Source: Rhodospirillaceae bacterium (GTDB lineage Bacteria > Pseudomonadota > Alphaproteobacteria > Dongiales > Dongiaceae). From it: DNA of 45,872 nucleotides. The first letter of the stretch is position 1. Every line of letters begins with the position of its first letter. Shown here one piece after another: positions 1 to 45,872 of the stretch. Under the pieces are notes generated by a model. That model was given only the letters and a program-made list of their open reading frames with translations. It was not told the origin of the DNA and did not search any database. The stretch lies in contig JAEUKV010000026.1 of assembly GCA_016794165.1 (NCBI GenBank), forward strand, positions 1 to 45,872. The letters run 5' to 3'. The position numbers and the translations under genes are program-made.

Positions 1-125
1 GCGATATCGCGCACCAGGCCGATGAAACTGGCGACACCGCCGATCGCCGTGTTGCCCTGCGTGAGGGCGGCAATCTCGGCGCCGATATCGAAATCCGCCG
101 CCTGCACCTTGATGACGGGTGTCAT
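1..125 (-). CDS. moaE: Molybdopterin synthase catalytic subunit MoaE (partial, N-terminus only)
   Basis: Only the first 41 or so codons are inside the window; the gene continues beyond position 1. The visible N-terminus begins MTPVIKVQAADFDIGAEIAA and continues through a GGVASFIGLVRD segment, which is the usual MoaE opening (VASFxGxVR). MoaE is the large subunit of molybdopterin synthase and, with thiocarboxylated MoaD, inserts the dithiolene sulfurs into precursor Z during molybdenum cofactor synthesis. Its ATG lies 12 bases after the moaD stop codon on the same strand, so the two subunits are co-transcribed. The identification rests on this short piece plus the adjacent MoaD. Confidence 0.85.
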   Translation of the reverse strand, partial: MTPVIKVQAADFDIGAEIAALTQGNTAIGGVASFIGLVRDI

Positions 126-136
126 CGTCCGCGACC

Positions 137-388
137 TCAGCCGCCGGTCACGGGCGGAAAGAGGGCGACTTCGTCGCCCGCCCGCAGCGGGTGATCGGTA
201 CCGACATATTCCTGGTTGACCGCGACCTTGACCACGCCGCGCTCTTTGAGGGCGGCGGCGAAATTGGCGCCGCGTCCCTCCAGCCAGTCGAGCAGATCGG
301 CGACGCGGCGCACCTCGGCGGGTGGCGTCACCGTCTCCTCGGCAAAGCCGACCTTCGCGCGGATCCAGGCGAAATAGAGCAGTTTCAT
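137..388 (-). CDS. moaD: Molybdopterin synthase sulfur carrier subunit MoaD
   Basis: 83 residues, the normal MoaD size, with a ubiquitin-like (ThiS/MoaD) fold expected. The protein starts MKLLYFAWIRAKVG and ends FPPVTGG; the C-terminal Gly-Gly is the site that is adenylated by MoeB and converted to a thiocarboxylate, the sulfur donor for molybdopterin formation. The start codon overlaps the stop of the upstream PAS-domain gene (ATGA, 385-388), so translation is probably coupled to it. moaE follows directly. Family and role are firm because of the length, the terminal GG and the neighbour. Confidence 0.93.
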   Translation of the reverse strand: MKLLYFAWIRAKVGFAEETVTPPAEVRRVADLLDWLEGRGANFAAALKERGVVKVAVNQEYVGTDHPLRAGDEVALFPPVTGG

Positions 389-975
389 GTCCCCTCATGT
401 AGTGTGCCGTCCGCCTTGCGTCCAGCCGTATCAGCGGCTGATGGGACGGCCAACTGGTCGGGGCTCAGCCACATTTCTCGGAAATGGTCCCGCGTGCCGG
501 CCGCGGCACCGCTGGTGAACTCGTAATAGGCCAGCAGCAGCAGGTGGCTGATCCGCTGCTGGTCGTCGGAGAGCGGCAGGCCGAGGCGCTGGACCCGGCG
601 CGACAGGCGCGGCCGAATCTGGGCGGCGGCGTCCAGGAAATGCGCCGCACCGGTATCGGCCATGCGGTTGAGGCTGGCAAAGATCTGGGCCGAATTCGGC
701 CCCCAGTCCAGCTCCTCCAGATAGCGCCCGGTGAGGCTGCGACCATAGACCGTCTCGATCCGCGTCCCGGCGAGGCGCACCAGCAGGCGCGGCTGCGCGG
801 TCCCCACCTCGATCAGCCAGAGATGCGGCAGCAACCCCGCAAGGTCGCAGGGATCGATATCCGCGCGTGCCGCCCATTGCCGCTCGCGGCGCTTCTCGGC
901 GACATAGGCGATCAGGCGGCCGAAGCCAGCGTGGCGTCGCAGCATCGCTGGATCGAGATCATCGGCTTCAGCCAT
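385..975 (-). CDS. PAS-domain protein (PAS_5-like), function unknown
   Basis: 196 residues from the ATG at 975. The frame stays open to 1026, but that codon is TTG, and the ATG at 975 has a G-rich stretch in front (GGGGGTTGC), so I prefer it. The sequence has the pattern of the short stand-alone PAS proteins common in Alphaproteobacteria (PF07310-like): an RRERQW segment, then CDLAGLLPHLWLIEV, then LLVRLAGTRIETVYGRSLTG, then an LSDD segment and LLLAYYEF near the end. No kinase, cyclase or DNA-binding domain is attached. It is the first gene of a transcription unit with moaD and moaE and overlaps moaD by 4 bases. Ligand and partner cannot be read from the sequence. Confidence 0.75.
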   Translation of the reverse strand: MAEADDLDPAMLRRHAGFGRLIAYVAEKRRERQWAARADIDPCDLAGLLPHLWLIEVGTAQPRLLVRLAGTRIETVYGRSLTGRYLEELDWGPNSAQIFASLNRMADTGAAHFLDAAAQIRPRLSRRVQRLGLPLSDDQQRISHLLLLAYYEFTSGAAAGTRDHFREMWLSPDQLAVPSAADTAGRKADGTLHEGT

Positions 976-1088
976 GCAACCCCCAGGCTTGCGGGCGAGG
1001 TTGACCGTTTCGCGGCCGGCTTGCAATCGGTCTTGATCGCATTAGGCTGGCGGCCCGAGATTCTTTACGGAGCACAGGACAGAATTGC

Positions 1089-1436
1089 ATGGCCATCACA
1101 ATCTATCACAACCCGAAATGCAGCACGTCGCGCAAGGTCCTCGGCTGGCTTGAGGAAAAGGGGCTGCGGCCACGGGTCGTGGAATATCTGAAGACGCCGC
1201 CCGATACCGCCACCTTGAAACGCATCCTCAAGCTGATGGGGGCGAAGCCGGCCGATATCCTGCGCCGCAAGGGTGAGGCCTATGAGGCCCTGGGCGACGT
1301 TGCGAAGATGAGCGCCGGTGATCTCATTGCCCGCATGGTCGCCGAGCCGGTCCTGATCGAGCGGCCGATCGTGGTCAGCGACCGGGCGGCGGTGCTGTGT
1401 CGCCCGCCGGAACGCGTCTGGGAGGTTGTTTCCTAA
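1089..1436 (+). CDS. arsC: ArsC-family reductase (glutaredoxin-dependent arsenate reductase type)
   Basis: 115 residues, the size of glutaredoxin-coupled ArsC/YffB/Spx proteins. The N-terminus MAITIYHNPKCSTSRKVLGW has the thioredoxin-fold beta strand followed by the active cysteine Cys11 in a C-S-T-S context; ArsC uses this cysteine to form the arseno-thiol intermediate. The middle (LKRILKLMGAKPADILRRK) and the LIERPIVV segment near residue 94 are typical. No arsenite efflux gene or ArsR lies beside it, so a general thiol-redox role (YffB-like) is possible instead of arsenate detoxification. Its TAA overlaps, tail to tail, the TAG of the next gene on the minus strand (1433-1436). Confidence 0.85.
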   Translation: MAITIYHNPKCSTSRKVLGWLEEKGLRPRVVEYLKTPPDTATLKRILKLMGAKPADILRRKGEAYEALGDVAKMSAGDLIARMVAEPVLIERPIVVSDRAAVLCRPPERVWEVVS

Positions 1437-1831
1437 GCGGCTGCGCGCCGGGGGCCGACACGGTCAGGCAGAAGGAAGATGCGCCGCGCCAAGGGGCTTT
1501 CCAGGCGCTCCCGGGAATAGTATCCAGCCAGCGGGTTTCCGGTGAAGAGGTCGCCATGGGTGGCGCGGAAGTCCTCCCAGTCGCCGCCACCTTGTGCGCG
1601 CCGCTCGTTGATCAACGTCATGAAGGCCACGGTGATGGTCTCGTGATAGAGACCGTCCTTGCCGTTCCTGGCCGCGACGCCCTTGACCGCGCGCCGCATG
1701 GCATCGATGGCGTCGGTAAACGCCAGCCGCGTCAGATAGAGGTAGCCAGCGCGGATATGGGCGGCATGGTCGAAGGCGCTCGGCGACAGCGTACCCTCCT
1801 CAAGCGCGCGCAGAAAATCGTCGTCACTCAT
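1433..1831 (-). CDS. Conserved hypothetical protein, 132 aa
   Basis: Not assigned to a named family. It starts MSDDDFLRALEEGTLSPSAF and contains FDHAAHIRAGYLYLTRL, an AIDAMRRAVKG helix and GLYHETITVAFMTLINER. The combination of an HxxHxR-like segment, a YL(Y/R) helix and a YHETIT motif recurs, from memory, in a family of small uncharacterised alpha-helical bacterial proteins. No signal peptide or membrane segment is present, so it should be cytosolic. It overlaps the upstream small gene (1824-2132) by 8 bases, suggesting a two-gene operon with coupled translation. Function unknown. Confidence 0.7.
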   Translation of the reverse strand: MSDDDFLRALEEGTLSPSAFDHAAHIRAGYLYLTRLAFTDAIDAMRRAVKGVAARNGKDGLYHETITVAFMTLINERRAQGGGDWEDFRATHGDLFTGNPLAGYYSRERLESPLARRIFLLPDRVGPRRAAA

Positions 1832-2132
1832 GGTCGTTCTCCCTCTGCGCGTGCTTTTCCTTCAACCGATGACTGGCATCGGCGCCGAGCGGCAAACCAT
1901 AGACCTTCTTGAGTGCGGCGATCTGGGCGATGGTTTCCTTGTCGAACGGCGCCTTGCCCTCGAAGGCATGGAGCGCCATGCCTTCCAGCAGATCGCCCAA
2001 GGTCAGGTCCTTCAGCTCGGCCAGCGCCTTCAGCACCTTCAGCAGCCGCTTCTCCAGTCGCACGCCGGTCTGGACGCGCTCGACCGTCCAGCTTGCCGGC
2101 CTGGTTTCCTTGGCGGGGTTCTTCTGGCGCAT
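1824..2132 (-). CDS. Small basic protein with ribbon-helix-helix-like core
   Basis: 102 residues. After a charged N-terminus comes VQTGVRLEKRLLKVLKALAE, then LTLGDLLEGMALHAFEGK. A short strand followed by two amphipathic helices is what ribbon-helix-helix DNA-binding proteins look like, but this is inferred from the pattern, not a firm family call. The C-terminus is rich in Lys and His. It lies directly upstream of, and overlaps, the 132-aa gene, a layout like that of an autoregulated small operon. An imperfect inverted repeat with GTACC arms (2162-2173) sits about 30 bases upstream of its ATG. Confidence 0.6.
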   Translation of the reverse strand: MRQKNPAKETRPASWTVERVQTGVRLEKRLLKVLKALAELKDLTLGDLLEGMALHAFEGKAPFDKETIAQIAALKKVYGLPLGADASHRLKEKHAQRENDHE

Positions 2133-2161
2133 GGGGCCCTCGGTTCCGATATGTTATTTAT

Positions 2162-2173
2162 GTACCAAGGTAC
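2162..2173. promoter_or_regulatory. Short inverted repeat, possible operator
   Basis: GTACC-AA-GGTAC is a perfect 5-bp-arm dyad and continues imperfectly to about 2159-2177. It sits in the 100-base gap upstream of the small ribbon-helix-helix-like gene that starts at 2132 on the minus strand. A dyad here would suit autoregulation. The evidence is position and symmetry only. Confidence 0.25.
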
Positions 2174-2232
2174 CATAGCGACGTCAAGCTATCGGAGGGT
2201 GGCGTTGCCAGGATGGCCGAGGGAGAGTGGCT

Positions 2233-3486
2233 TCAGGACCGTCGCTGCGGCAGGCGCACGGTGACGCGGGTGCCGACATTGGGGGTGGAGTCGATCTCGA
2301 ACGTGCCGCCATGGAGTTCCACCAGCGAGACGACGATGGGCAGTCCGAGCCCGGTGCCGACCTGGGCATAGGGGCTTTCCGTCATCACCTGGCCGAAGGG
2401 CTGCAGGGCGACCTCGAGTTGTTCCGGCGACATGCCGATGCCGGAATCCGCCGTCTCGATCACGACATCGTCGCCCTCCTGCCGCACCGTCACCCTGACG
2501 GTACCGCCGGCGAGCGTGAACTTGATGGCATTGCTCAGCAGGTTGAGGAAAATCTGGCGCAGGCGCAGGCGATCGCCATCGAGCACCAGGGGATCGACGC
2601 CATATTCGGCTTGCAGCAGCACGCCGCGCCGCTCGGCCTGGGGTGCCATCAATTCCAGGCTGCTGCGCACCAGATCGCTCAAATCGACGCTCTCGATGTT
2701 CAGCTCGACTTTGCCGGCCTCGACCTTGGAGAGATCGAGGATGTCGTTGATCAGCGCCAGGAGATGCGCTCCGGCGTCGTGAATGCTCTGGGCGTAATCC
2801 TGGTAGCGTGGCGTGCCGGCGGCACCCAGCAGATCGTCGGCGATCACCTCGGAAAACCCGAGAATGGCATTGAGGGGCGAGCGCAGTTCGTGACTCATGC
2901 GCGCCAGGAAATCGCTCTTGGCGCGGTTGGCGATGATCGCCAGCTGCTGCTGGCGCTTCAGTTCGCGGTTGAGCAGCTGGCTTTCGGCGGCCTGGGCGCG
3001 CAACTGCCCGGTCAGCTGAGCGAATTGCAGTTCGCGTGCTTTCTGCGCCGAGAAATCCATGATCGAGACCATGATGGCCGGTGTGCCGTCGAAGGTCACC
3101 CGGTTGCCGGACAGCAATCCCCAGAAACGGCGACCCGCGCGGGTCACGAATTCGATCTCGTGATTGATGACCTCGCCCCGCTCCTGAATGGTCTTGACCA
3201 ATGTGGCGCGTGCCGCAGGATCGGCATAGAAGCTGGGGCTGCGATGGTTTTCCTGGACGCAGGCGCCAGCTACTTCGAACAGCCGGCAGGCGGCACTGTT
3301 GGCAAAGAGGACGGCGCCGTCGGCCATGGCCGTGATGGTGATCGGGGTTGCCACATGCTCAAGCAGCAACGCCTCCCGCGCACCGATGGGCGCGCCGGCG
3401 GACACAAGGCGAGGGCCGGATTCGGGGACATCCGTGGGATGGTGCGAATGCGCGCCTTCGGGACAGGGTTCAGCTGCTGACTTCAT
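2233..3486 (-). CDS. PAS-domain sensor histidine kinase
   Basis: 417 residues, soluble (no membrane segment). Layout: a PAS domain at about 40-150, a coiled-coil linker rich in Gln, Arg and Leu at 150-190, HisKA at 190-258 with the phospho-acceptor His199 in FLARMSHELRSPLNAILGF, and a HATPase_c domain at 300-413. The N box is LLSNAIKF (Asn319), G1 is DSGIGM (Asp347) and G2 is GTGLGLPI (377-383). All residues needed for autophosphorylation are present. No receiver domain is fused, and no response regulator gene lies nearby, so this is an orphan kinase. It is divergent from the cobalamin operon, with about 400 bases between the start codons. The signal sensed by the PAS domain is unknown. Confidence 0.92.
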   Translation of the reverse strand: MKSAAEPCPEGAHSHHPTDVPESGPRLVSAGAPIGAREALLLEHVATPITITAMADGAVLFANSAACRLFEVAGACVQENHRSPSFYADPAARATLVKTIQERGEVINHEIEFVTRAGRRFWGLLSGNRVTFDGTPAIMVSIMDFSAQKARELQFAQLTGQLRAQAAESQLLNRELKRQQQLAIIANRAKSDFLARMSHELRSPLNAILGFSEVIADDLLGAAGTPRYQDYAQSIHDAGAHLLALINDILDLSKVEAGKVELNIESVDLSDLVRSSLELMAPQAERRGVLLQAEYGVDPLVLDGDRLRLRQIFLNLLSNAIKFTLAGGTVRVTVRQEGDDVVIETADSGIGMSPEQLEVALQPFGQVMTESPYAQVGTGLGLPIVVSLVELHGGTFEIDSTPNVGTRVTVRLPQRRS

Positions 3487-3644
3487 AAGACTCAGAATTA
3501 TGCCATGGCGGGTTTAAGACTAGTAAAGAAAGAGTCTGATAGTCACACCATTGTATGTCATTTCAAAAATGTCCTGTCTGTACCAGCGCGGGGTAAGGGG
3601 AATTCCGGGCTGGCAAACCCCGGGCTGGAAAACAGGGGCGGCTT

Positions 3645-3836
3645 TCGATAGGTTGGCGACCGATCGCAGGGAGGGAAGCCGGTGCGCAGCCGCAACGTGG
3701 CAATTCCGGCGCTGCCCCCGCAACTGTAGGACCAGGATCCCAAGCATTTGGGATCCGCGCATCGGGTCATCCATGCCACTGGCCGGGTTGGGCTGGGAAG
3801 GCGACCCGGGCCGCGTCGGTCGAGCCAGGAGACCTC
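3645..3836 (+). ncRNA. Cobalamin (B12) riboswitch
   Basis: The conserved landmarks appear in the right order: GGGAAGCCGGTG at 3673-3684, the CCGGCGCTGCCCCCGCAACTGT block at about 3706-3727, GCCACTGG at 3775-3782, GGGAAGGC at 3795-3802, and the terminal B12-box element AGCCAGGAGACC at 3822-3833. A variable-region hairpin with a perfect 9-bp stem (3735-3743 with 3748-3756, loop GCAT) sits between the core halves. The element lies in the 400-base gene-free stretch between the divergent histidine kinase and cobU, and ends about 50 bases before the cobU start codon. Adenosylcobalamin binding should repress the cob operon. The outer boundaries are approximate. Confidence 0.93.
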
Positions 3837-3861
3837 GGCGATCGGATGTTTTTCGGCAACG

Positions 3862-3876
3862 ACCTCGGCGGGAGGT
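3862..3876 (+). promoter_or_regulatory. Putative ribosome-site-masking hairpin of the riboswitch
   Basis: ACCTC (3862-3866) can pair with GAGGT (3872-3876), which is part of the cobU ribosome binding site GGGAGGT, 10 bases before the ATG at 3887. The ten bases GACCTCGGCG occur twice, at 3831-3840 (inside the conserved end of the riboswitch) and at 3861-3870 (the masking arm). Competition between these two copies could link ligand binding to access of ribosomes. No U-tract terminator is seen, which favours translational control. The hairpin is short, so this is a proposal. Confidence 0.45.
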
Positions 3877-3886
3877 GCGCGCCATC

Positions 3887-4456
3887 ATGGCTCGACCGTT
3901 AGCGACAGGGACCGGCCCTACCGGAATCATTACGCCACTGCCGGCCATCACTTTGGTCCTGGGTGGCGCGCGCTCGGGCAAGAGCCGCTTCGCCGAGACG
4001 CTCCTCGACACCCATCCCGGCCGCCGCACCTATCTGGCCACTGCCGAGATCCACGACGCCGAGATGGCCGCGCGGGTCCAGCTACACCGTGACCGCCGCG
4101 ACCCCGACTGGCGCCTGGTGGAGGAGCCGCTGGCCCTCCCGGAGACCCTGGTGGCGGAAACAGAGAAGGGGGCGGCGGTCCTGGTGGATTGCCTGACGCT
4201 CTGGCTCTCCAATGTGATGCTGGCAGCGCGGGAGGTCGAGGCGGCGAGCGTCGCCCTTGAGGCGGCGCTGGGCCAATGCGGTGGCCCGGTCATCCTGGTC
4301 GCCAATGAGGTCGGGCTCGGCATCGTGCCGGACAACAAACTCGCCCGCGATTTCCGCGACCACGCCGGTCGCCTCAACCAGCGCATGGCGGCCCGTGCCG
4401 ACCATGTTGTCTTCATTGCCGCGGGCCTGCCGCTCACATTGAAGACCTGGCGCTGA
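3887..4456 (+). CDS. cobU: Bifunctional adenosylcobinamide kinase / adenosylcobinamide-phosphate guanylyltransferase
   Basis: 189 residues from the ATG at 3887, chosen because GGGAGGT precedes it and the riboswitch ends just upstream; the frame is open further 5' but that part is riboswitch. A P-loop GGARSGKS (26-33) opens the protein, followed by RVQLHRDRRDPDW around His67, the region carrying the guanylylated histidine in CobU/CobP, then VLVDCLTLWLSN and VANEVGLGIVPDN. The enzyme phosphorylates adenosylcobinamide and then transfers GMP from GTP, giving AdoCbi-GDP for nucleotide-loop assembly. It is the first gene of the riboswitch-controlled operon; cobW follows after 32 bases. In organisms using the aerobic pathway the gene is also called cobP. 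Confidence 0.93.
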   Translation: MARPLATGTGPTGIITPLPAITLVLGGARSGKSRFAETLLDTHPGRRTYLATAEIHDAEMAARVQLHRDRRDPDWRLVEEPLALPETLVAETEKGAAVLVDCLTLWLSNVMLAAREVEAASVALEAALGQCGGPVILVANEVGLGIVPDNKLARDFRDHAGRLNQRMAARADHVVFIAAGLPLTLKTWR

Positions 4457-4488
4457 AGGTCAAAACGTTTCAAGGACAAGGATCGATC

Positions 4489-5562
4489 ATGTCAGCTCCC
4501 GCCAACAGCGACAAAAATCCCGGTGGCAAGATTCCCGCCACCATCGTCACCGGCTTCCTGGGGGCGGGCAAGACCAGTCTTATCCAGCATCTCCTCAAGA
4601 ATGCCGGTGGCAAGCGCCTCGCCCTCATCATCAACGAATTCGGCGCACTCGGCGTCGACGGCGAGATCGTCAAGGGCTGCCGAATCGAAGGTTGCCCCGA
4701 GGAGAACATCGTCGAACTTGCCAATGGCTGCATCTGCTGCACCGTGGCCGACGACTTCCTGCCCACCATCAAGGCGCTGCTCGACCGCGCCAACCCGCCC
4801 GATCACATCATCATCGAAACCTCCGGCCTTGCTTTGCCCAAGCCGCTGGTCAAGGCTTTCAACTGGCCGGAGATCCGCACCCGCGTCACCGTGGATGGTG
4901 TCGTCGCCGTGGTCGACGGTCCGGCGGTGGCCGCCGGCCGCTTCGCCGACGACCCTCAGGCCGTGGATGCGCAGCGCAAGCAGGATGAGGGGCTCGATCA
5001 CGAGAGCCCTTTGGCGGAACTGTTCGAGGACCAGATCAACTGCGCCGACCTCATCATTGTCAACAAGGCCGACCAGATGTCCGGCGCGGAACATGAACTG
5101 GCCCAGGCGCATATCATCAAGGAATTGCAGCGTCCGGCGAAAATGATCACGGCGCGCTTCGGCGAGGTCGATCCGCGCGTGCTGCTCGGCCTCGATGCCC
5201 GCGCCGAGGACGATCTCGCGGCCCGCCCCTCGCATCACGAGATGGAGGGCGAGGATCACGATCACGACGATTTCGAGAGCTTTCACATCGACGTGCCGGA
5301 ACTGGCGACGCCCCAGGATCTGCTGGCGCGCCTGGCACCCACCATCGAGCGGCACGATATCCTGCGCGTGAAAGGCTTCCTCGCGGTGGCCGGCAAGGAC
5401 ATGCGCCTGGTGCTGCAGGGGGTCGGCAACCGGCTGCAGCACTACTACGACCGCGCGTGGGAGGTCCATGAGGGTCGCCGCGGCCAGATCGTGATCATCG
5501 GCCTGAAGGGTCTCGACCAGGCGGCGATCACCGCAGCCCTCACCCTGCGCCTCGCGGCCTGA
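4489..5562 (+). CDS. cobW: CobW-type GTPase of cobalamin biosynthesis
   Basis: 357 residues. It has the COG0523 G3E-GTPase signature set: Walker A GFLGAGKTS (about 20-28), the metal-binding GCICC motif (about 80-84), an ETSGLA segment, and the guanine-specificity motif NKAD (about 191-194). A histidine- and acid-rich stretch, DHDHDDFESFHID (around 261-273), lies before the C-terminal CobW_C domain and could bind metal. CobW proteins are thought to deliver cobalt to the CobNST chelatase, which fits its position directly before cobN (18-base gap). An AAGGACAAGG ribosome site precedes the ATG. Confidence 0.93.
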   Translation: MSAPANSDKNPGGKIPATIVTGFLGAGKTSLIQHLLKNAGGKRLALIINEFGALGVDGEIVKGCRIEGCPEENIVELANGCICCTVADDFLPTIKALLDRANPPDHIIIETSGLALPKPLVKAFNWPEIRTRVTVDGVVAVVDGPAVAAGRFADDPQAVDAQRKQDEGLDHESPLAELFEDQINCADLIIVNKADQMSGAEHELAQAHIIKELQRPAKMITARFGEVDPRVLLGLDARAEDDLAARPSHHEMEGEDHDHDDFESFHIDVPELATPQDLLARLAPTIERHDILRVKGFLAVAGKDMRLVLQGVGNRLQHYYDRAWEVHEGRRGQIVIIGLKGLDQAAITAALTLRLAA

Positions 5563-5580
5563 TCCGAAGCTGCCGAGATC

Positions 5581-8500
5581 ATGCATCTGCTTGCCGCCAA
5601 ACCGGGAACCATCAGCGATGGCGGCGAAGCTGTCGATCTCGGCCAGACTCCGGCCGAGATCGTGGTGCTGAGCGCGGCCGATACGGAGCTCGCAGCACTC
5701 GCCGCCGCCCATGCGGCGCTCCCCGATCCCAAGCCCAGCCTGCGGCTGGTCAATCTGCTGCAGTTGCAGCATCACATGTCGGTCGATCTCTATCTCGACC
5801 AGGTCATCGCCGATGCCGCACATCCGGCCCGGCTGGTGATCCTGCGCCTCATTGGCGGCGAGCGGTACTGGCCCTATGGGGTCGAGCAGCTGACGGCGGT
5901 GACCCAGGCCCGAGGCATCCATTTCGCCTGTCTTTCCGGCGACGACCAGCCCGATCCGGAACTGGCGCGCCGCTCGTCGGTTGGCGAGGAGGCGGCGCAT
6001 CGACTGTGGCAGTACCAGGTCCATGGCGGCCAGCAGAACGCGGAAGGATTTCTCAGCTTCGCCGCCAGCCTGATCGGCTACGATTCCCCCTGGCAGGAAC
6101 CGCGCCCGCTGCTGCGTGCGGGTCTCTACTGGCCGGGCCGCTCGGTCCTCGGCCTCGGCGACCTCGCGCCGCACTGGCAGGCGGACGCCCCCGTGGCCGG
6201 CATCGTCTTCTACCGCGCGCTGCTGCAGGCGGGCACCCTGGCCCCCATCGACGCCCTCATCGCGGCGCTGCGAGAACGCGGTCTCAACCCGCTGCCGGTC
6301 TTCGTCAACTCGCTGAAGGAAGCGGTGGCGGCCGATCTCATCCGCGGCCTTTACGCGGAAGCGGCGCCGGACATCACCCTCAACTGCACCGGCTTTGCCA
6401 TCTCGCAGCCGGGGGCGGCCAGCTTCTCGACCCCCTTTGACGCCGCCGATCATCCGGTGCTGCAGGTGGCCCTCTCCAGCGAATCGGAAACACAATGGCA
6501 GGCGAGTACGCGTGGTCTCTCGCCCCGCGACCTTGCCATGCAGGTGGCGCTGCCGGAGCTTGACGGGCGCATCCTTGCCCGCGCCATTGCCTGGAAATCG
6601 GCCGCGCGTTTCGATCCGGCCACGCAGTGCACGATCGTGGCACCACAGCCGGTGGCGGACCGCGTCGCCTTCACGGCCGATCTCGCCGCCAATTGGGTGA
6701 CGCTGCGACGCGCTCCTGCGGACGCGCGGCGGGTTGCCATCGTCCTTGCCAACTACCCCAACAAGGACGGGCGCATCGGCAACGGCGTCGGCCTCGATAC
6801 GCCTGCCGGCACCATCGAGGTGCTGCGCGCGATGGCGGAAGCCGGCTACGCGCTGCGCGATATTCCTCCGGACGGCGATGCGCTGATGCGCGCTCTTCTG
6901 GTGCGCGGCACCGGACGCTTCCGCCTCGAGCGCGCGGCATACGATGCCGTCTTCGCCGCGCTGCCGGAGAAGATCCGCGCCGAGGTCACCGCGCGCTGGG
7001 GCGATCCCGCCGCCGACCCACATTTCAACGGCGGCGGTTTCGATCTGCCGCTGCTCGATCTCGGCCATGTGGTGATCGGCATCCAGCCATCGCGCGGTTA
7101 CGAGGTCGACCCCGTCAGCAGCTATCACGATCCGGACCTGGTGCCGCCGCATTACTATTTCGCCTTCTATGCCTTCCTGCGTGGCTCCTTTGGCGCCCAT
7201 GCCGTCGTGCATATGGGCAAGCACGGCAATATGGAATGGCTGCCTGGCAAGGCCCTGGCGCTTTCCGCTGCCTGTTACCCGGAAGCGATCTTCGGGCCGA
7301 TGCCGCATCTCTATCCCTTCATTGTCAACGATCCCGGCGAAGGCGCCCAGGCCAAGCGCCGCGCCCAGGCCGTCATCATCGACCACATGACCCCGCCGCT
7401 GACACGGGCCGAAAGCTATGGTCCCTTGCGCGACCTCGAGCGGCTGGTGGACGAATATTTCGAGGCGAGCCAGGTCGATCCCCGGCGCTGTCTGGATTTG
7501 AAGCGACAAATCCTGGATCTCGCCGTTTCCAGCGGCCTCGCCCGGGATTGCGGGGTGACGCCCGAGGACGACACCGAAACGGCGCTAGCCAAGCTCGACA
7601 ATCATCTCTGTGAACTCAAGGAAGCGCAGATCCGTGACGGGCTCCATGTCTTCGGCGTGGCACCCACCGGCGCCATGCTGGACGCGTTGCTGGTGGCGCT
7701 GACGCGCCTGCCGCGCGGGAAGGGAGAGGGCGGGGGGCAGTCGCTGATCCGCGCGCTTGCCGCCGATCTTGCGCTCGGTCTCGATTTCGACCCGCTCAAC
7801 ACATCGCTCGGCGACGCCTGGCGCGGGCCCAAACCGGCAGCCCTCGCGGCGGTGACCGCCGATGCCTGGCGCCTAACCGGCGACACGGTCGAGCGGCTGG
7901 AAACACTGGCGCTGGACCTGGTCGCCGGCCGTCGGGCCACTGACCCGGCCTGGAGCAATACGAATGCCGTGCTGCGCTTCATCGCCGAGGAACTCGGACC
8001 CCGCGTCGCTGCCTGCGGCAAGGCGGAGCTTGCCGGGCTGCTGCGTGGCCTTGCTGGGCGTTTCGTGGCGCCGGGTCCTTCCGGTGCGCCGACGCGCGGG
8101 CGCCTCGACGTGCTGCCCACGGGCCGCAACTTCTTCTCGGTGGATACGCGTTCGGTGCCGACGCCAACCGCTTGGGCCTTGGGCTGGCAATCGGCGACCC
8201 TCGTGCTCGACCGCCACCGCCAGGAACATGGCGCCTGGCCCCGGGCGATCGTGCTCTCCGCCTGGGGCACCGCGAACATGCGCACCGGTGGCGACGACAT
8301 CGCCCAGGCCCTGGCGCTGATGGGCGTCAAACCCACCTGGGATCCCGGCGGGTCGGGCCGCGTCGCCGGGTTCGAGATCCTGCCGCTCGGCGTGCTCGGG
8401 CGGCCGCGGGTCGATGTCACCCTGCGCGTCTCCGGCTTCTTCCGCGACGCCTTCCCGCTCCAGATCGATCTCTTCGATTCCGCCGCGCGCGACGTGGCGG

Positions 8501-9318
8501 CCCTCGACGAGCCGGATCATCTCAACCCGCTGGCGGCACGGGTCCGCGCCGAACGTGCCGATCTCATCGCCGAGGGGGCGAGCGCGGCCGAAGCCGCGCG
8601 CCGCGCCGGCTACCGCGTCTTCGGCTCCAAGCCCGGCGCCTATGGGGCCGGGCTGCAATCGCTCATCGACGAGAAGGGCTGGCAGGAAACCGGCGATCTC
8701 GCCCGCGCCTATCTCGCCTGGGGCGGCTATGCCTATGGCGGCGGGACCGAGGGCGAGGCGCAGCAGGGGCTCTTCACCCGGCGCATCGGTGGCGTTGAGG
8801 CGGTGCTGCACAACCAGGACAATGCCGAGCATGACCTTCTCGACAGCGACAACTACTGGCAGTTCGAGGGCGGCCTCGCCGCGGCGGTGACGCATCTCAC
8901 CGGCAAGCGCGCCGTGGTCTGGCACAACGACCATTCGCGCCCCGAGGCGGTCAAAGTGCGCGCCCTCGACGAGGAGATCGCGCGCATCGTGCGCGCCCGC
9001 GTGGTCAACCCGAAATGGCTCCAGGGTGTCATGCGCCATGGCTACAAGGGCGGCTTCGAGATGGCGGCCACGGTCGACTATCTTTTCGCCTTCGCCGCCA
9101 CCGCCGATTGCGTGGCGGACCATCACTTCGACGCCGTCTTCGATGCCTATCTCGACGACGATGCGGTACGGGAATTCCTCGAACGGCACAATCCGGCGGC
9201 CTTGCGCGAGATCGCCGAGCGGATGCTGGAGGCGCAAGCGCGCGGCCTCTGGCAGGCAAAATCAAATTCGGCCGGTCTCAAATTGCAGGGCTGGTCGCAG
9301 GGGAGTGAAGCGGCATGA
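5581..9318 (+). CDS. cobN: Cobaltochelatase subunit CobN
   Basis: 1245 residues, normal for CobN, the large ATP-dependent subunit (related to magnesium chelatase BchH) that, with CobS and CobT, inserts cobalt into hydrogenobyrinic acid a,c-diamide in the aerobic B12 pathway. The hallmark HMGKHGNMEWLPGK lies near residue 545, and YGGGTEGEAQQGL and HNQDNAEHDLLDSDNYWQFE fall in the C-terminal third. cobS and cobT are not in the window. The gene overlaps cobO by 4 bases (ATGA). Long open frames on the opposite strand across this gene reflect its GC-rich codon use and are not treated as genes. Confidence 0.96.
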   Translation: MHLLAAKPGTISDGGEAVDLGQTPAEIVVLSAADTELAALAAAHAALPDPKPSLRLVNLLQLQHHMSVDLYLDQVIADAAHPARLVILRLIGGERYWPYGVEQLTAVTQARGIHFACLSGDDQPDPELARRSSVGEEAAHRLWQYQVHGGQQNAEGFLSFAASLIGYDSPWQEPRPLLRAGLYWPGRSVLGLGDLAPHWQADAPVAGIVFYRALLQAGTLAPIDALIAALRERGLNPLPVFVNSLKEAVAADLIRGLYAEAAPDITLNCTGFAISQPGAASFSTPFDAADHPVLQVALSSESETQWQASTRGLSPRDLAMQVALPELDGRILARAIAWKSAARFDPATQCTIVAPQPVADRVAFTADLAANWVTLRRAPADARRVAIVLANYPNKDGRIGNGVGLDTPAGTIEVLRAMAEAGYALRDIPPDGDALMRALLVRGTGRFRLERAAYDAVFAALPEKIRAEVTARWGDPAADPHFNGGGFDLPLLDLGHVVIGIQPSRGYEVDPVSSYHDPDLVPPHYYFAFYAFLRGSFGAHAVVHMGKHGNMEWLPGKALALSAACYPEAIFGPMPHLYPFIVNDPGEGAQAKRRAQAVIIDHMTPPLTRAESYGPLRDLERLVDEYFEASQVDPRRCLDLKRQILDLAVSSGLARDCGVTPEDDTETALAKLDNHLCELKEAQIRDGLHVFGVAPTGAMLDALLVALTRLPRGKGEGGGQSLIRALAADLALGLDFDPLNTSLGDAWRGPKPAALAAVTADAWRLTGDTVERLETLALDLVAGRRATDPAWSNTNAVLRFIAEELGPRVAACGKAELAGLLRGLAGRFVAPGPSGAPTRGRLDVLPTGRNFFSVDTRSVPTPTAWALGWQSATLVLDRHRQEHGAWPRAIVLSAWGTANMRTGGDDIAQALALMGVKPTWDPGGSGRVAGFEILPLGVLGRPRVDVTLRVSGFFRDAFPLQIDLFDSAARDVAALDEPDHLNPLAARVRAERADLIAEGASAAEAARRAGYRVFGSKPGAYGAGLQSLIDEKGWQETGDLARAYLAWGGYAYGGGTEGEAQQGLFTRRIGGVEAVLHNQDNAEHDLLDSDNYWQFEGGLAAAVTHLTGKRAVVWHNDHSRPEAVKVRALDEEIARIVRARVVNPKWLQGVMRHGYKGGFEMAATVDYLFAFAATADCVADHHFDAVFDAYLDDDAVREFLERHNPAALREIAERMLEAQARGLWQAKSNSAGLKLQGWSQGSEAA

Positions 9319-9932
9319 ATACGGAAACCGGCGACGACCTCAACCAGAAGGCCAATGAGAAGGCGGCCCGGCGCAAGGAAGCGCGCGACCGCATGATGGC
9401 GGAGAAGACCCAGGAAAAAGGCCTCATCATCGTCCATACCGGCAAGGGCAAGGGCAAGTCCACGGCGGCCTTCGGCATGGTGCTGCGCTGCCTCGGCCAT
9501 GGCATGAAGGTGGGCGTCGTCCAGTACATCAAGGGCAAGTGGGATACCGGCGAGCGCAGCATCCTGGAGAAATTTCCCGATCTTATCGAGATCAAGGCGC
9601 TGGGCGAGGGCTTCACCTGGGAGACCCAGGACCGCGCCCGCGACATCGCCTTCGCCCGCGCCGCCTGGGACGAATCCAAGCGCATGATGGCGGATCCGAG
9701 TTTCGACTTCGTGCTGCTGGACGAGATCAACATCGCCTTGCGCTACGATTACCTGCCGCTGGAGGAAGTGCTGGACGCACTCAAGGCCAAGCGGCCGGAC
9801 CTCCATGTCGTCTTGACCGGCCGCAACGCCAAGGATGACCTCATCGCGCTGGCCGATCTGGTGACCGAGATGGAGATGGTCAAGCACCCCTTCCGCGACG
9901 GGGTGAAGGCGCAGGCGGGCGTGGAGTTCTGA
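9315..9932 (+). CDS. cobO: Cob(I)yrinic acid a,c-diamide adenosyltransferase
   Basis: 205 residues, CobO/BtuR family. The P-loop [13 protein letters not shown] lies at about residues 40-52, after a charged N-terminal helix. [22 protein letters not shown] (Walker B-like) and [12 protein letters not shown] follow in the expected order. The enzyme transfers the adenosyl group of ATP to the cobalt of reduced corrinoid, forming the Co-C bond. It is translationally coupled to cobN (4-base overlap), and cobQ begins 16 bases after its stop. Related adenosyltransferases of salvage function share this fold, but the operon position supports the de novo role. Confidence 0.95.
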
Positions 9933-9948
9933 GGGGTCGCACCAGATC

Positions 9949-11412
9949 ATGACTCCCGCCATCATGTTCCAGGGTACCGGCTCGGATGTCGGGAAGTCGC
10001 TGATCGTGGCCGGGCTGGCCCGTGCCTTCACGCGCCGTGGTCTCAAGGTGCGGCCGTTCAAGCCGCAGAACATGTCGAACAATGCCGCCGTCACCGCCGA
10101 TGGCGGCGAGATCGGCCGCGCCCAGGCCCTGCAGGCGCGCGCCGCGCGCGTGCCGGCCAGCGTGCACATGAACCCGGTGCTGCTGAAGCCGCAGAGCGAT
10201 GTCGGCTCCCAGGTGATCGTGCAGGGGAAGATTCTCGGCAATGCCCGGGCGCGCGACTATCATGATCTCAAACCCAGGCTGATGAGCGCGGTGCTGGACA
10301 GCTTCCAGCACCTCGCTGACGGGGCCGATCTGGTGCTGGTGGAAGGGGCGGGCTCGCCGGCGGAGATCAATCTGCGGGCTGGCGATATCGCCAATATGGG
10401 CTTTGCCGAGGCGGCGGACGTGCCGGTGGTGCTGGTGGGCGACATCGACCGGGGTGGCGTCATCGCCTCGCTCATTGGCACGCTCAACCTGCTGCCACCG
10501 GTGGAAGGCGCGCGCATCAAGGGCTTCCTCATCAACAAGTTCCGCGGCGATCCCGCACTCTTTGCCGACGGCATGCAGTTCATCGCCGACCGGACCGGCT
10601 GGGCGCCGCTCGGCCTCATCCCCTGGTTCGCCGGGGCTCACCGGCTGCCGCCGGAAGACGCGGTGGCGCTCGATTCCTTCGAGCAGGCGGCGGGCCGCGC
10701 CATCAAGATCGTGGTGCCGCAGCTGCCGCGCATCTCCAATTTCGACGACCTTGACCCCCTGCGCGCCGAACCGGATGTGACGCTCGATCTGGTGCGCCCC
10801 GGCCGCGCCCTGCCGGGCGACGCCGATCTCGTCCTGCTGCCCGGGTCGAAGGCCACCATCGCGGATCTCCGCGCACTCTACGCGGCCGGCTGGGATATCG
10901 ATATCCGCGCCCATCTGCGGCGCGGCGGCAAGGTGCTGGGCCTCTGTGGCGGCTATCAGATGCTGGGAAGGCGCATCGAGGACCCGGACGGGATCGAGGG
11001 GCCGAAGGGGGGGATCGACGGCCTCGGCCTGCTCGATGTCGCAACGATCCTCACCGGCGACAAGACATTGGTGGAAGTCACCGGCGAAGCGCCGTCGTTC
11101 AAGGCGACGGTGCAAGGCTATGAGATGCATGTGGGGCGCAGCGAGGGACCGGATACCACGCGGCCGCTGCTCTCCATCGCCGGGCGCGGCGACGGCGCCG
11201 TTTCGCCGGACGGCGCCGTCATGGGGTGCTATCTACACGGTATCTTCGCTGCCGATCCCTTCCGTCACGCCTTCCTCAACGCGCTCAAGGTGCGGGAGAC
11301 GAGCGGCATCGCCTATGAAACCGGCGTCGAACAGGCCCTCGACGATCTTGCGGCGCATTTGGAGCGCCACGCCGATCTGAACCGCATTCTGGAAATTGCA
11401 GAAAGCCGCTAA
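9949..11412 (+). CDS. cobQ: Cobyric acid synthase
   Basis: 487 residues, normal for CobQ/CbiP. The N-terminal dethiobiotin-synthetase-like ATPase half begins [20 protein letters not shown] with its P-loop variant and includes [11 protein letters not shown]. The C-terminal half is a class I glutamine amidotransferase-like domain with the nucleophile in [10 protein letters not shown] (Cys near residue 331) and the histidine in GCYLHGIF (near 429). The enzyme amidates four carboxylates (b, d, e and g) of adenosylcobyrinic diamide. It is the last gene of the riboswitch operon; its TAA overlaps the TAG of the convergent alcohol dehydrogenase by 4 bases, leaving no room for a separate terminator between them. 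Confidence 0.96.
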
Positions 11413-12443
11413 GCGAGATCCAGCACCATGCGGCCGACGATGCGGCCCTTGCGCATGTCGTTCATGATGCGGTTGATCTGCGAGAGCGGCGCCTTCTGGA
11501 TCTTGGCCTTGACGAGGCCGTTGAGGGCGAAGGCCACGGCTTCGTTGAGGTCGAGGCGCGTGCCCACATTGGAGCCGGTCACGGTCAGTTCCCAATTGGT
11601 GATGGCGGAGATCGAGGCGCGGATCTGGTCCGCCTTGCCGCCAGGGAGGCCGATATAGGCGACCGTGCCTGCCGGGCGCAGCATGCCGATCGCCTGCTCG
11701 AAGGCCTGGGTCGCGACCGCGGTCACCACCGCGCCATGGGTGCCGCCGAGCTTTTCTTGAATCGCCGCCACCGGATCGGCCTTCCGCGCATTCACCGTGA
11801 ACTCGGCGCCGAGCTTCTTTGCCAGTTTCAGCTTCTCGTCATCGACATCGACCGCCGCCACGCGCATGCCCATGGCGATGGCATATTGCACGGCAATGTG
11901 GCCGAGGCCGCCGATGCCGACCACGGCCATCCACTGACCCGGCCGCACCTTGGTGCGCTTGAGGCCGCGGTAGGTGGTGACACCGGCGCAAAGGATCGGC
12001 GCGATGGCGTAGAGATCGGCCTTCTTCGGCAGGCGGGCGACGAAGGCGGCATCGGCCAGCATGAATTCGGCATAACCGCCGGGCTTGCTGTAGCCGGTGG
12101 CTTCGGCTGCCTTGCAGATCGTCTCCATGCCGGCCTGGCAGAACTCGCATTGACCGCAGGCGCTGTACATCCAGGGCACGCCCACCGCGTCGCCGAGGCG
12201 GAAGCCCTTCACCCCGGCACCGATCGCGGCCACATGTCCCGCCACTTCGTGGCCGGGGATGAGCGGCAGGACCGGGCCCGGGTTCCAGTCGCCGTCGATG
12301 GCATGCAGGTCCGAATGACAGACGCCGCAGGCGGTCACCTTGATCAGGATATCGCCCGGCCCCGGCTGCGGGATGGGCAGAGTCTCGATCTTGAGGGGGG
12401 TGCCGGTCTTGCGCTGAATGGCGGCTTTCATCTTGCCTTGCAT
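11409..12443 (-). CDS. adhP: Zinc-dependent alcohol dehydrogenase (AdhP type)
   Basis: 344 residues, medium-chain dehydrogenase family. Catalytic zinc ligands are visible as Cys42 (ACGVCHSD), His65-Glu66 (GHE) and the Cys in PILCAGVT. Structural zinc is bound by Cys96, Cys99, Cys102 and Cys110 ([15 protein letters not shown]). The NAD-binding Rossmann motif is GIGGLGH. The start at 12443 has GAGGA in front; an internal Met at 12431 is the alternative. The gene begins 15 bases after the nitrile hydratase accessory gene, so it is the last gene of that operon. That suggests it handles an alcohol or aldehyde linked to nitrile use, but the substrate cannot be read from sequence. Confidence 0.92.
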
Positions 12444-12458
12444 GCGATCCTCGATTTC

Positions 12459-12758
12459 CTAGTTGTGATGTTGATGGCTGGCAGCGCGCATGGCGGCAAG
12501 CTGGGTGCGGCGCGTCTGAAGTTCATCGGCGTCGACCAGCTGCAATTCGCCAAGCAGCGTTTCGGCGGCGTGCAGCCAGTGCCTGTAGTAGTACGCAGCT
12601 TCCTGCTCGCCCTGCGGTGCGGCAGCGATCGCGGCGGTGAGAAGCGCCTGGAAGCGCGGCCAGGCAAAGTGCCCGGCTTTTTCCAGCGCCACGATGAGCG
12701 CAAAGATCTGCGCCTGCCACGGTTCCGCGAAGACGGGCTGTTCCGGGGGGTGGGTCAC
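12459..12758 (-). CDS. Nitrile hydratase accessory (activator) protein
   Basis: 99 residues from a GTG at 12758 whose last bases overlap the stop of the beta subunit (GTGA). The frame is open further upstream but lies inside the beta gene. The sequence has PPEQPVFAEPWQAQIFALIV, then HFAWPRF, then YYYRHWLHAAETLL, which is the pattern of the small NHase accessory proteins related to the beta-subunit N-terminus (NHase activator, P14K/NhlE type). In cobalt nitrile hydratases such proteins carry the alpha subunit during cobalt loading and cysteine oxidation by self-subunit swapping. The C-terminus ends in HQHHN. Its place after alpha and beta is the usual one. Confidence 0.85.
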   Translation of the reverse strand: MTHPPEQPVFAEPWQAQIFALIVALEKAGHFAWPRFQALLTAAIAAAPQGEQEAAYYYRHWLHAAETLLGELQLVDADELQTRRTQLAAMRAASHQHHN

Positions 12759-13393
12759 GATGCCGGCTCCAGATAGGCGTCCCACAGATCCAGCACCAGA
12801 TCGTCCCGGCGGGACGCATCGGGTCCCCACAATTCCTGCGCCGTGAATCGCACAGCGTAAAGATGCTGTGGGGACGGACCGTCGCCGCGCGCGTTGCTGT
12901 CGGCGAAGCTGAAGGTGCCGTGATTGCGCAGGATCGCGCCATGCCGGCCACGCGCATAGCGCGGCAGGCGGGTGTGATCGTGGGGGTTGATGTTGCGGGT
13001 TACGACTGCATCGCCGGGCTGGAACCGCGCCACCGCATGGGGGGCAGCCATGCGGGTGGTGGCACCGGCCAGGATCGCGGCGTCGACCGCATCGGCCTGC
13101 AGTGGCGGATTGGCGCCCTGCGGTCCGGCCGGCGAGAAGGCATTGCGTTCGGCGAGCAGTGCCATGATGGCGTGGTACCAGAGCTCGTAATAGCTGGAAC
13201 CAAGGTAAACGACCGGCGGAATGCGTTCGATCTCGCGCCGCAGATGGTCATCGGCGAAGGGCAGGGCGAAAGGAACGGCGGCAGCGATGGCGAACATCCG
13301 TTTTTCCCATTCGGCATGAAACACCGGCTCGCCCGCCTCCGGCACCACTGCGCCGAAGCCGTCCATGCCGCCCATGTCGTGGATGCCGTTCAT
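12755..13393 (-). CDS. nthB: Nitrile hydratase subunit beta
   Basis: 212 residues, beginning with the family hallmark [29 protein letters not shown] in the middle, and the C-terminal SH3-like half with FQPGDAVVTRN, HTRLPRYARG and YAVRFTAQELWG, are typical of NHase beta. Together with the alpha subunit it forms the enzyme that hydrates nitriles to amides. Start and alpha stop share one base (TGATG), and the accessory gene overlaps its stop (GTGA), so the three are tightly coupled. No amidase or nitrilase is seen in the window to take the amide further. Confidence 0.96.
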   Translation of the reverse strand: MNGIHDMGGMDGFGAVVPEAGEPVFHAEWEKRMFAIAAAVPFALPFADDHLRREIERIPPVVYLGSSYYELWYHAIMALLAERNAFSPAGPQGANPPLQADAVDAAILAGATTRMAAPHAVARFQPGDAVVTRNINPHDHTRLPRYARGRHGAILRNHGTFSFADSNARGDGPSPQHLYAVRFTAQELWGPDASRRDDLVLDLWDAYLEPAS

Positions 13394-13968
13394 CAGATCG
13401 TCGCCGTGCCGATCATGCCATCGCGGGTGACCATTGCGGCCAGTTCCCGCTCATCGAGATGCTGTGTTTCCGCCGGCCGCCGCGGCAGCACCATGTAGCG
13501 AATTTCCGCGCTGCTGTCCCAGACTCGGACCTGCATTTCCGCCGGAAGATCGAGTCCGAATTCCTTGAGCACCGCGCGCGGTTCCTTGACCGCGCGGGCG
13601 CGATAGGCCGGGCTCTTGTACCAGACCGGTGGCAGGCCGAGGACTGGCCAAGGATAGCAGGAGCATAGCGTGCAGACGATCAGGTTGTGTGTGTCCGCGG
13701 TATTCTCCACCACCACCAGATTCTCACCCTGAAGCCCGCCATAGCCGAGCTCGCCGATGGCGGCGGCGCCGTTCTCCAATAGCCGCGCCTTGTAGGCCGG
13801 ATCGGTCCAGGCCCGGGCGACGACCCGGGCGCCGTTCTTCGGCCCGATGCGGTTCTCATAGGCATCGACGAAGGCGGCGAGGGCCGCCGGGTCGACCAGC
13901 CCCTTGGCAACCAGCGCCTGTTCCAGCGCCTGGACCCGCAGGGCGATGTCGTCGTCGGGCTGGGCCAT
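13393..13968 (-). CDS. nthA: Nitrile hydratase subunit alpha, cobalt type
   Basis: 191 residues. The metal-binding claw is [10 protein letters not shown], with Cys99, Cys102, Ser103 and Cys104; two of the cysteines are oxidised to sulfinic and sulfenic acid in the mature enzyme. Thr after the first Cys and Tyr after the last are the marks of the cobalt form, whereas iron enzymes carry VCSLCSCT. The preceding [17 protein letters not shown] and following [13 protein letters not shown] are family-typical. GGGGAGA lies just before the ATG. Cobalt demand here and the cobalamin operon next door may draw on the same metal supply. Confidence 0.96.
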
Positions 13969-13985
13969 CCTTCATCTCCCCACCG

Positions 13986-14007
13986 GGACGACGTCATGAC
14001 GGCGTCC
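13986..14007. promoter_or_regulatory. 22-bp near-perfect dyad between nitrile hydratase and LuxR-type genes
   Basis: GGACG (13986-13990) and CGTCC (14003-14007) flank the perfect 10-bp palindrome CGTCATGACG (13992-14001); only one symmetric pair (13991/14002) breaks the symmetry. It lies about 17 bases upstream of the nthA start codon and about 108 bases upstream of the LuxR-type start. This is a good candidate operator for the divergent regulator. A leader hairpin in the nthA mRNA is the alternative. No promoter hexamers were confidently placed. Confidence 0.5.
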
Positions 14008-14115
14008 AGATTTGACATATTTCCGCGCAAGCCGTCATTCTCTGACAGCGATCTGCCCGATCTTGCCGGAGTATAGACCCTGAATATCGCGCGACCCCAT
14101 ATCTCCAAAGCAATA

Positions 14116-14979
14116 GTGCGGTCGGAGCCGGTGGCGGAGCCGGCTCGGCAGATCCCGCTTACGCGTTCGACCCAGCTGCTCGAGCAGTGGAACCGTGGCA
14201 TCGCCGACCTTCTTGCGGCGCTTGGGCAGGAGGATTTCGGGCCGATCCTGCTGCGCTCCGTCCGGCGCCTGATCGATTTCGATTTCCTGATGGTGTTTGC
14301 CTATCAGGGCGACGGCCGGCCGCTGGCGCTGGGCGATACCCTGCCGCCGGCGCAGCGCGAGGTGGTGATCAATACCTATTGCACGGCCCCCTATGTACTC
14401 GATCCCTTTTTCCAGAAGGTGGCCGCCGGGGTGCAGCAGGGCTGCTATCGCCTGCGGGACATCGCGCCTGACCGCTTCCGGCAATCGGAGTATTTCCGCA
14501 GCCATTACCGCCTGACCGGCATCCGTGAGGAGGTTGGCTTCTATTTTCCCATCGGGCAGGGTATCGCGGGTCCGATGACCGGTGTGCTCTCCCTCGCGCG
14601 CTGGGTGGATTCCCCCGGCCTCGGCCGCTCGGACATGGATCTGCTCCAGGCCCTGGCGCCCGCGCTCTCGGGCCTCTGTTCGCGGCAATGGGAAGCCCTG
14701 GCGCAGCCCACCGGCGTACCGGTGGCGGGACCGCGGGAGCGGCCGCGCGATCCGGGCCAGGTCACCGCCGCCTATCAAGAGTTCGGTGCCGGGCACCTCT
14801 CCGAGCGCGAGCGCCAGATCGTCTCGCTGATCCTGCAGGGCCATTCCACCGGCTCGGTCGCCCATCTCCTCGACATCAGTCCCGGAACGGTCAAGGTGCA
14901 CCGCAAAAACATCTACCGCAAATTGGGACTGTCCACCCAGGCGGAGCTTTTCGCGGCCTTTCTCAGCTTCGTCGGCTGA
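14116..14979 (+). CDS. LuxR-family transcriptional regulator
   Basis: 287 residues from a GTG; the exact start is uncertain because no strong ribosome site is visible. The C-terminal HTH_LuxR (GerE) domain is clear from about 222: LSERERQIVSLILQGHSTGS, then GTVKVHRKNIYRKLGL, ending in a helix. The N-terminal about 200 residues look like a ligand-sensing domain (FDFLMVFAYQGDGRPLALGD, YVLDPFFQKV, YRLRDIAPDRFRQSEYFRSH). This resembles the regulators often found next to polyamine-type ABC transporters in Alphaproteobacteria rather than a clear acyl-homoserine-lactone domain. It is divergent from the nitrile hydratase operon and 155 bases upstream of the ABC binding-protein gene, so it could control either. 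No luxI is seen. Confidence 0.88.
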   Translation: MRSEPVAEPARQIPLTRSTQLLEQWNRGIADLLAALGQEDFGPILLRSVRRLIDFDFLMVFAYQGDGRPLALGDTLPPAQREVVINTYCTAPYVLDPFFQKVAAGVQQGCYRLRDIAPDRFRQSEYFRSHYRLTGIREEVGFYFPIGQGIAGPMTGVLSLARWVDSPGLGRSDMDLLQALAPALSGLCSRQWEALAQPTGVPVAGPRERPRDPGQVTAAYQEFGAGHLSERERQIVSLILQGHSTGSVAHLLDISPGTVKVHRKNIYRKLGLSTQAELFAAFLSFVG

Positions 14980-15134
14980 GCCTGCCATCGCGCAGACGTG
15001 ACCGCTGCTATCTCCCCGGGGATATCGCCACCGGGATGGGATTCCGCCATGATCCGCTTCGACATCGCGGCCAATGGCATACGCATGCTTCCAGCCCATA
15101 ACGCCGAGTGCCGCTTCCGAGGGAGGAACGAGAC

Positions 15135-16322
15135 ATGTCGACATCCTGGTACAGCGATCTACCGAAATACTACCAGCGCCAGATTGCGGCGATGGGACTC
15201 GACGATGCCGGCATGAGCCGGCGGCGCCTGCTGAAATCGGCCGGCGCGGCGGCCGGCGTTGCCGCGATGAGCGGTCTTTCCTTTGGCAAGCCGGCACAGG
15301 CCGCGACACAGATGAGCTATATGTGCTGGGAAGGTTACAACGATCCCCGCATCATCGATCCCTTCAACGCGGCCAACGACACCGACATCGCCTTCGACCT
15401 CATCGTCGATTCGCCGGGTGGCTTTGCCAAGCTCCAGGCGGGTGCCTCGCGCGAGGTCGACCTGGTTTCCTCCGACATGCCCTGGATCACCCGCATGGGT
15501 CCGGCCGGCCTCGCCCTGGAACTCAACCCGGACGACTATGCCGACGTCTATGCGACCTTCTACGACCAGTTCAAGCCGCCCTTCGAGCCGTTGCTCCATG
15601 ACGGCAAGACCATCGGCGTCGCCACCCGCTGGGGCTGGGTCGGTCCCTGCATCAACACCGACGTCACCGACCCCGACGAGTGGAAGAGCTACGATCCGGT
15701 GTTCGACGCCAAGAACAAGGACAAGATCTGCGTCATGGATTGGGGAGACTGGCCGATCCTGCCCATGGCGCTCCATGCCGGGATCGACCCCTATCAGGAA
15801 CTGGATGCGGCGCAACTTGAGGAAATCCGCAAGGTCCTGCGCGCCATGTTCAAGAACACGCGCACCCTGGTGGCCGACCTCACCCAGGCGCAGAAGGGCC
15901 TCCTCGACGGCTCGCTGCTGGGCTGCATCGGCGCCGGGTCGTATCTGACCTCGGCGGTGCGGTTCCAGGGACACAAGAACATCATCGCCACCGTGCCGGA
16001 CCCCAAGAACGGCATCAAGCAGGGCATCATCTGGGTGGAGGCGACCGCGATCCTGAAGGAGACGGACCAGCCGGAACTGGCCCAGAAGCTCCTGAAGCAT
16101 GTGGTCTCCAAGGATGCCGGCCATACCCTTTCGCTGCTCGAGACCACCTGCAACGTGGTCACCAACAAGGCGGTGGAGGAGCTCTATACCGACGAGGAAA
16201 AGAGCATCCTGCAGACCGACTACATGTGGCATGCCTGGGACAATTCCCAAATGCACCGCATCGCCCCCAACATCGACGAGATGCTGGCGATCTGGCAGGA
16301 AGAACTGGCCAACGCCGGCTGA
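15135..16322 (+). CDS. Polyamine-type ABC transporter substrate-binding protein (PotD-like), Tat-exported
   Basis: 395 residues from the ATG at 15135, preceded by GAGGGAGGAACGAG. The N-terminus carries a twin-arginine motif SRRRLLK at about residues 27-33, then a hydrophobic stretch AAGVAAMSGLSFG and a likely cleavage after KPAQA, so export by the Tat system is expected. The mature part (YMCWEGYNDPRIIDPFN, LVSSDMPWITRMG, GSYLTSAVRF) fits the PotD/PotF family of periplasmic proteins for putrescine, spermidine or related compounds. ATPase and two permeases follow downstream. The exact ligand is unknown. Confidence 0.88.
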   Translation: MSTSWYSDLPKYYQRQIAAMGLDDAGMSRRRLLKSAGAAAGVAAMSGLSFGKPAQAATQMSYMCWEGYNDPRIIDPFNAANDTDIAFDLIVDSPGGFAKLQAGASREVDLVSSDMPWITRMGPAGLALELNPDDYADVYATFYDQFKPPFEPLLHDGKTIGVATRWGWVGPCINTDVTDPDEWKSYDPVFDAKNKDKICVMDWGDWPILPMALHAGIDPYQELDAAQLEEIRKVLRAMFKNTRTLVADLTQAQKGLLDGSLLGCIGAGSYLTSAVRFQGHKNIIATVPDPKNGIKQGIIWVEATAILKETDQPELAQKLLKHVVSKDAGHTLSLLETTCNVVTNKAVEELYTDEEKSILQTDYMWHAWDNSQMHRIAPNIDEMLAIWQEELANAG

Positions 16323-16341
16323 TCGACGCGACAGAGATACT

Positions 16342-16371
16342 CCCGGATCGGCCCTATGAAGGCCATCCGGG
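16342..16371 (+). other. Bulged hairpin after the binding-protein gene
   Basis: CCCGGAT (16342-16348) pairs with ATCCGGG (16365-16371) and GGCC (16350-16353) pairs with GGCC (16361-16364), with C16349 bulged out: an 11-bp stem with a 7-base loop. It starts 20 bases after the stop codon of the binding-protein gene. No U-tract follows, so it is more likely an mRNA-stabilising or attenuating structure than a strong terminator. Confidence 0.5.
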
Positions 16372-16398
16372 GGCGATTATCCTGGATGGCCCAAGAAT

Positions 16399-16427
16399 GT
16401 CATCCCCCGCCTGAGGCGGGGGATGAC
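16399..16427. repeat. Perfect 13-bp palindrome with TGA loop (REP-like element)
   Basis: GTCATCCCCCGCC (16399-16411) and GGCGGGGGATGAC (16415-16427) form a perfect stem around a three-base TGA loop, ending 8 bases before the first possible ATG of the ATPase gene. Palindromes of the form GTCATCCCCCGC...GCGGGGGATGAC are, from memory, common scattered intergenic repeats in alphaproteobacterial genomes. I saw no second copy in this window. It may lower expression of the ATPase and permeases relative to the binding protein. Confidence 0.6.
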
Positions 16428-16435
16428 GGCTTTAT

Positions 16436-17566
16436 ATGAACTGGAACCGCAACGGCATGACCGGTCAGGTCGCTCCTATCCTCGACATCCGAGATATCCG
16501 AAAGAGTTTCGGCGCCTACCAGGCGCTCAAGGGTGTCTCGTTGTCCGTGGCGCCGGGCGAGTTCCTGGCCTTGGTCGGGCCGTCGGGTTGCGGCAAGACG
16601 ACACTCCTCAAGCATGTGGCCGGGTTCGAGGAGCCGGATTCCGGCGCCATCGCCATCGACGGCCAGGACATGCTGGGGGTGCCCGCGGCCGCCCGGCCCA
16701 CCAGCATGGTGTTCCAGAAGCTGGCGCTGTTTCCGCACATGAGTGTTGCTGACAATATCGGATTTCCGCTCAAGCTGCGGAAGGTCGACGCAGGCACGAT
16801 CGCCAAACGCGTGATGGCGATGATCGAGCTCATGCAGCTGAAGCCGGAATACCTCACCCGGTTCCCGCGCCAGCTTTCGGGTGGCGAGCAGCAGCGCGTG
16901 GCGCTGGCGCGCTCGATGATCTCGGAACCCAAGCTGCTGCTGCTCGACGAGCCGCTCTCGGCCCTCGACGTGAAGTTGAAGAAGGTGCTGCAGGCAGAAC
17001 TGAAGCGGCTCCACCGCAGCGTCGGCGTCACCTTCGTGCATGTGACCCACGATCTCGAAGAAGCGATGATGCTGGCCGACCGCATCTGCGTCATGCGGGC
17101 GGGCGAGATCCTGCAGGTGGGCCAGCCAAACGACATCTACTACAGGCCGGCGGATGCGTTTGTGGCCGGATTCATCGGGGACACCAATCTGCTGCCGGTC
17201 GAGATACGCAGCGTCGATGCCGCAGGCGCCGCCGTCGCGGCCCCAGGTATCTTCGGCGAGGCGCGCATCTCCGCAGCGCTGATGGCACCGGGTTTGCTGG
17301 CGGGGCCGGCGCAGCTGATGGTGCGGCCGGAGCTTCTGGCGCCGCTTGAGAGTGACGGGCGCGCCGATTTCGAACTCGATGCCAGGGTGAGCGAGATCTT
17401 CTCCAAGGGCGGCACGGTGCAGTACCGTGCCCAGCTCACGGACGGCAGCCCGCTCATCTTCGAACTGGCCGGATCTTCCACCCAGCCGGCCGGGATTGGC
17501 GAAACCATCCGTCTTGGTTTCGCCAATCGCGATATCTACCTCTTCCAGGGCGGGAACGCCGGATGA
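16436..17566 (+). CDS. Polyamine-type ABC transporter ATP-binding protein (PotA-like)
   Basis: 376 residues from 16436; the Met at 16457 is an equally plausible start, since neither has a clear ribosome site. It has Walker A GPSGCGKTT, Q-loop MVFQKLALFPHMSV, signature LSGGEQQRVALARS, Walker B LLLLDEPLSALD and H-loop VHVTHDLEEA. After about residue 240 a TOBE-type regulatory domain follows (FIGDTNLLPVEI, LMVRPELLAPL), as in PotA, CysA and MalK relatives. The stop overlaps the next permease start (ATGA). It should power the PotB/PotC-like permeases encoded after it. Confidence 0.92.
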   Translation: MNWNRNGMTGQVAPILDIRDIRKSFGAYQALKGVSLSVAPGEFLALVGPSGCGKTTLLKHVAGFEEPDSGAIAIDGQDMLGVPAAARPTSMVFQKLALFPHMSVADNIGFPLKLRKVDAGTIAKRVMAMIELMQLKPEYLTRFPRQLSGGEQQRVALARSMISEPKLLLLDEPLSALDVKLKKVLQAELKRLHRSVGVTFVHVTHDLEEAMMLADRICVMRAGEILQVGQPNDIYYRPADAFVAGFIGDTNLLPVEIRSVDAAGAAVAAPGIFGEARISAALMAPGLLAGPAQLMVRPELLAPLESDGRADFELDARVSEIFSKGGTVQYRAQLTDGSPLIFELAGSSTQPAGIGETIRLGFANRDIYLFQGGNAG

Positions 17567-18435
17567 GCGCGGTGATCGACCGCAGCTGGCGCGATCCGGC
17601 GTTGCTGGGAAAGGCCCTGCCCGCCGTGCTGCTGCAAACCACCTGCTTCCTCGCCCCCTTGCTGATGACCATCGCCCTCACCTTCCAGCGGACGCGGGAT
17701 TTCCAGCTCAGCTGGACATGGTCGCTCCATACCTGGACGGATGTTTTCACCAAGGCACATTACTGGACCATCCTCGGCCATACCCTGTTCATGGCGACGC
17801 TCTGCGTGGCGCTCTGCCTGCTGATCGCCTTTCCCGTGGCCTATGCGCTGGCCAGCCGGCTGCGCGCCTTCCAGAACCACGTGAAGGTGCTCATCACCTT
17901 CGCCTTCCTCACCGATGCGACGCTGAAGACTTTCGGCTGGGTGCTTTTTCTCGACAAGAACGGTGCCGCCAATTATCTCGCCCGTGGCCTCGGCTTCGAG
18001 GGCGACGCGGTCAATATCCTCTTCACCGATTGGGCCACCATGCTGGGCATGGTCTACAACCTGCTGGCCTTCGCCATCTTCACCATCTATCTCTCGATCG
18101 ACGAGATCGACCGCTCGCTGGTCCTCGCCGCCTATGACGCCGGCGCCTCCAAGTTCCGCGCCTTCTGGGAGGTGACCCTGCCGCTGGCGCGGCCCGGCAT
18201 CTGGGCCGGCGCGGTGCTCATCTTCCTGCTCGCCGTGGGCGTCTTCCTGGAGCCCAAGGTGCTGGGCGGCGGCAAGTCGCCGATGTCGGCCGAGCTGATC
18301 CGCCAGACCTTCGAAACGCGGGTCAACTGGCCGCTGGGCGCAGCGCTCACCATGGTGCTGATGACGGTGGCGGTCTTCGTGGTGCTGCTGTTCAACCGGG
18401 TCTACAGCCTCAAGCGACACTTGGGGCCGGCATGA
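17563..18435 (+). CDS. Polyamine-type ABC transporter permease (PotB-like)
   Basis: 290 residues with about six hydrophobic segments. The first follows the charged N-terminus (VLLQTTCFLAPLLMTIALTF) and the last is TMVLMTVAVFVVLLFNRVY. The inner-membrane EAA loop that contacts the ATPase is visible as AAYDAGASKFRAFWEVTLPL followed by RPGIWAG, in the second half. Its position between the PotA-like gene (4-base overlap) and the second permease (4-base overlap) marks it as the first membrane subunit of the importer. Confidence 0.9.
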   Translation: MSAVIDRSWRDPALLGKALPAVLLQTTCFLAPLLMTIALTFQRTRDFQLSWTWSLHTWTDVFTKAHYWTILGHTLFMATLCVALCLLIAFPVAYALASRLRAFQNHVKVLITFAFLTDATLKTFGWVLFLDKNGAANYLARGLGFEGDAVNILFTDWATMLGMVYNLLAFAIFTIYLSIDEIDRSLVLAAYDAGASKFRAFWEVTLPLARPGIWAGAVLIFLLAVGVFLEPKVLGGGKSPMSAELIRQTFETRVNWPLGAALTMVLMTVAVFVVLLFNRVYSLKRHLGPA

Positions 18436-19265
18436 CGGGCTATCCCCAGCCCACTCCCTGGCTCAACGCGCGCGCCGAGGCGCGGCTGGCCGATGTGCTG
18501 CTCTACGGTGCCACCGGGGCAGTGCTGCTCTTCTTCTACATCCCGATCTTCACCCTCATCGCCTTTTCCTTCCAGGAGGGCCGGTTCCTCACCTTGCCGT
18601 TCGAGGGCTTCTCGCTGCGCTGGTATGGCGAGCTTTTCCGCAACAGCAACGCCGGAAACGCGCTGTGGAACTCGACCCTCATTGCCGTGGTGGCAATGGT
18701 CTTTGCCACCCTCATCGGCACGCTGGCGGCCATCGTCGCCGTGCGCTACCGCTTCCGCCTGCGGATCCCCTTTACCGGACTTGCCGCGGCACCGCTCGCC
18801 TTCCCGCAATTGCTGCTGGGGATCGTGCTGCTGCTCTGGTTCTCGGTCTTGGGGCGCCAGTTCAATTTCAACACCGGGCTGGTTACCGCCATCATCGGAC
18901 ATGTGGTCTACATCGCCCCCTTCGCCATGGTGATCGTGGCGGTGCAGGTGTTCAATTTCGACGCCACCCTCGAGGACGCGGCCAGGGATTGCGGCGCCAG
19001 CAATTGGGCGGTCTATCGCTACATCACCCTGCCGCTGCTCTGGCCGGGAATCTTCTCGGCGGCGATCTTTTCCTTCCTGCTCTCCTGGGGCAATTTCTAC
19101 CTGACCTACAGCCTCTCCGGTGCGGCGCGCACGCTGCCCACCTTCGTCTTTTCCGGTATCGCCACTGGCTCCTCGCCGCTCTATCCCGCCATCGCCACGG
19201 TCGTGTTCATCCCCGGCATCCTGCTGGTGATCCTGGCCGATCGGATGCGGCGGCGGGCGGCGTAG
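18432..19265 (+). CDS. Polyamine-type ABC transporter permease (PotC-like)
   Basis: 277 residues, multi-spanning. It starts MTGYPQPTPWLNARAEARLA, then LLFFYIPIFTLIAFSFQEGR as the first membrane segment. The EAA loop is DAARDCGASNWAVYRYITLP with LLWPGIFSA following. The pattern RWYGELFRNSNAGNALWNS is typical of PotC/PotI relatives. It is the last gene of the transporter operon; 61 bases separate it from mutS, which has its own weak leader, so co-transcription with mutS is possible but not shown. Confidence 0.9.
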   Translation: MTGYPQPTPWLNARAEARLADVLLYGATGAVLLFFYIPIFTLIAFSFQEGRFLTLPFEGFSLRWYGELFRNSNAGNALWNSTLIAVVAMVFATLIGTLAAIVAVRYRFRLRIPFTGLAAAPLAFPQLLLGIVLLLWFSVLGRQFNFNTGLVTAIIGHVVYIAPFAMVIVAVQVFNFDATLEDAARDCGASNWAVYRYITLPLLWPGIFSAAIFSFLLSWGNFYLTYSLSGAARTLPTFVFSGIATGSSPLYPAIATVVFIPGILLVILADRMRRRAA

Positions 19266-19326
19266 GTCGGGGCCCGAGAATCACCGCCCCTAGCGAATCC
19301 CCGGAGCCGGTGCTAAGCCTGCGGCC

Positions 19327-22011
19327 ATGCATGACGACGCCGCCAACAGCCCCGTAGGACAGCCGCAATGGGCGCGTGACTCGGCCGATGCGACGCCGAT
19401 GATGGCGCAGTATCTGGCGGCCAAGCGGCAGCACCCGGATGCGCTGCTGTTCTACCGCATGGGCGATTTCTACGAGATGTTCTTCGAGGACGCGGTGAAG
19501 GCTTCGGCCGCCCTCGACATAGCACTCACCAAGCGCGGCAAGCATGCCGGCGACGACATCCCCATGTGCGGCGTGCCGGTCCATGCCCATGAGGCCTATC
19601 TTTCCAAGCTGGTGCGCCAGGGCTTCCGGGTGGCGGTGTGTGAACAGGTCGAGGACCCGGCAGAAGCGAAGAAGCGCGGGTCGAAATCGGTTGTCAACCG
19701 CGCTGTCACTCGCATCGTGACCCCGGGTACGCTCACCGAGGATGCGCTCCTCGAGGCGCGACGGCACAATTTCCTCTGCGCCCTCGCCGAGGCCGGCGGC
19801 GGGCTCGGCCTTGCCTGGGTCGACATCTCGACCGGCAGCTTCTTCGTGCAGCAGGCGGATGAGCGCGACCTCGCCGCCCTTCTCGCCCGGCTCGATCCGA
19901 CCGAGATCCTGCTGCCCGACCGGCTGCTGGCGCGGCCCGGCCTGTTCGAGGTCTTCGCCGATTACAAGATGCGCCTCTCGCCGCTCCCCTCGGCGCGGTT
20001 CGACAGCGACAATGCGCGGAAAAGGCTGGAGCGGTTTCTCGGCACGGCAACACTCGATTCCTTTGGCAGTTTCACCCGCGCCGAAGTGGCGGCGATGGGG
20101 GCCGTGCTGGATTACGTGGAACTCACCCAGCAAGGCCGCATTCCGCGCCTCTCGCCCCCGTCGCGCATGCTGGACGGCGCTTTCATGGAAATCGACGCCG
20201 CCACCAGGCGCAATCTGGAGCTTGCCCGGAACCTTTCCGGCGAGCGGCAGGATTCGCTGCTGGCCAGCCTCGATCGCAGCCTCACCGGGGGCGGCGGGCG
20301 GCTGCTCGCCGACTGGCTGGCGGCCCCCCTCACCGATCCGGGCGCCATCCATGCGCGGCTGGATGCGGTGGCGCATCTGGTGGCGGCGGACGACCTCCGG
20401 CGCGATCTCCGCGAGGCCCTGCGCCAGGTGCCGGATCTCGAACGTGCCCTCTCGCGGCTCACCGCTGGCCGCGGCGGCCCGCGCGATCTCGCCGCGATCC
20501 GGGACGGGCTGGCGGCGAGCGTCGAATTCCGGCGACTCATCGCGGCGCCGCGTCTCGATGCCGCCCCCGACCTGCTGCGGGAGGCTGCCGCGGATCTCGG
20601 CCATCACACGGAACTGGTCGAACGTCTTGCCCGCGCGCTCGCCGAGGAGCTGCCGCTGCTTGTCCGCGACGGCGGCTTCATCGCCAGGGGCTATCTCGCC
20701 GAGCTCGACGAATTGCGCGGCCTCAAGGAGGATTCCCGCTCCCTCATCGTGGCGCTGGAGACGCGGCTCAAGGCCGAGACCGGCATCGCGGCGCTGAAGA
20801 TCCGCCACAACAATGTGATCGGCTATTACATCGAAGTGACACCCCAGAACGCCGACAAGCTGAAAGGGGATGCGCGCTTCATACACCGCCAGAGCATGGC
20901 CAATGCCATGCGCTTCTCGACCGGCGAGCTCGCGGAACTGGAGAGCCGCATCGTCCATGCCGGCGACCGCGCACTCGCCCTCGAACTCAAGCTGTTCGAG
21001 GATCTGGTGGCCGACGTGGTGGCGCGGGCGGAACCGATCGCGCTGGCTGCCGCCGCCCTGGCGCTCATCGATGTCACGGCCGCCCTTGCCGAACGGGCGC
21101 GGGAAGGCGATTGGGCGCGGCCGGAGATCACGACCGATACCGATTTTGCGATCAAGGGCGGGCGGCACCCAGTGGTGGAGGCGGCACTGGCGCGCGCGCA
21201 AGGCGGCGCCTTCGTCGCCAATGATTGCGATCTCTCCGACGACCGGCGCCTGTGGCTGGTCACGGGACCCAATATGGCCGGCAAGTCGACCTTCCTGCGG
21301 CAGAATGCGCTCATCGCGATCCTTGCCCAGATGGGCAGCTTCGTCCCGGCGGCATCGGCGCGGATCGGCATCGTCGACCGGCTGTTCAGCCGCGTGGGGG
21401 CGGCCGACGATCTCGCTCGCGGTCGCTCCACCTTCATGGTCGAGATGGTGGAGACGGCGGCGATCCTCAACCGCGCGACGGCGCGCTCGCTGGTAATCCT
21501 CGACGAGATCGGGCGCGGCACTGCGACCTTCGACGGCCTCTCCATCGCCTGGGCCTGTCTGGAGCATCTTCACGAGGTGAATGCTTCCCGCGCGCTCTTT
21601 GCCACCCATTACCATGAGCTGACGCGGCTTGCCGGCAGGCTGCCCGCCTTGAAGCCCTATACGATGCGTGTGATGGAGTGGCAGAACGAGGTGAAGTTCC
21701 TCCACGAGATCGGGCCGGGTGCGGCCGACCGCTCCTACGGCATCCATGTGGCGAAGCTGGCCGGCCTGCCCGCCGCCGCCATCCACCGCGCCGAGGAGGT
21801 CCTCTCGACCCTGGAGAAGGGCGATCAGGCGGGGGCACTTACCCGCCTAGCTGACGACTTGCCCCTCTTCTCCGTGCAGGCGCCTTCCACCGCTGCGATC
21901 CAGGCGGAGAGCGCCGTCGAGGACGCGCTCAAAGGCATCAACCCCGACGAGCTCTCGCCAAAGGAAGCGCTGGAACAGCTTTACCGGCTGCGGGGTTTGC
22001 TCAAGGGCTGA
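19327..22011 (+). CDS. mutS: DNA mismatch repair protein MutS
   Basis: 894 residues, full length. The mismatch-reading Phe-x-Glu is in [12 protein letters not shown] near residue 46. The connector, lever and clamp regions follow ([20 protein letters not shown]). The ATPase has Walker [10 protein letters not shown] near 648-656, [20 protein letters not shown], Walker [19 protein letters not shown], and [11 protein letters not shown]. The C-terminal helix-turn-helix and tail [19 protein letters not shown] are present. MutS binds base mismatches as a dimer and recruits MutL. The start is the ATG at 19327. It is a core gene between two transporter operons. Confidence 0.97.
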
Positions 22012-22194
22012 TCTGGGTGTGAAATATCGCCTTCGTGAGGACGCCTGACATCCCGCATCCTGCTAGAAAATATATTAAATTTCAATGGATAAGGAATAAT
22101 TCCAGCAGGGCCATTGCGGGCCGCCCGAACGCCTGCCGTTAGAAAATTAAACATCTGAGAGAGATTAAATCACCTAAATACGCACGATACTGGA
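22012..22194. other. AT-rich intergenic leader upstream of the sulfate transporter
   Basis: The 242 bases between mutS and the sulfate-binding-protein gene are clearly richer in A and T than their surroundings. They contain AAAATATATTAAATTT near 22065-22081 and a short perfect dyad GGAAT-A-ATTCC at 22093-22103. No open frame of note is present. Regulation by sulfur supply through a CysB- or Cbl-like activator is possible, but no confirmed site can be named. Confidence 0.35.
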
Positions 22195-22223
22195 TTGAAT
22201 ATGATTTGGCGAATGCATATCAA
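22195..22223 (+). promoter_or_regulatory. Candidate sigma-70 promoter of the sulfate transport operon
   Basis: TTGAAT at 22195-22200 and TATCAA at 22218-22223 are separated by 17 bases and lie about 30 bases before the ATG at 22254; CGGAG at 22241-22245 would be the ribosome site. Both hexamers match consensus at four to five positions. Experimental start-site data are absent. Confidence 0.4.
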
Positions 22224-22253
22224 TTGTGTGAATTCAACTTCGGAGTATCACAC

Positions 22254-23294
22254 ATGTCTTTGCGTAATCTGGCGCGCCTCGGGCTGACGGCGCTGTTTCT
22301 CACGGGTCTGGTGGCGGGCGGGGTGCGGGCGCAGGCCGAGGAAGTGGCTGCCGTCTCGCCCTCCGGGATCCTCAACGTCTCCTATGACGTGGGCCGCGAG
22401 CTCTTTGCCGAGCTCAATCCGGTCTTCCAGCGGCAATGGCTGGAGAAGACCGGCGCCGAGGTCACGGTCGACCAGTCCCATGGCGGCACCTCGAAACAGG
22501 CGCGCTCCATCCTCGAGGGCCTGCAGGCCGATGTGGTGACCTTCAACCAGGTGACCGATGTCCAGCTGCTGCACGACAAGGGCGGGCTCATTCCGGCGGA
22601 TTGGCAGGCGAAATTCCCGAACCGCAGCTCGCCCTTCTATTCGCTGCCCGCCTTCCTGGTTCGCGCCGGGAACCCGAAGAACATCCAGGATTGGGACGAT
22701 CTCATCCGCGACGACGTCGCTGTGATCTTCCCCAATCCCAAGACCTCCGGCAATGCCCGCTATACCTATCTCGCGGCCACGGCCTATGCGCTGGAGAAAT
22801 TCGCCGGCGACCAGGCGCTGGCGACCGAATTCGTGAAGAAGATCTTCGCCCGGGTGCCGGTGTTCGATGCCGGCGGGCGTGCCTCCACCACCACCTTCGT
22901 GGAGCGCGAGATGGGCGACGTGCTCATCACCTTCGAAGCCGAGGTGCAGGGCATCCGCAAGGAATTCGGCGCCGACCGGTTCGAGGCGGTGACACCGAGC
23001 GTCAGCCTGCTGGCGGAGTTTCCGGTGGCCGTGGTGGACAAGGTGGCCGAGAAGCGTGGCTCGCAGGCGGTCGCAACCGCCTATCTCGACTTTCTCTACT
23101 CGCCCGAGGCGCAGGACATCATCGCCAGCCATGCCTATCGGGTGACCGATGCCGGTGTCATGCAGCGCCATGCGGCGAACTTTCCCGAGGTACGGCTGGT
23201 GACGGCGGAGGATGTCTTCGGCGGCTGGGAGAAGATCGCCGCCGAGCATTTCGCCAGCGGCGGGCTGCTCGACCGGGCCTTCGTCAATCAATAG
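22254..23294 (+). CDS. sbp: Sulfate ABC transporter substrate-binding protein
   Basis: 346 residues from the ATG at 22254. An earlier in-frame start at 22206 would add residues ahead of the signal peptide and lacks a ribosome site. The signal peptide is about MSLRNLARLGLTALFLTGLV ending near VRAQA. The mature protein has LNVSYDVGRELFAELN, VTVDQSHGGTSKQARSI and VVTFNQVTDVQLL, the hallmarks of Sbp/CysP, with FPNPKTSGNARYTYLAA further on. It binds sulfate or thiosulfate in the periplasm and passes it to CysT/CysW, encoded next. Confidence 0.94.
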   Translation: MSLRNLARLGLTALFLTGLVAGGVRAQAEEVAAVSPSGILNVSYDVGRELFAELNPVFQRQWLEKTGAEVTVDQSHGGTSKQARSILEGLQADVVTFNQVTDVQLLHDKGGLIPADWQAKFPNRSSPFYSLPAFLVRAGNPKNIQDWDDLIRDDVAVIFPNPKTSGNARYTYLAATAYALEKFAGDQALATEFVKKIFARVPVFDAGGRASTTTFVEREMGDVLITFEAEVQGIRKEFGADRFEAVTPSVSLLAEFPVAVVDKVAEKRGSQAVATAYLDFLYSPEAQDIIASHAYRVTDAGVMQRHAANFPEVRLVTAEDVFGGWEKIAAEHFASGGLLDRAFVNQ

Positions 23295-23307
23295 GCATCG
23301 CACGGGC

Positions 23308-24195
23308 ATGAACGAGTTCGCCCAGACCATGGGAACCGCGACGCCGCCGGCATCCCGCCGGCGGCGTGGCTTCTTGAAGCGCGGGGTGATTCCCGGATTT
23401 GGCCTCACCTTCGGCCTCACCCTCGCTTATCTCGCGATCATCGTGCTGCTGCCGATCCTGGCGCTGGTCCTCAAGGCGGCCAGCCTCACCTTGGCGGAAT
23501 ACTGGGCGATTGTGTCCTCGCCGCGCGCCGTCGCCACCTACCGGCTCACCTTGAGCTCGGCGCTCCATGCCACGCTGATGAACGCGGTCATCGGCCTGCT
23601 GCTGGCCTGGGTGCTGGTGAACTACGACTTTCCCGGCCGCCGGCTGCTGGATGCGCTGGTCGATCTACCCTTCGCGCTCCCCACCGCGGTGGCGGGGATC
23701 AGCCTCACGGCATTGCTCGCCCCCAATGGCTGGCTCGGCCAGTTCCTGGCGCCGCTGGGAATCAAGGTCGCCTATGCCCAGCCCGGCATCGTCATCGCCA
23801 TGGCCTTCACCAGCCTGCCCTTCGTCGTGCGCACGGTGCAGCCGGTGCTCGAGGACATGGAGCCGGAAGCGGAGGAGGCCGGGATCATGCTGGGTGCGAG
23901 CGATTTCCAGATCTTCGCCCGAATCATCTTCCCGACCATCCTGCCGGCCTTCATCGCCGGTTGCGCGCTCGCTTTTGCGCGTTCCCTGGGTGAATTCGGC
24001 GCGGTCATCTTCATCGCCGGCAACCTCCCCATGCAGACCGAGATCACCGCGCTGCTGACCGTCATCCGTGTGGAGGAGTTCGACTACGCTGCGGCGGCGG
24101 CACTCGCCACGGTGATTCTGATGGCGGCCTTTGCCATGCTGTTTGTCGTCAACGGCATCCAGCTCTGGCAGCTGCGCTATCTGCGGGGGAACTGA
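23308..24195 (+). CDS. cysT: Sulfate ABC transporter permease CysT
   Basis: 295 residues from the ATG at 23308, 13 bases after the binding-protein stop; the upstream extension of the frame lies inside that gene. After a basic N-terminus (ASRRRRGFLKRGVIPG) six or so membrane segments follow, beginning LAYLAIIVLLPILALVLKAA. DLPFALPTAVAGISLTAL and the EAA-type loop EEAGIMLGASDFQIFARIIF are typical of CysT (CysU). Stop and cysW start share one base (TGATG). Together with CysW it forms the sulfate channel. Confidence 0.93.
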   Translation: MNEFAQTMGTATPPASRRRRGFLKRGVIPGFGLTFGLTLAYLAIIVLLPILALVLKAASLTLAEYWAIVSSPRAVATYRLTLSSALHATLMNAVIGLLLAWVLVNYDFPGRRLLDALVDLPFALPTAVAGISLTALLAPNGWLGQFLAPLGIKVAYAQPGIVIAMAFTSLPFVVRTVQPVLEDMEPEAEEAGIMLGASDFQIFARIIFPTILPAFIAGCALAFARSLGEFGAVIFIAGNLPMQTEITALLTVIRVEEFDYAAAAALATVILMAAFAMLFVVNGIQLWQLRYLRGN

Positions 24196-25070
24196 TGACG
24201 GGTCTCATCGGTGCCATCGAGGCGAACGTCCTGCCGACCCCTGGTGGCGGCGACCGGCAGGCGAAAAAACGCGTCGGTCAGAGCCCATGGGTGCGCCGCA
24301 CGCTCATCGCATCTGCCTTCCTGCTGGCCGCCCTCCTGCTGCTCCTGCCGGTGGTGGTCATTTTCGTCGAGGCACTGGGGCTGGGGCTCGGTGCCTATTT
24401 CGACGCGATCCTGGAACCCTCGACGCTGCACGCGGTGTTCCTCACCCTGCTCACGGCCGTGGTCGTGGTGCCAGTCAACATCGCCTTTGGTATCTCGGCC
24501 GCCTGGTGCATCACCCGTTTCGAGTTCACGGGCAAGAAACTGCTTATCACGGTGATCGAGATTCCGTTCTCGATCTCGCCGATCGTGGCCGGCGTCGCCT
24601 ATCTCTTCCTATATGGCAGCCAGGGGCTGCTGGGGCCGCTGCTGGCGGCGCATGACATCCAGATCATGTTCAGCCTGCCCGCCATCTTCCTGGCCTCCAT
24701 GTTCGTGACCTCGCCCTTCGTCGCGCGCGAGCTCATCGCCACCATGCAGGTGCAGGGCAATGAATACGAGGAGGCGGCGCTTTCCCTGGGTGCCAGCGGC
24801 TTCAGGACCTTTCTGCTGATCACCCTCCCCAACATGAAATGGGGTCTGCTCTACGGCGCGCTGCTGTGCAATGCCCGGGTGATGGGCGAGTTCGGCGCGG
24901 TCTCGGTGGTTTCGGGCAGCATCCGCGGTCAGACCAATACCCTGCCGCTGCAGATCGAGCTGCTGTTCAACGATTATTCGGCCGTGGGTGCCTTCGCCGC
25001 GGCGACCTTGCTCACCCTCTTGGCCCTCATCAGCCTCGCCGCCAAGCTGTGGCTGGAACGGCATCGCTGA
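24195..25070 (+). CDS. cysW: Sulfate ABC transporter permease CysW
   Basis: 291 residues. Membrane segments start at LIASAFLLAALLLLLPVVVI. IEIPFSISPIVAGVAYLFLY and the EAA loop EEAALSLGASGFRTFLLITL are CysW-like, and ARVMGEFGAVSVVSGSIRGQ is a strong CysW signature. A CysA ATPase gene would normally follow, but the next gene is an ArsR regulator with its own start region, so the ATPase must be encoded elsewhere. The nearest ATPase of the same subfamily in this window is the PotA-like gene at 16436-17566. Confidence 0.93.
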   Translation: MTGLIGAIEANVLPTPGGGDRQAKKRVGQSPWVRRTLIASAFLLAALLLLLPVVVIFVEALGLGLGAYFDAILEPSTLHAVFLTLLTAVVVVPVNIAFGISAAWCITRFEFTGKKLLITVIEIPFSISPIVAGVAYLFLYGSQGLLGPLLAAHDIQIMFSLPAIFLASMFVTSPFVARELIATMQVQGNEYEEAALSLGASGFRTFLLITLPNMKWGLLYGALLCNARVMGEFGAVSVVSGSIRGQTNTLPLQIELLFNDYSAVGAFAAATLLTLLALISLAAKLWLERHR

Positions 25071-25127
25071 CACGCCGGGTGCCCAGCACGATGCCGGACA
25101 ATTGGGCATCGGGAGGCTTGATTATCA

Positions 25128-25143
25128 GTAAGTGATAGCTTAC
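25128..25143. promoter_or_regulatory. Candidate ArsR-type operator
   Basis: GTAAG-N6-CTTAC is a perfect 5-bp-arm dyad ending 8 bases before the ATG of the ArsR-family gene at 25152. ArsR-type repressors usually bind AT-rich dyads of this kind over their own promoters. The identification rests on symmetry and position. Confidence 0.4.
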
Positions 25144-25151
25144 GGTTAGCC

Positions 25152-25472
25152 ATGAATGACCAATCAACCCTGCTTGCGGCCCTGACCGACCCCACCCGGC
25201 GCGCCATGCTCGACCTGTTGCGGGGCGGCGAGCGCTCGGTGGGTGAATTGGCCCGGGATTTGCCCGTCAGCCGGCCGGCGGTGTCGCAGCATCTCAGGTT
25301 GCTCAAGGATGCGGGTCTCGTTGCGGAACGGCGCGCCGGCACGCGACATTTCTTCCGGATCGATCCCGCCGGCCTCGGCGCATTGCGCGCCTATCTCGAC
25401 GGGTTGTGGACCGATGCGCTCGCCGCCTTCGCGCGGCAGGTCGAGAGCCGGGGGGAGGATGGCCATGATTGA
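25152..25472 (+). CDS. ArsR-family transcriptional regulator
   Basis: 106 residues, a winged-helix repressor. It starts MNDQSTLLAALTDPTRRAML, then LLRGGERSVGELARDLPVSR and PAVSQHLRLLKDAGLVAERR (recognition helix and turn), then a wing with GTRHFFRIDPAGL. The metal-binding ELCVCDL motif of arsenic and cadmium sensors is absent, so it belongs to the metal-independent group often paired with an SRPBCC (AHSA1) protein, exactly as here. The stop overlaps the next gene. It probably represses the pair through the dyad at 25128-25143. Confidence 0.92.
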   Translation: MNDQSTLLAALTDPTRRAMLDLLRGGERSVGELARDLPVSRPAVSQHLRLLKDAGLVAERRAGTRHFFRIDPAGLGALRAYLDGLWTDALAAFARQVESRGEDGHD

Positions 25473-25959
25473 GACCGACCCGCACGTGGTGCGTGAATTC
25501 GCCGTGCCGCCGATCCGCAAGGAACTGACGGTGAAGATTGATCAGGTGCGAGCCTTCGCTGCCTTCACCGCTGAGATCGACAACTGGTGGCCGCACAAAT
25601 CGCATTCGGTGTTTGAGGAGGGTTCCGCTGGCAACGGCATCGAGCCGCGCCTCGCCGGCCATTTCTACGAAACGTCGAACGACGGGGCGCGCGCCGTCAT
25701 CGGCATCGTCGCGGTGTGGGAACCACCCGCGCGCCTGACCTTTACCTGGCATCCCGGTCGCAGCATCGAGACTGCCCAGATCGTGGATCTGCGATTTACT
25801 GTAACGGGTGCCGGTACTCGTCTCGCCTTGACCCATGCCGGCTGGGAAAATCTGGGCGAGGAAGGAGCGGCGCGGCGCCAAATGTATGACGGCGGCTGGG
25901 ATCACGTCCTGCTGCATTGCTTCGGAACCTACGCCGACAAGCTGGCATCAACCGGATGA
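25465..25959 (+). CDS. SRPBCC (AHSA1-like) domain protein
   Basis: 164 residues from the ATG at 25465, which has GGGGGAGG six bases ahead; the ATG at 25459 is too close to that site. The protein has KELTVKIDQVRAFAAFTAEI, DNWWPHKSHSV, the tract RAVIGIVAVWEPPARLTFTW and a C-terminal DHVLLHCFGTYADKL helix: the START-like fold of the AHSA1 group, which makes a hydrophobic ligand cavity. It overlaps the ArsR-type gene by 8 bases. Such pairs are frequent in Proteobacteria, but the ligand is usually unknown. Confidence 0.85.
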   Translation: MIETDPHVVREFAVPPIRKELTVKIDQVRAFAAFTAEIDNWWPHKSHSVFEEGSAGNGIEPRLAGHFYETSNDGARAVIGIVAVWEPPARLTFTWHPGRSIETAQIVDLRFTVTGAGTRLALTHAGWENLGEEGAARRQMYDGGWDHVLLHCFGTYADKLASTG

Positions 25960-25996
25960 GGCGGCGCGCGGCGGGGAGAGATCTCGCCGATTTCGG

Positions 25997-26620
25997 TCAG
26001 GGACCGGGCGGCGCCGGCGGCAGCATCTGGAACGAGCGGCGATTGACGCCGTCGTCGAGATCGACCGCGATGGCATAGCGCTGCCAGTTCTGCCGGTAGT
26101 CGGCCGGATCGGCGAGCCGGAAGGTGATCCTGCTGCGGGTGACGCTGTAGGTCTTGCTCTCGCCGGTCGAGAAGAGTGGAAAGCCGATGCCGATGCCGGT
26201 GGAGACGCCACCACTGGAGCCGCCAGAGACGCCGACGCCGATGCGCGGGCGCAGGCCGTTGTCCTCATGAGTCATCAGGCGTTCGCCTTCGATGGTGCTG
26301 GCGGTGACGATGCTGCCGTCCGGGGCGATGAGGCGGGCTTCCTTCACCGGCAGGGGATCGCTCACCGTGACGGTGACGATGTCGCCGGCGATGCTGGCCG
26401 CGGTATCGCCGTAGCTGGGGATGGAATCGGACGCCGCAGAGGTAGTGGGGGGGGCGGGCAGGGGATTGGCGTCGACCGGCCCGGCCTCGGCGGGTGCCGT
26501 GGATTCCTTGGGCGTCGCCAACTCCGGATTGGGCATGCGGTTGACGGGCGGCATGTCGCCGCCGAACCAGCCGCAGCCGGCGAGCAGGGCCAGGAGCAGA
26601 ACGGGAAGGGGGATGCGCAT
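25997..26620 (-). CDS. Predicted lipoprotein, function unknown
   Basis: 207 residues. A lipoprotein signal MRIPLPVLLLALLAGCGWFG places the lipidated cysteine at residue 16 (LAGC). A Pro-, Ala- and Thr-rich spacer of about 50 residues follows, then a folded part with DIVTVTVSDPLPVKEARLIA and a Gly/Ser-rich hairpin-like segment GVGVSGGSSGGVSTGIGIGF, and FRLADPADYRQNWQRYAIAV. No named domain recognised. The glycine-serine segment resembles those of small outer-membrane lipoproteins of Alphaproteobacteria. It stands alone, convergent with the SRPBCC gene. Confidence 0.75.
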   Translation of the reverse strand: MRIPLPVLLLALLAGCGWFGGDMPPVNRMPNPELATPKESTAPAEAGPVDANPLPAPPTTSAASDSIPSYGDTAASIAGDIVTVTVSDPLPVKEARLIAPDGSIVTASTIEGERLMTHEDNGLRPRIGVGVSGGSSGGVSTGIGIGFPLFSTGESKTYSVTRSRITFRLADPADYRQNWQRYAIAVDLDDGVNRRSFQMLPPAPPGP

Positions 26621-26688
26621 CGTGTTATTCTGCGCCGTTTCCGGCTGGGCCGGATAGGGCGTTGACGGAAATGTGATCGACGCCGGCG

Positions 26689-27780
26689 CTATTCGGTCAC
26701 GCCCTGGTCCTTGAGGGCGGCACGGATTTCGTCGTGGAAATAATGCACGCCCAGTTCATGGCGCGGGCTCATGGGACCCCGCTGGAAGACGCCGGCTTCG
26801 AAATTGCTTTGTGCGTCCTCGCAGATGCCGAAATCCTCGCGCACGATCTGGCAGTTGGTCTCGATGGTGCGGCGCTGGCCGGCATCGAGCGCCGGCGACA
26901 GGTCCTGGAAATAGAAGCTGTAATGCAAGGTGGTGAAGCGCGGTCCATGGGGCACGATGCGCGATGCGTTCATGCCGTCGGGATAGACCGAGAGGGTCAT
27001 GTTGGGCCAGATCCACAGCCACAACCCGCCATAGATCGAGCCTTCCTTCTGCGGCGCCTTCATGATGACGACGTTGCGCTGATAGGTGGTCTCGAACTTG
27101 TTGAAATCGATCGCCTGAATGAGGCCCGGATGAATCCCCGGAATGTGATAGCCCTCGACGAAGTTATCAGTATAGACCTTCCAGTTGGTCTTGATCGAAA
27201 AATCGGCGATGTCCTTCTTCTTGAAGCCTTCGATCGGATAGGGCGCGACCAGGGCCGGCACGTCGCCCAGGAACTCGAGCAGCGGCGGCGCCTTGCCGTC
27301 GAGATTGACGAAGACGAAGCCGCGCCAGACGTCGAGGCGCACCGGCTTCAACCCGTGATCTTCCTTCCTGAACCAATCGGCGTCGCCGAAATAGGGCGCG
27401 GCCTTCAGCTTGCCGTCATGGTCGAAGGCCCAGCCGTGATAGCGGCACCGGAGCACGTCGCAATGCCCGCTGCCCTCGGCGAAAAGCGGGGCGGCGCGAT
27501 GCGGGCAGAGATTGTGGAAGGCCTTGAGCTTGCCCTCGCGGTCGCGCAGCACGAAGACCTTGAAGCCGGCGAATTCGACAGCGGTGTAGTCGCCGGGATT
27601 GGGCAGATCCGATTCCGGCGCCAGGAACTGCCAGGTCCGCGCGAAGATGCCCCAGCGCTCGGCCTCATAGACCGAGGGGTCGTGGTACCATTTGGCGGGC
27701 AGCGAATAGAGCGCCGTGGTCTTGCCGTCGATCATGCCGCCGCCGGCGGGCAGGGTATGGGTACCGGTATCTGGTGCCAT
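26689..27780 (-). CDS. Rieske aromatic-ring-hydroxylating oxygenase, alpha subunit (1)
   Basis: 363 residues. The Rieske [2Fe-2S] ligands are Cys92 and His94 (NLCPHRAAP) and Cys112 and His115 (RCRYHGW). The mononuclear iron site is in NWKVYTDNFVEGYHIPGIHP, with His214 and His219. The size and this form of motif fit the group containing choline, glycine-betaine and carnitine monooxygenases as well as ring-hydroxylating enzymes. No ferredoxin reductase is encoded nearby, so electron transfer must come from another locus. It is divergent from a LysR-type regulator. Starts at 27780 (first ATG) or 27735 are possible. Confidence 0.9.
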   Translation of the reverse strand: MAPDTGTHTLPAGGGMIDGKTTALYSLPAKWYHDPSVYEAERWGIFARTWQFLAPESDLPNPGDYTAVEFAGFKVFVLRDREGKLKAFHNLCPHRAAPLFAEGSGHCDVLRCRYHGWAFDHDGKLKAAPYFGDADWFRKEDHGLKPVRLDVWRGFVFVNLDGKAPPLLEFLGDVPALVAPYPIEGFKKKDIADFSIKTNWKVYTDNFVEGYHIPGIHPGLIQAIDFNKFETTYQRNVVIMKAPQKEGSIYGGLWLWIWPNMTLSVYPDGMNASRIVPHGPRFTTLHYSFYFQDLSPALDAGQRRTIETNCQIVREDFGICEDAQSNFEAGVFQRGPMSPRHELGVHYFHDEIRAALKDQGVTE

Positions 27781-27857
27781 CGGGGTGCCTCATCTGCGCA
27801 ATGCCTCAATCATAGGGAAGGCGCCGCCAATCGTCTCTCGACAATTGGATTGACGTG

Positions 27858-27890
27858 AGCGAATATTTTAGTCGCTTAATGCGAATTTAG
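27858..27890. promoter_or_regulatory. Candidate LysR binding region
   Basis: Within the 130-base divergent gap, AGCGA-N9-TCGCT (27858-27876) is an inverted repeat, and GCGAAT followed by TTTAG recurs at 27859-27871 and 27881-27890. The region is AT-rich compared with its flanks. LysR-type regulators usually bind such dyads between themselves and a divergent target. The call is by position and symmetry. Confidence 0.35.
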
Positions 27891-27910
27891 TTCTCAAACA
27901 AGGGCAAGTC

Positions 27911-28795
27911 ATGTGGCAGAGTCTGACCAGGCTGACCGCCCTGCGGAGTTTCTACGCGGTGGCGCGGGGCGGCGGGGTCGCCGAGGCTGCGGCAAGGCTG
28001 AATGTCACGCCGGGCGCCATCCGCTACCAGATCCGGCAGTTGGAACAGGAACTGGGCAGCCAGTTGCTTTTGCGCAGCCGGCGCACCCTCACCCTGACCG
28101 CCGCTGGGGCCGACCTCTATCAGCGCCTCGGCCGCGCCTTCGATGAAATCCACCTCGCCTGCCACACGGCGCAGAATACCCAGGTGGTGGGGGAACTGCG
28201 CGTCGCCTGCGCGCCGGCCTTCGCGGCGCTCCGGCTGATGCCGATCCTGGAGCTGTTCCTGCAGCGCTTTCCCTCCGTCACCCTGCGCCAGTTCCCGATC
28301 GAGGCGGCGGACGAGACCATGGACGTGATCATGTCCTTCGGCGAGCGCGAGGTTCCCGGCCGCCGCATCGCCATCCTGCGCAATGAAACCTATTTTCCGA
28401 CCTGCAGCCCGGATCTGCTCTATCGCCTGCCGGTCCGGCAGGTCGACGACCTGCGGGATCACGTCTTGCTGCATGGCGACAGCATCGAGGATTGGCCGCG
28501 CCTGATGCGCGCCAGCGGTCGCGGCGAAATCGGCCCGCGCCAGCATGTCTATCTGCCCAACTCGCATCTGGCACTGGAGGCTGCGAAGGCGGGCTGCGGT
28601 CTGGCCATCGGCAGCACGATCCTGTGCGCCGACGACCTCAGGAGCGGCGCGCTGGTAAAGGTCCTGGGCCTGGAGATACCGGCGCCGCATCCCTATTTCG
28701 TCATTCGCCCCCGCGAGAGCCAGCCGGTCAACAGCAATCACCAGCTTGCCGATGCCTTCGCCGACCTGATCGTCGAGCAGCTGGACCGTGCCTAG
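27911..28795 (+). CDS. LysR-family transcriptional regulator (GcvA-like)
   Basis: 294 residues. The N-terminal winged helix-turn-helix is clear: LTALRSFYAVARGGGVAEAA, then RLNVTPGAIRYQIRQLEQEL, then RRTLTLTAAGADLY. The substrate-binding part (from about residue 90: VVGELRVACAPAFAALRLMP, then LPNSHLALEAAKAGCGLAIG) follows the GcvA-like subgroup. It sits between two Rieske oxygenase genes, divergent from one and upstream of the other, so it may control both. A large hairpin follows its stop codon directly. Confidence 0.93.
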   Translation: MWQSLTRLTALRSFYAVARGGGVAEAAARLNVTPGAIRYQIRQLEQELGSQLLLRSRRTLTLTAAGADLYQRLGRAFDEIHLACHTAQNTQVVGELRVACAPAFAALRLMPILELFLQRFPSVTLRQFPIEAADETMDVIMSFGEREVPGRRIAILRNETYFPTCSPDLLYRLPVRQVDDLRDHVLLHGDSIEDWPRLMRASGRGEIGPRQHVYLPNSHLALEAAKAGCGLAIGSTILCADDLRSGALVKVLGLEIPAPHPYFVIRPRESQPVNSNHQLADAFADLIVEQLDRA

Positions 28796-28849
28796 GGTCG
28801 GTCAATGAAGCATGCCGCGGGAAAACCGGGCATGCTTCATTGACCGATC
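28796..28849. repeat. Long perfect inverted repeat after the LysR gene
   Basis: CGGTCAATGAAGCATGCC (28799-28816) and its exact reverse complement (28829-28846) form an 18-bp stem, extended by T-A, G-U and G-C pairs on the outside and by a small inner stem capped by GAAAA. It begins at the base after the LysR stop and ends about 57 bases before the second Rieske gene. No U-tract follows on the plus strand. It could be a terminator-like barrier or an operator for the downstream gene. Confidence 0.65.
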
Positions 28850-28905
28850 GCGATATCCATAAGTACCCTCAGGCAGCTTCGATCCGGGGCAAGGGGGAGG
28901 TGTTC

Positions 28906-30057
28906 ATGGGCACAAAGGAAACGGACTGGCCCAATCGCGATCTTGAAGAAGCCTATACGCTTCCCTCGCGCTATTACTACGATCCGGCGATCATGGAGGA
29001 AGAGAAGCGGGCGATCTTCTTCAGGAGCTGGACGTTTGTCGCCCATGCGAGCGAGCTTGCAAGACCCGGCCAGTTCGTGACCTGCGACATTTTCGAGCAG
29101 AGCGTCATCGTCCTTCGGGGCATGGATCAGGTCCTGCGTGCCTTCCACAATGTCTGCCAGCACCGGGGCAACCGGCTGGTGAAGGAACGGCGCGGCGAAA
29201 ACATGCGCTTCGTCGTGTGTCCCTACCATGCCTGGACCTATGGCAGCGACGGTCTTCTGCGCAGCGCGCCACGGACCGAACGGCTGTGCAATTTCGACAA
29301 GGGAAAGTTTCCGCTCAAATCCGTCCGGGTCCAGGAATTCGCCGGCTTTGTCTATGTCAATCTGGACAGCGACGCCGTGGACATGGAGACACTGTATCCC
29401 GGCGCGGCAGCGTTTCTGCGCAACCTCAGCCCCGACCTCGACCGTCTCAGATTCCAGTCCGAGGAGGAGGTCGTGATCCCGGTGAACTGGAAGGTCATCG
29501 TCGACAACGCGATTGAATCCTACCACGTCCTCCTCTCCGGATCGCGCCATCGCGAACTCGCGGCCTTTCTGGATTTCGCGAAGGACCTGCCGGTCACCCG
29601 CAACAATTGGTGGACCCTGGGCGGCCCGGCAAAACCCGGGCTGAAAGAGATCTTCGGCGTCGAGATCGGCAACGAGCCCTATCAGACCGAGATCTACATG
29701 AACTGGTGGCTGTTTCCCAACACCTGCGTCTATCTCGTCCCCTATGTCGATTTCGTTGCTACCTTCCTGATCGTCCCGCAGGAGGCGGAGAAGACGCTGG
29801 TGCGCTTTGGTTATTATGTGCCGGACCGCCCTGAAACCCGCGCGACGGCGGCCTGCCGGCAGTGGATGAACGAGGGTCTGGGGCCGGAGGATTTCGAGCT
29901 CAACCTCTCGGTCCAGAAGGGGTTGAAATCCTTCGGCTTCGATCAGGGCCGCTACATGATCGATCCGGAACGGAGCAATGAGAGCGAGCATGCGGTGCAT
30001 CATTTCCATACCAAGGTCTATGAGGCGCTCAGGGCCCAGAGAGCCCCATCCCCATAG
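28906..30057 (+). CDS. Rieske aromatic-ring-hydroxylating oxygenase, alpha subunit (2)
   Basis: 383 residues from the ATG at 28906, which has GGGGGAGG in front; the frame is open upstream but runs through the LysR gene. Rieske ligands are Cys84 and His86 (VCQHRGNR) and Cys105 and His108 (CPYHAWTY). The mononuclear iron site is NWKVIVDNAIESYHVLLSGS with His207 and the later His215. The protein differs clearly from the Rieske protein at 26689-27780, so the two are not recent duplicates. No beta subunit, ferredoxin or reductase lies beside it. Substrate unknown; quaternary-amine or aromatic substrates are both possible for this family. Confidence 0.9.
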   Translation: MGTKETDWPNRDLEEAYTLPSRYYYDPAIMEEEKRAIFFRSWTFVAHASELARPGQFVTCDIFEQSVIVLRGMDQVLRAFHNVCQHRGNRLVKERRGENMRFVVCPYHAWTYGSDGLLRSAPRTERLCNFDKGKFPLKSVRVQEFAGFVYVNLDSDAVDMETLYPGAAAFLRNLSPDLDRLRFQSEEEVVIPVNWKVIVDNAIESYHVLLSGSRHRELAAFLDFAKDLPVTRNNWWTLGGPAKPGLKEIFGVEIGNEPYQTEIYMNWWLFPNTCVYLVPYVDFVATFLIVPQEAEKTLVRFGYYVPDRPETRATAACRQWMNEGLGPEDFELNLSVQKGLKSFGFDQGRYMIDPERSNESEHAVHHFHTKVYEALRAQRAPSP

Positions 30058-30136
30058 GTTGCCGTGATGCTTCGCCGCCGAAGACGGGGGTGACAAAGGG
30101 CGGCGCAATCGGCGGAAATCGGTTAGGAATGTCGCC

Positions 30137-31276
30137 ATGAATCCCATTCGAGTCGCCTTCTATGCGCCACTCAAGGCACCCGACCATGCCGAGCCCTCGG
30201 GCGACCGGACGGTGGCGCGCCTGCTGCTGCAGGCCTTGAAACGGGCCGGGATGGAGGTCCAGCTGGCCTCGCGCCTGCGGGCGCGGGTGGGGGCTGGCGA
30301 CGCGGCGGCACAGCGGCGACTGGCGCAAAAGGGCCATGTCCTGGCCGACCGGCTCATTGCCAAATATCGGAAATGGCCGAAGCGCCAGCGGCCGCAGATC
30401 TGGTTCACCTACCACCTCTATTACAAGGCGGTGGACTGGATCGGCCCGCGCGTCGCCGCGGCGCTCGACATCCCCTATGTCGTCGCCGAAGCGAGCCACG
30501 CGCCCAAACGCGCCAGCGGCCCTTATGCCTTCTCGCATGCGGCGGCGGAAGCCGCCGTCAGACAGGCGGCGGCGATCTTCTGCCTCAACCCGGCCGACAA
30601 GGAATGCCTCGCCACGATTGTGCCCAGGGAACGCCTCATCGACCTGCCACCCTTCCTCGACATGCGCCGCTTTGCCGGCGAGCGGCCGGACCGCGCCCTC
30701 GGCCGGCTGAAGCTCGCGACGCATTATCACCTCGATCCCAATCTCCCCTGGCTGCTCACGGTCGCCATGATGCGACCGGGCGACAAGCTTGCCTCCTACG
30801 AGGCGCTGGCCGAAGCCTTGCGCCATGTCCGGCGGCCCTATCAACTGGTGCTCGTCGGCGACGGCGCGGCGCGGGCGTCGGTGGAGCATGCGTTCCAGCC
30901 TCTCAAGGGACGGATCGCCTGGCTCGGGCGCCAGCCGGAAGCGGCCCTGCCGGAGATCTACGCCGCCGCCGATGTCTTCGTCTGGCCGGCGATCAACGAG
31001 GCCTTCGGCATGGTGCTGCTGGAGGCGCAGGCCTGCGGCTGCCCGGTGATCGCCGGCGCTTCGGGCGGCGTGCCGGCGATCGTCGTCGATGGCGAGACCG
31101 GCTGGCTGTCGCCGCCCGGCGATACCGCGGCGCTGGCCGCCGATATCGATTTCGCCCTCGACCGTGACCTTGCCCCGCAGCGCCTGGCGGCGCGCGCGCA
31201 TGCCTTTGCGGAGCACGACATCGAGACCGCGGCGGCGCGGCTGCGATCGCTCCTCGGTAAGCTGGCGGGCGCATGA
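30137..31276 (+). CDS. Glycosyltransferase, GT4-like
   Basis: 379 residues, GT-B fold expected. The N-terminal half opens IRVAFYAPLKAPDHAEPSGD and has IWFTYHLYYKAVDWIGP. The C-terminal nucleotide-sugar domain has LLTVAMMRPGDKLASYEALA, YQLVLVGDGA, and the retaining-enzyme E-x7-E motif in EAFGMVLLEAQACGCPVIAG, followed by GGVPAIVVDGETGWL. It is the first gene of a long operon and overlaps the histidine phosphatase by 4 bases. Donor and acceptor are unknown. Upstream, 79 bases separate it from the second Rieske gene, with GGTTAGGAA before the start. Confidence 0.9.
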   Translation: MNPIRVAFYAPLKAPDHAEPSGDRTVARLLLQALKRAGMEVQLASRLRARVGAGDAAAQRRLAQKGHVLADRLIAKYRKWPKRQRPQIWFTYHLYYKAVDWIGPRVAAALDIPYVVAEASHAPKRASGPYAFSHAAAEAAVRQAAAIFCLNPADKECLATIVPRERLIDLPPFLDMRRFAGERPDRALGRLKLATHYHLDPNLPWLLTVAMMRPGDKLASYEALAEALRHVRRPYQLVLVGDGAARASVEHAFQPLKGRIAWLGRQPEAALPEIYAAADVFVWPAINEAFGMVLLEAQACGCPVIAGASGGVPAIVVDGETGWLSPPGDTAALAADIDFALDRDLAPQRLAARAHAFAEHDIETAAARLRSLLGKLAGA

Positions 31277-31872
31277 CCTATCTCGCCGTCATCCGTCATG
31301 CGCCCACCGCCTGGAACCGCGAAAAACGCTTGCAGGGGCATACCGACATCGCACTTGGCGCCGAGGGGCGCATCGTTGCCGCGAGTTGGTCGGTGCCGCC
31401 GGCTTGGGCGAACTGGCGGCTTGTCGTCAGTCCATTGATGCGGGCGCGCGAGACGGCGGCGGTGCTGTTTCCCGAGCGCCATCCCGAAATCGAACCGGCC
31501 CTGCGCGAGATGAGCTTCGGCGATTGGGAAGGCCAGAGTTTGGAAAACCTGCGCGCGGATCCCGGCGCCGAAGCGGAGCTGCGCGAGTCCCTCGGCCTCG
31601 ATTTCCGCGCCCCCAACGGCGAAAGCCCGCGCGACGTGCAGGAGCGCCTGCGGCCGCTGCTGCGACGACTGGCCGAGGAGGGGCGCGATACCGTCGCGGT
31701 CAGCCACAAGGCGGTACAGCGTGCGCTCTATGCCATGGCCATCGGCTGGAAGATGACCGAGAAGCCGCCGGTCAAACTCAAGGACGGCCGCGCCCATCTC
31801 TTCCGCCTTGCCGCCGACGGCGCACCGAAAGTGGCGGAGCTCAACATCCCACTCGAAGCCAGGTTACCGTGA
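31273..31872 (+). CDS. Histidine phosphatase family protein
   Basis: 199 residues. The catalytic histidine is in VIRHAPTAWNREKRLQGHTD: an RHA rather than RHG motif, followed by the conserved N and the QGHTD turn. The second histidine is in VAVSHKAVQRALYAM, and the acid is in REMSFGDWEGQ. This is the phosphoglycerate-mutase-like branch that includes CobC and small phosphosugar phosphatases. Its place between two glycosyltransferase genes, overlapping both, suggests that it dephosphorylates a sugar phosphate or lipid-linked intermediate there. It lies far from the cobalamin operon, so a CobC role is less likely. Confidence 0.88.
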   Translation: MTYLAVIRHAPTAWNREKRLQGHTDIALGAEGRIVAASWSVPPAWANWRLVVSPLMRARETAAVLFPERHPEIEPALREMSFGDWEGQSLENLRADPGAEAELRESLGLDFRAPNGESPRDVQERLRPLLRRLAEEGRDTVAVSHKAVQRALYAMAIGWKMTEKPPVKLKDGRAHLFRLAADGAPKVAELNIPLEARLP

Positions 31873-33062
31873 GCGGGTCCACGCGCAGGGGCGGCGCCCT
31901 GACCGGCGCAAGGTTGGCGCTTTATGTCCAGCACCTGCTGGGGATCGGCCATCTGCGTCGCGCCGCGGCCCTGGCACGCGCCACCGTTGCGGCCGGTGCC
32001 GAGGTTCTGGTGCTGAGTGGCGGCCGCCCGGTGCCGGGAATCGATTTTGGGGCTGCGCGGCTCGTGCAACTGCCGGCGGCGGTCACGGCCGACAGCAGCT
32101 TCTCGCATCTGCTCGACGCCGAGGGAAGGCCGGTCGACGATGCCTGGCGTGACAGCCGCCGCGCCGCTTTGCTCGCTGCCGTCTCGGCGTTCCGTCCCGA
32201 TATCCTGCTCCTCGAGATGTTTCCCTTCGGCCGGCGCCCCTTCCGGTTTGAGTTGCTGCCGCTGCTCGAATGGGCGGCGGGACAGCGGCCGCGGCCGCTG
32301 GTAGCGAGTTCCGTGCGCGACATCCTGATCGACAAGGGCAAGCCCGGCCGCGCCGAGGAGATCGCACAACTGGTGCGGCAATATTTCGATCTCGTGCTGG
32401 TGCATGGTGATCCGGCACTGGTGCCCTTCGGCGAGACCTTTCCCGCCGCCGCTTCCATCGCCGATCGCCTGCAGTATACTGGTTATGTGGTGGAGGTGCC
32501 GGCACTGCCGCCCGCCGACCGGTCGCTGGGCGAGGTGCTGGTCTCAGCCGGGGGCGGTGCCGTGGGCGGGCCTTTGCTCCGGGCGGCGCTGGCAGCGCGG
32601 GCGGTCTCCAATCTCAAGGACCGGCCCTGGCGCTTCATCGCCGGCGACAACCTGCCGGCGGCGGATTTCGCGGTTCTCGAACAGGCGGCGGCACAGGATC
32701 CCGGTATCATTCTCGAACGCTATCGGCCCGATTTCACCCGGCTGCTCGCGTCCTGTCATGTCTCGTTCTCGCAGGCGGGCTATAACACGGTGATGGAAAT
32801 TCTCGCCCTCCGCACGCCCGCCGTGGTCGTTCCCTTCGCCGAAGGGAAAGAAAGCGAACAGCGCCAGCGCGCCCGGCTGCTGGCCGCGCGAGGCGCGCTG
32901 GATTGCCTTGAGCCGCCAGCGGGTGGGGCCGAACTCGATCCGGGCGAGATCGCCGCGCGGCTGGAGCGGCGGGCGCGTCTAGGCGCGCCGGCCCTGACCG
33001 TGGCCCTCGACGGGGCCGCGCGATCCGCCGCCATTCTCGCCAAGGCCTGGCGGCATGACTGA
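31869..33062 (+). CDS. MurG-like predicted glycosyltransferase (COG4671 type)
   Basis: 397 residues from a GTG at 31869 that overlaps the stop of the phosphatase gene (GTGA); the upstream extension of the frame is a shadow of other genes. The N-terminus has LALYVQHLLGIGHLRRAAAL, the nucleotide-sugar-enzyme GIGHLRR motif. The C-terminal half has VLVSAGGGAVGGPLL, YRPDFTRLLASCHVSFSQAG and the donor-binding segment YNTVMEILALRTPAVVVPF, as in MurG-type GT28 proteins. Overlaps the deacetylase by 8 bases. The target glycan is unknown. Confidence 0.85.
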   Translation: MSGSTRRGGALTGARLALYVQHLLGIGHLRRAAALARATVAAGAEVLVLSGGRPVPGIDFGAARLVQLPAAVTADSSFSHLLDAEGRPVDDAWRDSRRAALLAAVSAFRPDILLLEMFPFGRRPFRFELLPLLEWAAGQRPRPLVASSVRDILIDKGKPGRAEEIAQLVRQYFDLVLVHGDPALVPFGETFPAAASIADRLQYTGYVVEVPALPPADRSLGEVLVSAGGGAVGGPLLRAALAARAVSNLKDRPWRFIAGDNLPAADFAVLEQAAAQDPGIILERYRPDFTRLLASCHVSFSQAGYNTVMEILALRTPAVVVPFAEGKESEQRQRARLLAARGALDCLEPPAGGAELDPGEIAARLERRARLGAPALTVALDGAARSAAILAKAWRHD

Positions 33063-33885
33063 CCGCACCGGCCCTGCCTGGGACGACCTCGCGCGCGAAT
33101 TCGATCGCTGGGAGGCGGCGGACGGCCAGCCCACCCTGTGGTGGCGCGACGACGACGCCGTCGAGGCCACCCCGGCGCTGGCCCGGTTGCAGGCGCTGGC
33201 GCGCGTACCGGTGGCATTGGCAGTGATACCGGCCGCGCCGGAACGGCCGCTCCGGGAATCGCTGGCGGGGGCGGTAGCCGGTTGGCCGGGGGCGTGCGTC
33301 CTGCAACACGGCATCGCGCACCGGAACGCCGCCGCCGCCGGGGAGAAGAAGAGCGAGTTTCCGCCGACCCCATCGACCGAGACCGTGGCCGGCCTTCGTG
33401 CCGGACTAACGGCGCTGCGCCAGGTCTTTGGCGAGCGCTTCCAGCCGGTCCTCACCCCGCCCTGGAACCGGATCGCCCCAGACTGGCTGCCGCTACTGCC
33501 GGATTTGGGTTTTGCGGGCCTCAGCCGGTTCGGCACCGCACCCTATGCCGAACCGCAGCCGCAGCCGGGACTCCTCGAAATCAACACCCATGTCGATGTG
33601 ATCGACTGGCGGGGTAGCCGGGGCTTTGCCGGGACCGAATCCTGTCTTGGGCGGCTGGCGTCGCATCTGGCCGCCCGAAGGACCGGCCAGGCTGGTCGCG
33701 ATCGGCCGACCGGACTGCTGACCCATCATCTCGTTCACGATACCGCCACTTGGCGATTCATCGAGAACCTGCAAGATTGGCTGGCGCGGCGCGGCGAAGC
33801 CGGGTCCAGACCGGTTCCCGGCGGACTTTCCTGTTTCGTTTCCGCCGTGGATTTGTGGTCACCTGGGTTCACCGTACATGCTTGA
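33055..33885 (+). CDS. Divergent polysaccharide deacetylase-like protein
   Basis: 276 residues. The motifs of the NodB family appear in altered form: WWRDDDAVEATPAL in place of TFDDG, VLQHGIAHRN for the HxxxH metal pair, LTPPWNRIAPDWL for the substrate loop, and GLLTHHLVHD for the final histidine. The metal ligands Asp-His-His and the catalytic acid therefore look intact, so hydrolase activity is plausible. No signal peptide is seen, so it would act in the cytosol, unlike most NodB enzymes. It overlaps both neighbours by 8 bases in the glycan operon. Confidence 0.82.
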   Translation: MTDRTGPAWDDLAREFDRWEAADGQPTLWWRDDDAVEATPALARLQALARVPVALAVIPAAPERPLRESLAGAVAGWPGACVLQHGIAHRNAAAAGEKKSEFPPTPSTETVAGLRAGLTALRQVFGERFQPVLTPPWNRIAPDWLPLLPDLGFAGLSRFGTAPYAEPQPQPGLLEINTHVDVIDWRGSRGFAGTESCLGRLASHLAARRTGQAGRDRPTGLLTHHLVHDTATWRFIENLQDWLARRGEAGSRPVPGGLSCFVSAVDLWSPGFTVHA

Positions 33886-34369
33886 AGTCCGCTATCCGCT
33901 GAGCAGTCTGGTCAAGGACTACCTGCTCGGACTCCTGGGGCTGGCGGCCCTGATCAATATCCTGGCCGCGACCGATTCAGAAACTGGCCTGTTCTGGTTT
34001 TTTGCCGGACTGACGGTTTTTTTCCTGCTGATCGTGCTCAACGCCGCCCAGCGCCATGTGATGCGGATCACACTCAGCGAAGAAGGCATCGAAAGCGGCC
34101 CCTGGAATCGCCGCTTTATCGCCTGGAAGGATCTGAGGGGGTTGAGCTTGCGTTTTTACGCGGTACGATCCCTATTCGGGCGGAACAAGGGGGGGTGGAT
34201 GTCGTTGAAGCTGAGAGCGGATGGTGTCGGCATTGCCATCGATTCCGACCTGCCGCATTTCCAGAGCATCGTCACCAAGGCGGCCCTTGCCGCGCGGGAA
34301 AACGGTGTCCTGGTGGACGCCTATACCGCGCATAACCTCGCCTCGCTCGGTGTCGAGGTGCCGGCATGA
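33878..34369 (+). CDS. Small membrane protein, PH-like C-terminal domain possible
   Basis: 163 residues with two close membrane segments ([20 protein letters not shown] and [20 protein letters not shown]), followed by a soluble part: [38 protein letters not shown], then [15 protein letters not shown] double span followed by a strand-rich domain with a turn after each strand is typical of the YdbT/PH-domain type membrane proteins, but this is inferred from pattern only. It links the glycan genes to the ABC genes, with 8- and 4-base overlaps. Function unknown. Confidence 0.7.
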
Positions 34370-36270
34370 CCGATCTTCTTCGGGTCGACAACCTCGCCAT
34401 CGACTTTGCCCTCGAGGGTGGTTCGTTGCAGGCCGTGCGCGGCGTCTCGTTCCGGGTGCCGGCTGGCAAGACGGTGGCGCTGGTGGGCGAATCCGGTTCC
34501 GGCAAATCGGTTTGCGCCCAAGCCATCATGGGATTGCTGCCGCGCTCGGCCAGCATCAGGTCGGGCGAGATCCTGCTCGACCGCCGCAGTACCGGCGGCG
34601 GCGATTGGGGCAAGGAAGGCGGCATCGTCGACATCGCCAAGCTGGAGCGTGACGGACCCACCATGCGGGCCATCCGGGGCCGCTCGATCTCGATCATTTT
34701 CCAGGAACCGATGACCTCGCTCTCGCCGGTCCACACCATCGGCGACCAGATCGGCGAGGCACTGCATCTGCATTACAAGCTGAGCGAGGCCGAGGGGCGC
34801 GCGCGCATCGTCGCCATGCTGCGCGCGGTCGGCTTCCCGGATCCCGAACGCGCCTTGCGCATCTATCCGTTCGAGCTGTCCGGCGGGCTGCGCCAGCGCG
34901 CCATGATCGCCATGGCGCTGGTCTGCAAGCCGGCACTGCTCATCGCCGACGAACCCACGACGGCCCTCGACGTCACCATCCAGGCGCAGATCCTGAAGCT
35001 GATGGCGGATCTGCAGCAGGAGCTTGGCATGGCGATGCTGATGATCACCCACGATCTGGGAGTGGTCGCCAATATCGCCGACGAAGTGGTGGTCATGTAT
35101 CAGGGCCAAGTGATGGAGGCCGGGCCGGTCGAAGCGATCTACCGGGCGCCGGAGCATCCCTATCTGAAGGCGCTGATGCATGCGGTGCCGCGCTTCGGCA
35201 TGACGGACGACGAGCGGCTGGTGCCAATCCGCGAAATCAAGAGCGAGGCCGGGCCGCTGTTCAAGGAGAAGCAGCCCTGGCCGGAGCAGGCCGATCAGGC
35301 CGGACCCCTGTTGCGCGTGCGCAATGTCGGCAAGGGCTTTACCATTCGCAAGGGCGGCTTCTGGTCGCTGCAGGCACAGAAGAAGGTGCCGGCGGTGACG
35401 GATGTCAGCTTCGACGTTCGTCGCGGCGAATGCCTTGGACTCGTCGGTGAATCGGGTTGCGGCAAGACCACCCTCTCCAAGATCGTCATGAAGGCCCTGT
35501 CGCCGGACACCGGCGAAATCCACTACAACGATCGCGGCCGTGTGCTCGACGTGCGCAACATGGCTGGCGCGGATCTCAACGAATACCGCAAGCGCGTGCA
35601 GTTCGTGTTCCAGGATCCGATCGGCTCGCTCAATCCACGCATGACAGTGTTCGACATCATCAGCGAGCCGCTGGTCATCCATCAGGTCGGCACGGCCGCC
35701 ACGCGGGCCGAGATGGTCAAGGAACTGATGGCGCTGGTGGGTCTCGACATGCGCCATCTCCGACGCTATCCCCACAGCTTCTCCGGCGGCCAGCGGCAGC
35801 GCATCGGTATCGCCCGGGCTCTCGCCCTGCGGCCCGATCTCATCATCTGCGACGAGCCGGTTTCGGCGCTCGACGTCTCCATCCAGGCGCAGATCCTGAA
35901 CCTCCTCAAGGATCTCAAGGCCAAGCTCGGCCTCACCTACATCTTCATCTCGCACAACCTTGCCGTGGTGGACTATGTCGCCGACCGGATCATGGTGATG
36001 TGTGCCGGCTGCGTGGTCGAGATGGCGCCGACCCAGGAGCTGTTCCGCAACCCGCAGCATCCCTACACGCGCGCCTTGCTGGCGGCGGTGCCCAATCCGT
36101 CACTCGACGATCGCCTCGATTTCGGCCGGGTAATGGAAGGCAAGACCTCGCAGCCGGCCGCCTGGCCAGCGCCGTTCACGATCGATGCCGATCATCAGCC
36201 GACCCTGATCGACATCGGCAACGAGCATTGGGTGCGCGCCGACCTTTCGATCCGGAGTGCTGCGGCATGA
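34366..36270 (+). CDS. Peptide-type ABC transporter, fused double ATP-binding protein (DppD-DppF-like)
   Basis: 634 residues containing two complete nucleotide-binding domains in one chain. Domain 1 has Walker [10 protein letters not shown], signature [15 protein letters not shown] and [20 protein letters not shown]. Domain 2, from about residue 310, has [24 protein letters not shown] and [18 protein letters not shown]. Oligopeptide-type C-terminal tails follow each ([12 protein letters not shown] and [12 protein letters not shown]). YejF and GsiA have the same fusion but are shorter or of similar length. The fusion ensures equal amounts of both halves. Stop and the next start overlap (ATGA). 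Confidence 0.94.
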
Positions 36271-38207
36271 AATCCTTCTGGCACCTATTTCTTATCTTGC
36301 TGGCGCTGGCGATCCCGCCCGCGGGCGCGGCTGAAACGGCCATCACCGGCGGCGCGGCCTATTTCGCAGCCGAGGAGGCCGCCGGTGATCTGCCGCCGGT
36401 GGCCGAGCGCCTGCCTGAGATTCCCCTGGTGACGGTGATGCCGGAGATCGGTCGACCGGGCGGCGAGCTGCGCACCCTGATGGCAAGTCCGAAGGACAGC
36501 CGCATCCTGGTCGCCTATTCCTATGCGCGCCTGATCGGCTATGACCGCGAGTTCAATCTGGTGGCCGACATTCTCGAGCGGTTCGAGGTGGAAGAGGGCC
36601 GCATTTTCACCTTCCACCTGCGGCCCGGCCATCGCTGGTCCAACGGCAAGCCCTTCACCACCGAGGATTTCCGCTTCTGGTGGGAGGATGTCGCCAACAA
36701 CGAGGAACTGTTCCCGGTCGGGCCGCCCACGACCCTGCTGGTCGATGGCGAGAAGCCCGAGGTCGAGGTGATCGACGAGGTCACCATCCGCTACAGCTGG
36801 AAGAAGCCCAATACCGAGTTCCTGCCGGCCCTGGCGGCTGCGGCGCCGCTCTATATCTACATGCCCTCCAAATACATGAAGAAGTTCCACAAGCAGTATG
36901 CCGATGCGGCCGAACTGGAAGCGGCGGTGACGGACAGTGGACAGCCGAGCTGGGCGGCGCTGTTCAACCGGCGCGGCAATCAGTATCGCAACGACAACCC
37001 GAAACTGCCGACCCTCGACCCCTGGGTCCTGCGCATCAAGCCGCCGGCGGACCGCCTGGTCTTCGTGCGCAACCCCTATTACCACCGGGTCGATGCCAAG
37101 GGGCAGCAGCTGCCCTATCTCGATCAGATCGTGATGGATGTGGCGGACGGCAAGCTGATTCCGGCCAAGGTAGCGGCGGGGGAGAGCGATCTGCAGGCGC
37201 GCTACCTGCGCTTCGACAACTACACCTTCCTGAAGAAGGCCGAAAAGCAGGGCCGCTTCCAGCTGCATCTTTGGGATGACAGCCGCGGCTCCAATTTCGC
37301 CCTCTTTCCCAACCTCAACTGCAACGACGAGGTCTGGCGCGCAGTCAACCGCGACGTCCGCTTCCGCCGCGCGCTCTCGCTCGGCATCAACCGGCACGAA
37401 ATCAATCAGGCGATCTATTACGGTCTCGGCAAGGAGGGCGCCAATACGGTGCAGGAAATGAGCCCGCTGTTCAAACCGCATTACCGCACCGCCTGGTCGA
37501 GCTACGATACTTCCACCGCCAACCGGCTGCTCGACGAGATGGGACTGACCGAGCGCGACGACGACGGCTATCGTCTGCTGCCGGATGGCCGCCGCATGAC
37601 CATCATCATCGAAACGGCGGGCGAGTCGACCGAAGAATCCGACATCCTCGAGCTGATCAAGGATTCCTGGCGCGAACTCGGCATCGGACTCTTCACCAAG
37701 CCGTCGCAGCGCGAGGTCTTCCGCGGCCGCATCTTCGCCGGCGACAGTACCATGTCGGTGTCCTACGGCGTTGACAACGGCATCCCGACCGCGGATATGA
37801 GCCCGCAGGAATTCGCCCCCTCGACCCAGCAGCAGTACATGTGGCCGAAATGGGGCCAGTATTTCGAGACCAGCGGCACGAACGGGACGGAGGTCGATCT
37901 GCCCGAAGCGCGCGCACTCCGCGGCCTGCTGGAGGAATGGCGCGCCAATCCGGAGATCGAGGCCCGCCGCCAGATCTGGGACGACATCCTGCAGCTCTGG
38001 TCGGAACAGGTCTTCTCGATCGGCACCGTCACCAATATTCCGCAACCGGTGATCGTCGACCGCACCATCCACAATGTCCCCAAGGAAGGTGTCTGGGCCT
38101 GGGATCCGGGCGCTCATTTCGGCGTCTATCGGCCGGATACCTTCTGGCGGGACACCCCGCAAGACACGCCCGTGGCCTTGAGCCCGGTCGAAGACCGCCT
38201 GCAGTAG
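36267..38207 (+). CDS. Peptide-type ABC transporter substrate-binding protein (SBP_bac_5)
   Basis: 646 residues, starting with a signal peptide [20 protein letters not shown] and probable cleavage after GA-A near residue 22. The mature protein has FTFHLRPGHRWSNGKPFTTE and DFRFWWEDV, the signature of the peptide/nickel binding-protein family, and later FRRALSLGINRHEINQAIYY. It is longer than DppA/OppA (about 540), closer to YejA-like or other large family members, so the ligand may be bulky. It is coupled to the ATPase gene by a 4-base overlap; the first permease follows after 15 bases. Confidence 0.92.
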   Translation: MKSFWHLFLILLALAIPPAGAAETAITGGAAYFAAEEAAGDLPPVAERLPEIPLVTVMPEIGRPGGELRTLMASPKDSRILVAYSYARLIGYDREFNLVADILERFEVEEGRIFTFHLRPGHRWSNGKPFTTEDFRFWWEDVANNEELFPVGPPTTLLVDGEKPEVEVIDEVTIRYSWKKPNTEFLPALAAAAPLYIYMPSKYMKKFHKQYADAAELEAAVTDSGQPSWAALFNRRGNQYRNDNPKLPTLDPWVLRIKPPADRLVFVRNPYYHRVDAKGQQLPYLDQIVMDVADGKLIPAKVAAGESDLQARYLRFDNYTFLKKAEKQGRFQLHLWDDSRGSNFALFPNLNCNDEVWRAVNRDVRFRRALSLGINRHEINQAIYYGLGKEGANTVQEMSPLFKPHYRTAWSSYDTSTANRLLDEMGLTERDDDGYRLLPDGRRMTIIIETAGESTEESDILELIKDSWRELGIGLFTKPSQREVFRGRIFAGDSTMSVSYGVDNGIPTADMSPQEFAPSTQQQYMWPKWGQYFETSGTNGTEVDLPEARALRGLLEEWRANPEIEARRQIWDDILQLWSEQVFSIGTVTNIPQPVIVDRTIHNVPKEGVWAWDPGAHFGVYRPDTFWRDTPQDTPVALSPVEDRLQ

Positions 38208-38222
38208 GGAATCACAGCCGTC

Positions 38223-39254
38223 ATGCTTCGCTATCTCATTCAGCGCGTGCTGGTCATGGTGCCCACGCTGCTGATCATCAGCTTTCTGATCTTCGTGATC
38301 ATTCAGGCGCCGCCCGGCGATTTCCTCGAGACCACTCTTGCCGAGTTGCAGTCGCGCGGCGAGAACATGGACCAGAACCAGATCGAGAATCTGCGCGCCG
38401 TCTATGGTCTCGACCAGCCGTTTCACATTCAGTATCTGCGCTGGCTGTTCGGCCAGTGGGACGGCTTCGATTACGTCAAGGGCGGCCTCATCTTCGGCGA
38501 TCTCGGTTATTCCTTCGAATACAACCAGCCGGTGGCCGACGTGGTGGGCGACCGCCTGGCGCTCACCGTAATCGTTTCCATCGCCTCAATCCTGTTCGTC
38601 TGGGCGGTATCGTTCCCGATCGCGGTCTATTCGGCCACCCATCAATACAGCCTGTTCGACTATATCTTCACCTTCGTCGGCTATATCGGCCTAGCCACGC
38701 CCAGCTTTCTCATTGCCCTGGTGATGCTCTATTTCGCCAATATCTGGTTCGGCACCTCGATCGGCGGCCTGATGGACGCGGCCTATGTCGGCCAGCCGTG
38801 GAGCGCCGCCAAGTTCTGGAGCATCATGGAGCACATGTGGGTACCGGTGCTGGTGATCGGCCTGCCCGGCACCGCGGGCATGATCCGGCGCCTGCGTGCC
38901 AATCTGCTCGATGAACTCAACAAGCAATATGTGACCACCGGCCGCGCCAAGGGCCTGCCGCCGCTGAAGCTGCTGGTGCGCTATCCGCTCCGGATCTCGC
39001 TCAATCCCTTTATCGCCGATATCGGCAGCCTGTTGCCGGAACTGATCTCGGGCTCGGTCATCGTCTCGGTGGTCATGTCGCTGCCCATCACCGGGCCCAT
39101 GTTGCTTTCGGCGCTCCGGTCGCAGGACATGTATCTCGCGGGATCGTTCCTGATGTTCATGGCATTCCTGACGGTGATCGGGGTGTTCATCTCCGACATC
39201 CTGCTGGCGCTGCTCGATCCCCGGATCCGGCTTGGCGCGGGAGCGGAAAAATGA
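38223..39254 (+). CDS. Peptide-type ABC transporter permease (DppB-like)
   Basis: 343 residues. It begins MLRYLIQRVLVMVPTLLIIS, the usual DppB/OppB opening helix, followed by a periplasmic loop with GLDQPFHIQYLRWLFG. The EAA loop region is VTTGRAKGLPPLKLLVRYPL, and the last spans end near FISDILLALLDPRIRL. Six membrane segments expected. The stop overlaps the start of the second permease by 4 bases. Confidence 0.93.
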   Translation: MLRYLIQRVLVMVPTLLIISFLIFVIIQAPPGDFLETTLAELQSRGENMDQNQIENLRAVYGLDQPFHIQYLRWLFGQWDGFDYVKGGLIFGDLGYSFEYNQPVADVVGDRLALTVIVSIASILFVWAVSFPIAVYSATHQYSLFDYIFTFVGYIGLATPSFLIALVMLYFANIWFGTSIGGLMDAAYVGQPWSAAKFWSIMEHMWVPVLVIGLPGTAGMIRRLRANLLDELNKQYVTTGRAKGLPPLKLLVRYPLRISLNPFIADIGSLLPELISGSVIVSVVMSLPITGPMLLSALRSQDMYLAGSFLMFMAFLTVIGVFISDILLALLDPRIRLGAGAEK

Positions 39255-40435
39255 CCGACCTCGGCAACACATCCGGCAATCCGGGCGGCCTGCCGCATTA
39301 CGTCAACCCGGCACCCTTCGATCCCTATGCCATCGACCGGCCCAATCCGGCGCTGGAGAAGATCTACATGGCGTCGCAATGGCGCATGATGTGGCTCCGC
39401 TTCCGGCGCCACCGGGTCGCCATCGCCTCGGGCATCGTGCTGCTCGCCATGTACGCCGCGATCCTGTGTGTCGAGATCCTGGCGCCCTATGGCCAGCACA
39501 GCCGCGACGTCGATCACATCTACGCACCGCCACAGGAGGTGCACTGGTTCCACGACGGCGCGTTCGTCGGACCCTTCGTCTATTCCCTCGACTACCAGCT
39601 CGACATGGAGGATTTGCAACGGATCTATACCGAGGACACCAGCGATCCGCGGCCGCTGCGGTTCCTCTGCCAGGGCGACAGCTATCGCTTCTGGGGCCTG
39701 ATCGAGGGGAACTTCCATCTGGTCTGCCCGCCCGATGCCGAGACGCCGCTCTATCTGCTGGGGTCGGACCGGCTGGGGCGCGACATGCTCTCCCGCATCC
39801 TTTATGGCATGCGCATCTCGCTCACCATTGGCCTGTTCGGCGTCACGGTCAGCTTTGCGCTCGGGATCATTTTCGGCGGGCTCGCCGGCTATTACGGGGG
39901 ATGGGTCGACGATCTGCTGCAACGCACGATCGAGGTGCTGCGCTCGATCCCGCATTTACCCCTGTGGCTGGCGCTGGCGGCGATCCTGCCGGTGCACTGG
40001 TCGCCAATGCTGGTGTTCTTCGGCATCACCATCATCCTCGGCCTCATCGACTGGACCGGTCTCGCGCGCGCCGTGCGCTCGCGCCTGCTGTCGCTGCGCG
40101 AGGAGGATTTCTGCGTGGCGGCGCAGCTGATGGGTGCCAAGCCCTCGCGCATCATCTTCCGCCACCTGATGCCGAGCTTCATGAGTCATCTCATCGCCTC
40201 GGCGACGCTGGCGATCCCGGGCATGATCCTGGGCGAGACCGCGCTCTCCTTCCTCGGTCTCGGCATCCGCCCGCCGATCACGTCGTGGGGCGTGCTCCTC
40301 AACGAGGCGCAGGACATCAATGTGGTGGCGCTCTATCCCTGGCTGATGCTGCCCATCGTGCCGGTGATCGTGGTGGTGCTGGCCTTCAACTTCCTCGGTG
40401 ACGGGTTGCGCGACGCGGCGGATCCCTATCGCTGA
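39251..40435 (+). CDS. Peptide-type ABC transporter permease (DppC-like)
   Basis: 394 residues, longer than the usual 290-300. The extra length lies mainly in the first periplasmic loop, about residues 75-165 (HIYAPPQEVHWFHDGAFVGP through FHLVCPPDAETPLYLLGSDR). The core has LGRDMLSRILYGMRISLTIG, the EAA loop CVAAQLMGAKPSRIIFRHLM, and the conserved ETALSFLGLGIRPP and GDGLRDAADPYR ending. It is the final gene of the nine-gene operon that starts at 30137. Confidence 0.93.
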   Translation: MTDLGNTSGNPGGLPHYVNPAPFDPYAIDRPNPALEKIYMASQWRMMWLRFRRHRVAIASGIVLLAMYAAILCVEILAPYGQHSRDVDHIYAPPQEVHWFHDGAFVGPFVYSLDYQLDMEDLQRIYTEDTSDPRPLRFLCQGDSYRFWGLIEGNFHLVCPPDAETPLYLLGSDRLGRDMLSRILYGMRISLTIGLFGVTVSFALGIIFGGLAGYYGGWVDDLLQRTIEVLRSIPHLPLWLALAAILPVHWSPMLVFFGITIILGLIDWTGLARAVRSRLLSLREEDFCVAAQLMGAKPSRIIFRHLMPSFMSHLIASATLAIPGMILGETALSFLGLGIRPPITSWGVLLNEAQDINVVALYPWLMLPIVPVIVVVLAFNFLGDGLRDAADPYR

Positions 40436-40514
40436 ACGACATCGGCCGGGGCTTGTCGACACGGTCCCGATATGCGAGTTTGTCGCCTGTTATAAAACTA
40501 ATAGGAGACGGACC

Positions 40515-40877
40515 TTGGCTATCAAACCGTTGGGGCTGGCGCTGTCGCTGCCACTGATCCTGCCGCTGCTGGCCGCGTGCCAGCCGCAAGCCGGCCGGGT
40601 CGATCTGCAGTCGGACGAAAAACTGGTTCTCTCGCAAGGTACCTGGGACTACTTCCAGGAATATCTGCAGACCATCGGTGGCGGCAAGCGCGGCGCCTTC
40701 GTGGTGTCCGACGACGGGTACTTTGCAACCTATTTTTACTGCCCCGTCACCAGCGGCTGCTATTCGAACATCAACTACTCAGCCGACGCGCTGAAGGCCT
40801 GCACCTCCGAAGGGTACCAATGTGTCCTGTTCGCGAAGAACGACGATATTGTCGTCGAGTATGAAGTGGCCGACTGA
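40515..40877 (+). CDS. Small lipoprotein with four conserved cysteines (paralogue A)
   Basis: 120 residues from a TTG at 40515 with TAGGAGAC eight bases ahead; no ATG is available before the signal peptide. Signal sequence AIKPLGLALSLPLILPLLAAC has the lipobox LAAC with the lipid cysteine at residue 20 or so. The mature domain has LVLSQGTWDYFQEYLQTIGG, then RGAFVVSDDGYFATYFYC and YQCVLFAKNDDIVVEYEV. Its four cysteines are spaced C-x5-C-x13-C-x6-C, exactly as in the next gene. The strand-rich AFVVS...C...IVVEYE pattern resembles small extracytoplasmic domains in Alphaproteobacteria, but I cannot name the family. It lies 79 bases after the ABC operon. Confidence 0.75.
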   Translation: MAIKPLGLALSLPLILPLLAACQPQAGRVDLQSDEKLVLSQGTWDYFQEYLQTIGGGKRGAFVVSDDGYFATYFYCPVTSGCYSNINYSADALKACTSEGYQCVLFAKNDDIVVEYEVAD

Positions 40878-41353
40878 GTGCGTGCCTGTTTCATCAGCCG
40901 AAGGTTGTCCGCTGCGCTTATTGCCAGCGTCATGGCGTTCGGCTGCCAGCCGTTGCCGCAGCCGACGGGCATCGAATCGGAACCGGCCGTTTTTTTCAGC
41001 AACCGATGGGTATCGAATCGGAGCCGGATGAGACGCTGCCGCAACCGGCGAGCATCGAACTAGAGCCTGATGAGATGTTGTTGATCAGCGAGGAAGTCTG
41101 GTCGGATTATCTCGATTATGTTGATCTGTTGGAAATGGCGAAGCCGGGCGCCTATGTCGTCAGCCAGACTGGACTTGCCGGAGGATACTCTGTGTGTGCG
41201 GAGGTTCCCCATTGTGCCAACACAGAATACTACGTTCGTAACGCCTTGCGATTGTGCGAGGCGGAAGGTGAAATATGCATCGTCTTCGCCAGAGACAATG
41301 CGATCGTCGTCAGTTTCGAGATCATCCGGCACACTATCGAGGTCGTCAACTGA
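40878..41353 (+). pseudogene. Small lipoprotein paralogue B, frameshifted in a T7 run
   Basis: A GTG at 40878, immediately after the stop of paralogue A, opens a lipoprotein signal RRLSAALIASVMAFGC and QPLPQPTGIESEP, but this frame ends at 41063. The rest of the protein lies in the -1 frame, readable from an ATG at 41006 to 41353: MLLISEEVWSDYLDYVDLLE, GAYVVSQTG, and cysteines spaced C-x5-C-x13-C-x6-C as in paralogue A. With eight instead of seven T at 40990-40996 the whole gene would be one frame. The cause may be a sequencing error, a true mutation, slippage or phase variation. Read alone, the 41006 frame gives a 115-aa protein without a signal peptide. Confidence 0.7.
40953..41077 (+). repeat. 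Three tandem 14-codon repeats in the split lipoprotein gene
   Basis: Units of about 42 bases begin at 40953, 40994 and 41036 and would encode LPQPTGIESEPAVF, FQQPMGIESEPDET and LPQPASIELEPDEM. The distance between equivalent points is 41 bases from unit 1 to 2 but 42 from unit 2 to 3, which locates the missing base in the T run joining units 1 and 2. The repeats form the acidic, proline-containing spacer between the lipid anchor and the folded domain. Confidence 0.75.
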
Positions 41354-41956
41354 TCAATCGGTGATGCGGATGTGCCCGGGCTGTGCGGCCACGCGCGCCA
41401 GCCAGGCCTTGATCGCAGGATAGCGCGACAGATCGAAGCCGCCTTCATGCGCGACATGGGTATAGGCATAGAGCGCGATGTCGGCGATCGTGTAGCGGCC
41501 GGCGACGAAGTAGTCATGCCGGCCCAGGTGATCTTCCATCACATCGAGCGCCCGATAGCCGCCGGCGACCTTGCCGGGCAGGGCCGGTTCGTTGGCCTCG
41601 GTGCGGCCGAGATGCGCCACCCAATGCCGTACCACGGCGATGGTCGGTTCGTGATTGTACTGCTCGAAGAACATCCATTGCAGGACCTGCGCCTGCTGCA
41701 GCCGGGTTTCCGGCCAGAACGGCGTACGATCGGCAAAATAGAACAGGATGGCGTTTGATTCGGGCAAGGTCGTGCCATCCGCCAGCATCACGGTGGGAAC
41801 CCGGCCGTTGCGGTTGATCTTGAGGAAGGTCTCCGCCCGGGTCGAGCCGTCGTCGACGTTCATTTCGATGCGCCGGAACGGGATGCCGAGCTGGGAAAGC
41901 AGCAGCCGCACCTTGTAGGCATTTCCGGAAATGGCACTGTCGTAGAGCGTGAGCAT
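41354..41956 (-). CDS. Glutathione S-transferase family protein
   Basis: 200 residues. The N-terminal thioredoxin-like domain reads MLTLYDSAISGNAYKVRLLL, with serine rather than cysteine near the expected active position, then INRNGRVPTVMLADGTTLPE with the cis-proline VP and SNAILFYFAD (glutathione-binding ES/SNAI). The C-terminal helical domain has VLQWMFFEQYNHEPTIAVVR and YTIADIALYAYTHVAHEGGF. Substrate not predictable. Its stop directly abuts that of the lipoprotein gene, tail to tail. Confidence 0.9.
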   Translation of the reverse strand: MLTLYDSAISGNAYKVRLLLSQLGIPFRRIEMNVDDGSTRAETFLKINRNGRVPTVMLADGTTLPESNAILFYFADRTPFWPETRLQQAQVLQWMFFEQYNHEPTIAVVRHWVAHLGRTEANEPALPGKVAGGYRALDVMEDHLGRHDYFVAGRYTIADIALYAYTHVAHEGGFDLSRYPAIKAWLARVAAQPGHIRITD

Positions 41957-42067
41957 TCTTATCCCCCTCCTGCAGCGTCGCGTTCATCGCAGGGTCAGCC
42001 GAGTCCCCGCAATTGACGAAATCTCGCCGGTCTGTGAATCGCCATCACAGCTCGCATAGGCTGCGCC

Positions 42068-42433
42068 CTATTCCGGCAGGCTGACCATCCGGCCGATACG
42101 CTGGCCGCCCAGCAGGTGAAGGTGGAAATGCGGCACCTCCTGGTGCCCGTCGGCGCCGGTATTGGCGATGGCGCGGTAGCCGGTGACGTCGGTACCCGCG
42201 AGCTTGCTCACCGTGGCGATGGCGCGGGTGAAGGCAACGATCTCGGCCTCCGAGGCCTTGGCCGAGAAATCCTCGAGCGATTCATAGGCACCCTTGGGAA
42301 TGAGCAGCACATGAACCCTGGCCTGGGGGCGAATGTCGCGGAAGGCCAGCACATGCTCGTCCTCATAGACCGTATCGTTGGGGATCTCGCCGCGCAGGAT
42401 CTTGGCGAAGATGTTGTTGGTGTCGTAAGCCAT
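42068..42433 (-). CDS. HIT family nucleotide-binding protein
   Basis: 121 residues, normal for the Hint branch. It starts MAYDTNNIFAKILRGEIPND and has VYEDEHVLAFRDIRPQARVH, VLLIPKGAYESLEDF and the histidine triad HFHLHLLGG near the C-terminus. Such proteins hydrolyse nucleoside phosphoramidates and related adenylates as dimers. It is monocistronic and divergent from the phosphate transport locus; the 208-base gap between them holds the candidate Pho box and otherwise only GC-rich, gene-free sequence. Confidence 0.93.
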   Translation of the reverse strand: MAYDTNNIFAKILRGEIPNDTVYEDEHVLAFRDIRPQARVHVLLIPKGAYESLEDFSAKASEAEIVAFTRAIATVSKLAGTDVTGYRAIANTGADGHQEVPHFHLHLLGGQRIGRMVSLPE

Positions 42434-42577
42434 GCTGTCCCCTCTGGGTATCGGGTGGCCCGGCGGGCACCGTCCCGCCCGGGGTTTGGCCCGGAAAGTG
42501 GCCGAATCCGCCCTGGCAAGTCAAGGCGGTGTCTTGGCTGGGCCCGCCTAACTATCTGGCAAGACAGTCGATTTTGA

Positions 42578-42606
42578 GGTTCATCAAGCTGTAACATTAG
42601 TGTCGT
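42578..42606 (+). promoter_or_regulatory. Candidate Pho box upstream of the phosphate transport genes
   Basis: Three 7-base units with 4-base spacers lie in register: GGTTCAT (42578-42584), CTGTAAC (42589-42595) and GTGTCGT (42600-42606). Compared with the PhoB half-site CTGTCAT/C, the middle one matches at six of seven positions and the others at four to five. The 11-base period is that of PhoB sites. The location, 36 bases before the likely start codon of a phosphate transporter, supports the call; the matches alone are moderate. Confidence 0.45.
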
Positions 42607-42641
42607 ACTCACCCGGTCGGGACAAGAGTGACGAGGCCATC

Positions 42642-45029
42642 ATGGTTGGGATGCGCGCCCGGCGGGCAATGCCAGGCAGGGACCGGAAGGATCGGCGGCG
42701 AAGCCTGCTTTGGCGGGTCGGCCGTACTGCGGCGCGGGGCGTTCCGGCGCTGGGCCTGCTGCTGGCCCTGACCGTGCTTCCCCACCTTGCCGCGCCGGCC
42801 CAGGCTCGCGACCAGATCCATATCGTCGGCTCCTCCACCGTCTATCCGTTCTCGACCGCCGTTGCCGAACATTTCGGCCAGGGCCGTTTCCGCTCGCCGG
42901 TGGTGGAAGCCTCCGGGACCGGTGGCGGCTTCAAGCTGTTCTGCGCCGGGACCGGGACGGGCTACCCCGACATCGCCAATGCCTCGCGCCGGATCAAGGA
43001 GAGCGAGATCGCCACCTGCACCGCCAACGGTGTCAGCGAGATCGTCGAGATCGAGATCGGCTATGACGGCATTGTCGTGGCAAGTGCCAAGAGTGCCCCG
43101 GAGCGCCCGCTCTCGATCCGCGATCTCTATCTCGCCCTCGCCAAGGTGGTGCCGGTGAATGGCGCCCTCGTTGCCAATCCCTATCGCCTGTGGTCCGAAA
43201 TCAATCCCGCCCTGCCGGCCGACAGGATCGAGGTGCTGGGGCCGCCGCCCACTTCCGGCACCCGCGATGCCTTCCTCGAACTGGTGATGGAACCGGCCTG
43301 CCACGCCTTCCCGGAGATAGGCGCGCTCGCCGACAAGGACGCGCAGAAGGCCGCCTGCCTGACCCTGCGCGAAGACGGCGCCTATGTCGACGCCGGCGAG
43401 AACGACAACCTCATCGTGCAGAAGCTCTCCGGTAACCCGGATGCTTTCGGTATCCTCGGCTATTCCTTCCTCGCCGACAATCGCGACAAGCTGCAGGGCA
43501 GCGCCATCGACGGCGTGACGCCCAGCGAGGAGAACATCGTCGGCGGCCAGTACGCCGTCGCCCGCAGCCTCTATATCTATGTCAAGAAGCAGCATCTGAC
43601 CCTGGTGCCGGGCCTGGGCGAATTCGTGGCCGAGTTCGTCTCCGACCGTGCCTCCGGGCCGCAGGGCTATCTCACCGACAAGGGCATGATCGCGATGCCC
43701 AAGCCGGTTCACGATGCTGCCGCCGAAATGGCCCTGGCGGCCCTGCCGATCGCAAGCTCGCTCGGTGCCGGGCTGGATCTCGGCCCGGCCGGGGCGCTGC
43801 TGCCCTGGATCGCCGCGGCGCTGCTCCTGGTGTTGAGCTCGGTCGGTTTCCAGGTCGGTCGCCGCCGTGCCTTCGTCAGCGTTGGCGGCCAGACCCGGCA
43901 ACTGCATTCGCTGCCCGGCTATCACGGCCTCTTCGTGGGACTGGGTGCCTTCCTGCCGGGCGCCGTGGCGCTGCTCGCTGGCGCTGTCGCCATCAGCTTC
44001 ATGCCGAGCGAGACCAGCCGCGACGTGATCTGGGCGGCCATCGCCGCCGCCACCTTCGGCGCCGCCGCGATCGGCCTTGGCTGGGCGCAGCGCCATATCA
44101 GTGCCGAGTTCCGTGCCAGGAACGCGGTCGAACGCGCGGTGATGGTGCTGCTCATTGTCTGTTCGCTGCTCTCGATCCTCACCACCATCGGCATCGTGCT
44201 GTCGCTGGTGTTCGAAGCGGCCCGCTTTTTCGCCAGGGTCCCGATCAGCGAATTCCTGTTCGGCCTGCAATGGTCGCCCCAGATGGCGATCCGCGCCGAC
44301 CAGGTGGGTCAGTCCGGTGCCTTCGGCGCGGTGCCGGTCTTCGCCGGTACGCTGCTGATCACGATCATCGCCATGGTGGTGGCCGTTCCCATCGGGCTGA
44401 TGGCGGCGATCTATCTATCCGACTATGCCGGCAGCCGCGTGCGCAACTGGGCCAAGCCGCTGATCGAGATCCTGGCCGGAATCCCGACCGTGGTCTACGG
44501 CTTCTTCGCCGCCCTCACCGTCGCCCCCCTGGTGCGCAGCGGGGGCAGCGCGCTCGGGCTCGACGTGGCCTCGGAATCGGCCCTTGCCGCCGGCCTGGTG
44601 ATGGGCGTGATGATCATCCCGTTCATCTCCTCGCTTTCCGACGACGTCATGAACGCGGTGCCGCAGTCCCTGCGCGACGGCGCCTATGCGCTGGGGGCCA
44701 CCAAATCGGAAACCATCCGCCAGGTGGTGGTGCCGGCGGCGCTCCCCGGCATCATGGGCGGCATTCTGCTGGCCGTTTCGCGTGCCATCGGCGAAACCAT
44801 GATCGTGGTGATGGCGGCGGGTCTCACCGCGCGCCTGACCGCCAACCCGCTGGAGGCGGTGACCACGGTCACCGTGCAGATCGTCACCCTGCTGGTGGGC
44901 GACCAGGAGTTCGACAGCCCCAAGACACTCGCCGCCTTCGCCCTCGGCCTGGTCCTCTTCGTGGTAACGCTGATCCTCAACATCATCGCCCTGCGCATCG
45001 TCAAGAAGTATCGAGAGCAATATGAGTGA
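42642..45029 (+). CDS. pstSC: Fused phosphate-binding protein and permease (PstS-PstC)
   Basis: 795 residues from the ATG at 42642 (GAGG five bases ahead); a GTG at 42600 is open in frame but overlaps the candidate Pho box. An arginine-rich signal region leads to GVPALGLLLALTVL and probable cleavage after APAQA. Residues about 55-370 are PstS: IHIVGSSTVYPFSTAVAEHF, SGTGGGFKLFCAG, GYDGIVVAS, PPTSGTRDAF. At about 383-403 a membrane segment (ALLPWIAAALLLVLSSVGFQ) ends in GRRRAF. PstC follows: LHSLPGYHGLFVGLGAFLPG, VVYGFFAALTVAPLV, EAA loop DGAYALGATKSETIRQVVVP, and AIGETMIVVMAAG. No stop or start divides the two parts, and both look complete. It overlaps pstA by 8 bases. Confidence 0.9.
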   Translation: MVGMRARRAMPGRDRKDRRRSLLWRVGRTAARGVPALGLLLALTVLPHLAAPAQARDQIHIVGSSTVYPFSTAVAEHFGQGRFRSPVVEASGTGGGFKLFCAGTGTGYPDIANASRRIKESEIATCTANGVSEIVEIEIGYDGIVVASAKSAPERPLSIRDLYLALAKVVPVNGALVANPYRLWSEINPALPADRIEVLGPPPTSGTRDAFLELVMEPACHAFPEIGALADKDAQKAACLTLREDGAYVDAGENDNLIVQKLSGNPDAFGILGYSFLADNRDKLQGSAIDGVTPSEENIVGGQYAVARSLYIYVKKQHLTLVPGLGEFVAEFVSDRASGPQGYLTDKGMIAMPKPVHDAAAEMALAALPIASSLGAGLDLGPAGALLPWIAAALLLVLSSVGFQVGRRRAFVSVGGQTRQLHSLPGYHGLFVGLGAFLPGAVALLAGAVAISFMPSETSRDVIWAAIAAATFGAAAIGLGWAQRHISAEFRARNAVERAVMVLLIVCSLLSILTTIGIVLSLVFEAARFFARVPISEFLFGLQWSPQMAIRADQVGQSGAFGAVPVFAGTLLITIIAMVVAVPIGLMAAIYLSDYAGSRVRNWAKPLIEILAGIPTVVYGFFAALTVAPLVRSGGSALGLDVASESALAAGLVMGVMIIPFISSLSDDVMNAVPQSLRDGAYALGATKSETIRQVVVPAALPGIMGGILLAVSRAIGETMIVVMAAGLTARLTANPLEAVTTVTVQIVTLLVGDQEFDSPKTLAAFALGLVLFVVTLILNIIALRIVKKYREQYE

Positions 45030-45872
45030 CAGGCCCCCAGTCGCGACGCCCGCACAGCCCGTAGGCAAGCGACCCAATCTCAGCCCGGCCTGGATCCGGC
45101 GCCGCTATGCTGCCGAGCGCCGCTTCAAGCTCTATGGTCAGCTCGCCGTGATGGCCGCCATCGCCATGCTGGCGGTCCTGCTGGTCTCGATCTGCAGCCG
45201 CGGCTACAGCGCCTTTGCCCAGACCGAGATCACCCTCGATGTCTTCATCGATCCCGCGGTCGTGGCGCCGGCGGGTGCCACGGACAACGACACGCTGCTG
45301 GCGGCGGATTATCAGGGCCTGATCAAGGATACGCTGAAGGAAATGTTCCCGGCGGTGACCAGCCGCGGCGACCGGCGCAACCTCTACGGCATGATCTCCA
45401 ACGCCGCCGGCAACGAGATCCGCCAGGCGGTGCTCGCCAACCCGGCCCTGATCGGCACCACGCAACGCTTTACCGTGGCCGCCGACGACAATGTCGACAT
45501 GCTGCACAAGGGATTCATCGACCGCGCCTTGCCCGAATCCGAGCGCGTGGTGAGCGACGGCGAAATTCTCTGGTACGACCAGCTGGTGGCCGAGGGGCGC
45601 CTCGGCCTCGGCCTCAACACGACTTTCCTCAGCACCGGCGATTCGCGCGAACCGGAACAGGCCGGCGTCTTCGGCGCCCTGATGGGCACGGTCTTCACCA
45701 TGCTGGTGACCATCGCGCTCGCTTTGCCGCTCGGCGTCATGAGCGCCATCTATCTCGAGGAGTTCGCGCCCAAGAACCGGGCCACGGAGCTGATCGAGGT
45801 CAACATCAACAACCTCGCCGCGGTGCCCTCGATTGTCTTCGGCCTGCTGGGCCTTGCCGTGCTGCTGGGCGT
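45022..45872 (+). CDS. pstA: Phosphate ABC transporter permease PstA (partial, N-terminal part)
   Basis: The first 283 residues are present and the gene runs off the right edge. It begins MSDRPPVATPAQPVGKRPNL, then the first membrane segment LAVMAAIAMLAVLLVSICSR. A long periplasmic region follows (about 50-200: DVFIDPAVVAPAGATD, LYGMISNAAGNEIRQAVLAN), as in the extended alphaproteobacterial PstA. The core starts at GVFGALMGTVFTMLVTIALA, with ALPLGVMSAIYLEEFAP and NINNLAAVPSIVFGLLGLAV. The start overlaps the pstSC stop. PstB and PhoU would be expected beyond the window. Confidence 0.93.
   Translation, partial: MSDRPPVATPAQPVGKRPNLSPAWIRRRYAAERRFKLYGQLAVMAAIAMLAVLLVSICSRGYSAFAQTEITLDVFIDPAVVAPAGATDNDTLLAADYQGLIKDTLKEMFPAVTSRGDRRNLYGMISNAAGNEIRQAVLANPALIGTTQRFTVAADDNVDMLHKGFIDRALPESERVVSDGEILWYDQLVAEGRLGLGLNTTFLSTGDSREPEQAGVFGALMGTVFTMLVTIALALPLGVMSAIYLEEFAPKNRATELIEVNINNLAAVPSIVFGLLGLAVLLG

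Follow-up and report, generated by a model that had tools for sequence, protein, structure and literature searches.

Pst is a main route of high-affinity phosphate import and also serves as an input to the Pho regulon. In the stretch of DNA analyzed here (the window, 45,872 nucleotides from a Rhodospirillaceae bacterium), a first-pass annotation reported that the phosphate receptor, PstS, and the permease subunit PstC are encoded as one 795-residue polypeptide. This locus raises the questions of whether the fusion is real, how such a protein would work, and how it arose.

The frame of pstS and pstC

A single open frame on the plus strand starts at position 42642 and ends with a stop codon at 45027-45029, giving 795 amino acids. 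Its parts and immediate neighbors are as follows.

42578-42606, plus strand: Pho-box-like element of three 7-mers with 11-bp spacing (GGTTCAT-CAAG-CTGTAAC-ATTA-GTGTCGT)
42642-45029, plus strand: fused gene pstSC, 795 amino acids plus stop (open frame, domains, fusion shared by relatives)
42642-42806, plus strand: signal peptide, residues 1-55 (sequence, hydrophobic peak at 33-53, model helix at 36-49)
42807-43739, plus strand: PstS phosphate-receptor domain, residues 56-366 (PF12849, 9jwy, seven phosphate contacts)
43740-43796, plus strand: linker predicted to be flexible, residues 367-385 (pLDDT below 50 at 373-384; indel-free in six genomes)
43797-44117, plus strand: three extra transmembrane helices, DUF3708, residues 386-413, 425-452, and 460-484 (PF12501, model, loop charges)
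44118-45026, plus strand: PstC permease core, residues 493-795 (TIGR02138, PF00528, E. coli PstC structures)
45022-45872, plus strand: pstA, sharing its first 8 bases with the end of pstSC and cut by the contig end (PF11812, TIGR00974)

Pfam matches covered the protein in the order PBP_like_2 (PF12849, residues 51-336, E value of 5e-43), DUF3708 (PF12501, residues 393-450, E value of 2e-12), and BPD_transp_1 (PF00528, residues 581-791, E value of 1e-19). Among solved structures, the first half is closest to SAR11 PstS (9jwy, 48% identity) and the second half to E. coli PstC in the PstSCAB complexes. With 281 bits against the PstC model TIGR02138 (cut-off, 196.45), the protein qualifies as a PstC. 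It is identified as a PstS by the PBP_like_2 domain together with all seven phosphate-contact residues; the NCBIfam PstS model TIGR02136 gave 137.8 bits, below its cut-off of 206.6. Since this cut-off is likewise missed by the free PstS of the genome (145.6 bits), the low score marks the clade and not the fusion. The gene adjoins pstA in the window, and the remainder of pstA, followed by pstB and phoU, lies on contig C97 (3.6 kb) of the same genome; in relatives, these genes are contiguous.

The ATG at 42642 aligned in five of six genomes of the genus, and hence the start chosen in the first-pass annotation is right. We rejected a longer GTG start at 42600, which lies inside the conserved Pho-box-like element, and an internal start for a separate PstC (ATG at codon 363, position 43728), which is not kept in other genomes. 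A twin-arginine signal was likewise rejected, not being conserved in the genus. Judging from the sequence, the signal peptide is probably cleaved after AQA, ahead of RDQ.

SAR11 PstS contacts phosphate through S32, S33, T34, T61, S83, G174, and T175 (PMC12421899). The equivalent residues of the window protein are S64, S65, T66, T93, S115, G206, and T207, and all seven are kept in each of the eleven fused copies examined. Pro201 corresponds to SAR11 Pro169, which replaces the usual Arg. With these residues in place, the fused PstS domain should bind phosphate. Elsewhere in the window, at 40398-41353, there are two or three small adjacent frames for similar short secreted proteins, two of them with a lipoprotein-like signal ending in Cys (AACQPQ and FGCQPL). 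Similar small secreted proteins are found at the same place in loci L206 and L207.

A stop codon between pstS and pstC could be missing only in the data, through a sequencing or assembly error. The window genome is fragmented (332 contigs), and the fused gene of one genome of genus g4 is frameshifted (L205 of G013, near the PstS/PstC junction, which could be natural or itself a sequencing error). However, the same in-frame junction and conserved linker occur in five other genomes of the window genus (g1), some of them assembled into 10 to 50 contigs. These five copies are 79 to 86% identical in protein sequence to that of the window. Counting the window genome, the fusion is present in all six genus genomes that have a DUF3708-type Pst, and none has a stop. 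Elsewhere in the family, we found it in one genome of g7 and in two of g4 in addition to the frameshifted one; the genes are unfused in g2, g3, g5, and g6. A frameshift or missed stop near 43740-43860, the failing that the first-pass annotation had itself named, is excluded by the in-frame junction in independent genomes. The error explanation is thus refuted, and we give it next to no credence. Kept in six genomes of the genus and three more of the family, the uninterrupted frame is more than chance. We conclude that PstS and PstC are encoded as one 795-residue polypeptide, as shown by the open frame, the Pfam and TIGR domains, and their retention in relatives.

The seventh genome of the genus has no DUF3708-type Pst and carries a classical short PstC instead. 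Among the genomes, one of the genus and one of g5 (G004 and G010) have a classical short-PstC Pst in place of the DUF3708 type, which suggests replacement of the whole system.

The fusion is rare. We searched 385 sampled Alphaproteobacteria with a profile of the junction, and stop-free matches spanning it were found in six, namely, five of the genus and one genome of another family (G032); among the matches listed, every other spanning match has at least one stop. In 397 genomes of the phylum only two qualified, both of them genus members in the sample. These sets are samples, and the profile would miss fusions with a very different linker or a short PstC. At all 80 of 80 named loci pstS and pstC are separate, and annotated plasmid matches list separate genes. 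We found no report of a PstS-PstC fusion in the open-licence literature searched. Tethered receptors, as in OpuA and GlnPQ, and Pst are each known already.

Predicted topology and proposed tethering

A predicted structure of the fused protein had a mean pLDDT of 82 and a pTM of 0.58, with the relative placement of the two halves not reliable; for depth only, its alignment read through the stops between the separate pstS and pstC of relatives. In the model, the folded PstS ends in a helix at 354-366. The linker that follows is about 19 residues long, and its pLDDT is below 50 at 373-384. Helices at 386-413, 425-452, and 460-484 precede the PstC core. The loops contain 0 (373-385), 3 (408-429), 0 (453-459), and 3 (482-496) lysines and arginines. 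The predicted fold and the loop charges agree in placing PstS outside, as the first-pass annotation had supposed. The membrane helix ending in GRRRAF that was described there is also present, but it is the first of the three DUF3708 helices and not the first helix of PstC itself.

The N terminus of E. coli PstC is inside. By analogy, three added helices would bring the N terminus of the window PstC outside with the core in its usual orientation, so that a periplasmic receptor could be joined without inverting the channel. Because DUF3708 helices also occur in unfused relatives, this topology would be older than the fusion. The extracytoplasmic loop of DUF3708 (window positions 43980-44030, residues ~450 to 460) has about 50 residues in most relatives; it is absent from g1 and g7 and, as a separate case, from a few unfused relatives (e.g., L042, L017, and L018). 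We considered a link between fusion and loss of this loop and rejected it, since the loop is retained in the fusions of g4 and G032 and is absent from some unfused relatives.

We propose that pstSC encodes one membrane protein in which a Sec-exported PstS domain is followed by the ~19-residue linker, the three helices, and the PstC half of the channel. Together with PstA and PstB, this protein would make up a high-affinity phosphate importer that is ordinary except for the receptor, which would be permanently tethered next to the site where it docks. By the geometry used for OpuA, the effective receptor concentration would be roughly 1 mM (half-sphere of radius 19 × 0.35 + 2 nm). The comparison with other ABC importers with fused receptors made in the first-pass annotation holds, receptor and channel being encoded as one chain with precedents in OpuA and GlnPQ.

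Alternatively, the chain might be made whole and then cut in the linker, so that PstS becomes soluble and PstC stands alone as it does in other bacteria. The linker, predicted to be disordered, shows the lowest conservation of any part of the mature protein in the genus and could thus be accessible to proteases. Among the six genus genomes, residues 358-388 at the junction have no indel and a pN/pS of 0.42, compared with 0.31 for the PstS domain and 0.15 for the PstC core. Amino acid replacements at the junction are thus fewer than silent changes, in keeping with purifying selection there. Against cleavage, we saw no motif for it, the helix after the linker would run from outside to inside, which is not the layout of a signal peptidase I substrate, and the genome already has a dedicated free PstS. 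We regard cleavage as quite improbable.

The free receptor and the origin of the fusion

The window genome has two PBP_like_2 domains, one fused and one free, and one PstC. The free PstS and the fused domain share 65% identity; the free protein has a plain Sec-type signal and intact binding residues. Its gene follows that of a PhoR-like histidine kinase and has a Pho box (G000 contig 50, L209:4439-7142); in the window genus, the remainder of the pst operon lies elsewhere. The first-pass annotation had suggested that the tether fixes the ratio of receptor to channel. The suggestion finds no support in that form, since a free PstS with intact binding residues coexists with a single PstC, so that the tether does not hold the ratio at 1:1.

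The Pho box of the free pstS (GTGTCAC-ATAA-CGGTCAT) matches 12 of 14 consensus positions. The best 18-mer upstream of the fused gene matches 11 of 14, a score reached at 9 places in the window on both strands. Hence, the stronger argument for the Pho-box-like element is conservation: it is nearly identical in all six genus genomes amid diverged upstream DNA. PhoB may bind this element and control the fused gene. In the G032 fusion (L201:2100-2117), we observed a near-perfect upstream Pho box (CTGTCATAAAACTGTCAC) and no free pstS beside the fused gene.

With a free paralogue present, the fused domain may no longer be the main receptor; the free PstS would then deliver phosphate, the fused domain being a drifting, structural, or sensory relic. 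Between genomes, mean identity is 80% for the fused domain versus 85% for the free PstS, and the fused domain is the less conserved in 14 of 15 genus pairs. Such faster evolution may reflect relaxed or changed function. The free gene also has the more canonical Pho box and adjoins phoR. Against this reading, every fused copy keeps the seven phosphate contacts, the pN/pS of 0.31 indicates purifying selection on the fused domain, and three genera retain the fusion. Moreover, the pst operon of G032 contains no pstS besides the fused gene, which has a consensus Pho box, although a different contig carries two further PBP_like_2 genes. We consider a relic unlikely.

Instead, two receptors most likely serve the single permease: a tethered one that is constantly available and a soluble one expressed from a Pho-box promoter of its own. 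Even when soluble PstS is scarce, the permease would have the tethered PstS within reach, and the free PstS could dock on the same permease when induced. We infer an intact chain in the cell, tethered docking, and sharing of the permease between receptors.

We then considered the origin of the fusion. When loci were selected by their PstC only, 23 of 71 pstS-pstC pairs were in one frame, which is the third expected by chance; in 9, a single stop separates the two in-frame genes. Adjacent genes in frame at the chance rate mean that loss of one stop could create a fusion. Stop read-through in relatives, an idea prompted by the many loci where a lone stop separates in-frame pstS and pstC, finds no support at this rate and was rejected.

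The tree of PstS domains places the fused domains of g1 and g7 in one clade (support, 100/93). Its sister is the free PstS of g1 and g7 (98/82), and the two groups have a joint support of 100/97. The fused domains of g4 group with the free PstS of g4 (99/94), and that of G032 is placed elsewhere. A single clade of all fused domains was rejected (AU test, P = 0.0002). A single clade of the family's fused domains was rejected less firmly (P = 0.0175); the groups were preset, but long branches may have influenced the result. The PstC sequences of the family's fusions form one weakly supported group (89/45). Together, the trees and AU tests indicate at least two origins of the fusion. A third is probable, although gene conversion between the tandem copies of g4 could produce the same pattern.

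The gene order in g7 is phoR, free pstS, fused pstSC, pstA, pstB, phoU, and phoB, and g4 looks alike by position. In the window genus, phoR and the free pstS are located elsewhere, away from the fused gene. These orders fit a history in which pstS was duplicated, its second copy became fused, and the operon split later. The most likely origin is thus a tandem duplication of pstS, after which the stop ahead of an in-frame pstC was lost; the free pstS was kept and, in the window genus, is now next to phoR at another site.

Taking these lines together, we favor, with reasonable confidence, a Pst importer with a tethered receptor that arose by duplication and stop loss and whose single permease is fed by two receptors. 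A more specific version would assign the tethered receptor to constant uptake and to sensing through PhoU and PhoR and the soluble paralogue, under separate regulation, to starvation, with the three DUF3708 helices permitting a fusion that evolved at least twice in Alphaproteobacteria; we put this forward only tentatively.

Comparison with known importers

The combination of a tethered receptor, a free paralogue, and only one channel offers a natural test of whether phosphate signaling responds to receptor docking, to receptor abundance, or to flux. The case also hints at a way in which extra helices can make receptor-channel fusions possible, and it widens the range of tethered receptors to include a heterodimeric importer from a Gram-negative bacterium.

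The E. coli PstSCAB importer (cryo-electron microscopy structures 9k3s, 9k3x, and 9k3y) has PstS, PstC, and PstA domains like those of the window, whose genome also has pstB and phoU, and the expected substrate and regulatory setting are the same. In E. coli, however, PstS and PstC are separate, and PstC is without the extra N-terminal helices. SAR11 PstS (9jwy; PMC12421899) is the nearest solved relative of the receptor and shares with it the seven phosphate contacts and the Pro-for-Arg replacement, but it is a free protein, and the Pelagibacteraceae loci examined have separate pstS and pstC genes. The unfused DUF3708-type PstC proteins of Alpha- and Gammaproteobacteria share the core, the extra helices, and the operon neighbors with the window system; they differ in that pstS is a separate gene just upstream.

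The design of a channel-linked receptor is otherwise known from importers of other substrates. In the amino acid importer GlnPQ, a flexible linker of 19 residues joins the receptor domain to the channel (PMC8025302), but each of two channel subunits carries two tandem receptor domains, and the bacteria are Gram positive. The glycine betaine importer OpuA likewise has its receptor covalently joined to the channel through a short linker, here of 11 residues with an anchoring helix, for which its authors estimate an effective concentration of ~4 mM (PMC11065425). OpuA differs from the window system in substrate and family and in having two linked receptors per complex. Since PstC pairs with PstA, a window complex would have one tethered receptor, with the free receptor besides. 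Receptor and channel share one open frame that is kept in relatives, and the best family matches are Pst models. By analogy, the window protein would work like OpuA and GlnPQ as a member of the Pst family, belonging to neither of theirs.
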